Shown one piece after another: positions 1-64,000 of a DNA stretch of 64,000 nucleotides. Below the pieces are notes generated by a model. That model saw only the letters and a program-made list of their open reading frames with translations. It did not search any database and was not told the origin of the DNA. The DNA lies in NCBI RefSeq assembly GCF_013304445.1, contig NZ_JAAITA010000001.1, positions 62,001 through 126,000 of the forward strand. Reading direction: 5' to 3'. How positions within the stretch are numbered: position 1 is the first letter of the stretch; each line of letters starts with the position of its first letter. The stretch comes from Blautia hansenii. GTDB taxonomy: Bacteria > Bacillota > Clostridia > Lachnospirales > Lachnospiraceae. The position numbers and the translations under genes were made by a program.

Positions 1-450
1 ATGAAAACCGCAAGCCTGGAATTTCATCCTCTGATTTCCTGCGGGGCTTATGTATACCTGTGGAAACAGCATCCTCTGGCAAAGGAAACCTCCATAAGGT
101 TTGAGCAGCTCAGCGGCTATCCCTGTCTGTCTTTTGAACAGGGAGAAAACAGTTCCTTCTATTTTGCGGAAGAAATTCTTTCTACCAATGAATATGCCCA
201 AATTATCAAAGCCAATGACCGGGCTACCATGCTGAATCTCATGGTGGGGCTCAACGGTTACACCCTCTGCTCCGGGATTATCTGCGAAGAATTAAATGGC
301 AGTGATTATGTGGCTGTTCCCTTTGAAGGGGACGAAGAAGACCAGGACAGTGTTATGGAAATCGGCTATATTACAAGAAAAAACATGGTGCTCAGTGAAA
401 TGGGGGAAACGTATATAGAAGCCATTAAGAAATATTTGAATATAGAATAA
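1..450 (+). CDS. LysR-type transcriptional regulator, C-terminal part (5' end outside window)
   Basis: The 149 visible residues look like the second half of a LysR effector-binding (periplasmic-binding-fold) domain: a conserved stretch LSGYPCLSFEQGENSSFYF, then GLNGYTLCSGI, and a terminal EMGETYIEAIKKYL helix. The DNA-binding helix-turn-helix that every LysR protein has at its N-terminus is missing, so the ATG at base 1 is probably an internal methionine. It lies directly upstream of, and in the same direction as, a sulfur-type operon, separated by a terminator. Control of that operon is plausible (CysB-like regulators belong to this family) but is inference. Confidence 0.75.
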   Translation: MKTASLEFHPLISCGAYVYLWKQHPLAKETSIRFEQLSGYPCLSFEQGENSSFYFAEEILSTNEYAQIIKANDRATMLNLMVGLNGYTLCSGIICEELNGSDYVAVPFEGDEEDQDSVMEIGYITRKNMVLSEMGETYIEAIKKYLNIE

Positions 451-481
451 TACAGAATACATACAAAAAAAGAATCTTACA

Positions 482-531
482 AAAAAGGACAGTTCCAAAC
501 CTCAGGACAGAGGTGGAACTGTCTTTTTTTG
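482..531 (+). terminator. Rho-independent terminator after the LysR gene
   Basis: A two-part stem (GACAGTTCCA pairing with TGGAACTGTC, and inner CCTC with GAGG) flanked by A-run and T-run. It isolates the LysR gene from the following operon. Confidence 0.85.
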
Positions 532-572
532 CCTATAAATAGAAACTATTACGCATAATGTATATTTTCTAT

Positions 573-601
573 TTGACGAATGGGTTTTTCTGTGGTATCC
601 T
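573..601 (+). promoter_or_regulatory. Sigma-A promoter of the thioredoxin/arylsulfotransferase/ABC operon
   Basis: TTGACG, 17-base spacer, TATCCT. It lies about 60 bases upstream of the first gene of the operon and downstream of the LysR terminator. Confidence 0.55.
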
Positions 602-617
602 TTCAAATATCATATTT

Positions 618-643
618 CCTAGTAAGTTACTATGAAAACTAGG
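618..643 (+). promoter_or_regulatory. Inverted repeat in the operon leader (possible operator)
   Basis: Perfect arms CCTAGT and ACTAGG separated by 14 bases, just downstream of the predicted transcription start. Could be a regulator site or an RNA hairpin; no T-run follows, so it is not a terminator. Confidence 0.35.
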
Positions 644-664
644 ATAAAGAAAGGTGGACAGCAG

Positions 665-1591
665 ATGGGAGAAAAAACACCGGATTTGCTTATTATCGGC
701 AGCGGACCGGCAGGACTGACGGCAGGAATTTATGCCAGAAGAGCCAATCTGACCGTGCAGATAGTGGAGAAGGAATACAGAGGAACCGGACAGATTGCAG
801 ACAGTGGCCGGGTGGACAATTACCCGGGGCTTCCGGGAATTGGGGGATACGAACTGGGAGAGCAGTTTCGGGGACACGCCGAAAAGTGTGGGGTTTCTTT
901 TACAGAAGGAGAAGCCGGAAAGCTTTGGCGTGAGGAAGGTAAGTGGAAATGCCGCCTGGAGGATGGAAGAGTTCTGGAAGCCAGAGCCATAATCTATGCA
1001 GCCGGTACGGTACACAGGCAGCTGCGCATACCGGGAGAACAGCAGTTTTTCGGAAAAGGAGTTCACGTCTGTGCATGGTGTGACGGAGCTTTTTATAAAG
1101 ACCGGGTGGCAGCAGTCATTGGCGGCGGAGACAGTGCCGTAGACGCAGCTCTGTATCTGGCGGGAATCTGTAAAAAGGTGCTGCTCATTCACCGAAGAGA
1201 AGACTTCCGGGCTGCTAAGTCCTCCCTCCTTCAGGCAGAAGCAGAAGAAAACATAGAAATTCTCAGAAATACCGTGGTCAGCAAAATAGAGGGAACCCAC
1301 AAGGCAGAGGCCATATGGACGCAGGATAACAGACGGCTTCCGGTGGACGGTATTTTTGTAGAAATCGGCCAGATACCACGCACAGAGATTCTGAGGGAGC
1401 TTGCCGTGACAGACGAGAACGGGTACATACAGGCAGACGAAACAGGGAGAACAGCTTTGAAAGGATTTTACGGAGCCGGAGATGTGCGGACAAAAAGCCT
1501 GCGCCAGGTGATTACGGCAGCGGCAGACGGAGCCAATGCAGCCGTTCTGGCGGCAGAAGATTTGAGACGAACAACAGAGAAAGAGGTATAA
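665..1591 (+). CDS. trxB: Thioredoxin reductase-like flavoprotein
   Basis: 308-residue FAD/NAD(P)H pyridine nucleotide-disulfide oxidoreductase. Seen: N-terminal FAD-binding GSGPAG near residue 12; redox motif CAWCDG near residues 136-141; NAD(P)-binding GGGDSAVDAA just after it; C-terminal FAD motif GAGDVR. Length and order match low-Mr thioredoxin reductases, which move electrons from NAD(P)H to a thioredoxin. The active-site pair has Trp where CATC is usual. The start was chosen at the ATG 8 bases after AAAGGTGG; an upstream ATG at 632 has no good ribosome site. A thioredoxin-like gene follows after 2 bases and is the likely partner. Confidence 0.88.
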   Translation: MGEKTPDLLIIGSGPAGLTAGIYARRANLTVQIVEKEYRGTGQIADSGRVDNYPGLPGIGGYELGEQFRGHAEKCGVSFTEGEAGKLWREEGKWKCRLEDGRVLEARAIIYAAGTVHRQLRIPGEQQFFGKGVHVCAWCDGAFYKDRVAAVIGGGDSAVDAALYLAGICKKVLLIHRREDFRAAKSSLLQAEAEENIEILRNTVVSKIEGTHKAEAIWTQDNRRLPVDGIFVEIGQIPRTEILRELAVTDENGYIQADETGRTALKGFYGAGDVRTKSLRQVITAAADGANAAVLAAEDLRRTTEKEV

Positions 1592-1593
1592 AC

Positions 1594-1905
1594 ATGCAGG
1601 AATTAAATCTGAAGACATTTGAAGAGAAAATCCAATCCGGGGAAGAAACCGTGGTTCTTTTTTACTCCCCTACCTGCGCTCATTGTAAAAGGACAGAGAC
1701 AGGGATAGAAGAACTGGAGACGGAAGGAGTACAGACATTTTTCGGAAAAGTGGACATTACGGCGGAGCCGGAACTGGCCTCCCGGTGGGATATACAGGTA
1801 CTGCCAACCCTTTTGTTTTTCCGGAATGGAGCGGTGAAAGACAAAAAAACAGGTTTTACACATAAATTAATCATAAATGAAGCAATCAAAAAATTGAGTG
1901 AGTAA
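1594..1905 (+). CDS. Thioredoxin-like protein with CAHC active site
   Basis: 103 residues, the size of a complete thioredoxin. The active site at residues 28-31 is CAHC instead of CGPC, preceded by FYSPT; the cis-proline loop VLPTLLFF is present near residue 72. No signal peptide, so it should be cytosolic. It sits between the reductase and the arylsulfotransferase-like gene with almost no spacing, so all are probably one transcript. A His inside the CxxC pair raises the redox potential in the DsbA family; whether that holds here is inference. It may be a dedicated electron carrier for this pathway and not the housekeeping thioredoxin. Confidence 0.85.
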   Translation: MQELNLKTFEEKIQSGEETVVLFYSPTCAHCKRTETGIEELETEGVQTFFGKVDITAEPELASRWDIQVLPTLLFFRNGAVKDKKTGFTHKLIINEAIKKLSE

Positions 1906-1921
1906 ACGGAGGTAGATAAAG

Positions 1922-3424
1922 ATGGGTTATCCAAGTGTGTTCCCTACAGGGACAATTTTATACGATAAAGAAAAAGCATGGAACGGGTATACAATCTTCC
2001 CTTCCGGAAGAGGCGCTTTGCTGCTTAATATGAACGGCAATGAAGTACAACGCTGGGCAGGTCTTGGGGGCTTCCCAAATAAGATTCTTCCCGGAGGATA
2101 TGTTATGGGAACCACAGGAACACGTTCCGGAAAATATGCTTATCAGGACCAGATAGATTTGGTACAGGTGGACTGGGAGGGCAAAATTGTGTGGAAATTC
2201 CGCAACACGGAGCTGATTGCAGACCCAGGCATGGAAGAACCGGAATATCAGGCAAGACAGCATCACGACTATCAGAGAGAAGGTTCCTCTGTGGGCTATT
2301 ATTATCCTGGTGGAGAGCCCAGGACAGACGGCGGGAACACCCTTATTTTGACCCATGAAAACGTATACAACCACGAGATTTCAGATAAAAGACTCATTGA
2401 CGACAAGATTATTGAAGTGGACTGGGAAGGGAATATTCTGTGGAGCTGGAGAGCCAGCGACCATTTTGAAGAAATGGGCTTTGACGAAGCCGCCAAAAAC
2501 GTTTTGTTCCGCAATCCGGGGCTTCATGAAGAAGCAGGAGGTGACTGGCTGCACATCAACAGTATGTCAACGCTGGGAGAAAATAAATGGTACGACGCGG
2601 GAGATGAACGCTTTCATCCGGACAATATTATTTTTGATGCCAGAAATGCCAATATTCTTGGAATTATCAGCAAGGCGACAGGAGAGGTTGTCTGGAGACT
2701 GGGACCGGATTTTAACGAAAGCGAAGCAACCAGAAAACTGGGCTGGATTATCGGGCAGCACCATCTGCACATGATACCAAAAGGTCTTCCGGGAGAAGGA
2801 GACTTGCTGGTGTTTGACAACGGCGGGGAAGGCGGTTACGGAAATCCAAATCCCGGTGCGGTAACCGGTGTGAATCATGCCAGAAGAGATTATTCCCGTG
2901 TGTTGCAGTTCAATCCGGTCACACTGGAGATTACCTGGCAGTATACGCCTTTGGAAGCGGGATTTCTGCTGTTTACCGATGCTTCCAAGTTTTACAGCTC
3001 CTATATCAGCTCCGCACAGAGACTGCCAAACGGAAATACATTGATTACAGAAGGCTCGGACGGACGAATCCTGGAAGTTACTCCGGAACATGAAATTGTA
3101 TGGGAATATATCAATCCTTATTTCAATAAGCTGGCAGGAAATTTTACCAACAATATGGTTTACCGTGCTTACCGAGTGCCTTATGAGTGGATTCCCCAGT
3201 TGGAAAAACCGGAGGAAACGTCTATTCTGCCTCTGGATGTGGAGACTTTCCGGGTGCCGGGTTCACCTGTGGGAAAAGATAATGGGAAAGTAACCATTGT
3301 GGAAGGCGTAGACCCTAATAAAAATCCGAAAACAGGCAGTAAGGATGAGGAAGACGAGGATGAGAGAATTGATTTTTGCGTAGCTTCTATTAAAAAGAGT
3401 GATTTGACGAAAAAGAAGGAGTAG
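1922..3424 (+). CDS. Arylsulfotransferase (ASST)-family protein, cytosolic
   Basis: 500 residues with repeated beta-propeller-like strands (VDWEGKIVWKF, VDWEGNILWSWR, ATGEVVWRLG, LEITWQYTP, EHEIVWEY) and conserved His-rich loops (QHHDY, DWLHINS, GQHHLHMIP, LPNGNTLI). This is the pattern of bacterial arylsulfate sulfotransferases, which transfer sulfate from one phenolic sulfate ester to another phenol through a histidine. No signal peptide is visible, unlike the periplasmic E. coli enzyme. Only one cysteine occurs (near the C-terminus), so the neighbouring redox pair cannot be needed to make a disulfide in it. The C-terminal 40 residues are acidic/lysine-rich and probably disordered. The next three genes encode an importer that could bring in its substrate. 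Ribosome site GGAGG precedes the ATG. Confidence 0.8.
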   Translation: MGYPSVFPTGTILYDKEKAWNGYTIFPSGRGALLLNMNGNEVQRWAGLGGFPNKILPGGYVMGTTGTRSGKYAYQDQIDLVQVDWEGKIVWKFRNTELIADPGMEEPEYQARQHHDYQREGSSVGYYYPGGEPRTDGGNTLILTHENVYNHEISDKRLIDDKIIEVDWEGNILWSWRASDHFEEMGFDEAAKNVLFRNPGLHEEAGGDWLHINSMSTLGENKWYDAGDERFHPDNIIFDARNANILGIISKATGEVVWRLGPDFNESEATRKLGWIIGQHHLHMIPKGLPGEGDLLVFDNGGEGGYGNPNPGAVTGVNHARRDYSRVLQFNPVTLEITWQYTPLEAGFLLFTDASKFYSSYISSAQRLPNGNTLITEGSDGRILEVTPEHEIVWEYINPYFNKLAGNFTNNMVYRAYRVPYEWIPQLEKPEETSILPLDVETFRVPGSPVGKDNGKVTIVEGVDPNKNPKTGSKDEEDEDERIDFCVASIKKSDLTKKKE

Positions 3425-3427
3425 GGT

Positions 3428-4423
3428 ATGAAGAAGAAAGCATTGGTTTTTATTTTGACAGGAGCAGCAGTACTGGCTCTTTCAGGCTGCGGTGGCACAG
3501 AGCAAAAGGTTTCCGGAAGCGGACTGACCACAGTCCGCGCCGCTGTGATGACAAACGGTGCGCAGCACTGGATTGCAGCTGTGGGAGAGGAAGAAGGTAT
3601 TTTTCAAAAGTATGGGATAAAACTGGAAACATCAGAATTTGCAGCAGGTATTAATACGGTGGATGCCGTTGTAACCGGACAGGCAGATGTGGGAAATCTG
3701 GCAGACTACGCGCTGGTAAACCGCATGGGAAGTACACAGGATAAAAATCTTCTTATTCTCAGCCGCATCGGTTCCGGAACCGGGGGCGCCCTTTACGTAG
3801 ACGGCAGTAAGGTAAAAAGCCTGGAAGACCTGGCAGGACAGCCTTTTGCCACACAGCCGGGAACGGTATGGGACTTCTGGAATGCGAAAACTTATGAAAA
3901 AGCAGGCATAGGGGAAACAGAACAAAAACTGGTCAAAGTGGACAGTGCAGCTTCGGCGGTGGCTTTGATGACAACAGGAAAGGCAGCGGCCTTCTGGGCA
4001 AGCGGCGCGAATGCGGCAAAGCTGGAGGAAGGCGGACTTGAAAAACTTCTGACGCTGAAGGATTTGGGCCTTACAGTGGATTCCTATTATATTACCACGG
4101 CTTCTTTTATCAAAGAGCATGAGGATGTGGCGGAAAACTATCTGAAGGCTTCTAAAGAAACAGTTGACTGGATATATTCCCATGAGGAGGAAGCGGCGGA
4201 AGTGGTTTCGGAAAAGCTGGGAACATCAAAGGAACAGTTTCTGTCAGAACTTCAGGATACCAATCTGACCATAGACTATTCTGAAGAAACCAAAAAACAT
4301 TTGGAGGACATCAAAGCCTGGGCAGTTGCAAAGGGGGATTTTGACGACTATGAACTGTCAGATTTTACAGATTTAGAGCCCCTTCGGGCAGCGCTGCCTG
4401 ACGCCGAAGCAGCGGAAGAATAA
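3428..4423 (+). CDS. ABC transporter substrate-binding lipoprotein (sulfonate/nitrate/NMT1 type)
   Basis: 331 residues. The N-terminus is a lipoprotein signal with lipobox LSGC near residue 20. The mature part has the NMT1/SsuA/TauA-like fold signature: GAQHWIAAVGEEEGIFQKYG, then TVDAVVTGQADVGN and a PGTVWDFW loop. It begins 3 bases after the arylsulfotransferase stop codon and is followed by the ATPase and permease, making a full importer. The family carries alkanesulfonates, taurine, nitrate, thiamine precursors or aromatic acids; the arylsulfotransferase next door argues for an organosulfur (sulfate ester or sulfonate) ligand, which is inference. Confidence 0.85.
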   Translation: MKKKALVFILTGAAVLALSGCGGTEQKVSGSGLTTVRAAVMTNGAQHWIAAVGEEEGIFQKYGIKLETSEFAAGINTVDAVVTGQADVGNLADYALVNRMGSTQDKNLLILSRIGSGTGGALYVDGSKVKSLEDLAGQPFATQPGTVWDFWNAKTYEKAGIGETEQKLVKVDSAASAVALMTTGKAAAFWASGANAAKLEEGGLEKLLTLKDLGLTVDSYYITTASFIKEHEDVAENYLKASKETVDWIYSHEEEAAEVVSEKLGTSKEQFLSELQDTNLTIDYSEETKKHLEDIKAWAVAKGDFDDYELSDFTDLEPLRAALPDAEAAEE

Positions 4424-4447
4424 GAAAAGCAATGGGAGGAAACAGGT

Positions 4448-5515
4448 ATGTATATTACATTTGAGCATGTTCATAAAAACTTTGGAGATTTCAAAGCCTC
4501 TGATGACGTGTCCTTTGGAATCGAAAAAGGAAAGCTGGTGGCCCTTCTGGGACCCAGCGGAAGCGGCAAAACAACGCTTCTGCGTATGCTTGCCGGATTG
4601 GAGAGGCAGGATAGCGGCAACATTTCTATTAACGGGAGGGTTGTCAATGACCTTTCCGTACAGGAAAGAGAAATCGGCTTTGTGTTTCAAAATTATGCAT
4701 TGTTTCCTTATTATACAGTATACGATAACATTGCTTACGGCATGAAGATTCGCAAAAAAGGGAAAAAGGAAATCAAAACGAAAGTAAAGGAACTGTTGGA
4801 GCTTGTAGGACTGCCGGGACTGGAAGACCGCTATCCCAATCAGCTTTCCGGCGGTCAAAGACAGAGGGTGGCTTTTGCCAGGGCTCTGGCCGTAGACCCA
4901 CAGGTGCTGCTTTTGGACGAACCCTTTGCAGCCATTGACGCCAAGGTACGCAAGGAGCTGCGCCGCTGGTTGAAAGAAATGGTGGAAAAGGTAGGCATTA
5001 CCAGTATTTTTGTAACCCATGACCAGGACGAGGCTGTGGAGGTGGCAGATGAAATCCTTGTCACCAATGCGGGAAGAGTGGAGCAGATGGGGACTCCCAT
5101 GGAGATTTACAGAAACCCGCAGACGCCGTTTGTAGCACAGTTTATCGGAGAATCCGTGCTTTTAACGGAGTTTCAGTATGCAAAGCTGAAAGGCTTTTCC
5201 CCTTACGAAAATGCTCCCAATGCGGCCATTCGTCCGGAATTTGTAAAGGTCATTCCAAGAGGCGAAAATCCGCCTTATCCCAGTGTATACCAGGAAGGAA
5301 GGGTGGAAGACGCAGCCTTTGGAGGAACCTCTGTGGAACTCTCCATTCGCGTGGGCAATCTGACATTAAAGGCAAGAAAGCCCATAGACGAAGGAATCAT
5401 CAAAAAGGGAGATTTGGTTCAGGTCATGGTATCCCGTCTTTATGTATTTGACCAACAGACAGCCTATACGCTGGTAAACGCTGCTCTGGACAGCAGAGAT
5501 ATGTACTATATTTAA
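4448..5515 (+). CDS. ABC transporter ATP-binding protein with C-terminal regulatory domain
   Basis: 355 residues. Walker A GPSGSGKTT near residue 36, Q-loop FVFQNYALFPYYT, signature LSGGQRQRVAFARAL near residue 134, Walker B VLLLDEPFAAID and switch histidine VTHDQDEA. After residue 240 there is an extra domain with the TOBE-like character of CysA/PotA-type ATPases (longer than the roughly 255-residue SsuB). It energizes the importer formed with the lipoprotein before it and the permease after it. Ribosome site GGGAGG. Confidence 0.87.
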   Translation: MYITFEHVHKNFGDFKASDDVSFGIEKGKLVALLGPSGSGKTTLLRMLAGLERQDSGNISINGRVVNDLSVQEREIGFVFQNYALFPYYTVYDNIAYGMKIRKKGKKEIKTKVKELLELVGLPGLEDRYPNQLSGGQRQRVAFARALAVDPQVLLLDEPFAAIDAKVRKELRRWLKEMVEKVGITSIFVTHDQDEAVEVADEILVTNAGRVEQMGTPMEIYRNPQTPFVAQFIGESVLLTEFQYAKLKGFSPYENAPNAAIRPEFVKVIPRGENPPYPSVYQEGRVEDAAFGGTSVELSIRVGNLTLKARKPIDEGIIKKGDLVQVMVSRLYVFDQQTAYTLVNAALDSRDMYYI

Positions 5516-5536
5516 GGAATTTAAGGAGGAATCTGT

Positions 5537-6316
5537 ATGCAGAAGAAAAAAAATGCAGCAAAAGGAGTGGCTGCGAAGATACTGGGAAGCGGTGTGCTGA
5601 CATGGGTGCTGCTTCTTGCCATTTGGAAAGCAGGTTCGCTTTTTTATCCCCCGGAATTTCTGCCAGGTCCCCTGGAGACCTGGAAAGGAGCTTTTTCTCT
5701 GATTTCAGACGGTACACTGGCCGGGGATGTCTGGGTGAGTCTGGGACGTGTACTGAAGGGCTGGGTTTTAGGCGTGGTATTTGCTGTTCCTGTGGGATTG
5801 TGCGTGGGCTGCTTTCCCTGGGCAGGCAGAATTTTTGAACCTTTTTTAAATTTCTTCCGGTTTGTTCCTGCCATTGGTTTTATCACCCTGTTTCTGCTGT
5901 GGTTCGGAGTGGGAGAGACTTCTAAGGTAGCGCTGATATTTTATGCGGTTATTTTTCCTGTAATGGTCAACACCATAGCCGGGGTACGGTCCGTGGATAC
6001 CGCATTGCTGGAAGCTGCCGAGTCCCTGGGAGCAAGACGGGCCAAAACCTTTTTTACCGTCATTCTCCCTTCGGCAGTGCCCCATATTTTTACCGGTATC
6101 CGTCTGGGACTGGGAAGCGCTATTATCTGTATTGCAGCAGCAGAAATGCTGGCAGCTTCGGAAGGGGTGGGCTATTTGATTTATACATCCCGTTTGTATT
6201 ACCGCACAGATTGGATTTTTACGGGGATTTTCACCCTGGGGCTCATGGGATTGGCTGCGGATAAACTGCTCCGTATATTGGGAAAGCGGTTTTTATCCAG
6301 GTTCGGGGTGCGCTGA
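5537..6316 (+). CDS. ABC transporter permease (SsuC/TauC-like)
   Basis: 259 residues with about six hydrophobic helices. The cytoplasmic EAA loop is clear: EAAESLGARRAKTFFTVILP followed by PHIFTGIRLGLG. This is the membrane channel of the sulfonate/nitrate-type importer; 21 bases separate it from the ATPase. It is the last gene of the operon: its 3' end forms half of a hairpin with the end of the convergent nitroreductase gene. Confidence 0.87.
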   Translation: MQKKKNAAKGVAAKILGSGVLTWVLLLAIWKAGSLFYPPEFLPGPLETWKGAFSLISDGTLAGDVWVSLGRVLKGWVLGVVFAVPVGLCVGCFPWAGRIFEPFLNFFRFVPAIGFITLFLLWFGVGETSKVALIFYAVIFPVMVNTIAGVRSVDTALLEAAESLGARRAKTFFTVILPSAVPHIFTGIRLGLGSAIICIAAAEMLAASEGVGYLIYTSRLYYRTDWIFTGIFTLGLMGLAADKLLRILGKRFLSRFGVR

Positions 6317-6355
6317 AAATCCCTTCTTTTCTGATTATCTGAAATTTTTCAGCGC
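6310..6355 (+). terminator. Bidirectional hairpin overlapping two convergent gene ends
   Basis: Arms GCGCTGAAAAT and ATTTTTCAGCGC face each other across 23 bases. Each arm lies in the end of one convergent gene (permease, nitroreductase). It probably terminates both transcripts, though the loop is long. Confidence 0.5.
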
Positions 6356-7060
6356 TTCTTCAATAGAACGGCTCATTTCATTTGAAAAGTCAGAATGGTA
6401 TTTTCGTTTGCAGAAACGCTGTATCCATTCTTCAAAGGAAAGTGTGCCGGTGGCTGTATTCAGACAGGCTTTCAGTGTTGTTTCGTCTGCTCTGTGATAA
6501 CGGTTTTCCTGTACAATGAAATCCAGCGGCGCTCTTTTGGGCTTTTGGCGGTCTGCCTGCTGCTGTGTGGGGTAACCGAAGACCACCATAATTGCAGGAA
6601 AAACATAAGGCGGCAGATTTAGAAGTTCCCGGTGCTTTTCGTAGTGTTCCATAATATCTCCGATGTAACAGGAGCCAATTCCCAGACTTTCGGCAGCAGT
6701 CACTGCATTTTGTGCCGCAATGGCGGCATCCTGAACGGCCAGCAGAAATTCTCCTGCAGCAGGCTTTCTGGGAGAACAGCCAAAGAACGAAAAGGCATCA
6801 TACCATTTTTGATAATCTGCGCAGAAAATCAGCACCATTTTGGCTTTGGCAATAAAAGGCTGGTGGTCGCAGGTTTCGGCAAGAATCTCTTTCAGCCGCC
6901 GGTCTGTGATATCCAGAATGGTGTACATTTGTTGGTTCCCTGCTGTGGGGGCCTGGGTGGCAGCAGTGAGAATCTGCTGCTTTTCTTTTGGGGAAATTTC
7001 CCGGTCGATAAAGACGCGGACTGATTTGCGGCTGTGTAAACTTTCCAGAATCGTATTCAT
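6335..7060 (-). CDS. Nitroreductase-family NAD(P)H flavin oxidoreductase
   Basis: 241 residues with the nitroreductase signature: HSRKSVRVF near residue 9 (FMN phosphate contacts), APTAGNQQMYT near residue 37, and DAAIAAQNAVTAAESLGIGSCYIGD near residues 109-133. These FMN enzymes reduce nitroaromatics, quinones or flavins in the cytosol using NAD(P)H. The length and C-terminal extension resemble NfsA/FRP-like members. Strong AGGAGG ribosome site. It is transcribed alone, convergent with the importer operon. The true substrate cannot be told from sequence. Confidence 0.88.
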   Translation of the reverse strand: MNTILESLHSRKSVRVFIDREISPKEKQQILTAATQAPTAGNQQMYTILDITDRRLKEILAETCDHQPFIAKAKMVLIFCADYQKWYDAFSFFGCSPRKPAAGEFLLAVQDAAIAAQNAVTAAESLGIGSCYIGDIMEHYEKHRELLNLPPYVFPAIMVVFGYPTQQQADRQKPKRAPLDFIVQENRYHRADETTLKACLNTATGTLSFEEWIQRFCKRKYHSDFSNEMSRSIEEALKNFR

Positions 7061-7181
7061 ACGTTCAAATCCTCCTTATATGTCCGGATATTTCAGAAAA
7101 AATTGCCGGATAAATAAATTCAGTCTACCACACAGAAGTGACAGCGTAAAGAGAGAGACAGAAATTCCTATGTAAAATTCG

Positions 7182-7210
7182 TTGACAAAAATAGTCTGGT
7201 ATGATATAAA
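7182..7210 (+). promoter_or_regulatory. Sigma-A promoter of the ybaN-ygbA-cydDC-like operon
   Basis: TTGACA, 17-base spacer, TATAAA: a near-consensus promoter 155 bases upstream of the first gene. Confidence 0.75.
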
Positions 7211-7229
7211 AGTTAATGGAAACTAACTT
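7210..7229 (+). promoter_or_regulatory. Palindromic operator candidate at the transcription start
   Basis: AAGTTA, 8 bases, TAACTT, overlapping the last base of the -10 box and the predicted +1. The position suits a repressor. The binding protein is unknown. Confidence 0.45.
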
Positions 7230-7267
7230 CTGCAGGGATTTATGGCGGGAAGCGCCGTCTGTTAAAA

Positions 7268-7306
7268 AAGGCTGCCGCAATTTTGATGTGGCGGCCCTTT
7301 CTTTTG
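7268..7306 (+). terminator. Leader terminator/attenuator before ybaN-like gene
   Basis: Ten-base stem GGCTGCCGCA with TGTGGCGGCC (two G-T pairs) followed by CCCTTTCTTTT. It lies between the promoter and the first gene, so some transcripts should stop here. The 303 bases between the nitroreductase and this operon hold only this promoter, operator and leader. Confidence 0.55.
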
Positions 7307-7363
7307 AAGACGGTAAGACAAAGCTAACCACGCAGAGGATAAAAAAACGTGTACGGAGGTTTT

Positions 7364-7750
7364 ATGAAGAACATAAAGAGAATTTTCTGGCTGCTTTTGG
7401 GGTGTATCAGTATGGGAATCGGTGCAGTTGGCGTAGTGCTGCCTATCCTGCCTACGTTTCCCTTCCTGCTTCTGGCATTGTTTGGTTTTGCCAAAAGCTC
7501 TGCCAAAATGGAAAACTGGTTCCGTTCCACCGGGCTTTACCGGAAGCATTTGGAGCCCTTGATGGAGAAGAAAACCATGACCAGAAGGGCAAAAATTACA
7601 GTTATGCTGTCCATGACCCTGTTTATGGGAATTGGTTTCTGGTTTATGGACAGTGTGCCTGTGGGCCGTGTCATTCTGGCCCTTGTCTGGCTGTTCCATA
7701 TGATTTATTTCACCAAGGGAATCCGTACAGCCGCGGCCGGGGAGGTATAA
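7364..7750 (+). CDS. YbaN/DUF454-family inner membrane protein
   Basis: 128 residues with the DUF454 hallmark: an N-terminal helix pair containing GCISMGIGAVGVVLPILPT followed by FPFLLLALFGFAKSS, then WFRSTGLYRKH and two more hydrophobic segments. Small predicted membrane protein of unknown biochemical role. The start is the ATG 4 bases after GGAGG. Its stop codon touches the start of the next gene (ygbA-like), so the two are translationally coupled. Confidence 0.8.
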   Translation: MKNIKRIFWLLLGCISMGIGAVGVVLPILPTFPFLLLALFGFAKSSAKMENWFRSTGLYRKHLEPLMEKKTMTRRAKITVMLSMTLFMGIGFWFMDSVPVGRVILALVWLFHMIYFTKGIRTAAAGEV

Positions 7751-8116
7751 ATGGAGAGGAAAGACAGCGCACAGATAGAATTCAAAAGGCAGAAGGAGCA
7801 GGAAATGGTTGGAAAAATGATGGTTCTTTACTGCAAAAGCAAACATGGCGGGAAAGCATTTAAGGAGCGGGGGCTTTGCCCCCAGTGCAGGGAATTGCTG
7901 GATTATGCGGAATGGAAAATCAGAAAATGCCCATTTATGGAAGAAAAGACCTTTTGCAGCAACTGCAGAGTGCATTGCTATAAAAAAGAAATGCGTGAGC
8001 GTATTCGCCAGGTGATGGTCTTTTCCGGCCCACGGATGCTTTTGTATGCGCCTAAGGCGGCTATCTGGCATGTGATTTGTACATTGAGAGAAAAGAGGAA
8101 AATGAAAAATGATTAA
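7751..8116 (+). CDS. YgbA-like protein (nitrous-oxide-stimulated promoter family)
   Basis: 121 residues with a cysteine pattern typical of the YgbA_NO family: YCKSKH, LCPQCREL, CPFMEEKTFCSNCRVHCYKKEMRERI, RMLLYAPKAAIWH. Seven cysteines in short spacings suggest binding of a metal or Fe-S centre. In enterobacteria ygbA belongs to the NO-responsive NsrR regulon and helps growth under nitrosative stress. It begins directly after the ybaN-like stop and overlaps the next gene by 8 bases. A nitrosative-stress role here is inference from the family. Confidence 0.75.
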   Translation: MERKDSAQIEFKRQKEQEMVGKMMVLYCKSKHGGKAFKERGLCPQCRELLDYAEWKIRKCPFMEEKTFCSNCRVHCYKKEMRERIRQVMVFSGPRMLLYAPKAAIWHVICTLREKRKMKND

Positions 8117-9860
8117 AAAACGACTGGTTCATTTGCTGGAAGATTCCAGAAAGTATATTTTCCAGAATGTCTTCTGGCAGTGGTGCGGACTGCTGTTTCA
8201 GATTCTGGCAGTTTCAGCCATGGGCATTTTACTGGAAAATCTGGTACAAGGAGAGGTCAGCACCCGGCTTTTGGCAGGAACAGCTCTGGTCTGTGTCTGT
8301 TCCATTCTGGTGCGCTTTTTCTGCGAAAAGAAGTCTGCGGAAGCATCCTTTATGGCAAGCGTGGATGTAAAGAGGATTTTAAGAGAAAAGATATACGATA
8401 AACTGACACGGCTGGGAAGCTCTTACAGGGAAAAAATTTCTACTTCAGAGGTGGTGCAGCTTTCCGCTGAGGGTGTGGAGCAGCTGGAAACGTATTTCGG
8501 AAGGTATCTTCCCCAGTTTTTCTACAGCCTTCTGGCTCCCTTAACCTTATTTGCCGTGCTGTCCTTTATAAATCTGAAGGCCAGTGTTATCCTGCTTGTC
8601 TGCGTTCCCCTGATTCCGGTTTCTATTGTGGCAGTGCAGAAATTTGCCAAAAAACTGCTGAATAAATACTGGGGAAGCTATACAGAACTGGGAGACAGCT
8701 TTTTAGAAAATCTCCAGGGCTTAACCACTCTGAAAATCTATCAGTCTGATGAAAAAAAGGCAGAGGAAATGGATAAAGAGGCAGAGCAGTTCCGCCGGAT
8801 TACCATGAAGGTGCTGACGATGCAGTTGAATTCCATCAGCGTTATGGATTTGGTGGCCTACGGCGGTGCAGCGGTGGGGATGATTGTAACTGTGAGGGAA
8901 TATCTGGCGGGAAATCTGGGATTTGCAGGAGCCTTTACTATCATCCTTCTGGCTTCGGAATTTTTTATTCCTCTTCGTCTGCTGGGCTCTTTTTTCCACA
9001 TTGCTATGAACGGAATGGCAGCCAGCGACAAAATTTTCCGTCTGTTAGATATGACGGAGGGAGAAGCAGGCAGGGAAGAACTGCCGGAAGGCTCCCTGGA
9101 TATTTCCTTTGAAAATGTGGAATTTGCGTATGAAAAGGAGAGGAAAATTCTGGATGGCATCAGTCTGCAGATTTCCGGAGGCAGTTTTGTATCCCTGGTA
9201 GGAGAATCCGGTTCCGGGAAAAGTACCATTGCCTCTTTGGTAATGGGCAGAAACAGAAACTACCGGGGGAACATTTATATGGGAGGAAAGGCGCTGGCTG
9301 ATATCAGTGAAAAAAGCCTGATGGAACACATCACCATGGTACGGCACAACAGTTATCTGTTTAAAGGAACCGTGGAAGAAAACCTTCGTATGGGGAATCC
9401 GAAAGCCGGCAAAGCGCAGATGGAAGAGGTGCTGCGAAAAGTGAATCTGTGGGATTTCCTGCAGCAGCAGGAAGGGCTTGAAACTTTGCTGTTGGAAAAG
9501 GGCAGCAATTTTTCCGGAGGACAGTGCCAGCGTCTGTGCATAGCCAGAGCGCTGCTTCATGAGACCCCGGTGTATATCTTTGATGAGGCGGCCTCCAACA
9601 TTGATGTGGAGAGCGAAGAAATTATTATGGAAGTCATCCGGGAACTGGCAGAGACAAGGACGGTACTGCTGATTTCCCACAGACTGGCCAATGTAAAAAA
9701 ATCAGATAGGATTTATGTCTTAAAAGACGGGAAAATTGCAGAAAAAGGAAAGCACTCAGAACTGATGGAAAAACAGGGTGTTTACGAAAACATGTATCAG
9801 ACCCAGAGAAATCTGGAAAAATACGGACTGCCGAAAGAAGAAAGGGGGAAAACAGCATGA
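8109..9860 (+). CDS. ABC transporter fused permease/ATPase, CydD-like
   Basis: 583 residues: about six transmembrane helices (to residue 310), then an ATPase domain with Walker A GESGSGKST, signature FSGGQCQRLCIARAL and Walker B YIFDEAASNID. The segment LSAEGVEQLETYFGRYLPQ matches CydD. In E. coli CydDC is a heterodimeric exporter of cysteine/glutathione needed for cytochrome bd assembly. It overlaps ygbA by 8 bases and its partner gene by 4 bases, so subunits should be made together. Most Lachnospiraceae are fermenters, so a thiol-export role fits better than respiration (inference). Confidence 0.82.
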   Translation: MIKKRLVHLLEDSRKYIFQNVFWQWCGLLFQILAVSAMGILLENLVQGEVSTRLLAGTALVCVCSILVRFFCEKKSAEASFMASVDVKRILREKIYDKLTRLGSSYREKISTSEVVQLSAEGVEQLETYFGRYLPQFFYSLLAPLTLFAVLSFINLKASVILLVCVPLIPVSIVAVQKFAKKLLNKYWGSYTELGDSFLENLQGLTTLKIYQSDEKKAEEMDKEAEQFRRITMKVLTMQLNSISVMDLVAYGGAAVGMIVTVREYLAGNLGFAGAFTIILLASEFFIPLRLLGSFFHIAMNGMAASDKIFRLLDMTEGEAGREELPEGSLDISFENVEFAYEKERKILDGISLQISGGSFVSLVGESGSGKSTIASLVMGRNRNYRGNIYMGGKALADISEKSLMEHITMVRHNSYLFKGTVEENLRMGNPKAGKAQMEEVLRKVNLWDFLQQQEGLETLLLEKGSNFSGGQCQRLCIARALLHETPVYIFDEAASNIDVESEEIIMEVIRELAETRTVLLISHRLANVKKSDRIYVLKDGKIAEKGKHSELMEKQGVYENMYQTQRNLEKYGLPKEERGKTA

Positions 9861-11521
9861 AAAGAAGAAGCGGAATTAAGGTCATGGGACAGTTGATTGG
9901 ACTGGTAGTTCCTCTGCTCCATGTGATGACAGCAGCCATTTTACTGGGCGTGGCAGGGTTTCTGTGCGCCATTTTCCTCAGCATTTTAGCGGGCAGCGGA
10001 CTGGTATACGGAATTATGGAAAAAAGCCTGGCAGGTCTTTCTGTGGGAAAACTGTTTGGACTTATGGCCGTATTCGCAGTCTTAAGAGGAATTCTGCACT
10101 ATGCAGAGCAGGCCTGCAATCATTATATTGCTTTTAAATTGCTGGCTATTATCCGCCATAAGGTTTTTGCGGCCCTTAGAAAGCTGTGTCCTGCAAAACT
10201 GGAAGGAAAAGACAAGGGCAATCTGATTTCCATTATCACAAATGATATTGAACTTCTGGAAGTCTTTTATGCCCATACCATTTCCCCCATTGCCATCGGC
10301 TTTCTGACTTCTCTGATTATGGTGCTGTTCATTGGACATTACCATGTGTATGCGGGAATCTGGGCGCTGGTTTCCTATCTTCTGGTAGGAGTGGGAGTCC
10401 CCCTCTGGAATGGAAGAAAAGGAGCGCAGACCGGAATGGAGTTTCGGACAAAGCTGGGGGATTTAAACAGCTATGTGCTGGATTCTCTGCGGGGATTGGA
10501 GGAAACCATACAGTATGGACAGGAAGAAGAGCGGCGAAAAGGCATGGCAGAAAAGTCCATAGAACTGGGAACGCTGCAGAAAAAACTCAGCCGTATGGAG
10601 GGCAATACACGGGCGCTTACCAATCTGCTGATTCTTTTAAGCTCCTTTGGCATGCTGTTTTTCACCGTATTTTTATACACGCAGGGAAGCATGGATAAAG
10701 AAGCGGTGATTCTCTGCACGATTTCCATGATGGGTTCCTTTGGGCCTGTAGTGGCTCTGGCCAATCTGTCCAACAATCTGAATCAGACTCTGGCAAGCGG
10801 AGAGCGGGTGCTTTCTATTTTAGAAGAAACCCCGCAGGTAGAAGAGGTGACAGGGAGAAAAGAGGTGGCCTTTGGGCGGGCGCAGTGTGAACATGTGACT
10901 TTTGCCTATGAGGAGGAGGTCATATTAAAGGATTACAGCATCGCACTGGAGAAAGGCCGAATTACCGGAATCCACGGAAAAAGCGGCTCCGGAAAATCCA
11001 CGCTTTTGAAGCTGTTTATGCGTTTTTGGGATGTGCAGCAGGGGCAGGTGCTGATTTCCGGGAAAAATGTAAAGGAAATCAATACGGCAAACCTGAGAGA
11101 AATGGAGTCCTATGTGACTCAGGAAACCTACCTGTTTCACGATTCCGTGGAAAACAATATCAAGGTGGCAAAACCTGACGCCACCAGAGAAGAAGTGATA
11201 AAAGCAGCAAAAAAGGCTTCTTTGCACAGTTTTATTGAAAGTCTGCCAAAGGGATATGACACCCCGGTAGGCGAATTGGGAGATACCCTTTCAGGAGGAG
11301 AACGGCAGCGTATCGGAATCGCCAGAGCTTTCCTGCATAATGCGCCGTTTTTGATGTTGGACGAACCCACCAGCAATCTGGATTCCCTAAATGAAGGGAT
11401 TATCCTGAAAGCGCTGCAGGAGGAATGCAGGGAAAAGACAGTAGTGTTGGTGTCCCACCGGCAGTCCACCATGAATATTGCAGATAAAGTATATAAAATG
11501 GAAAATGGAAGATTATCCTGA
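9857..11521 (+). CDS. ABC transporter fused permease/ATPase, CydC-like partner
   Basis: 554 residues: six hydrophobic helices, then Walker A GKSGSGKST, signature LSGGERQRIGIARAF, Walker B LMLDEPTSNLD and a switch histidine in VLVSHRQST. The start ATG overlaps the stop of the CydD-like gene (ATGA), the usual arrangement for heterodimer half-transporters. Last gene of the operon; a terminator follows 7 bases after the stop codon. Confidence 0.82.
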   Translation: MKRRSGIKVMGQLIGLVVPLLHVMTAAILLGVAGFLCAIFLSILAGSGLVYGIMEKSLAGLSVGKLFGLMAVFAVLRGILHYAEQACNHYIAFKLLAIIRHKVFAALRKLCPAKLEGKDKGNLISIITNDIELLEVFYAHTISPIAIGFLTSLIMVLFIGHYHVYAGIWALVSYLLVGVGVPLWNGRKGAQTGMEFRTKLGDLNSYVLDSLRGLEETIQYGQEEERRKGMAEKSIELGTLQKKLSRMEGNTRALTNLLILLSSFGMLFFTVFLYTQGSMDKEAVILCTISMMGSFGPVVALANLSNNLNQTLASGERVLSILEETPQVEEVTGRKEVAFGRAQCEHVTFAYEEEVILKDYSIALEKGRITGIHGKSGSGKSTLLKLFMRFWDVQQGQVLISGKNVKEINTANLREMESYVTQETYLFHDSVENNIKVAKPDATREEVIKAAKKASLHSFIESLPKGYDTPVGELGDTLSGGERQRIGIARAFLHNAPFLMLDEPTSNLDSLNEGIILKALQEECREKTVVLVSHRQSTMNIADKVYKMENGRLS

Positions 11522-11528
11522 TAGAAAG

Positions 11529-11562
11529 AAAAGAGGCTGTTTCATGAGGCAGCCTCTTTTCG
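11529..11562 (+). terminator. Bidirectional terminator
   Basis: AAAAGAGGCTG stem with CAGCCTCTTTT. A-run and T-run on both sides let it serve the ABC operon and the convergent cytidylate-kinase-like gene. Confidence 0.9.
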
Positions 11563-11566
11563 AATG

Positions 11567-12163
11567 TTACATATGTTTATACACGTCAGCCAGCATATTC
11601 AGCAGAAAATTCTGGGAAAAGCGGCTGGTGTCAATGCAGAGCTGGTAGTTTCCCAAATCGTTCCACTTCCGGTCTGTGAAGAACTCGTAGTAGGCTTTTC
11701 TGGTTTTATCCATTTTTTTTACCAGGGAGCGGGCGCTCTTTTCTTCACGTCCAAGGCGCTCCATTACATTTTTGACACGCTCTTCATAGGGGGCGTAAAC
11801 AAAAAGACTCAGACAGTCTTCTCCCAGAATATAGTCTGCACAACGTCCTACAAGGATACAGTCTTCTTTTGCTGCAAGGTCTTTGATAATCTTAGACTGT
11901 GTTTCAAAGAGCACGTCATTCATAGGGTGAAAATGATACTGGGGCTGCATCTGCATTTGTTCACTGATGGGCAGCCGCCACTGGTTTGCTTTCTTTTCAT
12001 CTACCTTTAAGAGTTCTTCGTAAGGAATGTCGTTTTCCTCACTGGCAAGGCGGATTAATTCCTTATCATAAAAATGAATCCCCAGTTTTTCGGCCAGCGC
12101 CCGGCCGAGAAGCCTTCCCCCACTTCCATACATACGGTTAATAGTAATTACACGGTGAGCCAT
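11567..12163 (-). CDS. Cytidylate kinase-like family protein
   Basis: 198 residues. It has a P-loop variant NRMYGSGGRLLGRALAEKLG near the N-terminus and a body typical of the Cytidylate_kin2 family (YDKELI, CILVGRCADYIL, YAPYEERVKNVMERLG, IDTSRF). The true cytidylate kinase Cmk is shorter in motif spacing, so this is a paralogue; its substrate is not established. Start chosen at the ATG preceded by AAGGAGGT. It has its own promoter, divergent from the LCP gene. Confidence 0.8.
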   Translation of the reverse strand: MAHRVITINRMYGSGGRLLGRALAEKLGIHFYDKELIRLASEENDIPYEELLKVDEKKANQWRLPISEQMQMQPQYHFHPMNDVLFETQSKIIKDLAAKEDCILVGRCADYILGEDCLSLFVYAPYEERVKNVMERLGREEKSARSLVKKMDKTRKAYYEFFTDRKWNDLGNYQLCIDTSRFSQNFLLNMLADVYKHM

Positions 12164-12206
12164 AGAAATACCTCCTTGCTGTATAAAATTCAATCTCTGT
12201 TTCTGT

Positions 12207-12237
12207 AAATATTATAGCACAAATATGCCGAAAATTC
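12207..12237 (-). promoter_or_regulatory. Promoter of the cytidylate-kinase-like gene
   Basis: On the minus strand an extended -10 element TGCTATAAT, with only a weak -35 (TGGAAT). Confidence 0.5.
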
Positions 12238-12247
12238 CACGGGAAGG

Positions 12248-12276
12248 TTGATTTTTCGCAGGATTTATATTATATT
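12248..12276 (+). promoter_or_regulatory. Promoter of the LCP-family gene
   Basis: TTGATT, 17 bases, TATATT; divergent from the minus-strand promoter beside it. Confidence 0.65.
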
Positions 12277-12336
12277 AGGAACTGTGATGCCGCCGGAAGG
12301 CAAGCCGGGGGCAATAGAAAAAGAGGAGAATTGCAT

Positions 12337-13866
12337 ATGGAAAATACAAATCGCAGAAAAAAGATGAGTCCGGCGAAGCGAAGAAAGAAGCGTATCCAGA
12401 AAGCGTTTCGGATTGCCGGAGAGGTACTGGTTGGAATTCAGATTCTTGCGACACTTGTTTTTATAGGATTTACCTGGAGACTGGGGATGGTTCCTGCGAA
12501 GTATCTGGCCGGTATGGCAGGGATCCTTCTGGTATTTGCAGCCCTGCTGTTTACCATGCAGGTGGTTACCCGCGGAAAAGCTATTGTCAGTAAGCTGGTC
12601 AGTGTTCTGATGTCAGCGGTGCTGCTTTTTGGTTCAGTCTATATGTATCAGACTCATAATGCAGTAGAAGACATCAGTGGAGACAGCCTGGGCAGGCAGG
12701 TCAACAGTATGCTGGTAGTTGTCAGAAGCGATGATCCTGCCGAGAAGGTAAAGGACACCAAAGATTATATTTACGGTATTCAGCACGCGGAAGATGCAGA
12801 GGACATTGACGCAGCTATGGAGCACGTAGATAAAGACGCCGGGACGGATGTCATGACGGCAGAGTACAAGACTTTAAATGAGCAGGCGGCCGCTTTGTTG
12901 GATGGAAGTGTACAGGCCATTGTTTACAATGAAGGCTACGGCGGTATTCTGGAAGAGGTATATGAGGGATACAGCAGCCAGGTGAAAATTATTGCGCAGT
13001 ACAGCATTGAGACAGAAAGTGATGATAGTCAGCTGGTACAGGGCAAGGCTGCAGAGGTGGATGTCAAAGACGAAACCTTCAATATGTACATTAGTGGTAT
13101 TGATGTATATGGCCCGGTATCTTCCAAGAGCAGAAGTGATGTGAATATTATTGCTACAGTAAATCCTACCACGAAACAGATTCTTCTGACCAATACACCG
13201 AGAGATTACTATGTAACTATCCCGGGCGTCAGCGGAGACAGCAAGGACAAATTAACTCATGCAGGTATTTATGGTGTGGATAAGTCCATGGCAACTTTGG
13301 AAAACCTTTACGGTATTGAAATTCCGTTCTACGCCAGAGTCAACTTTACGTCTCTGATTACCATGGTAGACTCCATGGGCGGCATTGATGTGGAATCCGA
13401 GTACGCATTTACCACAAACGGAGACGGCGGTGCGGTCATCAACGTACAGCAGGGCACCAATCATTTCAACGGAAAACAGGCTCTGGCTTTTGCAAGAGAG
13501 CGTTACAACGTTCCAGGCGGAGACAATCAGAGAGGAAAAGATCAGATGGCAGTTATCCAGGCTATGTTTAAGAAGATGATTACACCGGAAATGCTGGTGA
13601 AAGCCCCGAGTCTGATTTCAGAAGTCAGCGACAGCGTGGAAACCAACATGAGCATGGACCAGATTCAGAAGCTGATTCAAAGCCAGTTAAACAGCGGTGG
13701 AACTTGGACCATGAAATCTGTGGCAGCGGAAGGTACGGGAGACAGCCAGTATTGTTACTCCATGCCGGGAACTGCATTGTACGTTATGCAGCCGGACCAG
13801 ACGTCTGTAGACAACATCAAAGCGCTGATGCAGACTGTGAAAGACGGAGGACAGCTTCCGGAATAA
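12337..13866 (+). CDS. LytR-CpsA-Psr (LCP) family cell-wall glycopolymer ligase
   Basis: 509 residues. A basic N-terminus is followed by three hydrophobic helices (residues about 20-110), then an extracellular region. The LCP domain starts near residue 245: RSDVNIIATVN, LLTNTPRDYYV, THAGIYG, VDSMGGIDVES, ALAFARERYNVPGGDNQRG. The conserved Arg and Asp residues in those motifs bind the polyprenyl pyrophosphate of teichoic-acid or capsule precursors. LCP enzymes attach such polymers to peptidoglycan outside the membrane. Start at the ATG 8 bases after AAGAGGAG; a TTG two codons earlier is less likely. Confidence 0.9.
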   Translation: MENTNRRKKMSPAKRRKKRIQKAFRIAGEVLVGIQILATLVFIGFTWRLGMVPAKYLAGMAGILLVFAALLFTMQVVTRGKAIVSKLVSVLMSAVLLFGSVYMYQTHNAVEDISGDSLGRQVNSMLVVVRSDDPAEKVKDTKDYIYGIQHAEDAEDIDAAMEHVDKDAGTDVMTAEYKTLNEQAAALLDGSVQAIVYNEGYGGILEEVYEGYSSQVKIIAQYSIETESDDSQLVQGKAAEVDVKDETFNMYISGIDVYGPVSSKSRSDVNIIATVNPTTKQILLTNTPRDYYVTIPGVSGDSKDKLTHAGIYGVDKSMATLENLYGIEIPFYARVNFTSLITMVDSMGGIDVESEYAFTTNGDGGAVINVQQGTNHFNGKQALAFARERYNVPGGDNQRGKDQMAVIQAMFKKMITPEMLVKAPSLISEVSDSVETNMSMDQIQKLIQSQLNSGGTWTMKSVAAEGTGDSQYCYSMPGTALYVMQPDQTSVDNIKALMQTVKDGGQLPE

Positions 13867-13907
13867 ATATTTTTGGGAATTTCCAGGAAAATCCGGAAAA
13901 ACCGGTC

Positions 13908-13936
13908 TTGGCACACTGGAAAATTCATGCTATAGT
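13908..13936 (+). promoter_or_regulatory. Promoter of the lysine-riboswitch transcript
   Basis: TTGGCA, 17 bases, TATAGT with an extended TGC before the -10 box. Confidence 0.75.
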
Positions 13937-13984
13937 ATAGAACAGAATAAGAAAGACATTTCTGGCGAAAGCCAGGGACGATAT

Positions 13985-14145
13985 ATGATAGAGGTGCAGG
14001 TTTCAAGAGTATTCTTCTGCAAGGGCTGGGCGGCCGCAGAAGGAGAAAGGGGAAACTGCCGAAGGAGGGAAATCCGCCCGGGATTTTCCCCCTGGGACGC
14101 TGCAGAATATGCAGCGTACTGTCACAATATGTGGAGCGCTATCAT
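13985..14145 (+). ncRNA. Lysine riboswitch (L-box) aptamer
   Basis: The leader carries the L-box landmarks in order: AGAGGTGCAGG after the 5' P1 strand, AAGAGTATTC, GGGGAAACTGCCGAAGGAGG, GCTGCAGAATATGCAGC, CTGTCAC and GTGGAGCGCTATC. P1 closes by pairing ATGATAG with CTATCAT. A terminator hairpin follows, as expected for lysine-induced termination. Together with the 5' flank it explains the 392-base gap before the transporter gene. Confidence 0.92.
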
Positions 14146-14173
14146 CATTGGTCACAGTCATATGTTTATTGGC

Positions 14174-14219
14174 AAACCATGAGCGCGTTCCCCAAAAGGG
14201 AGTATCGTTCATGGTTTTT
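14174..14219 (+). terminator. Riboswitch-controlled terminator
   Basis: AAACCATGAGCG pairs with CGTTCATGGTTT (one G-T), followed by a T-run, 36 bases before the transporter start codon. This is the expression platform of the lysine riboswitch. Confidence 0.85.
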
Positions 14220-14255
14220 CTTATGCAAGAGTTTCATAAGAAAAGGAGAAGAACA

Positions 14256-15872
14256 ATGACACAAAGAAGAAAAAAAATCATGATAGCCTTCGTCGCATTT
14301 GCGGCTCTGCTGCTTTTGATGACGATGACTGTGTTTGCAGCCACCGGGGAGGAGCCGAAACCCCATATGTATGCTACATTCTGGTCTCTGATTCCCCCTG
14401 TGGTAGCTATTGCCCTGGCGCTGGTTACAAAAGAAGTGTATAGTTCCCTGTTTGTGGGAATTTTAGTGGGGGCTTTGTTTGCCACAGATTTTCAGTTTGA
14501 AGGAACAGTTCTGAAAATCATAGACGAAGGCTTTATTCAGGTACTTTCGGATTCTGCCAATGTGGGAATTCTGATTTTCCTGGTGATTCTGGGAACCATG
14601 GTCTGTATGATGAACCGGGCGGGAGGCTCCGCAGCTTTTGGAAAATGGGCAGGAAAGCACATCAAAACCAGAATCGGTGCCCAGATTGCCACCATTATTC
14701 TGGGAATCCTGATTTTTGTAGACGATTATTTCAACTGCCTTACCGTGGGAAGCGTTATGCGTCCAGTGACGGATAGACATCAGGTGTCAAAAGCCAAATT
14801 GTCATATTTGATAGATTCCACGGCTGCTCCGGTCTGCATTATTGCCCCGATTTCCTCCTGGGCAGCGGCAGTCAGCGGGTTTGTAGAAGGAGAGGACGGA
14901 CTGGCCATTTTCATGCAGGCTATTCCCTATAACTTTTATGCACTGCTTACTATTTTTATGATGTTTGCCGTGGTGCTCATGCGGGTAGATTTCGGCCCAA
15001 TGGCCCTGCATGAAGCCAACGCTTTGAAAGGTGATATCTATACCTGCGGCAAGCGTGCGGACGAGGAAGAAGAGACGGTAAAACCAAATCCGAGAGGAAA
15101 AGTTACAGACCTGGTAGTTCCCATTGTTTTGCTGATTATCTGTTGTATTACGGGGATGATTTACACGGGCGGCTTCTTTAGCGGAACGGATTTTGTGACT
15201 GCTTTTTCCCAGAGTGAAGCATCTCTGGCTCTGTCTATCGGAAGCTTTTTTGCCTTTGTTTTCACCGTGATTTTCTATGCGGCAAGGAGAGTGCTGTCTT
15301 TCCGTGACTGCATGGACTGCATTCCGGAGGGATTTAAGGCCATGGTGCCGGCGATTCTTATCCTGACTTTTGCATGGACACTGAAAGCTATGACGGACAG
15401 TCTGGGCGCAGACGTTTTTGTGGCAACAGCCATGAAATCGGTAGCCGGAGGACTGTTGAATTTCCTGCCGGCAATTATTTTCCTGGTGGGCTGCGCCCTG
15501 GCGTTTGCCACAGGAACCTCCTGGGGAACCTTTGGTATTTTAATCCCCATTGTAGTGGCTGTTTTTGAAGGCAAAGACCCGCAGATGATGATTATTTCCA
15601 TTTCTGCCTGCATGGCCGGCGCTGTGTGCGGAGACCACTGTTCTCCCATTTCCGATACCACCATTATGGCGTCTGCGGGAGCGCAGTGTAATCATGTCAA
15701 TCATGTGACTACCCAGCTGCCTTATGCGCTGACCGCAGCAGCAGTTTCCTTTGTAACGTATATCATTGCCGGTTTCGTAAAAACGGCGTGGATTGCCCTT
15801 CCGGCAGGGATTCTGCTGATGTTGGGAACTCTGCTGGTCATTAAGAAAAAATACGGCAGAAAGACAGCATAG
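14256..15872 (+). CDS. NhaC-family antiporter under lysine riboswitch control, predicted lysine transporter (LysW-like)
   Basis: 538 residues, about 12 hydrophobic helices. It has the NhaC-family core motif IFVDDYFNCLTVGSVMRPVTD near residues 155-175 and the conserved STAAPVCIIAPISSWAAA, ATGTSWGTFGILIPI and GDHCSPISDTTIMAS stretches. The family is annotated as Na+/H+ antiporter, but members behind L-boxes were proposed by comparative genomics to carry lysine. Lysine repression of an uptake system fits. Start chosen at the ATG after AAAGGAGAAG; a longer frame from 14109 would run through the riboswitch. A terminator follows. Confidence 0.88.
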   Translation: MTQRRKKIMIAFVAFAALLLLMTMTVFAATGEEPKPHMYATFWSLIPPVVAIALALVTKEVYSSLFVGILVGALFATDFQFEGTVLKIIDEGFIQVLSDSANVGILIFLVILGTMVCMMNRAGGSAAFGKWAGKHIKTRIGAQIATIILGILIFVDDYFNCLTVGSVMRPVTDRHQVSKAKLSYLIDSTAAPVCIIAPISSWAAAVSGFVEGEDGLAIFMQAIPYNFYALLTIFMMFAVVLMRVDFGPMALHEANALKGDIYTCGKRADEEEETVKPNPRGKVTDLVVPIVLLIICCITGMIYTGGFFSGTDFVTAFSQSEASLALSIGSFFAFVFTVIFYAARRVLSFRDCMDCIPEGFKAMVPAILILTFAWTLKAMTDSLGADVFVATAMKSVAGGLLNFLPAIIFLVGCALAFATGTSWGTFGILIPIVVAVFEGKDPQMMIISISACMAGAVCGDHCSPISDTTIMASAGAQCNHVNHVTTQLPYALTAAAVSFVTYIIAGFVKTAWIALPAGILLMLGTLLVIKKKYGRKTA

Positions 15873-15889
15873 AAAAAGATTTTTAAAGG

Positions 15890-15930
15890 AAAAGATGGAG
15901 TTGTTTCTTTTGGACAGCTTCATCTTTTTG
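15890..15930 (+). terminator. Terminator after the NhaC-type transporter
   Basis: AAAGATGGAGTTGT pairs with ACAGCTTCATCTTT (two G-T pairs), then TTTTGTTTTT. Confidence 0.85.
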
Positions 15931-16053
15931 TTTTTCTGAAAAGAAAAACAGCAAGATATCTAAAGTTTCCAGCAACATGACCCTAGCAATTTTTGAAAAA
16001 TTTGTATATTCTAGGAATATAGAGTAAGGCGAACTTGCGAAAGGAGAAAAAAC

Positions 16054-18219
16054 ATGAGCGACACAAATTTTAAAGGACGTGTTACCATTCCTACAGATGT
16101 GGATGTGGTACCGGAGACACTGGAACTGGTAAAAAGATGGGGCGCAGACGCTATCCGTGACTGTGACGGCACAGACTACCCGGAGGAACTGAAAAATGTT
16201 GACGCAAAGGTATATTCCACCTATTACACGACAAGAAAGGACAATGCCTGGGCAAAAGCCAACCCGGAGGAAATCCAGCAGATGTACATTATGACGCCTT
16301 TCTACACAGCTGTGGAAAGCGAATTGTCCATTCATCTGATGAACCATTTATACCCGGATATGCTGAAGGTAAATTCCCACGATGATATCACACGCTGGTG
16401 GGAAGTTATGGACCGTACCACAGGAGAACCGCTTGAGTCATCCCAGTGGGAGTACAGCGAAGAAACCGGAGACGTGACCATTCACAATGCAAAGGAATTT
16501 CATGACTACACCGTCAGTTTCCTGGCTTACATTATGTGGGATCCGGTACATATGTACAATGCTGTGACAAATGGCTGGACAAACTTTGAAAAACAGATTA
16601 CTTTTGATGTGCGTCAGCCGAAGACAAAAGAATATTCCATGAAACGTCTGCGCAAATTTATTGCAGACAATCCACATGTAGACGTTATCCGTTACACCAC
16701 CTTCTTCCACCAGTTTACCCTGATTTTCGATGAACTGGCCAGAGAAAAATATGTAGACTGGTACGGATATTCCGCTTCTGTAAGTCCCTACATTCTGGAA
16801 CAGTTTGAAAAAGAAGTGGGCTATAAATTCCGCCCGGAATTTATCATTGACCAGGGCTATATGAACAATACCTACCGTATTCCTTCCAAAGAATTCCAGG
16901 ATTTTCAGGCATTCCAGAGAAGAGAAGTTGCCAAACTGGCAAAAGAAATGGTGGACATCACCCACGAGTGCGGCAAAGAAGCCATGATGTTCTTAGGAGA
17001 CCACTGGATTGGCATGGAGCCCTTCATGGATGAGTTTAAAAACATCGGTTTGGACGCAGTGGTAGGAAGTGTGGGAAATGGTTCGACTCTTCGTCTTATC
17101 AGTGATATCAAAGGCGTAAAATACACAGAAGGCCGTTTCCTTCCATACTTTTTCCCGGATACATTCCACGAAGGCGGAGACCCTGTAAAAGAGGCAAAAG
17201 TAAACTGGGTAACAGCAAGACGCGCAATTTTAAGAAGCCCTATCGACCGTATCGGCTACGGCGGCTATCTGAAACTGGCGATGGAGTTCCCGGAATTTAT
17301 CGACTATGTGGAAAGCGTATGCAACGAATTCCGTACTTTATATGAAAACATCAAGGGAACCACTCCATACTGCATCAAGAAAGTGGCTGTATTAAACAGT
17401 TGGGGCAAAATGCGTGCATGGGGAAATCACATGGTGCATCATGCCATTTATTACAAACAGAATTATTCTTATGCAGGCATTATCGAAGCGTTAAGCGGCG
17501 CACCATTTGACGTACAGTTTATCAGCTTTGACGACATCCGGGAAAATCCGGCAATTCTGGACGATATCGATGTGGTATTAAACGTAGGCGGCGCTTATAC
17601 GGCTTATACAGGCGGCGAAAACTGGGCAGACGAAACCATTGTAACGGCTGTGAAGAGATTCATTTACAACGGCGGCGGTTTCATCGGTGTAGGGGAACCT
17701 ACCGCTTACCAGCACGAAGGACGTTTCTTCCAGCTTGCAGGCGTTATGGGTGTGGAAAAAGAGACAGGCTTTACTTTAAACACAGACAAGTACAACTGGG
17801 ATGAGCATGAGCACTTTATAACAGAAGACTGCAAAGGTGACGTGGACTTCGGAGAAGGACAGAAAGCGATTTACGCTCTGCCGGAAACCACGATTATCAA
17901 GCAGAACGATAAAGAAGTACAGATGGCTGTCCATGAATTCGGAAAAGGAAGAAGCGTATACATCAGCGGACTTCCATACAGCTTTGAAAACAGCCGTGTG
18001 CTTTACCGCGCCATTATCTGGGCTTCCCATGACGAAGAAAACCTGCATAAATGGTTCTCTGACAACTACAATGTAGAAGTACATGCGTATGTGAAGAATG
18101 GAAAATACTGCGTGGTAAACAATACTTATGAACCACAGGATACCACAGTTTACAAAGGCGACGGAAGCAGCTTTGCACTGCATTTGGAAGCGAATGAGAT
18201 TAAGTGGTATGAAATCTGA
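16054..18219 (+). CDS. gnpA: 1,3-beta-galactosyl-N-acetylhexosamine phosphorylase (GH112)
   Basis: 721 residues, the full GH112 length. Conserved stretches include GRVTIPTDVDVVPET, RWGADAIRDCDGTDYP, TTFFHQFTLIFDE, VDWYGYSASVSP, FLGDHWIGMEP (with the acidic residue expected for the general acid), and GFIGVGEPTAYQH. Enzymes of this family split galacto-N-biose or lacto-N-biose with phosphate, giving galactose 1-phosphate and the N-acetylhexosamine, in the cytosol. Close relatives act on galactosyl-rhamnose, so substrate choice is not certain. No signal peptide. It stands alone between terminators, facing an AraC-type regulator gene; strong AAAGGAG site. Confidence 0.9.
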   Translation: MSDTNFKGRVTIPTDVDVVPETLELVKRWGADAIRDCDGTDYPEELKNVDAKVYSTYYTTRKDNAWAKANPEEIQQMYIMTPFYTAVESELSIHLMNHLYPDMLKVNSHDDITRWWEVMDRTTGEPLESSQWEYSEETGDVTIHNAKEFHDYTVSFLAYIMWDPVHMYNAVTNGWTNFEKQITFDVRQPKTKEYSMKRLRKFIADNPHVDVIRYTTFFHQFTLIFDELAREKYVDWYGYSASVSPYILEQFEKEVGYKFRPEFIIDQGYMNNTYRIPSKEFQDFQAFQRREVAKLAKEMVDITHECGKEAMMFLGDHWIGMEPFMDEFKNIGLDAVVGSVGNGSTLRLISDIKGVKYTEGRFLPYFFPDTFHEGGDPVKEAKVNWVTARRAILRSPIDRIGYGGYLKLAMEFPEFIDYVESVCNEFRTLYENIKGTTPYCIKKVAVLNSWGKMRAWGNHMVHHAIYYKQNYSYAGIIEALSGAPFDVQFISFDDIRENPAILDDIDVVLNVGGAYTAYTGGENWADETIVTAVKRFIYNGGGFIGVGEPTAYQHEGRFFQLAGVMGVEKETGFTLNTDKYNWDEHEHFITEDCKGDVDFGEGQKAIYALPETTIIKQNDKEVQMAVHEFGKGRSVYISGLPYSFENSRVLYRAIIWASHDEENLHKWFSDNYNVEVHAYVKNGKYCVVNNTYEPQDTTVYKGDGSSFALHLEANEIKWYEI

Positions 18220-18249
18220 GTTTCAGAGGATATGAATATTCTATAGAAA

Positions 18250-18283
18250 AACGGGGCTGTTTTGTGCGCAGCCCTGTTTTTTA
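18250..18283 (+). terminator. Terminator after the GH112 gene
   Basis: Stem GGGGCTG with CAGCCCT and a following T-run; the T-run touches the stop codon of the convergent AraC gene. Confidence 0.8.
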
Positions 18284-19153
18284 TGAATAGGAAGCAGTCG
18301 CCTTTTTCCCATCCGGCACATGCCGGGCCATTTTCTTCCTGTATTCATTAGGTGAAATCCCCGCAAATTTCTTAAACGTCTGTGAAAAATAAGACTGAGA
18401 GGAAAATCCCGTGATTTCGCCTATTTTTGTAACCGGATAATTGGTGGATTCCAACAGATACCTGGCTTCTTCCACTCTGCGTCCAATCAGGTAATTAATG
18501 GGAGAAATCCCTTTGTAGCTTTTAAACGCATGCACCAGGTAATACTTATTAATATGTACCAGAGAACTTAAAAACTCCAAAGTAATGTCCTCTGCATAGT
18601 GCTCATTGATATACTGCTCCACCAGCTTACATTCCCGTGTGGTTTTCTGCTGGGGAGCAGTCAGAAGTTCCTGCCTGGTGCTGCGGGCTATAAAGAGCAG
18701 TATCAGTTCCAGGAGGTTCTGGCACACCGCTGTATAGTTTAAAGGCTGGCTCTGCACCTCTTTTAACAGCGTGTCCAGATACCGGCGGATTTCCTGTTGA
18801 CCGGGGGGAAGGGGAAACAGGCTGTAGTCGTAAGGCGTTCCTTTTTGGGCGTAGCCAAACTGTACCCCCTCAATTCCCAGGGCAACATACTCCCAGGGTT
18901 TTTCCCGGTTTCCCAGTTCCGTGTGCGGCGTGTTAGGGTTAATAAAAATCAAATCATTTTTCTGAACCGGAATTTTCTTACTGCCAATCTGGAAAAAACC
19001 GCTGCCCTTTGTGACAAAAAACAGTTCTGAAAAAGAGTGGGCGTGTTCCATACTGTGCCAGTCCCTGTCCGAAGTAGCGCAGGTGACATATAAAAGCTGG
19101 GCCTTGGGGCGGTCCAGATTGTGAAAATCCAGAGAATAACGTTGGTTGCTCAT
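18281..19153 (-). CDS. AraC-family transcriptional regulator
   Basis: 290 residues. The N-terminal 100 residues form a cupin-like sugar-sensing domain (HSFSELFFVTKGSGFFQIG, LIFINPNTPHTE). The C-terminal 100 contain two AraC helix-turn-helix motifs, with VHINKYYLVHAFKSYKGISPINYLI and ITGFSSQSYFSQTFKKFAGISPNEYRK (given in pieces along residues 205-270). Such proteins usually activate sugar-use genes in response to a ligand. It is convergent with the GH112 phosphorylase, the nearest sugar gene, and may control it. Start at the ATG after AAAGGAAC; a TTG two codons upstream is possible. Confidence 0.87.
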   Translation of the reverse strand: MSNQRYSLDFHNLDRPKAQLLYVTCATSDRDWHSMEHAHSFSELFFVTKGSGFFQIGSKKIPVQKNDLIFINPNTPHTELGNREKPWEYVALGIEGVQFGYAQKGTPYDYSLFPLPPGQQEIRRYLDTLLKEVQSQPLNYTAVCQNLLELILLFIARSTRQELLTAPQQKTTRECKLVEQYINEHYAEDITLEFLSSLVHINKYYLVHAFKSYKGISPINYLIGRRVEEARYLLESTNYPVTKIGEITGFSSQSYFSQTFKKFAGISPNEYRKKMARHVPDGKKATASYS

Positions 19154-19188
19154 AATCAATAGAAGTTCCTTTTGTTTTTTATAAAGCT

Positions 19189-19217
19189 ATTATAGCGGTT
19201 TTGGCAAAAGGAAACAA
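19189..19217 (-). promoter_or_regulatory. Promoter of the AraC-type regulator
   Basis: Minus strand TTGTTT, 17 bases, TATAAT. Confidence 0.75.
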
Positions 19218-19233
19218 GGGGGATGCGTGCAGC

Positions 19234-20013
19234 TTAGGAACGCAGGTAGGTGCGCATGGCCTTTAAAGCATGTTTTTCCAGACGGCTGACCTGTGCCTGG
19301 GAAATGCCGATTTCCTGTGCAACCTCCATTTGCGTGCGTCCCTCATAAAAACGCATTTCAATGATATTTTTTTCCCGGTCATCCAGCCGCTTTAAAGCTT
19401 CCTTTAAAGATAAGTCTTCAATCCAGTTATCTTCTTTGTTCTTTTTGTCGCTGATTTGATCCATGACATACAGGGTGTCACCGCCTTCGGTATACACTGG
19501 TTCATACAGGCTTACCGGGCTTTGGATGGCATCCAGGGCATAGACGATATCCTCCTTCTCCATGCCGATTTCTTCGGCAATTTCTGTAATCGTGGGCTCT
19601 TTCTGGTGCTGCTTTACATAGTTTTCTCTGGCGTAAATGGCTTTGTAGGCCGTGTCCCGCAGGGAGCGGCTGACACGGATAGAATTGTTATCCCGCAGAT
19701 AGCGGCGGATTTCTCCTATAATCATGGGAACTGCGTAGGTAGAAAACTTTACGTTCAGTGTGGTATCAAAGTTGTCAATGGCCTTGATGAGACCTACACA
19801 GCCAATTTGAAACAAATCATCCACATTCTCGCTGCTGTTGGAAAAACGTTTGATTACGCTTAATACCAGCCGCAGATTTCCCTTAATGTACCGTTCTCTC
19901 GCTTCCATGTCACCTGTTTTGATACGTGTAAACAACTGTTCCTTTTCCTCATTGGTAAGAACGGGAAGGCGTGCCGTATTGACGCCGCAGATTTCCACTT
20001 TGTTGAGTGCCAT
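19234..20013 (-). CDS. sigG: RNA polymerase sporulation sigma factor SigG
   Basis: 259 residues, matching Bacillus SigG from its first residues (NKVEICGV, LPVLTNEE). Region 2 is NLRLVLSVIKRF with DDLFQIGCVGLIKAIDNFD; region 3 contains KFSTYAVPMIIGEIRRYLRDN and RVSRSLRD; region 4 has the helix-turn-helix MEVAQEIGISQAQVSRLEKHA. SigG drives late forespore transcription during endospore formation, so the organism belongs to a sporulating lineage. Start at the ATG 9 bases after GGAGG; upstream codons in frame lack support. It is not beside sigE or spoIIGA here. Confidence 0.95.
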   Translation of the reverse strand: MALNKVEICGVNTARLPVLTNEEKEQLFTRIKTGDMEARERYIKGNLRLVLSVIKRFSNSSENVDDLFQIGCVGLIKAIDNFDTTLNVKFSTYAVPMIIGEIRRYLRDNNSIRVSRSLRDTAYKAIYARENYVKQHQKEPTITEIAEEIGMEKEDIVYALDAIQSPVSLYEPVYTEGGDTLYVMDQISDKKNKEDNWIEDLSLKEALKRLDDREKNIIEMRFYEGRTQMEVAQEIGISQAQVSRLEKHALKAMRTYLRS

Positions 20014-20055
20014 AGCAAGAATCCTCCAATCATGTAGTTTCAGCATCTACTAAAA

Positions 20056-20083
20056 AGATTCTCCCAAGAATGAGACAATATAC
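20056..20083 (-). promoter_or_regulatory. Possible sigma-F/sigma-G type promoter of sigG
   Basis: On the minus strand GTATA, 14 bases, then GGAGAATCT, resembling the GTATA/GGnnAnAnT pattern of forespore promoters, about 43 bases before the start codon. The spacer is slightly short, so this is tentative. Confidence 0.3.
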
Positions 20084-20137
20084 CAAAGCGGGGAAAATTT
20101 CATAAAGTTTTAGTCCTTGACAAAGGAGAAAACAGGC

Positions 20138-20166
20138 TTGTATCCCTGTAAAAGCCATGGTATGCT
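20138..20166 (+). promoter_or_regulatory. Promoter of the two-component system
   Basis: TTGTAT, 17 bases, TATGCT. An alternative TTGACA begins at 20117 but has a poorer -10 box. Confidence 0.45.
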
Positions 20167-20184
20167 TTGGGAGAGGTGGACGAA

Positions 20185-20865
20185 ATGAAAATTTTACTTA
20201 TTGAGGACGACAAGGGACTGCGCACGGGAATTTCCTTTGTGCTTTCCCAGGAAGGCTATGAGGTATGGGAGGCTGGAACAGCCAGAGAAGGTTATGCTCT
20301 TTTTAAAAGAGAGCAGCCAAAAGCTGTTTTAATGGACTTAAATCTGCCGGATATGGACGGAATTTTGCTGTGCAGAAAGATACGGGAAAACTCCCGTGTG
20401 CCGGTGCTTATGGTGACCGCCAGAGACATGGAGACAGACGAACTTCTGGGGCTGGAAAGCGGGGCGGATGATTATATTACCAAGCCTTTTTCCATAGCCG
20501 TACTGAAACTGCGCCTGAAAAAACTGGTGGAAAGAGAAGAAAAAAAGCCGAAAAAAGACAGCCGGGTGAAGTCCGGAAACTTGTGTATGGACACCGATTT
20601 TATGAAAATATGGGTGGGAAAAGAAGAAATAGAATGTAGTATGACGGAGTATAAACTGCTGAAATACTTCCTGGAAAACCGGGGACAGGTGCTGACACAA
20701 AATCAGATTTTAGAGGCTGTCTGGGACTGCAGAGGACGGTATGTCAATGCCAATACGCTGCAGGTAAATATAGGAAGACTGCGGAAAAAACTGGAGAGTG
20801 CAGGCTGCACTTCTTCGGTGAAAACCATTCACGGTATTGGCTATCTGTGGGAGGAGGAAGGATGA
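20185..20865 (+). CDS. OmpR-family DNA-binding response regulator
   Basis: 226 residues. Receiver domain: acidic pair IEDD near residue 7, phospho-acceptor Asp in VLMDLNLPDMDG near residue 50, TAR switch Thr and KPF lysine (DDYITKPF) near residue 100. C-terminal winged helix: CSMTEYKLLKYFLENRGQVLT, YVNANTLQVNIGRLRKKLE, TIHGIGYLW. It overlaps the histidine kinase gene by 4 bases and lies upstream of an ABC exporter, a BceRS/MacAB-like peptide-resistance layout. Start at the ATG after GAGAGGTGG. Confidence 0.92.
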   Translation: MKILLIEDDKGLRTGISFVLSQEGYEVWEAGTAREGYALFKREQPKAVLMDLNLPDMDGILLCRKIRENSRVPVLMVTARDMETDELLGLESGADDYITKPFSIAVLKLRLKKLVEREEKKPKKDSRVKSGNLCMDTDFMKIWVGKEEIECSMTEYKLLKYFLENRGQVLTQNQILEAVWDCRGRYVNANTLQVNIGRLRKKLESAGCTSSVKTIHGIGYLWEEEG

Positions 20866-21779
20866 CAGCAGAAGTATTTGCAGGTATCTGTCTGGGGGCT
20901 GCAGCAGTGGGAATTGCTTTGGGGTTGGGAAGTTTTCTATATTACCGGCGTCAGCTTCGAGTGTTTTCAGATGTTTTAAATACCTTTGAAAAGACGGGAG
21001 AACTGGTGGAAAAAGAGAGCCGGGAGACCATGGAATCCAAGCTCATCAGCCGCCTGTGCCGGGTATTAAAGCGCAGCAGACAGAAGGAAGAACAGGCGGG
21101 AAAAGAGAAACAGGAAATCGCAGAATTGCTTTCTGATATTTCTCATCAGCTAAAAACACCTCTGGCCAATATTCTGCTGAATACGGAACTTTTAAAAGAG
21201 GGGAAGTTAAGCAGCAGGGACCAGCGGCAGTTTCTGATGCGGAATCAGGAGCAGGCGGAAAAAATGCAGTGGCTCATGAAAACATTAGTAAAAGCCTCCC
21301 GGATTGAGCAGGGAATTCTGGTATTTGATACGTTTTTGGCGCCGCTTACAGAAACTCTGGCCAGAAGTATCAGCGCGGTTTATGCCCTGGCAAAGGAAAA
21401 ACAGATTTCCATAGAAACGGAAAAAGTAGAGGAATGTATGCCTGTCCACAATCCCAAATGGACGGCAGAGGCCATAGGAAATATTCTGGAAAATGCGGTG
21501 AAGTACAGTCCAAAAGGCAGCCGTATTTTCATAGAAACAACGATGATGGAGTTGTATGTGCAGGTGAAAATTACGGATGAGGGTCCCGGTATCTGCGAGG
21601 CAGAATATAACCGGATTTTCCGTCGGTTTTACCGTGGAAAACAGGCGGAAGAGCAGGAGGGAAGCGGCCTTGGACTGTATCTGGCACAGGTGATTTTACA
21701 AAGTGAAAAAGGATATATTACAGTCGCCAAAGGCAGGAGAGGCGGGACATGTTTCTCGGTTTTTCTGTTTCTGGGGTGA
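20862..21779 (+). CDS. Sensor histidine kinase with minimal membrane domain
   Basis: 305 residues. One clear transmembrane segment at residues 4-27, no extracellular sensor domain, a linker helix, then HisKA with the H-box SDISHQLKTPLAN near residue 98 and HATPase_c motifs NILENAVKYSP, DEGPGI and GSGLGLYLAQ. The lack of a sensor domain suggests that it reads the state of a membrane partner, likely the ABC permease two genes downstream. Start overlaps the regulator stop (ATGA). Confidence 0.9.
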   Translation: MTAEVFAGICLGAAAVGIALGLGSFLYYRRQLRVFSDVLNTFEKTGELVEKESRETMESKLISRLCRVLKRSRQKEEQAGKEKQEIAELLSDISHQLKTPLANILLNTELLKEGKLSSRDQRQFLMRNQEQAEKMQWLMKTLVKASRIEQGILVFDTFLAPLTETLARSISAVYALAKEKQISIETEKVEECMPVHNPKWTAEAIGNILENAVKYSPKGSRIFIETTMMELYVQVKITDEGPGICEAEYNRIFRRFYRGKQAEEQEGSGLGLYLAQVILQSEKGYITVAKGRRGGTCFSVFLFLG

Positions 21780-21792
21780 CAAAGGCGGAAGG

Positions 21793-21819
21793 AGTTCTGA
21801 CAGTTTTGTCAGAACTTTT
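21793..21819 (+). terminator. Terminator-like hairpin between kinase and ABC genes
   Basis: AGTTCTGACA and TGTCAGAACT form a 10-base stem with a 4-base loop, followed by TTTTT. It would separate basal transcription of the two-component genes from the exporter genes. The same sequence contains TGTCAG half-sites, so it may also bind the regulator. Confidence 0.6.
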
Positions 21820-21860
21820 TTGGAAACTGTCAGAGGAATGTCAGATTTTCTCTGTAGAAT
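21807..21860 (+). promoter_or_regulatory. Candidate response-regulator sites and promoter for the ABC exporter
   Basis: TGTCAG occurs at 21807, 21828 and 21839, spaced 21 and 11 bases, so on one face of the helix. A -10 box TAGAAT lies at 21855-21860 and lacks a good -35, as in promoters activated by OmpR-type regulators. Confidence 0.45.
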
Positions 21861-21896
21861 CAAAGATAGAAAGACAACAGGAGAGGAGTTTGCTCT

Positions 21897-22580
21897 ATGG
21901 AAATTTTAAAGACAGAGAATCTGAAAAAATATTATGGAAAAGATACCGGTCGGGTAAAGGCCCTGGACGGGGTGAATTTATCCGTGGAAGAAGGCGAATT
22001 TGCAGCTGTGGTGGGAACTTCTGGCAGTGGAAAAAGCACCCTTCTTCACATGCTGGGCGGTCTGGATTATCCTACAGAAGGGAAAGTATTTGTGGCCGGA
22101 AAGGACATTTTTTCTCTGAATGAAACCCAGCTTACAATTTTCAGAAGGCGCAACATCGGCTTTGTATTCCAGAACTACAATCTGGTGCCGGTGCTCAATG
22201 TGTATGAGAATATCGTACTTCCCATAGAACTGGATGGGGAGGAGCCGGATAAAGCGTATGTGGATGAAATTATCCGCACCTTAGGTATGGAGGAGAAGCG
22301 CTACAGCCTGCCGAATCAGCTTTCCGGCGGGCAGCAGCAGAGGGTGGCCATTGCCAGGGCGCTGGCTTCAAAACCCAGTATTTTGCTGGCCGATGAACCG
22401 ACCGGAAACCTGGACTCGAAGACCTCGCAAGAGGTTCTGGGTCTTTTAAAACTGACCAATTCCAGGTTCTCCCAGACCATCGTCATGATTACTCATTCTG
22501 AAACCCTGGCCCAGCTTTGTGACCGGATTATCCGCATTGAGGACGGCAAAATCGTCAAATCCGGGGGTGAGGATTTATGA
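21897..22580 (+). CDS. ABC transporter ATP-binding protein (MacB/LolD/BceA-like)
   Basis: 227 residues, typical of the LolD-type ATPases that pair with FtsX permeases. Walker A GTSGSGKST near residue 39, Q-loop GFVFQNYNLVPVLN, signature LSGGQQQRVAIARAL near residue 141, Walker B ILLADEPTGNLDSKT, switch VMITHSE. The last bases overlap the permease start (ATGA). With the upstream two-component system it probably forms an antimicrobial-peptide or envelope-stress detox module. Confidence 0.92.
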   Translation: MEILKTENLKKYYGKDTGRVKALDGVNLSVEEGEFAAVVGTSGSGKSTLLHMLGGLDYPTEGKVFVAGKDIFSLNETQLTIFRRRNIGFVFQNYNLVPVLNVYENIVLPIELDGEEPDKAYVDEIIRTLGMEEKRYSLPNQLSGGQQQRVAIARALASKPSILLADEPTGNLDSKTSQEVLGLLKLTNSRFSQTIVMITHSETLAQLCDRIIRIEDGKIVKSGGEDL

Positions 22581-25231
22581 GGAATAACAACAAAAAAATC
22601 ATACAGAAGCTTTCCATCAGAACTATGAAGCAGAGCCGTATGCGGAACCTTTTCGCCGTTGCGGCTATCTGTCTGACTACCCTTTTGTTTACCGCCGTTT
22701 TTTCCATGGGATTCGGCATGATGCAGATGCTGCAGGAGCAGACCATGCAGGAGGTAGGAGGAAGATTTCACGCAGGTTTAAAAGCCGTGACCATGGAACA
22801 GTATGAGAAGATTTCCCAGTCTTCTGAGGTGGATTCGTCGTCCTGGAATATTTTTCTTGGAATAGCAGATAACCTGAAAAAGAGGCAGGGGGAAATCCGT
22901 CTGGCAGGCAGCAAAGAAGAACTGGAGGGGGCTTTTGTAAAGATAAAAGAAGGCGCTTATCCGGAGGAGGAAGACGAGATTCTCATGGATACCATTACCC
23001 TGAAGGAACTGAAAATCCCGGCCAGAGTCGGCGAAAAGGTAACGCTTGAATATACCTTTATGGATAAGAACATGAAGCAGGAATTTACTCTTTCCGGCTG
23101 GTATGAAGGAAGCGAGATTTCCCATGCCAGTGAACTTTATATTTCAAAGGCATACTGGGAAAAGGTAAAGGGAAATTATACAGAAAAAGACTTTTTAAAA
23201 CATTATGAAAAAACCGGAGATATGCAGGGTCTGGTAAATGGCAATCTGTATTTTCACAATGCCGGAAATATTGAGGATAAGGTTATCCGGGCTATCAAAG
23301 AGGCAGGCTATACACCGGAAAATGAGACGAAAATGTCCGGTACAGATACCATTCGCTATGGGGTCAACTGGGCCTATATGACTTCCAGAACAGAGAATCT
23401 GGATATGGAAAGTATGGTTCTGTTTGCGGCAGTTTTCTGTTTGGTTCTGGTGACAGGATACCTGATTATCTATAATATTTTTCAGCTTTCCATTCTCCGG
23501 GAAATCCGGTTTTACGGACTGTTGAAAACCATTGGAACTACGAAAAAGCAGCTGCAGAAACTGGTCTGCCGGCAGGTGTGGAAGCTGTGCGGTGTGGGGA
23601 TTCCCTTAGGAGTGATGCTGGGGTATTTTCTGGGACAACTTTTGCTTCCCATGCTGGCAAAAATCAGTACATTCACAGGCAGCGGCAGCTTTTATTTCAA
23701 CATTTGGATACTGGTGTTCGGCGGTGTGTTCTCTTTGCTGACCGTGTTTGTCAGCTGCCGCAAACCAGTAAAAATTGCAGGAAATGTATCTCCTATAGAG
23801 GCAGTGCGCTATACGGAAGGCGGCCTGAAACGAAAACGAATCAAGAAGTCCCAAAAGGGTGCCCAAATTGCCAGAATGGCCTTTTCCAATCTGGGAAGAA
23901 ACAAAAAGAAAACCGTGTTAGTGATTACCTCGATTTCTCTGAGCGTGATTTTGCTGGAATTGGTTATGACGGTTGTGGGCAGCTTTCGGATAGAACAGTA
24001 TTTGGAGGAGCGGATAGCAGGAGATTACATGATTGGAAATACCAACTGGACCAGCGCTTCTCTCAGAGTCATGGACTTTCAGATTGATGAAGCTTATGTG
24101 CAGGGGGCAGACAGTCAGCAGGGAATTACAGGCGCTTCGGAACTCTGGTATTTGAATTCCGAACATCTTTTGTCCGAAAAAGGGCAGGAGGAATTCCGGA
24201 AGCTGGATAAAGAGGGAAAGATAGATACAGGCTCTTATTACAGAGCGAGAGAGGAAGATAAAGAAAAAATGGGCAGGGGAGAAATGGCTCTGAATGAGAA
24301 CCGCTATGGATATTCAGAATCCATGCTGAAACATTTGAAAGCAATAAAAGGCACCATTGATTTGGGAAAATTCAAAAGCGGAAAGTATGTGATTTTACAG
24401 GAGAGTGTCTGCACAGACAATGCGGAAAAGGGCGACAGCTTTTATGAGCCGGGAGATAAACTTGTGCTGCAGACACCCACCTCTCGGACAGAACAGAAAA
24501 TAGAATATGATGAAAACGGAGAGGCACTGGGGTCTGGTCTTACCAACCTGGAACAAAAAGAGTATGAGGTTATGGCCATCGTGGAAGCCCTTCCAGGCAG
24601 TATGAACCTCCATGCGTATTCCATCAATGCCATTACCACCATTCTTCCGCTGGAAGAAATGAAGAAGTGCCCCAAAGCCGTCATGTTTGCAAAATCTTAT
24701 ACCGTGGAGTCAGAGAATGCAGAAGCTTTTGACAGATATCTGAAATACTATACAGAAGAGGAGAACACGTCCATGGGGTATCTGTCCAAAGAAAGTGTGA
24801 AAGCAGACTTTTCCGGCATGATTGACGGAGTGTCGGCGGTGGGATACGGGCTTTGTGCCGCAATTGCCATGATTGGAATTCTGAATTTTGCCAATTCGAT
24901 GCTGACGGGTATTTTGTCCAGACGGCAGGAGCTGGCCGTCATGCAGAGCATTGGCATGACAAAGGAACAGGTACGGAAAATGCTCTTGTGGGAGAGTGGG
25001 TATCATCTGTTGATTTCGGGCGTTATCAGTGTGACAGCAGGAAGCATCATCGCCTATTTCGCTGTCAGTGCCCTAAACAATGTAATCATGTGCTTTGCCT
25101 ATCGCTATACAGCCATTCCGTTTCTGATAATGCTGCCGGTGTTTGCATTGGTGGCAGGAGGAATTTCGCTGGTCGCTTACCGTCAGAGCCAGAAGAAGAG
25201 CGTGGTGGAAAGAATGCGGGAGGCGGAATAA
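22577..25231 (+). CDS. ABC transporter permease with two FtsX domains
   Basis: 884 residues. Helix at about 23-45, a large extracellular domain (about 46-275), three helices to about 405 with an ILREIRFYGLLKTIGTTKKQL coupling loop, then a second half with the same design: helix near 450, an extracellular domain (about 475-755), three helices, and a second coupling loop SRRQELAVMQSIGMTKEQV (near residue 785). These are FtsX/MacB-type mechanotransmission permeases. The two long extracellular regions suggest substrate capture outside the membrane. Confidence 0.9.
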   Translation: MRNNNKKIIQKLSIRTMKQSRMRNLFAVAAICLTTLLFTAVFSMGFGMMQMLQEQTMQEVGGRFHAGLKAVTMEQYEKISQSSEVDSSSWNIFLGIADNLKKRQGEIRLAGSKEELEGAFVKIKEGAYPEEEDEILMDTITLKELKIPARVGEKVTLEYTFMDKNMKQEFTLSGWYEGSEISHASELYISKAYWEKVKGNYTEKDFLKHYEKTGDMQGLVNGNLYFHNAGNIEDKVIRAIKEAGYTPENETKMSGTDTIRYGVNWAYMTSRTENLDMESMVLFAAVFCLVLVTGYLIIYNIFQLSILREIRFYGLLKTIGTTKKQLQKLVCRQVWKLCGVGIPLGVMLGYFLGQLLLPMLAKISTFTGSGSFYFNIWILVFGGVFSLLTVFVSCRKPVKIAGNVSPIEAVRYTEGGLKRKRIKKSQKGAQIARMAFSNLGRNKKKTVLVITSISLSVILLELVMTVVGSFRIEQYLEERIAGDYMIGNTNWTSASLRVMDFQIDEAYVQGADSQQGITGASELWYLNSEHLLSEKGQEEFRKLDKEGKIDTGSYYRAREEDKEKMGRGEMALNENRYGYSESMLKHLKAIKGTIDLGKFKSGKYVILQESVCTDNAEKGDSFYEPGDKLVLQTPTSRTEQKIEYDENGEALGSGLTNLEQKEYEVMAIVEALPGSMNLHAYSINAITTILPLEEMKKCPKAVMFAKSYTVESENAEAFDRYLKYYTEEENTSMGYLSKESVKADFSGMIDGVSAVGYGLCAAIAMIGILNFANSMLTGILSRRQELAVMQSIGMTKEQVRKMLLWESGYHLLISGVISVTAGSIIAYFAVSALNNVIMCFAYRYTAIPFLIMLPVFALVAGGISLVAYRQSQKKSVVERMREAE

Positions 25232-25237
25232 AAAATA

Positions 25238-25327
25238 CGGGGCTGTGCCTTCACAAGGCAATCCGAAAGACAGACACATTGGCTGAAAATGCAGCAGTCT
25301 TGCGGATTGCCGGCGAAGGAATGCCCC
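25238..25327 (+). other. Long structured inverted repeat, possible 3' UTR structure or small RNA
   Basis: Nested arms pair: CGGGGC-region with GCCCC, CCTTC with GAAGG, GGCAATCCG with CGGATTGCC, and AAGAC with GTCTT. The total is about 90 bases. No U-run follows, so it is not a standard terminator. It lies between the permease stop codon and the tRNA promoter. Confidence 0.45.
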
Positions 25328-25385
25328 TTGAAAAGGGGATAAATTTAAAAAAATTGAAGTTTTTGAAAAAAATTGAAAAAAGGTA

Positions 25386-25415
25386 TTGACAATTCATGGA
25401 ATTTCAGTATATAAT
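25386..25415 (+). promoter_or_regulatory. Strong promoter of the tRNA cluster
   Basis: Consensus TTGACA and TATAAT with an 18-base spacer, 35 bases before the first tRNA. Confidence 0.85.
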
Positions 25416-25449
25416 AGCAAAGCAGTCAGCGATACGGCTGACACGGAAC

Positions 25450-25522
25450 GGGATCTTAGCTCAGCTGGGAGAGCATCTGCCTTACAAGCAGAGGGTCATA
25501 GGTTCGAGCCCTATAGGTCCCA
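25450..25522 (+). tRNA. tRNA-Val (anticodon TAC)
   Basis: A complete cloverleaf: acceptor GGGATCT with AGGTCCC, D-arm AGCTCAGCTGGGAGAGC, anticodon stem TCTGC/GCAGA around loop CTTACAA, T-arm ATAGG TTCGAGC CCTAT. The discriminator is A and CCA is not encoded. Confidence 0.95.
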
Positions 25523-25554
25523 TTCTTTTGCCAAAAGACAAAAGAACAAAACAT

Positions 25555-25628
25555 GGCGAGATAGCTCAGTTGGCTAGAGCATACGGTTCATACCCGTAGT
25601 GTCGAGGGTTCGAATCCCCCTCTCGCTA
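25555..25628 (+). tRNA. tRNA-Met (anticodon CAT), elongator type
   Basis: Acceptor GGCGAGA with TCTCGCT, anticodon stem TACGG/CCGTA around loop TTCATAC, T-loop TTCGAAT. The first base pair and D-arm fit elongator tRNA-Met, not the initiator. A CAT-anticodon tRNA-Ile cannot be fully excluded. CCA is not encoded. Confidence 0.9.
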
Positions 25629-25653
25629 CTTGTCGAAAGACATAAAATCAAAT

Positions 25654-25726
25654 GGGATCTTAGCTCAGCTGGGAGAGCATCTGCCTTACAAGCAGAGGGT
25701 CATAGGTTCGAGCCCTATAGGTCCCA
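25654..25726 (+). tRNA. tRNA-Val (anticodon TAC), second copy
   Basis: Identical to the tRNA-Val 204 bases upstream; part of a tandem duplication. Confidence 0.95.
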
Positions 25727-25758
25727 TTCTTTTGCCAAAAAACAGAAGAACAGAACAT

Positions 25759-25832
25759 GGCGAGATAGCTCAGTTGGCTAGAGCATACGGTTCATACCCG
25801 TAGTGTCGAGGGTTCGAATCCCCCTCTCGCTA
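25759..25832 (+). tRNA. tRNA-Met (anticodon CAT), second copy
   Basis: Identical to the first tRNA-Met, again exactly 204 bases downstream of it. Confidence 0.9.
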
Positions 25833-25846
25833 TTTACTAGGAGAAT

Positions 25847-25886
25847 GCCCTTTTTGCACAAGACGGTTGTGTGGAAAGGGTGTTTT
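25847..25886 (+). terminator. Terminator-like hairpin after the tRNA cluster
   Basis: CCCTTT with AAAGGG and inner CACAA with TTGTG, followed by GTTTT. It precedes the carboxypeptidase ribosome site. Confidence 0.5.
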
Positions 25887-25910
25887 CGCACAAAAAAGAG
25901 GCGGAGAATT

Positions 25911-26936
25911 ATGAGGAAGGAACAGCGAAAGAAGCAGTTAAGAAGAAAATTGGCCATAGTGTGTACCTGCTCACTGGCAGGTTTTGCAGCCATATTCGGA
26001 GGCATTTCCCTAAAGCGGGAATATGACCAGAGGCAGGAGGAAAAGCTGCGGATAGAAAGGGAAGAAGCGCAGAAAAAGCAGGAAGAGGAAGAACGAAAAG
26101 CAGAGGAAAAGAGAAAACTGGAAGAGCGTCTGAATGTAAAAATTGATATGAATATTTACAGTAAGGCGGCTATTGTAAAAGACTTGAAGAATCAGAAGGT
26201 GCTGGCGTCTAAAAGCCCGGAGGAGAGGATTTATCCGGCTTCTATGACGAAAATTATGACAGCGTTGGTAGCCATTGAAGAATTCGAGGATTTGGATAAA
26301 AGTATTGTGATTCCCGTAGATGAGGTACTGGCCCTGTACGAAAGAGGGGCTTCTATGGCTGGCTTCAAGCCGGGAGAGTCGGTTTCGGTAAGAGACCTTC
26401 TGTATGGGTTAATGCTGCCCTCCGGCGCAGACTGCTGTATGGCTCTGGCCTGTGAAATAGCCGGGGATGAGGCGGGATTTGTACAAAAAATGAATGCGAA
26501 GGCAAAAGAGCTGGGAATGACAAATACGAACTTTGTCAATGCCTCAGGTCTCCATGATGAGAATCACTATTCTACGGTACAGGACATTCTGGTTTTACTG
26601 GAATACGCTTTAAAGAACGAGACTTTTTATCAGGTCTTTACCACTCGTTCCTATACCACAGCTCCAACCCAGGAGTACCCGGAAGGGATTACCTTTGAAA
26701 GTACCATGTATGAGAAAAAAGACAGCCTGGAAGTGACAGACGGCGAAATTTTAGGTGGAAAAACGGGATTTACTTCTGCAGCAGGACTGTGCCTGGCCAG
26801 TCTGGCTGAAGTGGAAGGGCAGGAATACATTCTGGTGACTGCCGGTGCAGAGGGAAATCATGATACAGAGCCCTTTCATATTCTGGACGCAGAGAATATA
26901 TACAGCCAGATTGGGGCAGCAATTGTTGGCGAATAG
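25911..26936 (+). CDS. dacF: Serine-type D-Ala-D-Ala carboxypeptidase (peptidase S11, DacF-like)
   Basis: 341 residues. An N-terminal hydrophobic segment (residues about 13-30, signal or anchor) is followed by a strongly charged EK/ERQ-rich coiled coil. The penicillin-binding domain begins near residue 85. Catalytic SMTK (PASMTKIM) and KTG (LGGKTGFTS) are present. The middle motif, usually SGN, reads SGA (LPSGADCC). These enzymes trim the terminal D-Ala from peptidoglycan stems outside the membrane and affect cortex cross-linking in spore formers. Start at the ATG after GAGGCGGAG; longer frames run into the tRNA. Confidence 0.88.
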   Translation: MRKEQRKKQLRRKLAIVCTCSLAGFAAIFGGISLKREYDQRQEEKLRIEREEAQKKQEEEERKAEEKRKLEERLNVKIDMNIYSKAAIVKDLKNQKVLASKSPEERIYPASMTKIMTALVAIEEFEDLDKSIVIPVDEVLALYERGASMAGFKPGESVSVRDLLYGLMLPSGADCCMALACEIAGDEAGFVQKMNAKAKELGMTNTNFVNASGLHDENHYSTVQDILVLLEYALKNETFYQVFTTRSYTTAPTQEYPEGITFESTMYEKKDSLEVTDGEILGGKTGFTSAAGLCLASLAEVEGQEYILVTAGAEGNHDTEPFHILDAENIYSQIGAAIVGE

Positions 26937-26959
26937 CGACTTGGTTCACAATCTGATTT

Positions 26960-26998
26960 TAGGGCTGACGCACGAATTATAGTGCGCAGCCCCTTTTT
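26960..26998 (+). terminator. Terminator between convergent dacF-like and proC genes
   Basis: GGGCTG(A)CGCAC pairs with GTGCGCAGCCC with one bulged A, followed by CTTTTT. Confidence 0.85.
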
Positions 26999-27004
26999 GC
27001 AGTC

Positions 27005-27799
27005 TTACAGCTTTTTTGTCTTTGCAATACAAGCCCGTACAGCGTCCATGACTGCACTGCGCATGCCTTCCTTTTCCAGCACGTTTACGCCTTCAATGGT
27101 GGTTCCGGCAGGTGAGCATACCATATCTTTCAAAGCGCCGGGATGGATTCCTGTTTCCAACACCATTTTTGCACTTCCAAGAACAGCCTGAGAGGCAAAT
27201 TCATAAGCCTGTTTTCTGGGCATTCCTTCCGCTACAGCCCCGTCTGCAAGGGCTTCAATAAACAGAAAGACAAAAGCGGGAGAACTTCCGCTGACAGCCC
27301 CCACAACATCCAGAATCGGTTCTGTCACTACGTCAGCACGTCCGAAAGAGCGCAGCAGGGTCAGCACCTGACGGATTTCATCCGGGGATACAAACTGGTT
27401 TGGGCAGACGCCGGTAATGCCTTCTCCCACCAGAGCAGGGGTGTTGGGCATGGTGCGGATGATTTTTTTGTCTGTTCCGAATTTTTCCTGCAGCCAGTCC
27501 AGATTTTTTCCGGCGATAATGGAAATCAGAACCTGTCCGTCAGGCAGGCAGTCCCGGATTTCTTCCGCTACATCCCCACAGAACTGGGGTTTGATACAGA
27601 GAAAGAGATAATCGGCTTTTTTTGCCACTGCGAGATTATCCGTGGAGCAGGAGATACCCAGAGCGTCCGTGATTTTTTGGGCGGAAACTTCGGATTTTGT
27701 GGAGGCGAAAATTTCCTCTTTTTTTACAATTTCTTTTTCCAGAATGCCGGAAATAATGGCGGAGGCCATATTACCGCATCCGATAAAACCTAATGTCAT
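27005..27799 (-). CDS. proC: Pyrroline-5-carboxylate reductase
   Basis: 264 residues. It begins with the Rossmann motif GFIGCGNMASAI and has LFLCIKPQ, SIIAGKNLDWLQ, RTMPNTPALVGEGITG and the signature GLV-like segment AVSGSSPAFVFLFIEALADGAV, then SPAGTTIEG. Catalyses the last step of proline synthesis, reducing pyrroline-5-carboxylate with NAD(P)H in the cytosol. It stands alone on the minus strand and is complete. Confidence 0.95.
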   Translation of the reverse strand: MTLGFIGCGNMASAIISGILEKEIVKKEEIFASTKSEVSAQKITDALGISCSTDNLAVAKKADYLFLCIKPQFCGDVAEEIRDCLPDGQVLISIIAGKNLDWLQEKFGTDKKIIRTMPNTPALVGEGITGVCPNQFVSPDEIRQVLTLLRSFGRADVVTEPILDVVGAVSGSSPAFVFLFIEALADGAVAEGMPRKQAYEFASQAVLGSAKMVLETGIHPGALKDMVCSPAGTTIEGVNVLEKEGMRSAVMDAVRACIAKTKKL

Positions 27800-27989
27800 A
27801 AAGAACCCTTCCTTTCTGAGATAAAATATACAGGATTTGTTCTATTTTAGCACAGTTTTTTTTGCCGGAGAAGAGATTTCCCGGAAAAAAATAGAGCCTG
27901 TTTTCTGAAGGTTCCGGTCTGTACAAAAAGAAGGAAATATACTAAAATAAGACAAAGAACCAAAAGTGAGAAAAAAGGAGTAAGAAAAC

Positions 27990-28253
27990 ATGATAAGCAG
28001 AGAGATTTTTACGGTGTACCACTGCAAAGCCTGCAACAAAATTGAGGTGAGCCAGTATATTACCAAAGAACAGATGGAGGAATTAGGATTGACAGAAGAA
28101 GATTTGAAACCAATCTGTCCCTTTACCGGAAGTTCTGATCTGGAAGAACTGGGACAGCTTGCGGAAAATGAACTGCGTCACTTTGCCTATACGGATGTGG
28201 AGGGCGTAAAAAGATATTTGAAAGAAAAGGAAAAAAAGGTGCCGAAACTGTAG
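27990..28253 (+). CDS. Small hypothetical protein with a CxxC pair
   Basis: 87 residues, no recognised domain. Near the N-terminus it has YHCKACNKIE, and further on a lone cysteine in PICPFTGSSDLEEL; the rest is charged and helical with a lysine-rich tail. The CxxC plus third Cys and a His could bind zinc, like a short ribbon protein. AAAGGAG ribosome site. A hairpin follows its stop. It may be lineage-specific; no function is proposed. Confidence 0.6.
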   Translation: MISREIFTVYHCKACNKIEVSQYITKEQMEELGLTEEDLKPICPFTGSSDLEELGQLAENELRHFAYTDVEGVKRYLKEKEKKVPKL

Positions 28254-28295
28254 TCTTTGTATCCAATCTTTCCCCGTATCATAGAGTATAGTATA

Positions 28296-28333
28296 CCCGC
28301 AGAATCTACGGCAGGTTTTGCGGGATTTTTGAA
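28296..28333 (+). terminator. Hairpin with T-run before the orphan lipoprotein gene
   Basis: CCCGCA pairs with TGCGGG across a 20-base loop, followed by ATTTTTG. It either ends the small upstream gene or attenuates the lipoprotein gene, since a possible -10 box (TATAGT) lies just before it. Confidence 0.45.
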
Positions 28334-28349
28334 TTTTGGGGGAGAGATT

Positions 28350-29369
28350 ATGAAAAAGAAAGTAAGCATGCTTTTTGCAGCCCTTTTGTGCCTGAGCATG
28401 GGACTTACAGGCTGCGGAACAAACAAGGAGAACGGGAAAGAGGATACAAAGGAAGAATTGACAAAGGTGACATTAAATGAGGTGGCTCATTCTGTGTTCT
28501 ATGCGCCTCAGTATGTGGCCATCGAAGAGGGATATTTTGTGGAAGAGGGCATTAAACTGGAACTGGTAACCGGTTTCGGCGCTGATAAAGTCATGTCTGC
28601 ACTGTTGTCAGGAGAGGCTGATATTGGTTTTATGGGTTCTGAAGCAACGATTTATGCGTATCAGCAGGGGGCGAATGACAAGGTGATGAATTTTGCCCAG
28701 CTTACCCAGAGAGCCGGAAATTTTCTTGTGGCAAGAGAAGAAATGCCGGATTTTCAATGGACGGACTTAAAGGGAAAAGATATTCTGGGAGGACGCAAAA
28801 GCGGTATGCCGGAAATGGTTTTTGAATATATTTTGAAAGAAAAAGGTATGGACCCCGAAAAAGATATGAACATTGACCGGAGTATAGACTTTGGCTCTAC
28901 GGCAGCGGCTTTTTCCGGTGGACAGGGGGAATTCAGCGTGGAGTTTGAACCTTCGGCCACCATGTTGGAACAGGAAGGAGCCGGTTATGTGGTAGCGTCC
29001 TGCGGTGTGGAATCCGGTTATGTGCCCTATACGGCTTACAGCGCAAAAGAGAGTTATATTGAAGAGAATCCAGAGCTGATTCAGGGATTTGTCCGGGCGC
29101 TGCAAAAGGGGATGGATTATGTGAATTCTCATACCCCGGAAGAAATTGCTGCTATGATTGAACCTCAGTTTGAAGAAAACGATTTGGAAACCATTACGGC
29201 TATTGTGAAGCGTTATCAGGAACAGGATACCTGGAAAGAAAATCTTATTTTTGAACAGGAGAGTTTTGAACTTCTGGAAGATATTCTGGAAAGCGCAGGG
29301 GAACTGGAGCAGCCGGCGCCGTATGAAGAACTGGTACTGACAGAATACGCCGAGAAAGCGGCAAAGTAA
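28350..29369 (+). CDS. Orphan ABC substrate-binding lipoprotein (NMT1/SsuA-like)
   Basis: 339 residues. Lipoprotein signal with lipobox LTGC near residue 21; then VAHSVFYAPQYVAIEEGYFVEEG, SGEADIGFMGSEATIYAYQQG and WTDLKGKDILGGRKSGMPE, the pattern of NMT1/THI5-like and sulfonate-binding proteins. It differs clearly from the lipoprotein at 3.4-4.4 kb. No permease or ATPase gene is nearby, so it must use a transporter encoded elsewhere or share one. Start at the ATG after GGGGGAGAG. Ligand unknown. Confidence 0.82.
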   Translation: MKKKVSMLFAALLCLSMGLTGCGTNKENGKEDTKEELTKVTLNEVAHSVFYAPQYVAIEEGYFVEEGIKLELVTGFGADKVMSALLSGEADIGFMGSEATIYAYQQGANDKVMNFAQLTQRAGNFLVAREEMPDFQWTDLKGKDILGGRKSGMPEMVFEYILKEKGMDPEKDMNIDRSIDFGSTAAAFSGGQGEFSVEFEPSATMLEQEGAGYVVASCGVESGYVPYTAYSAKESYIEENPELIQGFVRALQKGMDYVNSHTPEEIAAMIEPQFEENDLETITAIVKRYQEQDTWKENLIFEQESFELLEDILESAGELEQPAPYEELVLTEYAEKAAK

Positions 29370-29402
29370 AGCCGTTGGTGAAACGTGGTTTGGTGAGTTA
29401 TC

Positions 29403-29457
29403 TGCCCAGACTGTATTCGGATCGCATTCCGTGGATACGGCCTGGAGCAGATAGCCG
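29403..29457. other. Imperfect inverted repeat between convergent genes
   Basis: Outer arms TATCTGC-CCAG and CTGG-A-GCAGATA, and inner GTAT-CGGA with TCCG-ATAC. It lies between the lipoprotein and CYTH gene ends. No U-run is adjacent on the plus strand; it may be a terminator-like or RNA structure. Confidence 0.35.
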
Positions 29458-29463
29458 CTGAAG

Positions 29464-29919
29464 TCAACCCCTTTTTTTGCCTGAAGATAAGGTGCTGTTG
29501 TGATAGGCAGAGGAGAAAGTCACATCTTCCCCGAACCAGGCAGGGGGAACAAAGGCATTTGCCTCGTCTTCTGTGGGAAATTCTACCTCTGCCAGCCAAA
29601 GACCTTCATAGGGAGCGTCAAAAACGTCCAGTTCAATGGTCAGGTCATTGGGAAGGGGAAGCAGATACCTGGTTTTGGAGAGCACAAGGCCATCCGCCTT
29701 TTCTTTTAAATGCTGGTAGGCTTCCTTGGTCAGGGGGAGATTGTATTCCTCCCGTACCATCATGCCTTTTCCTTTGTAGGTCAGATAATAATCGTCGTTC
29801 TGTCTGCGAATACGGACAACCGGATTGACACAGAGATAGGCTTGCTGGATTTTTCTGGAGGGAAAGGTTTCCAGTTCTTTGGGAAGTTGATGAATCAGAT
29901 ATTTGCGTTCGATTTCCAT
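29464..29919 (-). CDS. CYTH-domain protein
   Basis: 151 residues. It opens with the CYTH signature MEIERKYLI (ExExK), and shows VVRIRRQNDDYYLTYKGKG, REEYNLPL and ELDVFDAPYEGLWLAEVEFP, alternating charged beta strands that line a tunnel for triphosphates. Members include adenylyl cyclase CyaB, thiamine triphosphatase and inorganic triphosphatases; bacterial single-domain forms like this are usually tripolyphosphatases. Soluble, single gene. The start at the ATG just before EIERK fits the family N-terminus. Confidence 0.87.
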   Translation of the reverse strand: MEIERKYLIHQLPKELETFPSRKIQQAYLCVNPVVRIRRQNDDYYLTYKGKGMMVREEYNLPLTKEAYQHLKEKADGLVLSKTRYLLPLPNDLTIELDVFDAPYEGLWLAEVEFPTEDEANAFVPPAWFGEDVTFSSAYHNSTLSSGKKRG

Positions 29920-29986
29920 AAAAACTCCTTTTCTCCGCATAGCTGCGGTGCGGTAAATCCTGAATGAAAAAACAGTCAGGCTTCTC

Positions 29987-30015
29987 TTGATGAAAAGCTA
30001 AAAGTATCATATAAT
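29987..30015 (+). promoter_or_regulatory. Promoter of the GNAT-like gene
   Basis: TTGATG, 17 bases, TATAAT. Confidence 0.7.
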
Positions 30016-30050
30016 TTTCAGATGAAAAAAGCAAGGAGGAAGGCGGAAAA

Positions 30051-30605
30051 ATGGAATTTGTCATGGAAATGGCAGGGGCAGAGCAGATAGAGGAACTGGT
30101 GGAAATTATGGAAGACGCTGCCCGAAACGTACAGAAAAAGGAATGGTTTGCAGCGGGAGACAGAGCCTGTCTGTTAGACGCGCTTCTGGGAAACAGTTTT
30201 GTCATTCTGGCCAGAGAGCGGGAAAGTCGGGAAGCGGCAGGCTTTTTTGCCGTGCTCTTTCCTGAGGAAAAGGAAGAATACATGGCAGAGTATACAGCCC
30301 TTTCTGAACAAGAGCGGGAACATCTGGTATACATGGATACGGCGGCTGTAAAGAAAGTTTTCTGTGGAAACGGACTGCAGAGGAAGATGCTTGAGGCGGC
30401 AGAAGAAGCATTGAAAAAGCGCGGGGACTTAAGTCAGTGGTATTGTCTTTGTACCGTGCACCCGGATAACCGCTTTAGCCTGAAGAATATGCAGGGAGCA
30501 GGTTATGAAATCCTGGCAGAAGCAGAGCTTTACGGGGGACTGCCCCGGCTGATACTTGGGAAAAAATTAAAAACAAGAAGGGAAAAGGACAGAAAAGGGG
30601 ATTGA
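30051..30605 (+). CDS. GNAT-like N-acetyltransferase
   Basis: 184 residues with the GNAT layout: an N-terminal helix (EQIEELVEIMEDAARNV), central strands GFFAVLF, then the acetyl-CoA motif VFCGNGLQRKMLEAAEEAL and the late CTVHPDNRFSLKNMQGAGYEIL motif. Acetylates an unknown small molecule or protein. Its stop codon overlaps the -35 box of the next promoter. Strong AAGGAGG site. Confidence 0.7.
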   Translation: MEFVMEMAGAEQIEELVEIMEDAARNVQKKEWFAAGDRACLLDALLGNSFVILARERESREAAGFFAVLFPEEKEEYMAEYTALSEQEREHLVYMDTAAVKKVFCGNGLQRKMLEAAEEALKKRGDLSQWYCLCTVHPDNRFSLKNMQGAGYEILAEAELYGGLPRLILGKKLKTRREKDRKGD

Positions 30606-30630
30606 CAACCCTTTTGCAAAATGGTATGTT
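30602..30630 (+). promoter_or_regulatory. Promoter of the ZTP-riboswitch purine transcript
   Basis: Consensus TTGACA, 17 bases, TATGTT. Confidence 0.75.
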
Positions 30631-30636
30631 TTAAGT

Positions 30637-30716
30637 GCTTATATGACTGACGGAAGTGGAAATGACCACGGGGAGTATAAGCCGCAGAAGCCGACCGTCT
30701 GGGCACATATGCTCGG
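30637..30716 (+). ncRNA. ZTP (pfl) riboswitch
   Basis: P1 strands GCTTATA and TATAAGC enclose the conserved GACTGACGG, P2 (GTGG/CCAC) and CCACGGGGAG elements. A short linker leads to the second domain CCGACCGTCTGGGCA with a closing TCGG, the pfl consensus for binding ZMP/ZTP. It is upstream of the gene that uses ZMP (AICAR). Confidence 0.92.
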
Positions 30717-30731
30717 AAAGTGGGCTTTTTC
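30688..30731 (+). terminator. Terminator controlled by the ZTP riboswitch
   Basis: AAGCC pairs with GGCTT (plus AC with GT inside), ending in TTTTT. The 5' arm uses bases of the aptamer's second domain, so ligand binding should prevent termination. Confidence 0.6.
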
Positions 30732-30829
30732 TTATTTCACGGGAAGGTCAGAAGACGCTGTGGAAAGGAAAAAGTCTTCCGGGCAGGATTTCATCTTATC
30801 ATAGAACAGCAGGAAAAGGAGAAATGTTC

Positions 30830-31543
30830 ATGGAAATGTTATCACTGGAAAAAGAATTGAGAGACAATGCGTATCCGGGCAGAGGAATTGTGCTGGGAAA
30901 ATCAGAGGACGGAAAAAAAGCCGTTGCCGCTTACTTCATTATGGGAAGAAGTGAAAACAGCAGAAACCGCGTATTTGTAGAAGAAGGAGAAGGCATCCGC
31001 ACACAGGCCTTTGACCCTTCCAAATTAGTGGATCCAAGTCTGATTATCTACGCGCCTGTGCGTGTATTGGGAAACAAAACCATTGTGACAAACGGAGACC
31101 AGACCGATACAATTTATGAAGGCATGGACAAACAGATGACTTTTGAGCAGTCCTTGAGGTGTAGGGAGTTTGAGCCGGACGGACCAAACTATACCCCTCG
31201 TATTTCCGGTATTATGCATGTGGAAGGCGGGAAATACAATTATGCCATGTCCATTTTAAAGAGCAACAATGGAAATCCGGAGGCCTGCAACCGCTATACC
31301 TTCGCTTACGAAAATCCGGTGGCAGGAGAGGGCCATTTTATTCATACTTATATGCATGACGGCAATCCGCTGCCAAGTTTTGAAGGCGAACCGAAGCTGG
31401 TAAGTATTCCAAATGAAATTGACGCTTTTACAGAGCAGGTATGGAGCAGTCTCAATGAGGACAACAAAGTTTCTCTGTTTGTGCGTTTTATTGATATTGA
31501 AACAGGCAAGTATGAAACCAGAATTGTGAATAAAAATAAATAA
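30830..31543 (+). CDS. purO: IMP cyclohydrolase, PurO-like
   Basis: 237 residues resembling archaeal PurO: PGRGIVLGKSEDGKKAVAAY, GRSENSRNRVF, PVRVLGNKTIVTNGDQTDTI, NYTPRISGIM and YNYAMSIL. It closes the ring of formyl-AICAR to give IMP, the last step of purine synthesis, in the cytosol. Most bacteria do this with the N-terminal domain of PurH; here that domain is absent from the next gene, so this protein fills the gap. Start at the ATG 8 bases after AAGGAG; an ATG two codons upstream is too close to that site. Confidence 0.85.
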   Translation: MEMLSLEKELRDNAYPGRGIVLGKSEDGKKAVAAYFIMGRSENSRNRVFVEEGEGIRTQAFDPSKLVDPSLIIYAPVRVLGNKTIVTNGDQTDTIYEGMDKQMTFEQSLRCREFEPDGPNYTPRISGIMHVEGGKYNYAMSILKSNNGNPEACNRYTFAYENPVAGEGHFIHTYMHDGNPLPSFEGEPKLVSIPNEIDAFTEQVWSSLNEDNKVSLFVRFIDIETGKYETRIVNKNK

Positions 31544-31567
31544 GAAACGGGAAAGGAGAACTTTGTT

Positions 31568-32752
31568 ATGAAAGAATTAGCTTTGAAATACGGCTGTAAT
31601 CCGAATCAGAAACCTTCCAGAATTTACATGGAAGAGGGTGCAGAACTTCCTATTAAAGTATTGTCAGGAAAACCGGGATATATCAATTTCCTGGACGCGT
31701 TTAACGGCTGGCAGTTAGTCAGAGACTTAAAGAAAGCCACAGGTCTTCCGGCGGCAACTTCTTTTAAGCATGTATCCCCTGCAGGCGCAGCGGTAGGACT
31801 TCCGCTTACGGAAACTCTGGCAAAAATTTACTGGGTAGACGATATGGACTGGAAAAACTTTTCTCCCATTGCCTGTGCTTACGCAAGAGCCAGGGGCGCA
31901 GACCGTATGTCTTCCTTTGGTGACTTCATTTCCCTTTCTGATGTGTGCGATAAAGATACCGCTATGCTCATTAAGAGAGAAGTTTCCGATGGTGTCATTG
32001 CGCCGGGCTACACAGAAGAAGCCCTGGAAATTCTGGCACAGAAGAAAAAAGGCAATTACAATGTCATTGAAATTGACCCGGACTATGTACCGGCTCCTCT
32101 GGAACACAAGCAGGTCTTTGGTGTTACCTTTGAGCAGGGACGTCAGGAACTGGCTATTGACGATGCACTGATTTCCAATTTGGTGACAGAAAAAAAAGAA
32201 CTTACCGAAGAAGCAAAAAGAGATATGAAGATTTCTCTGATAATTCTGAAATATACACAGTCTAATTCCGTATGCTTTGTCAAAGACGGACAGGCCATCG
32301 GTGTAGGCGCTGGACAGCAGTCCCGTGTACACTGTACCCGTCTGGCAGGACAGAAAGCAGACAACTGGTGGTTAAGACAGTGCCCGAAGGTTATGAACCT
32401 TCCGTTTAAAGACAGCATTACCCGTGCAGAGAGAGACAATGCCATTGACGTTTATATTGGCGAGGAATACATGGACGTGCTGGCTGACGGTGCGTGGGAA
32501 AAAACATTTACCGAGAAACCGGAAGTCTTTACCAGAGAGGAAAAGAGAGCATGGCTGGATACCCTTCAGGAAGTGACCCTTGGCTCTGACGCCTTCTTTC
32601 CATTCTCTGACAACATTGAGCGGGCACACAAAAGCGGTGTAGCTTATATTGCACAGCCGGGAGGCTCAGTCAGAGATGATGCGGTTATTGAGACCTGCAA
32701 CAAATACAATATGGTTATGGCGTTTACCGGAATTCGCCTGTTCCATCACTAA
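31568..32752 (+). CDS. purH: AICAR formyltransferase (stand-alone PurH C-terminal type)
   Basis: 394 residues covering only the AICAR transformylase half of PurH. Seen: KYGCNPNQKPSRIY, LSGKPGYINFLDA, the substrate loop FKHVSPAGAAVG near residue 67, YARARGADRMSSFGDF, IGVGAGQQSRVHC and the terminal FTGIRLFHH. It transfers a formyl group from 10-formyl-tetrahydrofolate to ZMP (AICAR). The cyclohydrolase activity comes from the purO-like gene 24 bases upstream. Both are under a ZTP riboswitch that senses the accumulating substrate. Confidence 0.93.
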   Translation: MKELALKYGCNPNQKPSRIYMEEGAELPIKVLSGKPGYINFLDAFNGWQLVRDLKKATGLPAATSFKHVSPAGAAVGLPLTETLAKIYWVDDMDWKNFSPIACAYARARGADRMSSFGDFISLSDVCDKDTAMLIKREVSDGVIAPGYTEEALEILAQKKKGNYNVIEIDPDYVPAPLEHKQVFGVTFEQGRQELAIDDALISNLVTEKKELTEEAKRDMKISLIILKYTQSNSVCFVKDGQAIGVGAGQQSRVHCTRLAGQKADNWWLRQCPKVMNLPFKDSITRAERDNAIDVYIGEEYMDVLADGAWEKTFTEKPEVFTREEKRAWLDTLQEVTLGSDAFFPFSDNIERAHKSGVAYIAQPGGSVRDDAVIETCNKYNMVMAFTGIRLFHH

Positions 32753-32770
32753 ATCAACCATGGTATAACA

Positions 32771-32806
32771 AAAAAGTGGCTGCGCTTCTGCGCAGCCCTT
32801 TTTTTC
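32771..32806 (+). terminator. Terminator after purH
   Basis: GGCTGCGC pairs with GCGCAGCC, followed by a seven-base T-run. Confidence 0.92.
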
Positions 32807-32815
32807 AATCAGGCA

Positions 32816-32843
32816 TTGACAAAGAAAGGATATTTGATATATT
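32816..32843 (+). promoter_or_regulatory. Promoter of ddh
   Basis: TTGACA, 16 bases, TATATT. Confidence 0.65.
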
Positions 32844-32887
32844 CTGAAAGAGAAAATACAGGCTACAAACAGATAGGAGAGTGTGAC

Positions 32888-33874
32888 ATGAGTATTAGAA
32901 TTGGTATTTTAGGATATGGAAACTTAGGCCGTGGTGTGGAGTGCGCAGTGAAACATAACCCGGATATGGAACTGGTTGCTGTCTTTACCAGACGAAATCC
33001 CGAAGAGGTAAAGATTCTTACAGAGACAGCAAAGGTATATCATGTAGACCAGGCTGTGGGTATGAAAGATGAAATCGACGTGCTGATTCTCTGCGGCGGA
33101 AGCGCTACAGACCTGCCGGTACAGACACCGGAGTTTGCACAGTATTTTAACGTTGTAGACAGTTTTGATACACACGCAAGAATTCCGGAACACTTTGCAG
33201 CTGTAGATGAAGCGGCAAAGAAAGGAAATAAGACAGCCATGATTTCTGTGGGATGGGATCCGGGTATGTTTTCTCTGAACCGCTTATACGCCAATGCGAT
33301 TTTGCCGGGAGGTAAGGATTATACCTTCTGGGGAAAAGGTGTCAGTCAGGGCCATTCCGATGCAGTGAGAAGAATTGAAGGAGTCTTAGACGCAAGACAG
33401 TATACCATTCCTGTGGAAAGCGCACTGGAAGCAGTAAGAAACGGAGAAAATCCGGAACTCACCACACGCCAGAAGCACACAAGAGAAGTCTTCGTAGTAG
33501 CTGAGGACGGTGCAGACAAAGCAAGGATTGAAAACGAAATTAAAACCATGCCAAACTATTTTGACGAGTATGATACAACCGTACATTTCATTACCGCGGA
33601 AGAAATGGCAGCCAACCATGCAGGGCTTCCTCACGGCGGTTTTGTTATCCGTACAGGCAGCACAGGGTGGGAAGATGAGCATAAGCATGTAGTGGAATAC
33701 AGTCTGAAGCTGGATTCCAACCCAGAATTTACTTCTTCTGTCATTGCTGCATATGCAAGAGCGGCATACCGCATGAGCCGGGAAGGACAGACAGGCTGCA
33801 AGACCGTATTTGACGTGGCACCTGCTTATTTAAGCCTTGAGACTCCGGAAGAACTCCGTGCACATATGCTGTAA
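32888..33874 (+). CDS. ddh: meso-Diaminopimelate dehydrogenase
   Basis: 328 residues. N-terminal NADP-binding GILGYGNLGRGVE; then LCGGSATDLPVQTPE, NVVDSFDTHARIPEH, SVGWDPGMFSLNRLYANAILP, WGKGVSQGHSDAVRRIEGV and HGGFVIRTG, all typical of Ddh. It aminates tetrahydrodipicolinate directly to meso-DAP, a one-step branch of lysine and peptidoglycan synthesis. Start at the ATG with GGAG upstream. The YitT-like gene follows after 29 bases. Confidence 0.95.
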   Translation: MSIRIGILGYGNLGRGVECAVKHNPDMELVAVFTRRNPEEVKILTETAKVYHVDQAVGMKDEIDVLILCGGSATDLPVQTPEFAQYFNVVDSFDTHARIPEHFAAVDEAAKKGNKTAMISVGWDPGMFSLNRLYANAILPGGKDYTFWGKGVSQGHSDAVRRIEGVLDARQYTIPVESALEAVRNGENPELTTRQKHTREVFVVAEDGADKARIENEIKTMPNYFDEYDTTVHFITAEEMAANHAGLPHGGFVIRTGSTGWEDEHKHVVEYSLKLDSNPEFTSSVIAAYARAAYRMSREGQTGCKTVFDVAPAYLSLETPEELRAHML

Positions 33875-33903
33875 AAAACGTGGAGAAGAAAGAGAGTGTA
33901 AAC

Positions 33904-34770
33904 GTGAATACAAACATAGACCCCAAAAGAGAAGCCAAGAGAATTATCTTTGGTCTAATCGGCGCTGTGATTATGGCTGTGAACATCAAGACCTTTGTGC
34001 GGGCAGGGGGATTGTATCCGGGAGGATTTAACGGAGTGACACTGCTGTTTCAGACTATCTGTGACCGCTTTTTTGCTATTGCCGTTCCTTTTTCCCCTAT
34101 CAGCCTTGCGTTGAATGCCATTCCGGCTATCATCAGCTTTAAGGCAATCGGCAAGCGTTTTACCATAACCACCAGTTTGCTGATTATAGCTACCAGTGTG
34201 CTTACGGATGCAATACCCTCCGTACCGATTACCCAGGATATTCTGCTTATCAGTGTGTTTGGTGGGTTGATTAACGGTGCGGCTATCAGTATTGCGTTAA
34301 TCGGCGGCGCTTCTACAGGAGGAACGGATTTTATTGCCATTTATTTTGCGGAAAAGAAGAATAAGGACGTGTGGAATTATATTCTTCTGGGAAATGCCAT
34401 GGTGCTTTTGGTTGCAGGATATTTGTTCGGCTGGGACAAAGCTCTGTATTCCATTATTTTTCAGTATGCTTCCACGCAGATGATTCACCTGCTGTATCAG
34501 ACGTATAAGAAAGTCACGCTGTTTGTGATCACGGACGAACCGGAAGCTGTATACCAGGCCATTTATGAGGTTACCAACCACAGCGCTACGGAATTTACAG
34601 CAACGGGTATGTATTCCAATACCAAGCGGAAAATGATATATTCCGTGGTATCAACTATGGAGGCTAAAGTGCTTACCGAAAAGGTGATGGAGGCAGACCC
34701 TCACGCATTTGTAAATGTGGTGAAGACAGATACGCTTTTGGGAAGATTCTATCAGAAAGAAAATTATTGA
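33904..34770 (+). CDS. YitT-family membrane protein (DUF161/DUF2179)
   Basis: 288 residues. About five or six hydrophobic helices (FGLIGAVIMAVNIKTFVRAGGLYPGGFNG in two pieces; GGASTGGTDFIAIYFAEKK) are followed by a soluble C-terminal domain of about 85 residues (VTLFVITDEPEAVYQAIYE, SVVSTMEAKVLTEKVMEADPHAFVNV) typical of DUF2179. Membrane protein of unknown transport or signalling function. Start is uncertain: GTG at 33904 has AAAGAGAG at good spacing, while an in-frame GTG at 33880 lacks a ribosome site. Confidence 0.82.
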   Translation: MNTNIDPKREAKRIIFGLIGAVIMAVNIKTFVRAGGLYPGGFNGVTLLFQTICDRFFAIAVPFSPISLALNAIPAIISFKAIGKRFTITTSLLIIATSVLTDAIPSVPITQDILLISVFGGLINGAAISIALIGGASTGGTDFIAIYFAEKKNKDVWNYILLGNAMVLLVAGYLFGWDKALYSIIFQYASTQMIHLLYQTYKKVTLFVITDEPEAVYQAIYEVTNHSATEFTATGMYSNTKRKMIYSVVSTMEAKVLTEKVMEADPHAFVNVVKTDTLLGRFYQKENY

Positions 34771-34780
34771 GAAAACGGGA

Positions 34781-34808
34781 TTGACAAATTCAGAATTTCG
34801 AGTATACT
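34781..34808 (+). promoter_or_regulatory. Promoter of purF
   Basis: TTGACA, 16 bases, TATACT. The predicted start (near 34815) lies only a few bases before the leader hairpin. Confidence 0.75.
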
Positions 34809-34818
34809 ACTTAATCGT

Positions 34819-34858
34819 AAAGCAAAGGCGCTTTGGAGAAAATCCAAGGCGTCTTTTT
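34819..34858 (+). promoter_or_regulatory. purF leader: hexaloop hairpin exclusive with a terminator
   Basis: Hairpin 1: AAAGC / loop AAAGGC / GCTTT (34819-34834). Hairpin 2: an 11-base terminator stem from 34827-34837 with 34843-34853, then TTTTT. Bases 34827-34834 are needed by both, so they cannot coexist. The 3' arm and T-run AAGGCGTCTTTTTG are identical in the asnB leader. Confidence 0.65.
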
Positions 34859-34885
34859 GCGTTTCTGCGGAAAGGAGAAAAAACA

Positions 34886-36262
34886 TTGGAAGAACGTATA
34901 AAAGAAGCCTGCGGCGTATTCGGTATTTATGCCCCGGCAGGAGAACAGGTGGCAAATTCCGTTTATTACGGACTGTCTTCCCTGCAGCACAGAGGACAGG
35001 AATCCTGCGGTATTGCCGTCTGCGATACAAAGGGGCCTGTGGGAAATATGCATGTACATCGCGGCATGGGGCTTGTAAACGAAGTTTTTAAAGAAGAAAA
35101 TTTAAGAGAACTGAAAGGAAACCTGGGTGTCGGCCATGTGCGGTATTCTACCACAGGGGCGGCTGCGTTAAATAATGCCCAGCCTTTAGTGCTGCATTAT
35201 ATCAAGGGTACTCTGGCTCTGGCTCATAACGGAAATTTAGTGAATACAAAGGAACTGAGAGAAGAATTGGCGAAAAGCGGTGCAATTTTCCAGACCACTA
35301 CGGACTCAGAAGTCATTGCCTACTACATTGCCAGAGAAAGAGTGAATACCAGAACTGTGGAAGAAGCAATTTTACGGACGGCAGAGAAAATCAAGGGCGC
35401 CTATGGCCTGGTGATAGCCAGTCCTCAGAAATTAATCGGCGTAAGAGACCCTCTGGGATTGAAGCCGCTCTGTCTGGGCAAACGGGGAGAGGCATATATA
35501 TTTGCTTCGGAAAGCTGTGCACTTTCTGCCATTGGTGCAGAGTTTGTTCGTGATGTCCGTCCTGGTGAAATTGTGACAATTTCCGAGGGGCAGGTATTTT
35601 CCAACACGGAATTGTGTCAGAAGCAGCAGGCGCACTGTGTTTTTGAATACATTTATTTTGCCAGATTGGACAGCAAAATCGATGGGGTTTCGGTCTATGA
35701 ATCCAGGTTAAAAGCAGGAGAAGCCCTGGCGAAAGTTTATCCCGCAGAGGCAGACATGGTGGCAGGCGTGCCGGATTCGGGCATTACTGCGGCACAGGGG
35801 TATGCCAAAGCCTCCGGTATTCCCTTTGGAATGGCTTTTTACAAAAACAGTTATGTGGGAAGAACCTTTATCAAACCTACACAGGAGGAGCGGGAATCCA
35901 GTGTGCGTCTGAAACTCAGCGTGCTGGAGCAGGCAGTCAAAGGAAAGAACCTTGTTCTGGTAGACGATTCCATTGTCCGGGGAACCACCATTGCCAATTT
36001 GATACGGCTTTTAAAACAGGCAGGTGCCGGAAAGGTGCATGTGCGCATTAGCTCTCCTCCCTTTCTCTATCCCTGCTATTATGGAACAGACGTGCCTTCC
36101 AATAAACAGCTTCTGGCAGTATCCCACTCCACGGAGGAAATCCGCAGGATGATTGGTGCGGATTCCCTGGGATATATGAAAGTGGAGGATTTGGCTGCTA
36201 TGGCAGAAGGTCTGCCTCTTTGCAAAGCTTGCTTTGACAACCGGTATCCCACAGAGATTTAG
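34886..36262 (+). CDS. purF: Amidophosphoribosyltransferase
   Basis: 458 residues. A short propeptide (EERIKEA) precedes the catalytic Cys of CGVFGIY, which becomes the N-terminus after processing. Glutaminase domain: LQHRGQESCGIA, GHVRYSTTGAAA, LAHNGNLVN. PRPP site: LVDDSIVRGTTIANL near residue 355. No Fe-S tail pattern stands out beyond scattered cysteines near the C-terminus. First step of purine synthesis: PRPP plus glutamine to phosphoribosylamine. The start is a TTG 8 bases after AAAGGAG; upstream in-frame codons lie inside the leader hairpins. Its stop overlaps the asnB stop on the other strand. Confidence 0.95.
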   Translation: MEERIKEACGVFGIYAPAGEQVANSVYYGLSSLQHRGQESCGIAVCDTKGPVGNMHVHRGMGLVNEVFKEENLRELKGNLGVGHVRYSTTGAAALNNAQPLVLHYIKGTLALAHNGNLVNTKELREELAKSGAIFQTTTDSEVIAYYIARERVNTRTVEEAILRTAEKIKGAYGLVIASPQKLIGVRDPLGLKPLCLGKRGEAYIFASESCALSAIGAEFVRDVRPGEIVTISEGQVFSNTELCQKQQAHCVFEYIYFARLDSKIDGVSVYESRLKAGEALAKVYPAEADMVAGVPDSGITAAQGYAKASGIPFGMAFYKNSYVGRTFIKPTQEERESSVRLKLSVLEQAVKGKNLVLVDDSIVRGTTIANLIRLLKQAGAGKVHVRISSPPFLYPCYYGTDVPSNKQLLAVSHSTEEIRRMIGADSLGYMKVEDLAAMAEGLPLCKACFDNRYPTEI

Positions 36263-37839
36263 GCTCCGCTTGCACCGTAATTGGACAGGACTCTGGCGGA
36301 AGGGTCGTCTACATTACAGCCTTTCCAGGCTTTGTTGGGCATCCAGAAGTCTGCCACCATCCGGCTTTGTCCTGGATAATATTTTTCAAAAATTTCCCGG
36401 TACAAAAGGGATTCCTTGGTAAAGGGCTGTGCGTGGGCATAGCCCTTTTGCTTCTCTTCAAACTCTTTCTGGGTGTATTGAGTGTCTGCATATTCTTTCA
36501 GATAATCTACCATAGAATGCCCCACTGCGTCTGAAAATGCAGCTTTTTCTCTCCAGAGAATCTCAGGGGGCAGATACCGGCCTTTTTCAAAGGCGCGGCG
36601 CAGTAGATATTTTCCTTTTCCGTAAGTGTTCATTTTTAGTTTTGGATTTACGCTCATGACGTAGCGTACAAAGTCCAAATCCCCGAAGGGAACCCTTGCT
36701 TCCAGAGAATTTACGGAAATGCAGCGGTCCGCCCGGAGCACGTCATACATATGCAGTTCCCGAATCCGCTTCTGTGATTCCTTTTGAAATTCTTCCGGCG
36801 AAGGGGCAAAGTCGGTATATTTGTAGCCGAATAATTCGTCAGAAATTTCTCCGGTAAGCAAAACCCGGATGTCTGTCTGTTCATGAATGGCTTTGCATAC
36901 CAGGTACATACCAATGCTGGCGCGGATCGTGGTGATATCGAAAGTGCCCAGGAGCTGAATGACTTCTTCCAGGGAAGCCAGAACCTCTTTCTTGGAGATG
37001 ATGACCTCCGTGTGCTGACTGCCAATATAATCGGCTGTCTGCCGGGCATATTTCAAATCAATGGCGTCTTCCTTCATGCCAATGGCAAAGGTGCGGATAG
37101 GAACCTGGCTTTTTTGTGCTGCCACGGCACAGACCAGGGAAGAATCCAGACCGCCGGACAGGAGAAAACCGACCTTGGCATCGGCGACCAGCCGCTTTTC
37201 AATTCCGGCAGTGAGCTTGTCATGAATCTTTTGGCATACGGTTTCCATATCGTCATCACTGTAGTTTTCGGCTTTTGCAATGTCACAGTAGCACACAAAT
37301 TTGCCGTCTTTGTAAAAATGTCCCGGTGGGAAGGGCATGATATGTTCACATAAACCCACCAGATTTTTAGGTTCACTGGCGAAAACCATGACCCCTTTTG
37401 AATCCCGTCCATAGTAAAGAGGGCGAATGCCTATGGGGTCTCTGGCTGCAATGTATTCCTGGGTTTTGCTGTCATAGAGGATACAGGCAAACTCTGCGTC
37501 CAGCATGGCAAACATGTCGGTGCCATATTCTTCATACAGAGGCAGCAGGATTTCGCAGTCTGAGTCGCTCTCAAAGCTGTATTTTCCCAGAAGCTGTTTT
37601 TTTATCCGCTCGAATCCATAGATTTCTCCATTGCACACCAGATGATTTCCATGCAGCGAAAAGGGCTGCATACCGGAAGGGGTAAGCCCCATAATGGCAA
37701 GTCGGTGAAAGCCCAGAAAGCCTTTTCCCGTATCTGTTATGCGGCTGTCATCCGGTCCTCTGGAAACCGTTCTCTGAAAATACTTCTGAAATTCTTCCAG
37801 AAGAAGGCCGCTGTCACAATATCCCATAACTGAACACAT
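36259..37839 (-). CDS. asnB: Asparagine synthase (glutamine-hydrolysing), AsnB type
   Basis: 526 residues. The start ATG is chosen so that Cys2 (MCSVMGY) becomes the glutaminase nucleophile. Then SRGPDDS, FLGFHRLAIMG, LVCNGEIYG; synthetase PP-loop LLSGGLDSSLVCAVAA near residue 230; LLTGEISDELFGY near residue 320; SLEARVPFGDLDFV. Makes asparagine from aspartate, glutamine and ATP in the cytosol. GGAGG ribosome site. It is convergent with purF and the two genes share their stop codons by 4 bases; each has its own leader attenuator of the same design. Confidence 0.93.
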   Translation of the reverse strand: MCSVMGYCDSGLLLEEFQKYFQRTVSRGPDDSRITDTGKGFLGFHRLAIMGLTPSGMQPFSLHGNHLVCNGEIYGFERIKKQLLGKYSFESDSDCEILLPLYEEYGTDMFAMLDAEFACILYDSKTQEYIAARDPIGIRPLYYGRDSKGVMVFASEPKNLVGLCEHIMPFPPGHFYKDGKFVCYCDIAKAENYSDDDMETVCQKIHDKLTAGIEKRLVADAKVGFLLSGGLDSSLVCAVAAQKSQVPIRTFAIGMKEDAIDLKYARQTADYIGSQHTEVIISKKEVLASLEEVIQLLGTFDITTIRASIGMYLVCKAIHEQTDIRVLLTGEISDELFGYKYTDFAPSPEEFQKESQKRIRELHMYDVLRADRCISVNSLEARVPFGDLDFVRYVMSVNPKLKMNTYGKGKYLLRRAFEKGRYLPPEILWREKAAFSDAVGHSMVDYLKEYADTQYTQKEFEEKQKGYAHAQPFTKESLLYREIFEKYYPGQSRMVADFWMPNKAWKGCNVDDPSARVLSNYGASGA

Positions 37840-37883
37840 AATCAAGTACCTCCATATCCTTTATATTCCTGTTTTTATATAAC

Positions 37884-37929
37884 AAAAAGACGCCTTTTAT
37901 GCGAAAACACATAAAAGACGCCCTTGTCT
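37884..37929 (-). promoter_or_regulatory. asnB leader: hexaloop hairpin exclusive with a terminator
   Basis: On the minus strand hairpin 1 is AGAC / loop AAGGGC / GTCT (37929-37916). The terminator stem pairs GGCGTCTTTTATG with CATAAAAGGCGTC (two G-T pairs), then TTTTT. The two structures share bases 37922-37916. It sits about 15 bases after the -10 box, as in purF. Confidence 0.65.
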
Positions 37930-37941
37930 GATATGGCTTGT

Positions 37942-37970
37942 ATTTTATACTTGGGAGGGTGTTTTGTCAA
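37942..37970 (-). promoter_or_regulatory. Promoter of asnB
   Basis: Minus strand TTGACA, 17 bases, TAAAAT. Confidence 0.75.
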
Positions 37971-38099
37971 CTGTTAATTTCATTCTGTGAAAAAACTCCC
38001 TTTTTAGAGGTTGAAAAGATAAGATTTAACAGGTATAATAGTCCCTATCAGTAAAATGCAATAAATTTTATAAACTGTAGAAATAGAGGAGATTGTACA

Positions 38100-39494
38100 A
38101 TGGAAAAGACAATGGAAAAGATTGTTGCACTTGCAAAATCCAGAGGATTTGTATATCCGGGTTCTGAAATTTACGGAGGTCTGGCTAATACATGGGACTA
38201 CGGAAACCTGGGAGTTGAGCTGAAGAACAACGTTAAGAAAGCATGGTGGCAGAAGTTTGTAATGGAAAGCCCTTACAACGTTGGTGTGGACTGTGCGATT
38301 CTCATGAATCCTCAGACATGGGTAGCTTCCGGTCATCTGGGCGGTTTTTCTGACCCGCTGATGGATTGTAAAGAGTGCCATGAGCGTTTCCGTGCAGATA
38401 AGATTATCGAAGACTTCTGTGCTGAAAAAGGCATTGAAATCGAAGGAAGCGTAGACGCATGGAGCCAGGAAAAGATGAAAGACTTTATCGAAGAGCACCA
38501 GATTCCATGTCCGACCTGCGGCAAACACAACTTTACCGATATCCGTCAGTTCAACCTGATGTTTAAAACTTTCCAGGGCGTTACAGAAGATGCGAAAAAC
38601 ACCGTATATCTGAGACCGGAAACTGCACAGGGTATCTTTGTAAACTTCAAGAATGTTCAGAGAACCTCCCGGAAAAAACTGCCTTTCGGTATTGCCCAGA
38701 TTGGGAAATCCTTCCGTAACGAAATTACACCGGGTAACTTTACATTCCGTACCCGCGAATTTGAACAGATGGAGCTGGAATTTTTCTGTAAACCGGATAC
38801 GGATTTGGAGTGGTTCGCATACTGGAAACAGTTCTGCTTAGACTGGCTGCACAGTCTGGGATTAAAAGACGAAGAAGTCCGTTACCGTGACCATGACCAG
38901 GAAGAATTAAGTTTCTACAGCAAGGCCACTACAGACGTAGAGTTCCTGTTCCCATTTGGCTGGGGCGAGCTCTGGGGCATTGCCGACAGAACCGATTATG
39001 ATTTGACACAGCATCAGAATGTATCCGGACAGGATTTGACCTATTTTGATGATGAAACAAATCAGAAGTACATTCCATACGTGATTGAGCCGTCTCTTGG
39101 TGCAGACCGTATGGTACTGGCATTTCTGTGCAGCGCTTATGATGAAGAGGTTCTGGACGCAGAGAAGAATGATGTACGTACCGTACTTCACTTCCATCCG
39201 GCGTTGGCACCGGTGAAAATTGGTGTACTGCCGCTGTCTAAGAAGTTAAACGAAGGCGCCTTAAAAGTATTTGAACAGCTTTCCAAGAAATACAACTGTG
39301 AATTTGATGACAGAGGAAACATTGGAAAACGCTATCGTCGTCAGGACGAAATTGGTACACCGTTCTGTGTAACTTACGATTTTGACTCTGAGACGGACGG
39401 AGCAGTAACGGTTCGTGACAGAGACAGCATGGAGCAGGAAAGAATTAAGATTGAAGACTTGAAAGATTACTTTGAAGAAAAATTCACATTTTAA
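38100..39494 (+). CDS. glyQS: Glycyl-tRNA synthetase (single-chain, alpha2 type)
   Basis: 464 residues. N-terminal [30 protein letters not shown], a zinc-type cysteine pattern (DCKECHERF and [11 protein letters not shown]); class II motif 2 [25 protein letters not shown]; motif 3 [17 protein letters not shown]-terminal anticodon domain with [18 protein letters not shown]. Charges tRNA-Gly. Expressed alone; a -10 TATAAT lies about 65 bases upstream and there is no T-box leader. Confidence 0.96.
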
Positions 39495-39508
39495 GGTAGT
39501 CTGAAATT

Positions 39509-39545
39509 TTGGAGGCTATTGCTTAAAGCGATGGCCTCCTTTTGG
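39509..39545 (+). terminator. Terminator after glyQS
   Basis: GGAGGC(T)AT pairs with AT(G)GCCTCC, followed by TTTT. Confidence 0.8.
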
Positions 39546-39657
39546 TATTTTACGAAAGAGGGGCAGTGGTGATAATTTGTCAGATGATGCCGCATAAACT
39601 AAAAAAAAGTTGTATGAAATACATAAAAAACTTTGAAAAAACATAAAAATAATGTGC

Positions 39658-39696
39658 AAAAATCCATATATCTATTGAATATATGGATTTTTTTTG
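39658..39696 (+). terminator. Second AT-rich terminator hairpin before the PFK gene
   Basis: AAATCCATATAT pairs with ATATATGGATTT, then a T-run. It overlaps the PFK promoter, so it acts on read-through from upstream, not on the PFK transcript. Confidence 0.7.
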
Positions 39697-39703
39697 TTAT
39701 AAT
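39675..39703 (+). promoter_or_regulatory. Promoter of the phosphofructokinase gene
   Basis: TTGAAT, 17 bases, TATAAT, partly inside the preceding hairpin. Confidence 0.7.
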
Positions 39704-39745
39704 CTTCAATAGATTCCGTTTTCAAAAAAAGGAGGAGAGGGCGAA

Positions 39746-40993
39746 ATGGCGAAAAAAAGAAATATTATTGTAGGACAATCAGGCGGACCTACAGCTGTCA
39801 TTAATTCCAGTCTTGCAGGTGTGTATAAGAATGCTATTGAGCGTGGATTTGATAAGGTATACGGTATGCTTCACGGCATTTAGGGATTACTGGATGAGCA
39901 GTATGTAGATTTGTCCACACAGATTCACTCCGAACTTGACATTGAACTTTTAAAAAGGACTCCGTCCGCATTTCTGGGCTCCTGCCGTTTTAAACTGCCG
40001 GAGATTCATCAGGATAAAGAGATTTATGAAAAAATCTTTGATATTTTAAACAAACTGGAAATTGATGCCTTTATTTATATCGGAGGCAATGATTCCATGG
40101 ATACCATTAAGAAACTGTCAGATTATGCGATTCTGACAGGGCAGAGCCAGAAGTTTCTGGGAGTGCCAAAGACCATTGACAACGATTTAGCGCTTACAGA
40201 CCACACGCCGGGATTCGGCAGTGCGGCCAAATACATTGGCGCATCCACGAAGGAAGTCATTCGGGATGCTCAGGGACTTACCTATAAAAAGAACATGATT
40301 ACCATTATGGAAATTATGGGACGAAATGCAGGCTGGCTCACCGGTGCCACGGCGCTGGCCAAGACCGAAGACTGCGATGGACCGGATTTAATCTATCTTC
40401 CGGAAGTTTCCTTTGATATAGACAAATTCCTAAAGAAGGTGAAAGAACTTCTGAAAAAGAAATCGTCTATTGTCATTGCTGTTTCTGAGGGGATTAAGCT
40501 GGAGGACGGACGTTATGTCTGCGAACTTGGCAGCGTAGGAGACTATGTAGACGCTTTCGGACACAAGCAGCTTCAGGGAACCGCTACCTATCTGGCTAAC
40601 TTCCTGGCAGCAGAGTGCGGCTGCAAGACAAGAGCAGTGGAATTATCTACTCTTCAGAGAAGCGCTTCCCATATGGCGTCCAGAGTGGATATTGACGAGG
40701 CCTTTATGGTAGGCGGTGCTGCTGTGAAAGCAGCAGACGAAGGGGACACCGGAAAGATGATAGTGATTGACCGTGTTTCTGATGACCCGTATATGAGCGC
40801 TACCGGAATTTATGATGTGCATAGAATTGCCAATGAAGAGAAGCTGGTTCCGAGAGAATGGATGAACCGGGAGGCCAACTATGTGACAAAAGACTTTGTG
40901 GATTATATCAAACCACTGATTCAGGGAGATTATCAGCCGATTATGGTAAATGGTCTGCCGCGACATCTTGTTTTGAAGATGAAAAAGAAATAA
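39746..40993 (+). pseudogene. pfkA: 6-phosphofructokinase (PPi-type) with in-frame amber codon 46
   Basis: The frame from the ATG after GGAGGAG reads KKRNIIVGQSGGPTAVINSS and continues to MLHGI, then TAG at 39881-39883, then GLLDEQYVDL in the same frame to a normal stop at 40993 (415 codons). The rest is intact: GGNDS instead of the ATP-type GGDGS, and PKTIDND with Lys, both marks of pyrophosphate-dependent PFK; also MEIMGRNAGWLTG. It phosphorylates fructose 6-phosphate in glycolysis. One base change (GAG or CAG to TAG) explains the stop. A 360-residue product from an internal start at 39911 would lack the GGP phosphate loop and be inactive. It could be real decay, a sequencing error or suppression. 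Confidence 0.88.
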
Positions 40994-41028
40994 GATACAG
41001 GTTTTGTGAGAAGGTTTTATATAGAAGG

Positions 41029-41065
41029 AAAATCAGTCCGGATGGGGGTCCGGGCTGATTTTATG
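41029..41065 (+). terminator. Terminator after the PFK gene
   Basis: AAAATCAGTCCGGA pairs with TCCGGGCTGATTTT around a short G-rich loop. Confidence 0.88.
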
Positions 41066-41167
41066 TCCATTTATTTCATATTATGAAATGCAATTTTGTA
41101 TTGTGGAATTTTGACGGAAATAGAAGGGAAAATCAGGAAAAATTGCAAAAAAATTAACAAATCTTGC

Positions 41168-41195
41168 TTGACTATATGACTTCTTATGATAAAAT
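41168..41195 (+). promoter_or_regulatory. Promoter of ppdK
   Basis: TTGACT, 16 bases, TAAAAT, giving an approximately 85-base leader before the start codon. Confidence 0.6.
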
Positions 41196-41288
41196 ATATT
41201 GTGTGCGAGCGCAGTTAGCCTGCACCGGGAAAAATAAGGACTGAACAATTTATTTTTCTAGTATCTACTTTTAGGAGGAATGTTCAAA

Positions 41289-43919
41289 ATGGCAAAATGG
41301 GTTTATATGTTCACCGAAGGTGACGCATCCATGAGAAACACTCTCGGTGGTAAAGGTGCGAACCTTGCTGAGATGACAAAATTAGGTCTTCCGGTACCAC
41401 AGGGATTCACAATTACAACAGATGCTTGTACTCAGTACTATGAAGATGGAAGAAAGATTAACGATGAAATCATGGAACAGATCATGGAAGCTATCGTTAA
41501 AATGGAAGAAGTAACAGGAAAGAAATTCGGAGATAAAGAAAATCCACTTCTTGTATCTGTTCGTTCCGGAGCAAGAGCTTCTATGCCAGGTATGATGGAT
41601 ACTATCCTGAACCTTGGTTTAAATGAAGAAGTTGTTGAAACTCTGGCAGAAGCATCAGGAAATGCTCGTTGGGCATGGGACTGCTACAGAAGATTTATCC
41701 AGATGTACTCTGACGTAGTTATGGAAGTTGGTAAGAAATACTTTGAAGAGCTTATCGACAAAATGAAAGAAGAAAAGGGTGTTACTCTTGACGTTGAACT
41801 TACAGCAGAAGACCTGAAAACTCTGGCTGGACAGTTCAAAGCTGAATATAAAGAAAAAATCGGTGAAGACTTCCCGGCTGACGCTAAAGAGCAGTTAATG
41901 GGAGCTGTTAAAGCCGTATTCCGTTCCTGGGACAACCCACGTGCTAACGTATATCGTCGTGACAACGATATCCCATATTCCTGGGGTACAGCTGTTAACG
42001 TACAGATGATGGCATTCGGTAACATGGGCGATGACTGCGGTACAGGTGTTGCATTTACTCGTGACCCGGCTACAGGTGAAAATGGTCTGTTCGGAGAATT
42101 CCTGACAAATGCACAGGGTGAAGACGTTGTTGCCGGAGTTCGTACTCCAATGCACATTTCCGAAATGGAACAGAAATTCCCGGAAGCATTTGCTCAGTTC
42201 AAAGAAGTTTGCAAAACTCTGGAAACACACTACAGAGATATGCAGGATATGGAATTTACTGTAGAACACGGTAAACTGTATATGCTGCAGACACGTAACG
42301 GTAAGAGAACAGCTCAGGCTGCTCTGAAAATCGCTTGTGACCTTGTTGATGAAGGCATGAGAACAGAAGAAGAAGCAGTTGCAATGATCGATCCACGTAA
42401 CTTAGATACACTGCTTCACCCACAGTTTGATGCTGCTGCTTTAAAAGCTGCAACACCAATGTCCAAAGCACTTGGAGCATCTCCGGGAGCTGCTTGCGGT
42501 AAAGTCGTATTCACAGCAGATGACGCTGTTGAATGGGCTGCAAGAGGAGAAAAAGTTATCCTTGTTCGTCTGGAAACATCACCGGAAGATATCACAGGTA
42601 TGAAGAGCGCTCAGGGTATCCTGACAGTTCGTGGCGGTATGACATCTCACGCAGCCGTAGTTGCTCGTGGTATGGGAACATGCTGTGTATCCGGTTGTGG
42701 TGATATCACAATGGACGAAGCAAACAAGAAATTTACATTAGGCGGAAAAGAATTCCATGAAGGAGACAGCATTTCTCTGGATGGTTCTACAGGTGCTATC
42801 TATGATGGAATTATCCCAACAGTAGATGCTACAATCGCTGGTGAATTCGGAAGAATCATGGGATGGGCTGATAAATACAGAACAATGAAAGTTCGTACAA
42901 ATGCTGATACTCCAGCAGATGCTGTCAAAGCTCGTGAGCTTGGTGCAGAAGGTATCGGTCTTTGCCGTACAGAGCATATGTTCTTCGAAGGTGACAGAAT
43001 TGACGCATTCCGTGAAATGATTTGTTCTGAAACAGTAGAAGAAAGAGAAGCTGCTCTTGAGAAAATCCTTCCGGAACAGCAGGGAGATTTCGAAAAATTA
43101 TACGAAGCTCTTGAAGGTAACCCAGTTACAATTCGTTTCCTGGATCCGCCATTACATGAGTTCGTTCCTACAACAGAAGAAGATATCAAGAAATTAGCAG
43201 ATGCTCAGGGCAAAACAGTTGAACAGATTAAAGCAATCATCGATTCTCTTCATGAGTTCAACCCAATGATGGGACATCGCGGATGCCGTCTTGCAGTTAC
43301 TTACCCAGAAATTGCTAAGATGCAGACAAAAGCTGTTATCCGTGCAGCAATCAACGTACAGAAAGCTCACGCTGACTGGAACGTTTGCCCGGAAATCATG
43401 ATTCCACTTGTTGGAGATACAAAAGAATTAGCATACGTTAAGAAATTCGTTGTTGAAACAGCTGACGCTGAAATCGCAGCAGCTGGTATTGAATTACACT
43501 ACGAAGTTGGTACAATGATTGAAATCCCAAGAGCTGCATTAACAGCTGACGAAATCGCTAAAGACGCTGACTTCTTCTGCTTCGGTACAAACGACTTAAC
43601 ACAGATGACATACGGATTCTCTCGTGATGATGCTGGTAAATTCTTAGATGCTTACTATGATGCAAAAATCTTCGAAAACGATCCATTCGCTAAATTAGAC
43701 CAGATTGGTGTTGGTAAATTAATGGAAACAGCTATCAAATTAGGTAAACCTGTAAATCCAAACTTACACATCGGTATCTGTGGAGAACACGGCGGTGACC
43801 CAAGTTCTGTAGAATTCTGCCATAAGATTGGCTTAGACTACGTTTCCTGCTCACCATTCCGTGTACCTATCGCAAGGCTGGCAGCAGCTCAGGCAGCTAT
43901 CAATGCGAAAAGGGCTTAA
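41289..43919 (+). CDS. ppdK: Pyruvate, phosphate dikinase
   Basis: 876 residues, full length. N-terminal nucleotide-binding domain (GGKGANLAEMTKLGLPVPQGFTIT in pieces near residue 20; RSGARASMPGMMDTILNLG); central swivelling domain with catalytic His in GGMTSHAAVVARGMG near residue 450; C-terminal PEP/pyruvate barrel with GLCRTEHMF, RFLDPPLHEF, MGHRGCRL and CGEHGGDP. It converts PEP, AMP and PPi to pyruvate, ATP and Pi reversibly. Codon use (GCT, GTT, ACA, TTA) differs from the neighbours and resembles a very highly expressed gene. Start at the ATG 10 bases after AGGAGG; an ATG at 41280 is too close. With the PPi-type PFK upstream it forms a PPi-based glycolysis pair. Confidence 0.96.
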   Translation: MAKWVYMFTEGDASMRNTLGGKGANLAEMTKLGLPVPQGFTITTDACTQYYEDGRKINDEIMEQIMEAIVKMEEVTGKKFGDKENPLLVSVRSGARASMPGMMDTILNLGLNEEVVETLAEASGNARWAWDCYRRFIQMYSDVVMEVGKKYFEELIDKMKEEKGVTLDVELTAEDLKTLAGQFKAEYKEKIGEDFPADAKEQLMGAVKAVFRSWDNPRANVYRRDNDIPYSWGTAVNVQMMAFGNMGDDCGTGVAFTRDPATGENGLFGEFLTNAQGEDVVAGVRTPMHISEMEQKFPEAFAQFKEVCKTLETHYRDMQDMEFTVEHGKLYMLQTRNGKRTAQAALKIACDLVDEGMRTEEEAVAMIDPRNLDTLLHPQFDAAALKAATPMSKALGASPGAACGKVVFTADDAVEWAARGEKVILVRLETSPEDITGMKSAQGILTVRGGMTSHAAVVARGMGTCCVSGCGDITMDEANKKFTLGGKEFHEGDSISLDGSTGAIYDGIIPTVDATIAGEFGRIMGWADKYRTMKVRTNADTPADAVKARELGAEGIGLCRTEHMFFEGDRIDAFREMICSETVEEREAALEKILPEQQGDFEKLYEALEGNPVTIRFLDPPLHEFVPTTEEDIKKLADAQGKTVEQIKAIIDSLHEFNPMMGHRGCRLAVTYPEIAKMQTKAVIRAAINVQKAHADWNVCPEIMIPLVGDTKELAYVKKFVVETADAEIAAAGIELHYEVGTMIEIPRAALTADEIAKDADFFCFGTNDLTQMTYGFSRDDAGKFLDAYYDAKIFENDPFAKLDQIGVGKLMETAIKLGKPVNPNLHIGICGEHGGDPSSVEFCHKIGLDYVSCSPFRVPIARLAAAQAAINAKRA

Positions 43920-43957
43920 TGCTTTGGCAGATTGTAAAAAGTAAAAATATGTAACAT

Positions 43958-44022
43958 AAAAGGACTTTGCCTTGGTATAGGATTCTTTCGGAAACCTGAA
44001 CGATACAAGGCAGAGTCCTGTT
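43958..44022 (+). terminator. Terminator after ppdK
   Basis: A long stem AGGACT(T)TGCCTTG...GTAT with (GA)TAC...CAAGGC(A)GAGTCCT, followed by a T-rich stretch. Confidence 0.8.
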
Positions 44023-44062
44023 TCTTTTCAATAGAACAGAGTGGAGAGAAGAAAATCATGTA

Positions 44063-44091
44063 TTGACATATCATGCATTTAATGTTACTCT
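44063..44091 (+). promoter_or_regulatory. Promoter of the secDF-ktr-pit operon
   Basis: Perfect TTGACA, 17 bases, weak TACTCT. Confidence 0.5.
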
Positions 44092-44126
44092 CTATATACT
44101 TTGTGAAAAACAGGAAGGAGAGAAAA

Positions 44127-44549
44127 ATGAAGCACAGATTAAAATCAACAGTTGCAATTGTGTTAATGATTATGTTTGGCATTTTTCTGCCTTCTTTTTT
44201 GCTGTCCGAAGGTTCGGAGGTTTTTGTGAAAGAATCCGGATCAGGTATGCAGACAGAAGCAAAGTATACGGATAATGTGGAGAAGAAAATTCTTCACGAG
44301 AACTATATGCGTCTGGAGAGTCAGAAGGAAGTTTTTTCTGCACAGAAATTTGAGCAGCGTAAGCATGTTTACAGACTTTCCATGGAACTTTTGGCATTTC
44401 TTATATTCTCTTTGGGTGTATGTCTGAAGAGGGTCTATTTGTCGTACATTCAGTTTTATTCCTTTTCTTTTGCGCGTTTTCTGCGCGAGTATTATATCCT
44501 ATTAAAAAAAGACGGAAAAAAACGAAGTCTTGCTTTCGGAACTTTATAA
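44127..44549 (+). CDS. Small two-helix membrane protein of unknown function
   Basis: 140 residues. Helix or signal at residues 8-30 (STVAIVLMIMFGIFLPSFLL), an extracytoplasmic stretch of about 55 charged residues, a second helix near residues 88-105 (LLAFLIFSLGVCLKRV), then a basic cytoplasmic tail ending in RFLREYYILLKKDGKKR. No family recognised. It is the first gene of the secDF operon, 30 bases upstream of secDF. AAGGAGAG ribosome site supports translation. Confidence 0.65.
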   Translation: MKHRLKSTVAIVLMIMFGIFLPSFLLSEGSEVFVKESGSGMQTEAKYTDNVEKKILHENYMRLESQKEVFSAQKFEQRKHVYRLSMELLAFLIFSLGVCLKRVYLSYIQFYSFSFARFLREYYILLKKDGKKRSLAFGTL

Positions 44550-44579
44550 AATAAAAGGTTATAAAGAAAGCGGGAAAAA

Positions 44580-46765
44580 ATGAAAAATAAAAAATTACAT
44601 ATTTGGGTTGCTCTTGCAGTAATCGTTCTGTTTGTGTGCCTTGCAGTTTTCGGATGCGGAGAGGATATCAAAGGAATTCGTGACATGCGTTTCGGAATTG
44701 ATATCCGAGGCGGTGTGGAAGCTGTTTTTGAACCGTCAGGTCTGAAGACAAACCAACAGAGGAACAGTTGGAAATGGCCAGGGAGGTTATTGAGACACGT
44801 CTCGACGCACAGAACATTTTAGACAGGGAAGTAACGGTAGATGAAAAAGCAGGGGATGTGATTGTGAGATTTCCCTGGAAGTCGGATGAAAAAGATTTTA
44901 ATCCGGAAGAAGCTATCCAGGAACTTGGAGAAATGGCAGAATTGACCTTCCGCGGTTCGGACAATACCGTGTATATAAAAGGCTCCGATATTTCCAGAAG
45001 CCAGGTAGGTTTAGATGAGCAGAAGCGATATGTGGTGGAACTGGAATTCAGCAGTGAAGGTGCAAAGAAATTTGCAGAAGCCACAGAAAAGCTTGTGGGA
45101 CAGAATATGGGAATCTATATGGATGAAGAACTGATTTCCAATCCCACGGTCAATGCCAAAATCACAGGCGGCAAAGCAGAAATTACAGGTATGTCCTCGA
45201 AGGAAGAAGCACAGAGCCTTTCGGACAAGATTAATTCAGGCGCTCTTCCTTTTTCCATGGAGACGACCAATTACAGTACGATTAGTCCCACACTTGGCGG
45301 TAAGGCTTTAAATGCCATGGCGCTGGCAGCAGAAATTGCAATGATACTGATTTGTCTGTTTATGATATGCTGGTATCGTCTTCCGGGAGTGATAAGCTGC
45401 CTGACACTGGCCTTTCAGATTGCACTGCAGGTTCTGGTTATTTCTGTTCCTCAGTATACCATTACACTGCCGGGAATTGCAGGCCTGATTTTGTCGGCTG
45501 GTATGGCGGTGGATGCCAATATTATTATCAGTGAACGAATCAGCGAAGAACTGAAAAAAGGAAATTCCGTCAGAACTGCAGTGAAGAATGGATACAAAAG
45601 GGCATTTTCCTCTGTCTTGGATGGAAATATTACAACTGCGGCAGTAGCAGGAATTTTGATGATTTTTGGTTCCGGTACCATGCTTAGTTTTGGATATACA
45701 CTGCTTACCGGTGTAATTATCAATCTGCTGGCAGGCGTCTGGATGTCCAGATATATGTTGAATTCTGTAATAAGATACAAGTTCTTCAATAAAGAAAAAT
45801 GGTTCCGAAGAAAAAAGGAAAAAAAGATACTGAAATTTGCAGAGGCAAAGAGGTATTTCTTCCTGGCCAGTCTGGCAATGCTCATCGTGGGAACCATATG
45901 GAGTTCTGTAAACGGAATTAAGCTGGATACGCAGTTTACCGGCGGAGTTATCTTGCGGTATACATACAGCAAAGAGGCAGATACCGGAGAAATTCAGAAA
46001 AAGGTAGAGGAGATTGTGGACAGAAGTGTGAATGTACAGACCTCTGAAGATTCCGCTACAGGAGAAAAGAATCTGGTTATTACGCTGTCCGGAAAGAACG
46101 GGCTGACCCCTGACCAGCAGAAAGAAATTTTAACTGCTATTAATGAGGGAAACGACAATCAGTTTGAAACCTCAGAAACTTCAGCAGTAGAACCTTATAT
46201 CGGTGCAAAGGCATTGAAAAATTCAGCCATTGCCATTGTGCTGTCTTTCCTGTTTATTGTGGTATATATTCGCCTTCGGTTTTCTGCTCTGGGAGGACTT
46301 GCATCCGGTGTTACAGCTGTAATAGCGCTGCTTCACGATATTCTGATAGTCTTGTTTGTGTTTGGAATTTTCCGGATTCCGGTAAACGATGCATTTGTGG
46401 CAGTTACCCTGACAATTATCGGATATTCTATCAATGATACCATTGTATTATATGACAGAATACGTGAACACAGAAACGGCGTGAAGCAGAAGAATACCCT
46501 GGCGGAGCTGGTGGATATCAGTACCACAGAAACCCTGCAGCGTTCCATTAATACTGCATTTACCGTAGTATTGTGTGCGGCTATTATTTTGATTGTTTCA
46601 GTTGTTTACGGAATGGAATCTATTACGAATTTCTCACTGCCTCTTTTGGCCGGACTTGTTTCAGGATGTTATTCTTCTATTTGTATTGCCGGACCTTTAT
46701 GGGTATGGCGGGAAGAACACAAAGAAAGGATTCAGAAAAAAAAGACAGGACGAAAAGAAAAATGA
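44580..46765 (+). pseudogene. secDF: Fused SecDF protein-export subunit, frameshifted near codon 56
   Basis: The N-terminal part (one helix, then MRFGIDIRGGVEAVFEPSG) is in one frame; from about 44747 the protein continues in the next frame as DKPTEEQLEMAREVIETRLD. One missing base between 44742 and 44748 explains it. The rest carries SecD helices with SAGMAVDANIIISERI and the SecF half with QFTGGVILRY and DDTI-like YSINDTIVLYDRIREHRN. SecDF uses the proton/sodium gradient to help pull proteins through SecYEG. An independent start at 44768 lacks a helix. No slippery heptamer is seen, so programmed shifting is unlikely. Confidence 0.88.
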
Positions 46766-48066
46766 AAAAGATGAATATGTTTTTAAGAAGTCAGCCGCCC
46801 GGCAGAATGATTGTGGGAGGATTTGCGGCCGTCATTCTCCTCGGAATGATTTTGCTGCTCCTTCCTATATCTGTAAAGGACGGCGCAGAGGTATCCGTGA
46901 TAGACGCGCTGTTTACCTCTACCAGTGCGGTCTGTGTAACGGGTCTGATTGCCATTGATACAGCGGACCACTTTACCGCCTTTGGACAGGGAGTTGTTGT
47001 AGCTCTGATACAAATCGGCGGCCTGGGTGTCACGTCCCTTGGAGTAGGTCTCATGCTGGTGGCAAGAAAAAAGGTTGGTCTTAAAAGCCGGATGATGGTA
47101 AAGGAAGCCTTAAACATTGACACCTATAAGGGAATTGTAAAACTGGTAAAGGCCGTATTATTAATGACTTTATGCTTTGAAGCGGGAGGAGCAGTGTTAA
47201 GTTTTCTGGTTTTCAGCAGGGATTACGATACACTGCATGCCGTAGGAATCAGCATTTTCCATTCCATTGCGGCCTTTAACAACTCGGGCTTTGATATTCT
47301 GGGAGGACTTAGAAATCTGACGCCTTATCAGAATGATGTTTTACTGAATCTGACCACCAGTATTCTGATTATTTTTGGCGGATTGGGTTTTCTGGTCATT
47401 CTGGATTTGCTGAAACAGAGATGCTTCCGGGAATTGACGCTTCATTCCAAAGTGGTCATTGTTACCAGTGTGGTATTGCTTGCAGTGGGAACGGTTCTGC
47501 TGAAAATAACAGAAAATATTACATGGCTGGGAGCCTTCTTTCAGAGTGTTTCTGCAAGAACGGCTGGTTTTTCCACCTATCCCATTGGCGAATTTACCAA
47601 TGCAGGGTTGTTTGTACTGTGTATTCTGATGTTTATCGGTGCATCTCCGGGTTCTACAGGCGGCGGTATCAAGACAAGTACCTTTTTTATCATGTTTCAG
47701 AAGATAAGAGGAACCTGTACCAAAGGAACTGTGCATGCATTCCGGCGGAATAGATCTGAGCAGAATATTTCAAAGGCTTTCATGATTACCATTCTTTCAG
47801 GAACTGTAGTATGCATTGCAGTATTTTTTATGTGTATTCTGGAACCGGACCTGAGTTTTATGCAGCTCTTATTTGAGGTGGTTTCTGCATTTGGAACTGT
47901 GGGACTTTCCACGGGAATTACGCCGGGGCTTAGTGTGGCAGGAAAAGCAGTCATCATCCTTGTGATGTTTACCGGAAGAGTGGGAGTCATCACCTTGATT
48001 ACTATATGGGTCAACCGTTCAGAGCCAAGAGCAAGATATTCAGAAGAAGAAGTTGCAATAGGATAA
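46762..48066 (+). CDS. ktrB: Potassium uptake channel subunit KtrB/TrkH
   Basis: 434 residues, four M1-P-M2 repeats. The four filter loops are visible: TSTSAVCVTGL, SIAAFNNSGFD, SVSARTAGFST and VVSAFGTVGLST, each with the key glycine. It forms the membrane pore for Na+- or H+-coupled K+ uptake and needs the cytosolic KtrA ring encoded next. The start overlaps the secDF stop by 4 bases (ATGA), so expression is coupled with the export gene. Confidence 0.93.
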   Translation: MKKMNMFLRSQPPGRMIVGGFAAVILLGMILLLLPISVKDGAEVSVIDALFTSTSAVCVTGLIAIDTADHFTAFGQGVVVALIQIGGLGVTSLGVGLMLVARKKVGLKSRMMVKEALNIDTYKGIVKLVKAVLLMTLCFEAGGAVLSFLVFSRDYDTLHAVGISIFHSIAAFNNSGFDILGGLRNLTPYQNDVLLNLTTSILIIFGGLGFLVILDLLKQRCFRELTLHSKVVIVTSVVLLAVGTVLLKITENITWLGAFFQSVSARTAGFSTYPIGEFTNAGLFVLCILMFIGASPGSTGGGIKTSTFFIMFQKIRGTCTKGTVHAFRRNRSEQNISKAFMITILSGTVVCIAVFFMCILEPDLSFMQLLFEVVSAFGTVGLSTGITPGLSVAGKAVIILVMFTGRVGVITLITIWVNRSEPRARYSEEEVAIG

Positions 48067-48082
48067 AAAGGAGAAAATAAAA

Positions 48083-48745
48083 ATGAAAAAGAAGCTAGAC
48101 GCAGCATACGGAGTGATTGGGCTGGGACGCTTTGGAGAAGCGCTGGCCACTATGCTGGCACAATCAGGAAATGAAGTCATTGCAGTAGACAAAGATGAAA
48201 AGAAGATAAGAGAAATACGGCAGTATACGGACTGTGCTTTTGTGGCAGACAACCTGAGTGCAGATACTTTAAAGGAAATCGGAATACAAAATTGCGATGT
48301 TGTTATTATTTGCATTGGCGAACAGGTGGATGTCAGCGTATTGACAACCATGAGCGTCATAGAGATGGGAGTGCCCAGGGTCATTGCAAAAGCATTAAGC
48401 CCTGAACAGGGAGCCGTGCTTGAAAAACTTGGTGCGGAAGTGGTATATCCGGAGCGGGATATGGCGCTGCGGCTTGGGAAGAAGCTGTTGTCCAATAACT
48501 TTTTGGAATATGTTTCTCTGTGCAACCAGGTGGAAATTCGCCAGATACCTATTTCGGAGCGTTTGATTGGAAAAAGCATAGAAGAGACAGAAATTCGTCA
48601 GAGATACCGGCTGAACATCATTGCCATTGAGAACGGAGATGAGACGAATATTGAAGTAATTCCGGATTATCGTCTGCGCCGGGATGATATTATTGTGGTA
48701 ATCGGAAAAACAGACAACATTACTGCATTTGCAAATGAAATTTAA
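48083..48745 (+). CDS. ktrA: Potassium uptake regulatory subunit KtrA/TrkA
   Basis: 220 residues. An RCK_N Rossmann domain begins GVIGLGRFGEALA with the acidic VDKDEK at the end of strand 2, followed by ADNLSADTLKEIGIQNCDVVIICIGE; the C-terminal RCK_C domain spans about residues 135-218 (EIRQIPISERLIGKSIEE, RRDDIIVVIGKTDNI). It binds nucleotides (ATP/ADP, cyclic di-AMP) and gates KtrB. Confidence 0.93.
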   Translation: MKKKLDAAYGVIGLGRFGEALATMLAQSGNEVIAVDKDEKKIREIRQYTDCAFVADNLSADTLKEIGIQNCDVVIICIGEQVDVSVLTTMSVIEMGVPRVIAKALSPEQGAVLEKLGAEVVYPERDMALRLGKKLLSNNFLEYVSLCNQVEIRQIPISERLIGKSIEETEIRQRYRLNIIAIENGDETNIEVIPDYRLRRDDIIVVIGKTDNITAFANEI

Positions 48746-48763
48746 AGACCGGAGGAAGAGAGC

Positions 48764-49819
48764 ATGGAATTGACATTTATAAATTTCTGGCAGGAGGTTG
48801 TAAGAAATCCGGTGCTGTTTATTACAGTGGTTCTTACATTGGGGGTTATTTTCGTAAATGGCTGGACGGACGCGCCCAATGCCATTGCTACCTGCGTAGC
48901 AACCAGATGTATGCCGGTGAGGGCCGCAATCCTGATGAGTGCAGGGTTTAATTTTCTTGGTGTTTTTGTTATGACACAGATTAACAGTTCGGTGGCGTCC
49001 ACCATTAGTAACATGGTAGACTTCGGAGAACATACGAATGAGGCTTTGATTGCCTTGTGCGCGGCCTTGTTGTCTATTGTTATTTACAGTACAGCGGCCT
49101 CCTTTTTCGGAATTCCAACCAGTGAAAGCCACAGCCTCATTGCCGGCCTGTCCGGAGCGGCCATTGCCATTCAGCAAGGTGTGGGCGGAATCAATTTCGA
49201 CGAATGGGTAAAGGTTTTGTACGGTCTTGTTCTGAGTCTGATTCTGGGATTTGCAACCGGATGGGTTGTGTGCAAGATAATTACAGTTGTGTGCCAGAGT
49301 ATGGACAGACGGAAGACAAACCGCTTTTTTGGAGGCGCCCAGATTGCCGGAGCAGCGGCTATGAGCTTTATGCATGGAGCCCAGGACGGACAGAAGTTTA
49401 TCGGTGTTTTGTTTTTGGGAATTGCCTTTTCGGGAGGACATACATCCGTAAGCGGTATGGAAATTCCGGTATGGCTGATGCTTGTATGCAGTGTTGTTAT
49501 GGCTGTGGGAACCAGTGTAGGCGGTGAAAAGATTATTAAATCCGTGGGCATGAACATGGTAAAGCTGGAGCGTTATCAGGGCTTTTCCGCAGATATTGCA
49601 GGAGCTGTCTGCCTGCTGTATTCCAGTCTGATGGGAGTTCCGGTTTCTACGACACACACAAAGACCAGTGCCATTATGGGAGTAGGAGCAGTAAAAAGGC
49701 TTTCTGCCATTAATTTCGGAGTTGTAAAGGATATGATGCTGACCTGGATTTTTACTTTCCCGGGCTGCGGACTGATTAGTTTTTGTATGGCAAAAATATT
49801 TATGTATATATTTGGATAA
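48764..49819 (+). CDS. pit: PiT-family inorganic phosphate transporter
   Basis: 351 residues, about ten hydrophobic helices. The duplicated PiT signatures are present: GWTDAPNAIATCVATR near residue 34 and GVPVSTTHTKTSAIMGVG near residue 290, plus GIPTSESHSLIAGLSG and MHGAQDGQKFIGV. Low-affinity phosphate (metal phosphate) symport. A DUF47 partner follows after 14 bases, the usual pairing for this family. Confidence 0.93.
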   Translation: MELTFINFWQEVVRNPVLFITVVLTLGVIFVNGWTDAPNAIATCVATRCMPVRAAILMSAGFNFLGVFVMTQINSSVASTISNMVDFGEHTNEALIALCAALLSIVIYSTAASFFGIPTSESHSLIAGLSGAAIAIQQGVGGINFDEWVKVLYGLVLSLILGFATGWVVCKIITVVCQSMDRRKTNRFFGGAQIAGAAAMSFMHGAQDGQKFIGVLFLGIAFSGGHTSVSGMEIPVWLMLVCSVVMAVGTSVGGEKIIKSVGMNMVKLERYQGFSADIAGAVCLLYSSLMGVPVSTTHTKTSAIMGVGAVKRLSAINFGVVKDMMLTWIFTFPGCGLISFCMAKIFMYIFG

Positions 49820-49833
49820 GAGGAGGACTACAA

Positions 49834-50457
49834 ATGTCAAAAAAACAGGATGATTACTATTTTGATAATTTTATCAAATGTGCAGAATACAGCTGCAAAG
49901 AGGCGTATTTATTAAAAGAGATACTGACTAAGTTTCAGCCGGAAGAAATTTCTAAGAGAATGGAAGAAGTCCATGAGATAGAGCGTCAGGCCGATTCCCA
50001 GAGACACGAGATTACAGATAAGCTGGCAAAGGCGTTTATCACACCGATTGAGAGAGAGGATATTATTGCGCTCAGCCACCATATTGATGATGTTACGGAT
50101 AAGATAGAGGAAGTACTGATACGTGTTTACATCAATCATGTACAGGAAATGCGGCCGGAAGTGTTTGCTATGCTGGATGTAGTGATTGAATGCTGTGAGG
50201 AGCTTCAGAATCTTTTGAAAGAATTTAAGAATTTCAAACATTCTAAAGAATTAAAGAAGAGCATTATCCGCCTGAATACCTTAGAGGAAAAAGAAGATGA
50301 ATTATTTATGTCCAGTATGAGAAAACTTCATGTAGAAGAGCAGGATGTAAGAAATATCATTGCGTGGAGAGAGATTTATACGTATCTTGAGAAATGCGCG
50401 GATGCCTGCGAGCATGTAGCTGATATTGTGGGCAGTGTTGCAATGAAGAACACCTAA
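49834..50457 (+). CDS. DUF47/PhoU-like protein (putative Pit accessory)
   Basis: 207 residues, almost all helical and acidic, with the PhoU-like spacing of EAYLLKEIL, EVHEIERQADSQRHEI, REDIIALSHHIDDVTDKIEE and a final DACEHVADIVGSVAMKN. Family members are encoded with PiT transporters and are thought to regulate them. Start at the ATG after GGAGGAC; an in-frame upstream ATG lies inside pit. Confidence 0.9.
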   Translation: MSKKQDDYYFDNFIKCAEYSCKEAYLLKEILTKFQPEEISKRMEEVHEIERQADSQRHEITDKLAKAFITPIEREDIIALSHHIDDVTDKIEEVLIRVYINHVQEMRPEVFAMLDVVIECCEELQNLLKEFKNFKHSKELKKSIIRLNTLEEKEDELFMSSMRKLHVEEQDVRNIIAWREIYTYLEKCADACEHVADIVGSVAMKNT

Positions 50458-50474
50458 ACATTGAAAAGAGAGTG

Positions 50475-51341
50475 ATGAGAAAAAATATGATGAAAGAGCA
50501 GAAAACAGGAAACAGAAAAACGCGCATGTTTTTGATTCAAATGCTTCAGGGAATGCTGATTGGTCTGGGTTCCGTCCTTCCGGGGATTTCAGGAGGTGTT
50601 TTGTGTGTTATTTTTGGGATCTATAAGCCGGTGATGGAATTGCTGTCTAATCCCAGAAAATACTTTCTGGTGCATATCCGGAAATTGTTTCCGGTGATTC
50701 TGGGCATTGGAGTCGGCTTTCTCGGTGTTGCCAATATATTGGCATTTTTCCTGGAGAAATATCCGAATCCATCGGTGTGCCTTTTTGTAGGACTGATTGC
50801 AGGTATGCTGCCATCTCTCATGCAGGAGGCAGGAAAAGAAGGCAGAACAAAAGGCTCCTGGATAGCCCTGATGATTTCTGCAGTGGTAATTTTTGCAGTA
50901 TTGGCGGCCTTGGAGATTTTGTCCGTGAAACTTGTGCCCAATGTGGGCTGGTATGGTTTCTGCGGTGTATGCCTGGCCTTAAGCGTGATTGTTCCGGGAA
51001 TGAGCTTTTCTACGCTGCTGATGCCTTTGGGGCTGTATACACCATTTATTGAAGGCTTGGGACATCTGGATATGAGTGTCATCCTTCCCGGAGGGATTGG
51101 AGCCCTTGTAACGGTTGTGTGTTTTGCGAAACTGATGGACGCCCTTTTGAAAAAATACTATTCTTATGTATTTCATGCCATTGTAGGTGTTGTAATCGCG
51201 GCAACCATTATGATTATACCGTTTGGAAGTTTTGCCTCGTCCCTGGGCAGTATGATAACAAATGTTCTTTGTCTGGGAATTGGAGCAGCCTGCTCGCTTT
51301 TATTAAATCGAGGAGAAAAAGAAGAGGAAGCGCTGCAATAA
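50475..51341 (+). CDS. DUF368 membrane protein, candidate undecaprenyl-phosphate translocase (PopT type)
   Basis: 288 residues, about eight hydrophobic helices, with the DUF368 hallmark GMLIGLGSVLPGISGGVLCVIFGIY near the N-terminus (given here as parts) and its inverted counterpart LALSVIVPGMSFSTLLMPLGLY. DUF368 proteins were recently shown in other bacteria to return undecaprenyl phosphate to the cytoplasmic face, recycling the lipid carrier of wall synthesis. Position after phosphate and potassium uptake genes fits envelope homeostasis. Starts at GTG 50472 or ATG 50487 are also possible. Confidence 0.85.
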   Translation: MRKNMMKEQKTGNRKTRMFLIQMLQGMLIGLGSVLPGISGGVLCVIFGIYKPVMELLSNPRKYFLVHIRKLFPVILGIGVGFLGVANILAFFLEKYPNPSVCLFVGLIAGMLPSLMQEAGKEGRTKGSWIALMISAVVIFAVLAALEILSVKLVPNVGWYGFCGVCLALSVIVPGMSFSTLLMPLGLYTPFIEGLGHLDMSVILPGGIGALVTVVCFAKLMDALLKKYYSYVFHAIVGVVIAATIMIIPFGSFASSLGSMITNVLCLGIGAACSLLLNRGEKEEEALQ

Positions 51342-51373
51342 AACGTCCGGATTGTGAAAGGGAATATGATAGG

Positions 51374-51419
51374 AAAAAGCCAGCTTTGAATTTTAAATAT
51401 TCAAAGCTGGCTTTTTTAA
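51374..51419 (+). terminator. Terminator of the secDF-ktr-pit-DUF368 operon
   Basis: AAAAAGCCAGCTTTGAAT pairs with ATTCAAAGCTGGCTTTTT: an 18-base stem with T-run. Confidence 0.95.
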
Positions 51420-51439
51420 AGCAGAGCAGCGATAATTTC

Positions 51440-51468
51440 TTGCGAAAGTATTAAGAATATGTTACATT
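51440..51468 (+). promoter_or_regulatory. Promoter of the glucosaminidase gene
   Basis: TTGCGA, 17 bases, TACATT. Confidence 0.45.
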
Positions 51469-51511
51469 TAATGAGGCAAAAAAATCGTTCAGACAGAGAA
51501 AGGAGAAACGA

Positions 51512-53875
51512 ATGAGAAAGCGAAAACTGCTGGCTTTCGGGCTGGCGTTTTGCCTCGGACTTTCAGGTGTATGGAATTTTTCCAAGCCGGTTTTTGCAGC
51601 GGAAGCACAGTCTGAGAGTCAGGTACAAAGTGAAAATACTTCCGGAGAAGACCATATCACTTCCATGGATGAAGAAGGAAATATAAAAGACGCAGACAGT
51701 TCGGCAAAGCTCATTGAAAATCCGGCAGGACCCAACAAATCCAGAAGCGGAGAGCCCCAGGTGGTGAATTTCCGCACGAAAAACAATGCGATTACAGAGT
51801 TTATCGAGCAGGAGACTGCAAAGCAGGGCTATACCAATGGGGCATATGGTGCAGATGCAGTGTATCTTGGCTCTGCCAATGGAAAATACAAATTTATGCT
51901 TTCCGGTGTGGTTGGCTGGGTAAAGGCGGAAGAGGTGCAGGTGGTCAATCTGTCCCAGGCCAAAGCGGTCAGCTGCTATGAGGTAAAAGATGGGAAACTG
52001 ATGCATCATATTGTACAGGACATGACAACTCCCGGTTATGCTACAAGCCTGAATAACGGTCCTGCGCCTTCTTACCTTACACCCGGAACCATATATTACA
52101 GTTATGACGGACATTATTTTTATACAGATTACGGAGTCATGGCTGCAGATTACAGGCAAAATCAGCGCACACAGTCGGTGAATCCTCAGGAGCCTTATTA
52201 TAATTATTTTCAATATCTGCCCATGCGCAGCCAGTCAGGCTATACCGGGGAAGAAATCAACGGAGCACTGGACAAGCTTGTAAACGCAAACTCAAAAATG
52301 AAAAATACAGGGGAAACTTTTGTAAAAAACCAGAATACATATGGTGTCCATGCGCTTCTGATGACGGGAATTGCCGCCAATGAGAGTAATTGGGGAAAGA
52401 GCAGTATCAGCCAGAAAAAGAATAACCTGTTTGGGCTCAATGCCACAGATGCGGCCCCCGGCGCCAATGCAAATCAGTACAGCAGTGTGGAGGCCTGTAT
52501 TGAAGACTTTGCCAATGGCTGGATGTCCAGAGGATATCTTTATCCGGGAGATTACCGGTATCAGGGTGGTTTTCTGGGAAATAAGGCCAGTGGTCTGAAT
52601 GTGAAATATGCATCAGACCCCTATTGGGGAGAAAAAGCCGCCAACATTGCATGGCGTTTGGACAGCACACTGGGCAGTAAGGACGCAGGAGCCTACACCC
52701 TTGCAGCTAAGGAAATCATTCCGGATACACATATCTCGGTCAATGTGCGGAAAGAGCAGAATGTGTCGTCCACGCTGCTTTATAAAACCGGAAAAGCGGC
52801 AAACTATGTGGTGTTGGTGAGGAATGAGGAACCTTCGGAAGGCTTTTATGAGATTCAGAGTGACGCAGTGCTGGACAGCAGCCGAAGCACGGTGGTAAAA
52901 GACAGCGGAAAATACGACTTTGAGGGAATGTACGGCTATATGTCAAGCGATTATCTCACGGTGGTAAGCCGGGGGAAGAACACACAGGAGCAGGCACCGG
53001 ATACAGATGAAACAATACCCCCAGAAAAACAGTTGGAATCCATTGCAATCGCAAATGCGCCGTCTAAAGTTTCCTATATAGAAGGCGAGAGTTTTGATGG
53101 AGCAGGAATGCAGGTCCTGGCGAAGTGGAGCGATGGGACAGAAAGTGATGTGACAGGAGAAGTTACCTGGATGCAAGAGGCTCTGAACAGTTCTTATACG
53201 GAAATGACAGTGCAATATACCTGGCAGGGCGTAACAAAGGAGGCAGTACAGCCCATAACAGTTGCAGCAAAGGCTGTGGAAGAGGAAAGCCTGTCGTTGG
53301 CTGTGACACCGGGAACGGCAGAGCTAAAACCGGGAGAGAGTCAGCAGTTTGGCGTGGAAATGAAAAAAACGGCGGATACCGTGCCGGAACTGAAATGGGA
53401 AGTGCTGGGCAGTAAAAGCCAGCAGACGGTGATTGACAGCAGCGGTCTGCTGACCTTAGGACAGGATGAAACTGCCGAGAAAATGATTGTGAGACTTTCC
53501 TGGGGAGAAGGCAGCGACAAAGTGTCGGATGCCATGGTTACTCTTGTAAAAGAGCCGGAACAGGAGAATCAACAGCAGGAGAGCACAGGTCAGGAAACAA
53601 CGAGTCAGAGTGAGAGCAATCCCTCTGCCACAGACCAGACCCCAGAGGCTGCAGAAACAGATACCAAAGAAGAAGAGTATATTGCAGGTCAGCAGGTAAA
53701 CGGACAGAAAGCGGCAGGCACAAAATCCGGGGAGACTTCGGATAAGCAAAAAAATACCAGTGTTAAGACCGGAGATGCTTCTAAGGGACCGCTTTGGATA
53801 ACGATTCTTAGCATATCGGGATTCCTGGCCGCAGGTATGGGCTATAGAAAAGGACACATAAAAGACAGAAAATAG
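51512..53875 (+). CDS. Wall-anchored N-acetylglucosaminidase (GH73-type) with Ig-like domains
   Basis: 787 residues. Signal peptide ending FAAEAQ near residue 32; a low-complexity Ser/Glu stretch; an N-terminal region of unknown fold; a glucosaminidase domain at about 249-385 with the catalytic Glu in IAANESNWGKSS and LFGLNATD; an SH3-like stretch (SVNVRKEQNVSSTLLYKTG) near 405-440; a bacterial Ig-like domain (about 503-590) and a second beta domain (about 595-680); a Gln/Thr/Ser-rich linker; and a C-terminal SVKTGDAS, one helix and a basic tail, i.e. a non-LPxTG sortase-type anchor. Cuts glycan strands of peptidoglycan at the cell surface. Confidence 0.85.
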   Translation: MRKRKLLAFGLAFCLGLSGVWNFSKPVFAAEAQSESQVQSENTSGEDHITSMDEEGNIKDADSSAKLIENPAGPNKSRSGEPQVVNFRTKNNAITEFIEQETAKQGYTNGAYGADAVYLGSANGKYKFMLSGVVGWVKAEEVQVVNLSQAKAVSCYEVKDGKLMHHIVQDMTTPGYATSLNNGPAPSYLTPGTIYYSYDGHYFYTDYGVMAADYRQNQRTQSVNPQEPYYNYFQYLPMRSQSGYTGEEINGALDKLVNANSKMKNTGETFVKNQNTYGVHALLMTGIAANESNWGKSSISQKKNNLFGLNATDAAPGANANQYSSVEACIEDFANGWMSRGYLYPGDYRYQGGFLGNKASGLNVKYASDPYWGEKAANIAWRLDSTLGSKDAGAYTLAAKEIIPDTHISVNVRKEQNVSSTLLYKTGKAANYVVLVRNEEPSEGFYEIQSDAVLDSSRSTVVKDSGKYDFEGMYGYMSSDYLTVVSRGKNTQEQAPDTDETIPPEKQLESIAIANAPSKVSYIEGESFDGAGMQVLAKWSDGTESDVTGEVTWMQEALNSSYTEMTVQYTWQGVTKEAVQPITVAAKAVEEESLSLAVTPGTAELKPGESQQFGVEMKKTADTVPELKWEVLGSKSQQTVIDSSGLLTLGQDETAEKMIVRLSWGEGSDKVSDAMVTLVKEPEQENQQQESTGQETTSQSESNPSATDQTPEAAETDTKEEEYIAGQQVNGQKAAGTKSGETSDKQKNTSVKTGDASKGPLWITILSISGFLAAGMGYRKGHIKDRK

Positions 53876-53888
53876 GATACAGATATAC

Positions 53889-53926
53889 AAAAGGGGCATG
53901 CGCAGAAATTGCGGTGCCCCTTTTCA
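53889..53926 (+). terminator. Bidirectional terminator
   Basis: AAAAGGGGCA with TGCCCCTTTT and inner CGCA with GCG; serves the surface protein and the convergent permease. Confidence 0.9.
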
Positions 53927-53935
53927 GAAAAGTTT

Positions 53936-55258
53936 TTAAGATGCAGGTTCTTCTTTGGGAAGAATGATGTTTAAAAGTATGGCTGCCAGAGTGGCTACAA
54001 CTACCGGAGATTTTCCGAAAATAGTGGTTACCCATGCAGGAAAGGAAGCCAGAGAATCCGATACCTGTGTGATACCCATACCCAGAGCTACGGAAAGACC
54101 TACAATAGAAGAATTTCGGAAATTCATTTCCTGACGCATAATCAGCTTGATTCCGGTCATGGCAATGGAAGCAAAGACAGAAATCGTTGCACCGCCCAGA
54201 ACACACTGGGGAATGGTAGTCAGAAGGGCTGAAAACTTGGGCACAAATCCTGCAACCATAAGGATAACAGCGGCCAGACCAAGCACACAGCGGTTGATGA
54301 CCTTTGTCGTTGTGACAATGCCCACATTCTGACTGAAGGTGGCTGTTGGAAGTCCGCCAAAGAGCGCGCCGGCAATGTTGCTGATACCGTACATTAAAAT
54401 ACCGCCCTGGAGTTCCTTTGTCTTTGGTTCCCGGTTCATACTGCCTACCGTGGTGGCAGAAAAATCACCGATGGCCTGTATGGAATTAATACCAAACAGA
54501 ATGCCGATAGCCACGCAGGCAGAAGGCTCAAAGTGAAGACCAAAGTGCAGAGGCTTCGGAAGCTGGAAAAAACCAGCGGAAGAAACATCGGAAAAATCCA
54601 CCAGTCCGAAACAGGCAGTCGCCGCATAACCGGCGATGATACCGATGAGAATGGAAGCCAGTTTCAGAGTGCCTTTTGCAAAATGGTTCAATCCTACCAC
54701 AACAGCCAGAGTAAAGAAAGCCACCAGCCAGTTTTTCCAGGAACCGTATTCCGGACTGGAGGCGCCGCCGGCCATGTATTTTACAGCGGTAGGATACAGG
54801 GACAGGCCAATCGTAAAAACTACGGTTCCTGTAACAATAGGCGGAAACAGCACACGGATTTTGCGGATAGTAAAGCCTACAAGAATGGCAACAATACCGC
54901 CGATAACCTGAGCGCCCAAAATCGTTCCCACATCATAAGATTCGGCGATCGCCTGCATACTGGGCACATAGGCAAAGCTAATCCCCATAATAACGGGAAG
55001 TCTGGAACCCAGCTGAAACTTCTTTCCATTAAAAACAGGAAAAAGCTGCAGCAGGGTACTGATAGCAGATACAAATAAAGCTGCCTGTACGAGAATGACT
55101 CTGTCCCGTTCATTTAATCCGGCAACGTCAGAAATCAGAATAGCCGGAGTGACACAGCCCACAATCATTGCCACCACATGCTGTAAGGCCAGCGGCAGGG
55201 CTTTGGAAAATGCGGGGATGCCGTCAGATTCAAAAATAGATGCTCTTGTCTGTGACAT
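53936..55258 (-). CDS. Nucleobase permease, NCS2 family (xanthine/uracil type)
   Basis: 440 residues with 12-14 hydrophobic helices. NAT/NCS2 features: QHVVAMIVGCVTPAILIS in helix 1, FGINSIQAIGDFSATTVG (substrate-binding Glu replaced region of helix 8), GLPTATFSQNVGIVTTTKVINR (the NAT signature region with QNxG). The QNVG motif and flanks fit purine (xanthine or urate) carriers better than uracil. No purine riboswitch is visible upstream, only a weak promoter. Located between a surface-protein gene and nrdA, divergent from the latter. Confidence 0.87.
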   Translation of the reverse strand: MSQTRASIFESDGIPAFSKALPLALQHVVAMIVGCVTPAILISDVAGLNERDRVILVQAALFVSAISTLLQLFPVFNGKKFQLGSRLPVIMGISFAYVPSMQAIAESYDVGTILGAQVIGGIVAILVGFTIRKIRVLFPPIVTGTVVFTIGLSLYPTAVKYMAGGASSPEYGSWKNWLVAFFTLAVVVGLNHFAKGTLKLASILIGIIAGYAATACFGLVDFSDVSSAGFFQLPKPLHFGLHFEPSACVAIGILFGINSIQAIGDFSATTVGSMNREPKTKELQGGILMYGISNIAGALFGGLPTATFSQNVGIVTTTKVINRCVLGLAAVILMVAGFVPKFSALLTTIPQCVLGGATISVFASIAMTGIKLIMRQEMNFRNSSIVGLSVALGMGITQVSDSLASFPAWVTTIFGKSPVVVATLAAILLNIILPKEEPAS

Positions 55259-55391
55259 GAAAAATCCTCCTGATGGTATAAAACATTGTTTTTCCCCTTT
55301 ACTTTACACAATTTTTATCCCATCGTAAAGAAAAAAATGCGGACGCAAGGCTTCTTTTTTTGTGAAAATACTTAACTAAAAAACTCTAGTA

Positions 55392-55438
55392 TTAATATAT
55401 AAAGTATGATATGATGGGGAAAATACTATATGTAGTAT
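55392..55438 (+). promoter_or_regulatory. Tandem NrdR boxes upstream of nrdA
   Basis: ATACTATATGTAGTAT (55423-55438) is a perfect NrdR-box palindrome type. A degenerate copy TTAATATATAAAGTAT sits exactly 31 bases upstream (55392-55407), the usual spacing of paired NrdR sites. -10-like TATGAT boxes lie between them. Confidence 0.7.
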
Positions 55439-55456
55439 ATAAGGGAGAATGAAAAC

Positions 55457-57721
55457 ATGAATAATAAAAATAAAAAAGCAGTACTTCCCTATGGGGAAAA
55501 TTTTCAGCGCATACTGCGGGAGATAGAGCGGGAATTTCCTCAAAAAGAATACGCATTAGAAAAACTGACAGAGCGTTTTGAGCATCTTGGCAGAGAACAT
55601 AAGAGTGAGAAAGAAAAACTGGAGCTTCTTATCCGAAGCGCTGTGGAGCTGACGGAGGAGATTGCGCCGAAGTGGGAATTTATAGGGGCAAGACTTTTGA
55701 ATTTCCAGTTTCAGGAAGAACTGAAAATAGAAATGAAAAGCAGAAAGATTCACAACTTTTACGAAAAGATACAATATCTCACCAAACAAGGGCTGTATGG
55801 CGCTTATATTCTGGAACATTATTCCAAAGAGGAACTCAGACAGGCAGAATCCATGCTGCGGCCGGAACGGGACAAGATTTTCAATTTCTCCGGTCTGGAA
55901 CTTCTGCTGAAACGCTATGTGATTCGTACCGGGGAACATATTGCTCTGGAAACGCCCCAGGAAATGTATCTGGGCATTGCCCTTCACCTGGCCATGAAGG
56001 AAAAGAGGGAAACCGAAAAAGGGCCGGGGCGCATGGAATGGGTGCGGAAATTTTACGATATGCTGAGTTTGCAGGAAGTTACTATGGCAACTCCGACTCT
56101 GTCCAATGCCAGAAAGCCTTATCACCAGCTTTCCAGCTGCTTTATCGATACCGTTCCCGACAGTCTGGAAGGCATTTACAGAAGCCTGGACAATTTTGCC
56201 CAGGTCAGCAAGTTTGGCGGAGGCATGGGGCTGTATTTCGGGAAAGTGAGAGCCAGCGGCAGCAGTATCCGGGGCTTTCAGGGGGCGGCAGGTGGCGTGA
56301 TTCGCTGGCTGCGTCTGGTTAATGACACTGCTGTAGCCGTGGACCAGCTTGGCATGCGCCAGGGAGCTGCGGCTGTGTATCTGGACGCCTGGCACCGGGA
56401 TTTGCCGGAATTTCTTCAGATACGAACCAACAACGGAGACGAGAGAATGAAAGCCCACGATATTTTTCCGGCGGTCTGCTATCCGGATTTATTCTGGAAA
56501 AAGGCAAAAGAAGACATGAGCCAGGACTGGTGTCTGATGTGTCCGCACGAAATTTTTCAGGCCAAAGGCTGGCATCTGGAGGATTTTTACGGGGAAGAGT
56601 GGGAACAGAGGTATGAAGAATGTGTGCAGGATGAGCGGATTTGTAAAAGAACTGTGGTACTGAAAGACATTATCCGTTTGATATTAAAATCTGCGGCAGA
56701 GACGGGAACTCCTTTTGCGTTTAACAGAGATACCGTAAATCGGGCCAATCCTAACAGTCATAAAGGGGTAATCTACTGTTCCAACCTGTGCACGGAAATT
56801 GCTCAGAATCTGTCTCCTGTTTCTTCTGTTTCCAGAGAAATTCAGACGAAGGAAGGAGAAACTGTGGTGGTGACAACTGCAAAGCCGGGGGATTTTGTGG
56901 TGTGCAATCTGGCCAGCCTCTCCCTTGGTAAGATTCCGGTGGAAGATGATGCGTATATGGAGGACCTGGTGGAAACAGCGGTGCGGGCCTTGGACAACGT
57001 CATTGATTTGAATTTTTATCCTCTGCCCTATGCACAGATTACCAATCAGAATTACCGGGGAATCGGGCTGGGCGTCAGCGGTTATCATCACATGCTGGCA
57101 AAGCGGAGAATTCTCTGGGAAAGTGAAGAGCATCTGCACTTTGCAGATGAAATTTTTGAAAGAATCAATTATTTTGCCATAAAGGCCAGTGCCCGTCTGG
57201 CAGAAGAGAAAGGGGCATACCCATATTTTTCCGGCAGTGACTGGCAAACCGGGGCCTATTTTGCAAAAAGAGGGTACTCGTCCCGATTCTGGAAACAACT
57301 GGCGGAAAAAGTTGCCTTTTGCGGGATTCGGAATGGGTATCTGCTGGCAGCGGCGCCTACCAGCAGCACCAGTATTCTGGCTGGCACCACAGCAGGCGTA
57401 GACCCGGTGATGAAGAAATTTTTTATGGAAGAAAAAAAGGGAAGTATGCTGCCAAGAGTGGCGCCGGAATTGTCCGTAGACACTTATTATTACTATCAGA
57501 GCGCCCATCAGACGGACCAGCGTTTCAGTGTCCGGGCCTGTGCAGTGCGCCAAAGGCATATAGACCAGGCTCAGAGTATGAATCTCTATATCACCAACCA
57601 GTATACCCTGCGGCAGTTGTTTGACCTGTATCTGAGCGCATGGGAACTGGGCGTGAAAACCATTTACTATGTAAGGAGTAAATCGCTGGAAGTGGAGGAG
57701 TGCGAAAGCTGCGCTTCTTAG
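55457..57721 (+). CDS. nrdA: Ribonucleoside-diphosphate reductase large subunit, class I
   Basis: 754 residues. Class I alpha features: QEVTMATPTLSNARKPYHQLSSCF (first redox cysteine), SKFGGGMGLYFGKVRASGSSIRG, YCSNLCTEIAQ with the active-site Asn-Leu-Cys-x-Glu, second redox Cys in VVCNLASLSLG, RALDNVIDLNFYP, and AAAPTSSTSILAGTTAGVDP. The C-terminal ECESCAS holds the CxxC that receives electrons from thioredoxin or glutaredoxin. The first 60 residues look too short and divergent for a normal ATP-cone, so allosteric activity control may be reduced. Makes dNDPs with NrdB. Confidence 0.93.
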   Translation: MNNKNKKAVLPYGENFQRILREIEREFPQKEYALEKLTERFEHLGREHKSEKEKLELLIRSAVELTEEIAPKWEFIGARLLNFQFQEELKIEMKSRKIHNFYEKIQYLTKQGLYGAYILEHYSKEELRQAESMLRPERDKIFNFSGLELLLKRYVIRTGEHIALETPQEMYLGIALHLAMKEKRETEKGPGRMEWVRKFYDMLSLQEVTMATPTLSNARKPYHQLSSCFIDTVPDSLEGIYRSLDNFAQVSKFGGGMGLYFGKVRASGSSIRGFQGAAGGVIRWLRLVNDTAVAVDQLGMRQGAAAVYLDAWHRDLPEFLQIRTNNGDERMKAHDIFPAVCYPDLFWKKAKEDMSQDWCLMCPHEIFQAKGWHLEDFYGEEWEQRYEECVQDERICKRTVVLKDIIRLILKSAAETGTPFAFNRDTVNRANPNSHKGVIYCSNLCTEIAQNLSPVSSVSREIQTKEGETVVVTTAKPGDFVVCNLASLSLGKIPVEDDAYMEDLVETAVRALDNVIDLNFYPLPYAQITNQNYRGIGLGVSGYHHMLAKRRILWESEEHLHFADEIFERINYFAIKASARLAEEKGAYPYFSGSDWQTGAYFAKRGYSSRFWKQLAEKVAFCGIRNGYLLAAAPTSSTSILAGTTAGVDPVMKKFFMEEKKGSMLPRVAPELSVDTYYYYQSAHQTDQRFSVRACAVRQRHIDQAQSMNLYITNQYTLRQLFDLYLSAWELGVKTIYYVRSKSLEVEECESCAS

Positions 57722-57747
57722 GGCTGCGTCTTAAAGCAGAAAAAGCA

Positions 57748-57776
57748 TTGAGAGAAAAGAATGTTTATACTATAAT
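57748..57776 (+). promoter_or_regulatory. Internal promoter before nrdB
   Basis: TTGAGA, 17 bases, perfect TATAAT in the 74-base nrdA-nrdB gap. It lacks an NrdR box, so nrdB may have a basal supply. Confidence 0.65.
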
Positions 57777-57795
57777 GAAATAAGCGGAGAAAAAT

Positions 57796-58839
57796 ATGAT
57801 AAAATTAACGAAAAAACCATTGTTTAATCCCCAGGGGGATACCGAAGTGCGTCTCAGACGTATGATTGGGGGAAATACTACCAACCTCAATGATTTTACG
57901 CAAATGCGTTATACCTGGGTCAGCGACTGGTACCGGCAGGCTATGAACAATTTCTGGATACCGGAGGAAATCAACCTTTCCCAGGACAAAAAAGATTATC
58001 CGGGACTTTCCAAAAAAGAGCGGCAGGCTTATGACAAGATTCTCAGTTTCCTGGTGTTTCTGGATTCCATACAGTCCGCCAACCTGCCCTGTATCAGTGA
58101 ATATGTGACAGCTAATGAAATCAATTTATGCCTGTCCATACAGGCTTTTCAGGAATGTGTCCACAGCCAGAGCTACAGTTATATGCTGGACACTATTTGC
58201 AGCCCGGAAAAGCGAAATGAAATTCTGTATCAGTGGAAATCCGATGCCCATCTTTTAGAGAGAAATACCTTTATCGGAAACTTGTATAATGAATTTCAGG
58301 AAAAGCAGGATGCCCAGACACTTTTAAAGGTGATGATGGCCAATTATATTCTGGAGGGGGTTTATTTTTACAGTGGTTTTCTGTTTTTTTACAATCTCAG
58401 CCGCAATGGAAAAATGCCTGGCTGCGCCCAGGAAATCCGTTACATCAACCGGGACGAGAATACCCATTTATGGCTGTTTCGGAATATGATTTTGGAATTA
58501 AAGAAAGAAGAGCCGCAGCTTTTTACAGAGGAAAACGTACAGATGCTGAGAGAAATGATGAAAGAAGGCGTCCGGCAGGAAATGCAGTGGGGGCGTTACG
58601 TCATTGGCGAGGACATTCCCGGTCTGTCTGAGGAAATGCTTACTTCCTATATAAAATATCTGGGAAATCTGCGTATGACCGGAATCGGTCTGGAAATTTT
58701 GTACCCCGGATATGAAGAAGAGCCGGAGAGCATGAAGTGGGTCAGCCGCTATTCCAATGCCAATATGGTGAAAACCGATTTCTTCGAGGCAAAAAGCACG
58801 GCTTATGCCAAGAGCACGGCGCTGCTTGATGATTTATAA
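57796..58839 (+). CDS. nrdB: Ribonucleoside-diphosphate reductase small subunit, class I
   Basis: 347 residues. Metal ligands and radical Tyr can be placed by comparison with E. coli NrdB: Asp in FLDSIQSANLP, Glu/His and Tyr in QECVHSQSYSY (the final Tyr corresponds to radical Tyr122), Glu in YILEGVYFYSGF, and Glu/His in RDENTHLW. The radical tyrosine is retained, so this is not the Tyr-less Ic/Ie type. It generates the radical used by NrdA. Needs oxygen or a flavodoxin-type activator, which is notable in a presumed anaerobe. Confidence 0.93.
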   Translation: MIKLTKKPLFNPQGDTEVRLRRMIGGNTTNLNDFTQMRYTWVSDWYRQAMNNFWIPEEINLSQDKKDYPGLSKKERQAYDKILSFLVFLDSIQSANLPCISEYVTANEINLCLSIQAFQECVHSQSYSYMLDTICSPEKRNEILYQWKSDAHLLERNTFIGNLYNEFQEKQDAQTLLKVMMANYILEGVYFYSGFLFFYNLSRNGKMPGCAQEIRYINRDENTHLWLFRNMILELKKEEPQLFTEENVQMLREMMKEGVRQEMQWGRYVIGEDIPGLSEEMLTSYIKYLGNLRMTGIGLEILYPGYEEEPESMKWVSRYSNANMVKTDFFEAKSTAYAKSTALLDDL

Positions 58840-58857
58840 AGGAGAGTAAGGAGAATT

Positions 58858-59976
58858 ATGAGAGAACAGGAAATTCTGGCGATTTACGGAACCGAATATA
58901 AAGAAATGACAAAACAGCTTTTACAGGAAGCAAATTTGCAGGAACAGATTCCCGACAAAGAATGCCGCATTGGCATCAAACCCAATCTGGTGTCTCCATC
59001 GGAGCCCTCCTGGGGGGCTACGACACACCCGGAAATTGTGGCGGGAATAATAGAATACCTGCAGGAAAGGGGATTTCAGAATCTGGTGATGCTAGAGGGC
59101 TCCTGGGTGGGAGATAAGACCCCGGAGGCTGCCGCGCTTTGCGGTTATGATGATTTAGTGGAAAAGTACCGGGTGGAATTTCTGGATTTGCAGAAAGATA
59201 ACTGGCAGACTTGCGATTGCCAGGGAATGGAGTTAAAAATCTGTGAAGAAGCGCTGAAACTGGATTTTCTCATCAACGTACCGGTGATGAAAGGCCATTG
59301 CCAGACGAAAATCACCTGTGCTCTGAAAAATATGAAGGGCCTGCTTCCCAACGCAGAAAAACGCCGCTTTCATGCTCTGGGTCTGCACAAGCCCATTGCC
59401 CATCTGAATGCGGGAATCCGTCAGGATTTTGTGGTGGTGGACAACATCTGTGGGGACTGGGATTTTGAAGACGGCGGCAATCCGGTGGTGCTGAACCGGA
59501 TTATGGCGGCGGCCGACCCGGTTTTGTGCGATGCCTATGTCTGTCATCTTATGGGATATGAGGTGGAAGAAGTTCCCTATATCACCATGGCAGAAGAACT
59601 GGGAGTAGGGCTTTCCGACTGGCGGCTGGCAGAATTTCGGGAGTTAAACCGGCCTTTGCGGGGAGCGTATTATCCCAAAGAGCGAAAAGTCGTGGAACTG
59701 GCCGATGCTGTGGAAGAAGTGGAATCCTGCAGTGCCTGCTACGGCTATCTGCTGCCGGCCCTGCAAAAGCTGAAAGAAGAGGGGATTCTGGGGCAGTTAA
59801 AAGAAAAAATCTGCATTGGACAGGGGTACCGGGGACAGACAGGAGAACTGGGAATCGGACTTTGCACAAAGGATTTTCAACATTCCCTGAAAGGGTGTCC
59901 GCCTACGGAAGGGGAGATTTATGAATTTTTAAAATCGTATATCACGGCTTTAGAAGAAGAGAAACCAGAGAAATAG
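58858..59976 (+). CDS. DUF362-domain protein
   Basis: 372 residues with typical DUF362 motifs: IGIKPNLVSPSEPSWGATTHPEIV near residue 38 (in two parts), VMLEGSWVGDKTPEAAALCGY, INVPVMKGHCQTKITCALKNMKGLLPN and DNICGDWDFEDGGNPVV, and a late EVESCSACYGYLLPAL. No ferredoxin-like FeS domain is attached, unlike some relatives. The biochemical function of the family is not settled. It starts 18 bases after nrdB and no terminator intervenes, so it is likely co-transcribed with ribonucleotide reductase. Confidence 0.85.
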   Translation: MREQEILAIYGTEYKEMTKQLLQEANLQEQIPDKECRIGIKPNLVSPSEPSWGATTHPEIVAGIIEYLQERGFQNLVMLEGSWVGDKTPEAAALCGYDDLVEKYRVEFLDLQKDNWQTCDCQGMELKICEEALKLDFLINVPVMKGHCQTKITCALKNMKGLLPNAEKRRFHALGLHKPIAHLNAGIRQDFVVVDNICGDWDFEDGGNPVVLNRIMAAADPVLCDAYVCHLMGYEVEEVPYITMAEELGVGLSDWRLAEFRELNRPLRGAYYPKERKVVELADAVEEVESCSACYGYLLPALQKLKEEGILGQLKEKICIGQGYRGQTGELGIGLCTKDFQHSLKGCPPTEGEIYEFLKSYITALEEEKPEK

Positions 59977-59982
59977 AGAACA

Positions 59983-60026
59983 GGGCTGTCCCATGAAAGG
60001 CATGAATCTTTCATAGGGCAGCCTTA
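59983..60026 (+). terminator. Terminator-like hairpin after DUF362
   Basis: GGCTGTCCCATGAAAG pairs with CTTTCATAGGGCAGCC around a 9-base loop (one bulge/mismatch each). The T-run is weak. It faces the end of the convergent surface-protein gene. Confidence 0.65.
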
Positions 60027-60038
60027 TCTGTTATTTTG

Positions 60039-61892
60039 CTACTTTTGCCGTTTGGTGTAGATAACGGCCAGAAGGAGAAGAATACCACAGGAAGCTGCAA
60101 AGAGCGCCATGTAAAGTCCTGCGTGGGTATTATCTGCTGTTTTGGGTGCGGCTGCTTTGTCTGTCCGCTCAAAGGAAACGGTAATGGTATGGTCTGCTTT
60201 CACGTTTTTCATGGTATATTTGTTGTTTTTCACAGAAACGGATTTTCCATCTACCAGAACCTTTGCCACACGGTAGTTTTTGTTGGGGAGAAACGTAAAT
60301 TCTGCGTTTTCTCCCTCCTGAATTTCAATGCTGCCTTCCGGTGAAATGCGTCCGTTCTTATCCGCAGAGGAAGTAATGGTATAAACCGGAACTACAGCTT
60401 TAAATTCTATTGCAGAAGATTTGGACTGTCCCACTGCTTTCCAGCCATTTTCCGTATACTCTTCCAGGTCAAAGCCAACGGTAAGTTCGTAATTGCCTGC
60501 TTTGTTCAGAACGAAGGTTACCGAATAAGGGGCGTCGGACCAGGTGCGGTTGGTCTTTCCGTCCCAGTTCCAGTTCCGGGGAATCCAGCGGGAATCGCCG
60601 GCGGAAGGATTGGGATTGTCCATACCGGTGCCCACAGCTGTGGCGGTCAGGTTCGTGCCTCTGTCGTAAGTCGCTCCGGCTGTAATTCCATCTATGTATC
60701 CGTTGAAAGCAACGTAAGTTTTTAAAACAGAACTGCCGCTGATTTCGCTTTCCATATCCGTATCGGCATTGAACTTCTGTCTGGCTGCAAATTGGTAGGC
60801 GGTTCCGGATTTTAAGTTTCCAAACCGCGGGTTTTCTGTCCAGGTCCAGTTTTTGCCGTCTTCGGAAATACCATACAGAACGTTTTCCTGCTTTTGCAGA
60901 ACCAGGAATGTTTCTCCTTTTTCTGCAGCCTGGGGACTTTGCGGAGCTTTGGCTGCGGAAAACTTTGTGGTGACTTTCAGCTTTTCGCTGGCCGGGCTGG
61001 CCTCCTGCGTTTCGGATTTACAGAAGCGCGTTACAAATTCGTAAGAAGTTCCGGGAGTCAGGTTTTCAAAAGAACCGGAGGACTGCCATTTCCAGTTTGC
61101 GGAATCTTCCTGCTGTACCAGCGCGTACTCCTGATTGGGCTGTGTGGTTAGAAGTACAGTGGTGTCGGTACAGGATTGGAGAGCCGGTATGGCCGGGGCT
61201 TCTCTTGGGCTTTCGGGAGGTGTTTCCGGGTCCGGCTCATCCGTAGATGGCGGTGCTTCCTTCGGAGGTGTAGTTATGGAGTCTGTGGTTTGCGTGCTGT
61301 TGTTCTGTGCGTTATCGGAGGGGGTATCGTATGAGTCTTTGTTTGACGAGTCGTCTGTAGGAGTTGTCTGGGAGTCGTTGTTCTGTGTGTCGAATGTAGG
61401 TGTTATGTTGGAGTCGTTGTCCTTGGCGTCGCCCGGAGGCAGTGTGTCAGTACCGATGTTTGAAGTGTCGGTGGAAGTGTCCGTGTTGGTGTCATTTTTG
61501 TTGTCAGGAACCTTTTCTGTTCGGATAATGGTGGATTTCAGATACTTTTCGTCTGTATCGCCGACTGTGCGGCGGGTAAACGTATACTCTGTATCTGCCT
61601 TCAATCCGGTAAAAGAAACGGTTTCTTTTTGTGCGTCATATTGTTTCTTCTCAGCCCATTTCCAGGAGGCGTTTTGCTTGTCATCGGTGACTTTTCTTGC
61701 GTATTCGTAGTTTTTCCCTGCTTTCAGAACAATCGTATCTGCAGTTTTGGATACGGTTTCCAGTTCCTTTTCTTTTTGGGTTTCGTTGGCTGCATTTTCT
61801 GCGGCTGCCTGTATGGGAGAAATACCGGGGGAACTTCCGATTAAGACCAGAGTCAACAGGAAAACCAACAGTTTGCTCAGTTTTTTCATCAT
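60039..61892 (-). CDS. Wall-anchored repetitive surface protein
   Basis: 617 residues. Signal peptide (KKLSKLLVFLLTLVLIGSS) cleaved near IQAAAEN. Three copies of a Fn3-like repeat of about 65 residues centred on WxW (SWKWAEK near residue 75, NWKWQSS near 262, NWTWTEN near 345) and a closing SGTAYQF-type strand. Between copies 1 and 2 lies a 105-residue Asp/Thr/Asn/Pro-rich linker. Then a beta domain (about 395-500), an InlB/Bacterial_repeat-like domain (ADKNGRISPEG, KVLVDGKSVS, HTITVSFE), and the anchor APKTADNT, helix, KRQK. Binding or adhesion role is possible; no enzyme motif seen. RBS AGAGGTG. Confidence 0.8.
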   Translation of the reverse strand: MMKKLSKLLVFLLTLVLIGSSPGISPIQAAAENAANETQKEKELETVSKTADTIVLKAGKNYEYARKVTDDKQNASWKWAEKKQYDAQKETVSFTGLKADTEYTFTRRTVGDTDEKYLKSTIIRTEKVPDNKNDTNTDTSTDTSNIGTDTLPPGDAKDNDSNITPTFDTQNNDSQTTPTDDSSNKDSYDTPSDNAQNNSTQTTDSITTPPKEAPPSTDEPDPETPPESPREAPAIPALQSCTDTTVLLTTQPNQEYALVQQEDSANWKWQSSGSFENLTPGTSYEFVTRFCKSETQEASPASEKLKVTTKFSAAKAPQSPQAAEKGETFLVLQKQENVLYGISEDGKNWTWTENPRFGNLKSGTAYQFAARQKFNADTDMESEISGSSVLKTYVAFNGYIDGITAGATYDRGTNLTATAVGTGMDNPNPSAGDSRWIPRNWNWDGKTNRTWSDAPYSVTFVLNKAGNYELTVGFDLEEYTENGWKAVGQSKSSAIEFKAVVPVYTITSSADKNGRISPEGSIEIQEGENAEFTFLPNKNYRVAKVLVDGKSVSVKNNKYTMKNVKADHTITVSFERTDKAAAPKTADNTHAGLYMALFAASCGILLLLAVIYTKRQK

Positions 61893-62234
61893 ATAGATTC
61901 ACCTCTTTCCGTGATGCCGCTGTTATAGGGAGGAGCGGCGGAAAATAGTTGTTTATAGGTATTTTTATTATAACAGATATTGGCTGTAAATAATAGATAA
62001 AAAAGAAAAATGTTAGAAAATTAAAAGGACTTTAAAGGAAAATTAAAAGTTTATTCAGGATTTTGTGACTTATAATAATTGTAAATACCCTTAGAATGAT
62101 GTATACTGTCTACGTTAGAACCTTCTTGTTGGAATGAGTAGACTGCTGTCCGCATTTTGTTGCCTCTTCATTCAGCAGAGGGTATCTTTGTATAATGGAA
62201 GATTTGAGTATAAGTATGGAAGAAGGACAAAAAA
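61893..62234. other. AT-rich intergenic region between divergent surface-protein and polysaccharide genes
   Basis: 342 bases without a credible gene. The left third carries the surface-protein ribosome site and an inverted pair CTGTTATA (61919) and TATAACAG (61968). The middle is very A-rich. The right part holds the promoter and about 125-base leader of the polysaccharide gene, which contains GTCTAC pairing with GTAGAC. Confidence 0.5.
62079..62107 (+). promoter_or_regulatory. Promoter of the CapD/WbpM-type gene
   Basis: TTGTAA, 17 bases, TATACT. Confidence 0.6.
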
Positions 62235-64000
62235 ATGGAAAGACAGGATAAAAAGCAAGAGCATTTACTGGATTTACAATGGGTAAGAAGAGCCTTGCTG
62301 TTGGCATTATTTGATATTGGAATTATAATTGCATCATCACTGCTTGCTCTCATGGCACGATTTGATTTTTCTTATGCAGGAATTGAAGTACCGTATCTGT
62401 CAAATTTGTATCATTATTTGCCAATAGGTATTGCATTGAATTTGATTATTTTTTATTTTTGTCGTATGTATCACAGTCTTTGGAAATTTGTAGGTGTTCA
62501 TGAAGTAGGATATATTTTGATTGCAAATGGAATTGCCTTTTTAGTGCAGATTGCAAGCATGTATATGCTGCAGTATTCTATGCCGAGAAGCTATTTCTTT
62601 TTTCAGATTTTATTGCAGACGGCTATGGTATCTGCCTTGCGGTTTTCTTATCGCTTTTTGCGCCATTTAAAAGAGGTTAAAGAGCAGAAGTTCAGTGGAT
62701 GGAATAAATGGAAGCGGGTTATGGTGGTTGGAGCCGGAGAAGCAGGTAGAGCTATTATAAAAGAAATTATGGACAGTAAGTTTTTGTCAATGAAAATATG
62801 TTGTGTGATTGATGATGACCGCAACAAAGCAGGGCGTTATATAAATGGTATTCCTATTGTGGGAGACCGCTCTACCATCTTGAAAAATGTAGAAGAATAC
62901 AAAATTAAAAGTATTATTCTGGCCATTCCTTCTGCCCCATTAGAAGAGAAAAAAGAAATCCTGGAAATCTGTCAAATGTCTGGCTGTGAATTGAAAACTT
63001 TGCCGGGAATGTATCAGCTGATTGATGGTGAGGTAAATGTCAGTAAATTAAGAGATGTAGAAATCACAGATTTACTTGGGAGAGAGCCCATACAGGTCAA
63101 TCTGGATGAAATCATGGGATATGTGAAAGATAAGGTAGTCATGGTAACCGGCGGCGGAGGTTCTATCGGAAGTGAATTGTGCCGTCAGATTGCGGCATAT
63201 CAGCCAAAGCAGTTGATTGTCTTTGATATTTATGAGAATAATGCTTATGAAATCCAGCAGGAATTGCAGCGCCATTATCCAGAATTGAATCTGGAAACGT
63301 TGATTGGTTCTGTGCGGAATACCCATCGGATAAACAGTATTTTTGAGACATATCATCCGGATATTGTGTACCATGCGGCAGCTCATAAGCATGTCCCACT
63401 GATGGAAGACAGTCCGAATGAGGCAATTAAGAACAATGTGTTTGGGACATATAAAACCGCCAAAGCAGCCAGTGACAACGGAGTCAAACGTTTTGTGCTG
63501 ATTTCTACAGATAAGGCAGTAAATCCCACGAATATTATGGGGGCATCTAAACGACTATGTGAAATGATTGTTCAGAGCTTTAATAAAATATCGGATACAG
63601 AGTTTGTTGCGGTGCGCTTTGGAAATGTACTGGGAAGTAATGGAAGTGTGATTCCTTTGTTTAAAAAGCAGATTGCAGAGGGCGGCCCTGTAACGGTTAC
63701 AGACAAAAATATTATTCGATATTTTATGACGATTCCGGAGGCTGTATCTTTGGTGCTTCAGGCAGGAGCCTATGCCAGAGGAGGAGAAATTTTTGTCCTG
63801 GAAATGGGAAAACCGGTGAAAATTGATGATATGGCCAGAAATCTGATCCGTCTGTCCGGCTACACTCCGGATATAGACATTAAGATTGAATATACGGGAC
63901 TTCGTCCGGGAGAAAAATTGTATGAAGAACTTTTGATGGCAGAGGAAGGCATGAAAGAAACTGCCAACAAACTGATTCATATTGGGAAACCCATTGAAAT
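62235..64000 (+). CDS. Nucleotide-sugar 4,6-dehydratase/epimerase, CapD/WbpM/EpsC family (3' end outside window)
   Basis: 588 codons are visible with no stop. Four hydrophobic helices (about residues 18-135), then a first Rossmann domain with VMVVGAGEAGRAII (about 155-290), then an SDR domain with VMVTGGGGSIGSELCRQ near residue 300, AAAHKHVPLMED, STDKAVNPTNIMGASKR (Met replacing the usual SDR Tyr, with Lys, as in WbpM/FlaA1) and VRFGNVLGSNGSV. Such membrane proteins convert UDP-GlcNAc to 4-keto-6-deoxy sugars for capsule or glycans. It likely opens a polysaccharide cluster that continues beyond the window. RBS AAGGAC. Confidence 0.9.
   Translation, partial: MERQDKKQEHLLDLQWVRRALLLALFDIGIIIASSLLALMARFDFSYAGIEVPYLSNLYHYLPIGIALNLIIFYFCRMYHSLWKFVGVHEVGYILIANGIAFLVQIASMYMLQYSMPRSYFFFQILLQTAMVSALRFSYRFLRHLKEVKEQKFSGWNKWKRVMVVGAGEAGRAIIKEIMDSKFLSMKICCVIDDDRNKAGRYINGIPIVGDRSTILKNVEEYKIKSIILAIPSAPLEEKKEILEICQMSGCELKTLPGMYQLIDGEVNVSKLRDVEITDLLGREPIQVNLDEIMGYVKDKVVMVTGGGGSIGSELCRQIAAYQPKQLIVFDIYENNAYEIQQELQRHYPELNLETLIGSVRNTHRINSIFETYHPDIVYHAAAHKHVPLMEDSPNEAIKNNVFGTYKTAKAASDNGVKRFVLISTDKAVNPTNIMGASKRLCEMIVQSFNKISDTEFVAVRFGNVLGSNGSVIPLFKKQIAEGGPVTVTDKNIIRYFMTIPEAVSLVLQAGAYARGGEIFVLEMGKPVKIDDMARNLIRLSGYTPDIDIKIEYTGLRPGEKLYEELLMAEEGMKETANKLIHIGKPIE

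Follow-up and report, generated by a model that had tools for sequence, protein, structure and literature searches.

A proposed one-hexaloop, ANTAR-type antitermination element in the leaders of purF, asnB and other nitrogen genes of Lachnospiraceae

The purF and asnB leaders of Blautia hansenii

In the 64-kb stretch of Blautia hansenii DNA analysed here (the window), purF and asnB lie tail to tail, and each is preceded by a sigma-70 promoter, a small hexaloop hairpin and an intrinsic terminator (Table 1). By eye, purF starts at a TTG codon with AAAGGAG upstream, and asnB at an ATG codon, its protein beginning MCSVMG. From the positions of the -10 boxes, transcription is predicted to start at ~34815 for purF and ~37935 for asnB, so that the hairpins begin ~3 nt and ~6 nt past the respective starts, closer than the 10-15 bases given in a first-pass annotation of this DNA.

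Table 1. Features of the purF and asnB loci, in window positions
Feature	Position	Strand	Sequence elements	Basis
Sigma-70 promoter of purF	34781..34808	+	TTGACA 34781-34786, 16-nt spacer, TATACT 34803-34808	
Proposed antiterminator hairpin of purF	34818..34835	+	stem TAAAGC/GCTTTG; hexaloop AAAGGC 34824-34829	sequence, folding, comparative support
Intrinsic terminator of purF	34824..34858	+	ends in T run	folding
purF, amidophosphoribosyltransferase	34886..36262	+		TIGR01134 over cut-off; glutamine amidotransferase domains
asnB, glutamine-hydrolysing asparagine synthase	36259..37839	-		NF006949 and TIGR01536 over cut-off; domain matches
Intrinsic terminator of asnB	37884..37925	-	overlaps loop and 3' arm of hairpin	folding
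Proposed antiterminator hairpin of asnB	37916..37929	-	stem AGAC/GTCT; hexaloop AAGGGC 37925-37920	sequence, folding, comparative support
Sigma-70 promoter of asnB	37942..37970	-	TTGACA 37970-37965, 17-nt spacer, TAAAAT 37947-37942	

Sequence and folding confirmed the annotation's observation that both leaders set a small hairpin, with loop AAAGGC or AAGGGC, against a terminator; in the purF leader, the hexaloop and the 3' arm of the small hairpin together form the 5' arm of the terminator. Folded as terminators, the purF and asnB leaders reached -21.6 and -23.3 kcal/mol respectively, and 0 of 200 shuffles were equally stable in either case. The small hairpins folded alone reached -5.4 kcal/mol (purF) and -2.9 kcal/mol (asnB), with 16 and 67 of 200 shuffles equally stable, the figure being 6 of 200 for a third small hairpin folded singly. 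The small hairpins are thus unremarkable by folding energy, and their support is comparative. The shared terminator end that the annotation had noticed was also borne out: AAGGCGTCTTTTTG is identical at 34846-34859 (+) and 37896-37883 (-), with no other exact match in the window. Exact copies of the 13-mer AAGGCGTCTTTTT stand at three genomic sites, the purF, asnB and glnN leaders. An Rfam search over the whole window gave no family at threshold at either leader, and on the purF leader, with E up to 10, the best match scored 21.9 bits where the gathering score is 58.

Distribution and covariation of the element

At least six copies of the element are present in the B. hansenii genome, at purF, asnB, glnN, glnA-nitR, amt and pyrG; the pyrG copy was missed by covariance model R1 and recovered by a custom scan. 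A further R1 match in the window (51364-51417, E=0.07) is a terminator-like hairpin that lacks the hexaloop and was rejected.

Across the family, covariance model matches were found in 106 of 150 Lachnospiraceae genomes at E<=1e-3. Among the best 115 matches listed, which extend to E=2.5e-5, 108 were read by eye, the other seven lying in the B. hansenii genome (four) and in genome G028 (three). On reading, 102 of the 108 were judged real, a set that counts one B. hansenii element (glnA), and six were judged false (L101, L124, L169, L182, L185 and L191). Nearly all real elements (94/102) lie upstream of nitrogen-assimilation or glutamine-linked genes. The glnA, gltB, amt, asnB and purF leaders named in advance by the annotation were all found, together with those of glnN, pyrG, carA, gdhA and PII genes. 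purF and asnB do both encode class II glutamine amidotransferases, as annotated, but this wider gene set rules out such enzymes as the common theme of the element.

To assemble alignment A5, we removed R1 matches that had no hexaloop hairpin, had no clear gene or were duplicates (L083, L096, L093, L094, L095, L097, L098, window 51364, L073, L078, L074, L079, L069, L090 and L076), and the pyrG leaders of the genus Blautia, which aligned poorly, were left out. The annotation had made covariation decisive for the element, and covariation was found in two tests. In an alignment of 26 sequences, 91.0% of stem cells were paired, compared to 78.0% in shuffles, and 28 cells had changed on both sides, compared to 12.3; weaker measures in the same alignment gave 5 double-change pairs against 3.8 and 9 further pair types against 7.3. 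In a second pairing test, 371 of 408 cells were paired, whereas 2000 shuffles averaged 319.6 and reached at most 335. What covaries with the 3' arm in both tests is the 5' arm of the hairpin, which the terminator does not include.

Loop positions were read after 100 of the 102 elements (all but L128 and L207) had been aligned to the model, which itself favours its consensus: A1 was present in 98, A2 in 100 and G4 in 100, and a C-G pair closed the loop in 100 of 100. Position 3 varied (A 70, G 17, C 7, T 6). A separate loop finder gave A1 in 100/102 and G4 in 102/102, G4 being required by the finder itself. Since the loop also lies within the terminator arm, its conservation may stem in part from the terminator. 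The hexaloop carries the A1 and G4 of ANTAR target RNAs, and the hairpin overlaps and excludes an intrinsic terminator, as the P2 hairpin of these targets does.

A glnA-linked ANTAR protein

The B. hansenii genome encodes an ANTAR protein beside glnA, and the glnA-nitR operon itself bears the element. We call this Lachnospiraceae protein NitR by analogy with Clostridium saccharobutylicum. Its ANTAR domain scores 58.2 bits (Pfam cut-off 27.3), while its Response_reg match, at 14.7 bits, falls below the cut-off of 30.2. A predicted model (mean pLDDT 89.8), read by its secondary structure, points to a receiver fold, and the phospho-acceptor Asp is absent at its position in 28 full-length proteins, B. 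hansenii NitR included; NitR thus appears to have an AmiR-like receiver. Lacking the Asp and having a basic linker, it departs from the EutV type, which has a phosphorylation Asp and a leucine coiled coil; the EutV-like protein of B. hansenii (L013) retains the Asp. By our own mapping, the EutV RNA contacts Arg142, Lys143 and Lys147 are not kept in B. hansenii NitR, and the position of EutV Tyr164 is His or Phe. A PDB search with NitR returned NasR (4akk) at E 0.013 and AmiR (1qo0) at E 0.69. Among the 29 best-scoring other ANTAR loci of the family, all but one (28) have a glnA homologue close to the ANTAR gene.

The element follows the ANTAR gene. At E<=1e-3 it was detected in 106 of 131 ANTAR-bearing family genomes and in 0 of 19 without ANTAR (Fisher p=2.5e-12), and glnN is present in 18 of those 19. 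At E<=0.003, a threshold at which model R2 drops some real weak elements, 14 of the 131 had no match; a looser search gave matches judged real in four and left ten. By eye, element-like leaders were seen in 3 of the 19 genomes with no ANTAR detected: a glnA leader with AAAGGC and a glnN leader with GAAGAC in G137, and glnN leaders with AAAGGA in G129 and GACGGC in G114. At class level and E<=1e-4, 43 of 124 ANTAR genomes had the element compared to 5 of 121 without, three of these five being false on reading; class-level genomes with an element and no ANTAR detected are G206, G210 and G283.

One hexaloop, rival readings and the proposed regulon

The known systems frame this result. In the EutV target RNA, loop positions A1 and G4 and the closing pairs matter (PMC3369931), and Tyr164 of EutV stacks on G4 (PMC8934654). 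Isolated hexaloops are bound (PMC8934654), yet EutV antiterminates only with both hairpins present; the linker between them may be 5-12 nt long, and lengths of 3 or 14 nt impair function (PMC3369931, PMC8934654). Lone hexaloops are expected where the transcribing polymerase imposes no time limit, and mycobacterial stem-loops at ribosome sites are not always dual motifs (PMC8934654). Like the Enterococcus faecalis eut system (PMC3369931, PMC8934654), our element combines an A1/G4 hexaloop, conserved closing pairs and a terminator-exclusive hairpin with an ANTAR protein in the genome and a nitrogen theme; unlike the EutV target, it has a single hexaloop right at the predicted 5' end of the transcript and shows neither P1 nor linker. 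AmiR and NasR share the ANTAR output with NitR, and the receiver-like domain of AmiR is likewise non-phosphorylatable (PMC3369931, PMC8934654), but their RNA targets are placed in a dual-hairpin seed alignment (PMC3369931). The photoreceptor NmPAL, which contains an ANTAR domain, binds one short hairpin, as we propose for NitR. Its hairpins were obtained by selecting RNAs in vitro and by mining genomes and are not attenuators, and no natural target is reported as known for it (PMC10966536).

The annotation's view that only one hairpin fits held up. Predicted promoters leave less than 12 nt upstream of the hairpin in 77 of 84 family leaders, and the place expected for P1 is usually occupied by the -10 box. 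A second, upstream hexaloop with a short linker was not supported in the family leaders, nor in the six B. hansenii copies. Upstream A..G.. hexaloops showed no excess, with stems of at least 4 pairs in 6/102 leaders (shuffled control mean 6.0) or of at least 3 pairs in 16/102 (14.6), in a scan that had no positive control because dual-hexaloop scans of the B. hansenii eut locus gave no dual motif. For these reasons we think it highly unlikely that the element is a dual-hexaloop target whose first hairpin was overlooked, with the real start farther upstream than predicted, even though antitermination targets are defined as dual in PMC3369931 and PMC8934654, 7 of the 84 promoter-bearing leaders, and also those of pyrG within the genus Blautia, could have at least 12 nt ahead of the hairpin, and 18 of 102 leaders had no promoter by the rule applied.

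A plain, unregulated promoter-proximal terminator that sets low read-through, the hexaloop hairpin being incidental, would account for a terminator far stabler than the hairpin, for loop bases common to both and for the frequency with which shuffles match the lone hairpins. It is nevertheless quite improbable, as it leaves the covariation of a 5' arm with no role in the terminator, and the tie of the element to ANTAR genes, with glnN persisting where ANTAR is absent, without explanation. Somewhat less improbable, but still poorly favoured, is a one-hairpin antiterminator read by a non-ANTAR protein (LicT/BglG-like, HutP-like or glutamine synthetase itself): elements occur in some genomes without detected ANTAR and the RNA-contact residues of NitR are unlike those of EutV, whereas the co-occurrence with ANTAR in family and class, a loop that obeys the ANTAR rule and the element on the nitR operon speak for NitR. 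A minimal glutamine riboswitch would suit the glutamine genes as targets, but ~18 nt with one hexaloop offer little space for a pocket, no Rfam family reached threshold at the two leaders and the element accompanies an RNA-binding protein; we give it hardly any weight.

From the exclusive structures, covariation, loop, placement after predicted promoters, gene content and ANTAR co-occurrence observed, we conclude that the element is probably a one-hexaloop antiterminator of transcription that depends on an ANTAR protein, the glnA-linked NitR, and that an ANTAR-type protein most likely works both leaders. This supports the annotation's suggestion of a nitrogen- or glutamine-responsive antitermination element, perhaps a one-hairpin ANTAR variant. 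By default, polymerase would start a few bases upstream, the terminator would form and transcription would stop before the gene. Active NitR, presumably under nitrogen or glutamine shortage, would bind the new transcript and keep its first ~20 nt folded in the AANGGC hexaloop hairpin, making the 3' arm unavailable to the terminator and thereby allowing read-through into purF, asnB, glnN, glnA-nitR, amt, pyrG and others. A broader and tentative extension, which we regard as possible yet doubtful, is that the nitrogen and glutamine economy of Clostridia runs on a 5'-end one-hexaloop code read by the non-phosphorylatable, basic-linker NitR alone; NitR might manage with one hexaloop where EutV needs two because the hairpin is the polymerase's first product, and glutamine synthetase, encoded beside NitR, may hold or free it as a glutamine sensor.

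NitR of C. saccharobutylicum, likewise an ANTAR protein of nitrogen assimilation, is reported to induce GS/GOGAT genes by antitermination when nitrogen is limiting (Stutz et al., 2007, via PMC6316151), and C. thermocellum has a homologue (PMC4676874); the available portions of PMC6316151 and PMC4676874 describe it without an RNA element or the wider targets purF, pyrG, carA, asnB, PII/amt and gdhA. Our literature search, whose scope was largely open-access papers, found neither a one-hairpin ANTAR antitermination element or Lachnospiraceae nitrogen attenuator nor this regulon in gut Lachnospiraceae or other Clostridia. On our best reading, the novelty is one hexaloop where the best-studied ANTAR targets have two, ANTAR antitermination itself being already known. 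The element offers a clear test case for the question, raised in PMC8934654, of why antitermination by EutV requires two hexaloops although the protein binds one; many natural leaders with a single hexaloop at a fixed position relative to the start of the transcript would demonstrate that one can be enough. The proposed regulon of gut Lachnospiraceae and other Clostridia (glnN, glnA, amt/PII, gltB, asnB, purF, pyrG, carA and gdhA) would link nitrogen assimilation with glutamine-consuming nucleotide synthesis.

The purF and asnB leaders and further copies in the genome

In the leaders of both purF and asnB, a hexaloop hairpin (TAAAGC-AAAGGC-GCTTTG in purF, AGAC-AAGGGC-GTCT in asnB) overlaps an intrinsic terminator, whose 5' arm consists of the hairpin loop and the hairpin 3' arm. 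The -10 box and the first hexaloop base are 15 nt (purF) and 16 nt (asnB) apart and, with the start placed about 7 nt downstream of that box, the hairpins begin about 3 nt (purF) and 6 nt (asnB) past the predicted start. Folding energies were -21.6 (purF) and -23.3 (asnB) kcal/mol for the terminators and -5.4 and -2.9 kcal/mol, respectively, for the hairpins alone, which were unremarkable by energy (equally stable shuffles in 16/200 cases for purF and 67/200 for asnB). Because the terminators are much more stable than the hairpins, termination would be expected as the default, and the hairpin would prevail only with help.

Features of the window, with side observations on its other RNA elements
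Feature	Position	Strand	Remarks
purF	34886-36262	+	family assignment by library search
asnB	36259-37839	-	tail to tail with purF; family assignment by library search
purF promoter			TTGACA/16/TATACT, sigma-70 type by sequence
asnB promoter			TTGACA/17/TAAAAT, sigma-70 type by sequence
ZMP/ZTP riboswitch	30633-30711	+	about 4 kb upstream of purF; heads ORFs 30656-32752, purine-pathway-like by eye
Lysine riboswitch	13981-14149	+	116.8 bits
Two tRNA genes in tandem	25450-25832	+	equal scores, as if duplicated recently

AAGGCGTCTTTTT occurred exactly at three genomic sites: the purF and asnB leaders and that of glnN, which encodes a type III glutamine synthetase. A DNA search with the glnN leader as query identified a fourth copy upstream of the ammonium transporter gene amt, and a structural scan revealed two more, upstream of pyrG (stem TGAC/GTCA) and glnA (stem AAGGAC/GTTCTT). 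pyrG is the first gene of a single-strand run adjoining glnN; it continues, by eye, with gltB, gltD and urease genes, then glnA and, downstream of glnA, an ANTAR gene. A second ANTAR gene of this genome lies beside a histidine kinase gene and, by eye, resembles eutV within a eut cluster.

Spread among relatives and conservation of the hairpin

At E≤1e-5 the glnN leader DNA was matched in 16 of 20 genomes of the genus, B. hansenii included, and in three further ones the element was seen by eye before glnN. We searched 150 Lachnospiraceae genomes from 149 genera with R2, a covariance model of 26 sequences in which only the terminator pairs were modelled and the hairpin 5' arm was kept as plain sequence. 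Matches were found in 118 genomes at E≤0.003 and in 106 at E≤0.001; of the first 115 matches listed, 108 were read, 6 were judged false and 102 were kept. By BLAST to references, the downstream genes were glnN (36), amt or PII-amt (15), gltB (10), asnB (8), purF (7), glnA (6), pyrG (5), carA (3), a circularly permuted ATP-grasp protein (3), a GlnQ-like ABC gene (2), gdhA (2) and five single genes. Identities exceeded a library cut-off for 3/3 carA and 1/2 gdhA (the other gene being incomplete) and the Pfam cut-off for 2/2 PII, whereas GlnQ was the best library match but under the cut-off in 2/2. Nitrogen- or glutamine-linked genes, with the ATP-grasp gene and the five singles not counted, thus lay behind 94/102 elements, and all five gene types that the first-pass annotation had named for a search of the family (glnA, gltB, amt, asnB and purF) were represented. 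The element preceded the ATP-grasp gene at L149 (by Pfam) and at L150, L205, L091 and L421 (by BLAST or eye), and this recurrence in several genomes suggests a nitrogen-related role for that operon. Among 245 genomes of the class Clostridia, 70 had R2 matches at E≤0.001; of the best 29 loci, which include some family members, 22 precede glnN (15), amt (5), glnA (1) or gltB (1), and some of the other 7 were false. Scanning named genomes for the pattern gave at least 119 stretches, and among the matches listed many come from named Lachnospiraceae, including Blautia, Dorea, Roseburia and Oliverpabstia.

The hairpin 5' arm lies outside the terminator and was left unpaired in the models. In A5, a 26-sequence leader alignment, this arm was paired in 91.0% of cells, and both sides had changed in 28 cells vs 12.3 in shuffles; two cruder measures gave a less clear excess (26/500 and 16/500 shuffles as high). 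Across the 102 family elements, 371/408 cells of stem pairs 2-5 were paired, with pair 2 demanded by the hairpin finder, compared to 319.6 on average, and at most 335, in 2000 runs with randomly re-paired arms. The excess persisted with one element per genome (244/272 vs a re-paired maximum of 228) and in glnN elements alone (133/144 vs 125). In a model alignment of 100 of these elements, made without the finder, pairs 1-3 were present in 100/100, pair 4 in 92 and pair 5 in 71. Its loop had A1 in 98 (G in 2), A2 in 100, A70/G17/C7/T6 at position 3, G4 in 100, G98/A2 at position 5 and C97/T3 at position 6; as the model is biased to its own consensus and the loop bases also belong to the terminator arm, this conservation is support rather than proof, and the variable position 3 next to the invariant G4 is its telling part. 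The predicted covariation is therefore present for the 5' arm, and on these comparisons the hairpin structure is under selection.

One hexaloop at the predicted transcript start

A promoter by rule (16-18 nt spacing) preceded 84/102 family elements, and in 77 of these 84 leaders fewer than 12 nt of transcript, mostly 1-6 nt, lay between the predicted start and the hairpin. Upstream A..G.. hexaloops were at chance level in the 102 leaders, in a scan without a working positive control. In the B. hansenii genome, 0/6 copies had a second such hexaloop of at least four pairs in the 70 nt upstream; a three-pair one is present at amt.

Serial attenuators, two or three to a locus, were found in five genomes (G226, G353, G210, G265 and G115), examples before one gene being G226:C5:49290-49501, L388, L399, G265:C29:82975-83110 and L188. 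The upstream copies read (L385, L388, L399 and L188) each carry their own terminator-like arm, so that these copies do not form the dual-hexaloop motif.

ANTAR antitermination of nitrogen genes is already known (PMC3369931), and its targets are defined there and in PMC8164766 as dual. PMC8934654 reports binding of a single hexaloop, yet holds both necessary for antitermination; it expects lone hexaloops where polymerase timing is irrelevant, with mycobacterial exceptions at ribosome sites. In contrast to these dual targets, the present element has one hexaloop at the predicted transcript start. We found no earlier description of such an attenuator in the open-access literature and, as judged from sequence, count its occurrence across a family and beyond as new.

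Co-occurrence with ANTAR genes and the NitR protein

ANTAR genes were present in 131/150 family genomes. At E≤1e-3 the element was matched in 106/131 genomes with ANTAR vs 0/19 without (p=2.5e-12, which overstates independence since the genomes are related by descent); the numbers were 86 vs 0 at E≤1e-4 and 117 vs 1 at E≤0.003, all counts resting partly on matches not individually read. The sole ANTAR-less match (G016) was false on reading. glnN was present in 18/19 ANTAR-less genomes, and R2 applied to their 19 glnN loci scored two of the leaders, L431 at E 0.0005 and L449 at E 0.17. By eye, four leaders in three ANTAR-less genomes were element-like: glnA (loop AAAGGC) and glnN (L449, GAAGAC) in G137 (81% complete), and glnN in G114 (L431, GACGGC; 98%) and G129 (AAAGGA; 86%). 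L431 and L449 keep hairpin and terminator with an A-to-G change at the first loop base, and no ANTAR was detected in their genomes. At class level, 43/124 ANTAR genomes vs 5/121 others matched at E≤1e-4; of the five, G180, G184 and G342 were false on reading and G210 and G283 real, as was the element of ANTAR-less G206, just beyond that cut-off. A search up to E 10 found no ANTAR in G206, G210 and G283 save two sub-threshold matches in G210. The real ANTAR-less elements are true gaps in the correlation. Of the one-hairpin ANTAR variant put forward as a possibility in the first-pass annotation, the single hairpin is supported by the short predicted upstream transcripts and the chance-level upstream hexaloops, and the ANTAR link by co-occurrence, the A1/G4 loop and the glnA-linked ANTAR gene, with exceptions.

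The glnA-linked ANTAR protein, here called NitR, has in its B. hansenii copy an ANTAR domain above the Pfam cut-off and has PDB matches to Rv1626 (1s8n) and EutV (6wsh). Of the 29 other family loci with the best scores, 28 had a glnA homologue, at L217 a distantly related one, near the NitR gene; ANTAR genes adjoin pyrG at L217 and at L232, where no glnA was seen. We aligned 28 full-length NitR proteins, that of B. hansenii included, leaving out one fragment, one not located and the EutV-like protein of B. hansenii. In 28/28 the receiver-like half lacks the phospho-acceptor Asp, and the linker is Lys/Arg-rich. Relative to EutV, by our mapping of the residue roles given in PMC8934654, Lys149, Glu160 and the SM-motif Met are retained, whereas Tyr164 is changed to His or Phe. 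In the predicted model (mean pLDDT 89.8), receiver-like alternating strands and helices are followed by a long helix and, past a break at the basic linker, by three more helices. From the gene order, one may speculate that glutamine synthetase serves as the sensor for the switch.

In C. saccharobutylicum, the ANTAR protein NitR acts on GS/GOGAT genes under nitrogen limitation, according to PMC6316151, which cites Stutz 2007. From that statement and the gene content, the switch would be turned on by a shortage of nitrogen or glutamine. We infer that sharing it between glutamine-consuming (purF, pyrG, carA and asnB) and glutamine-making genes would compensate for low glutamine.
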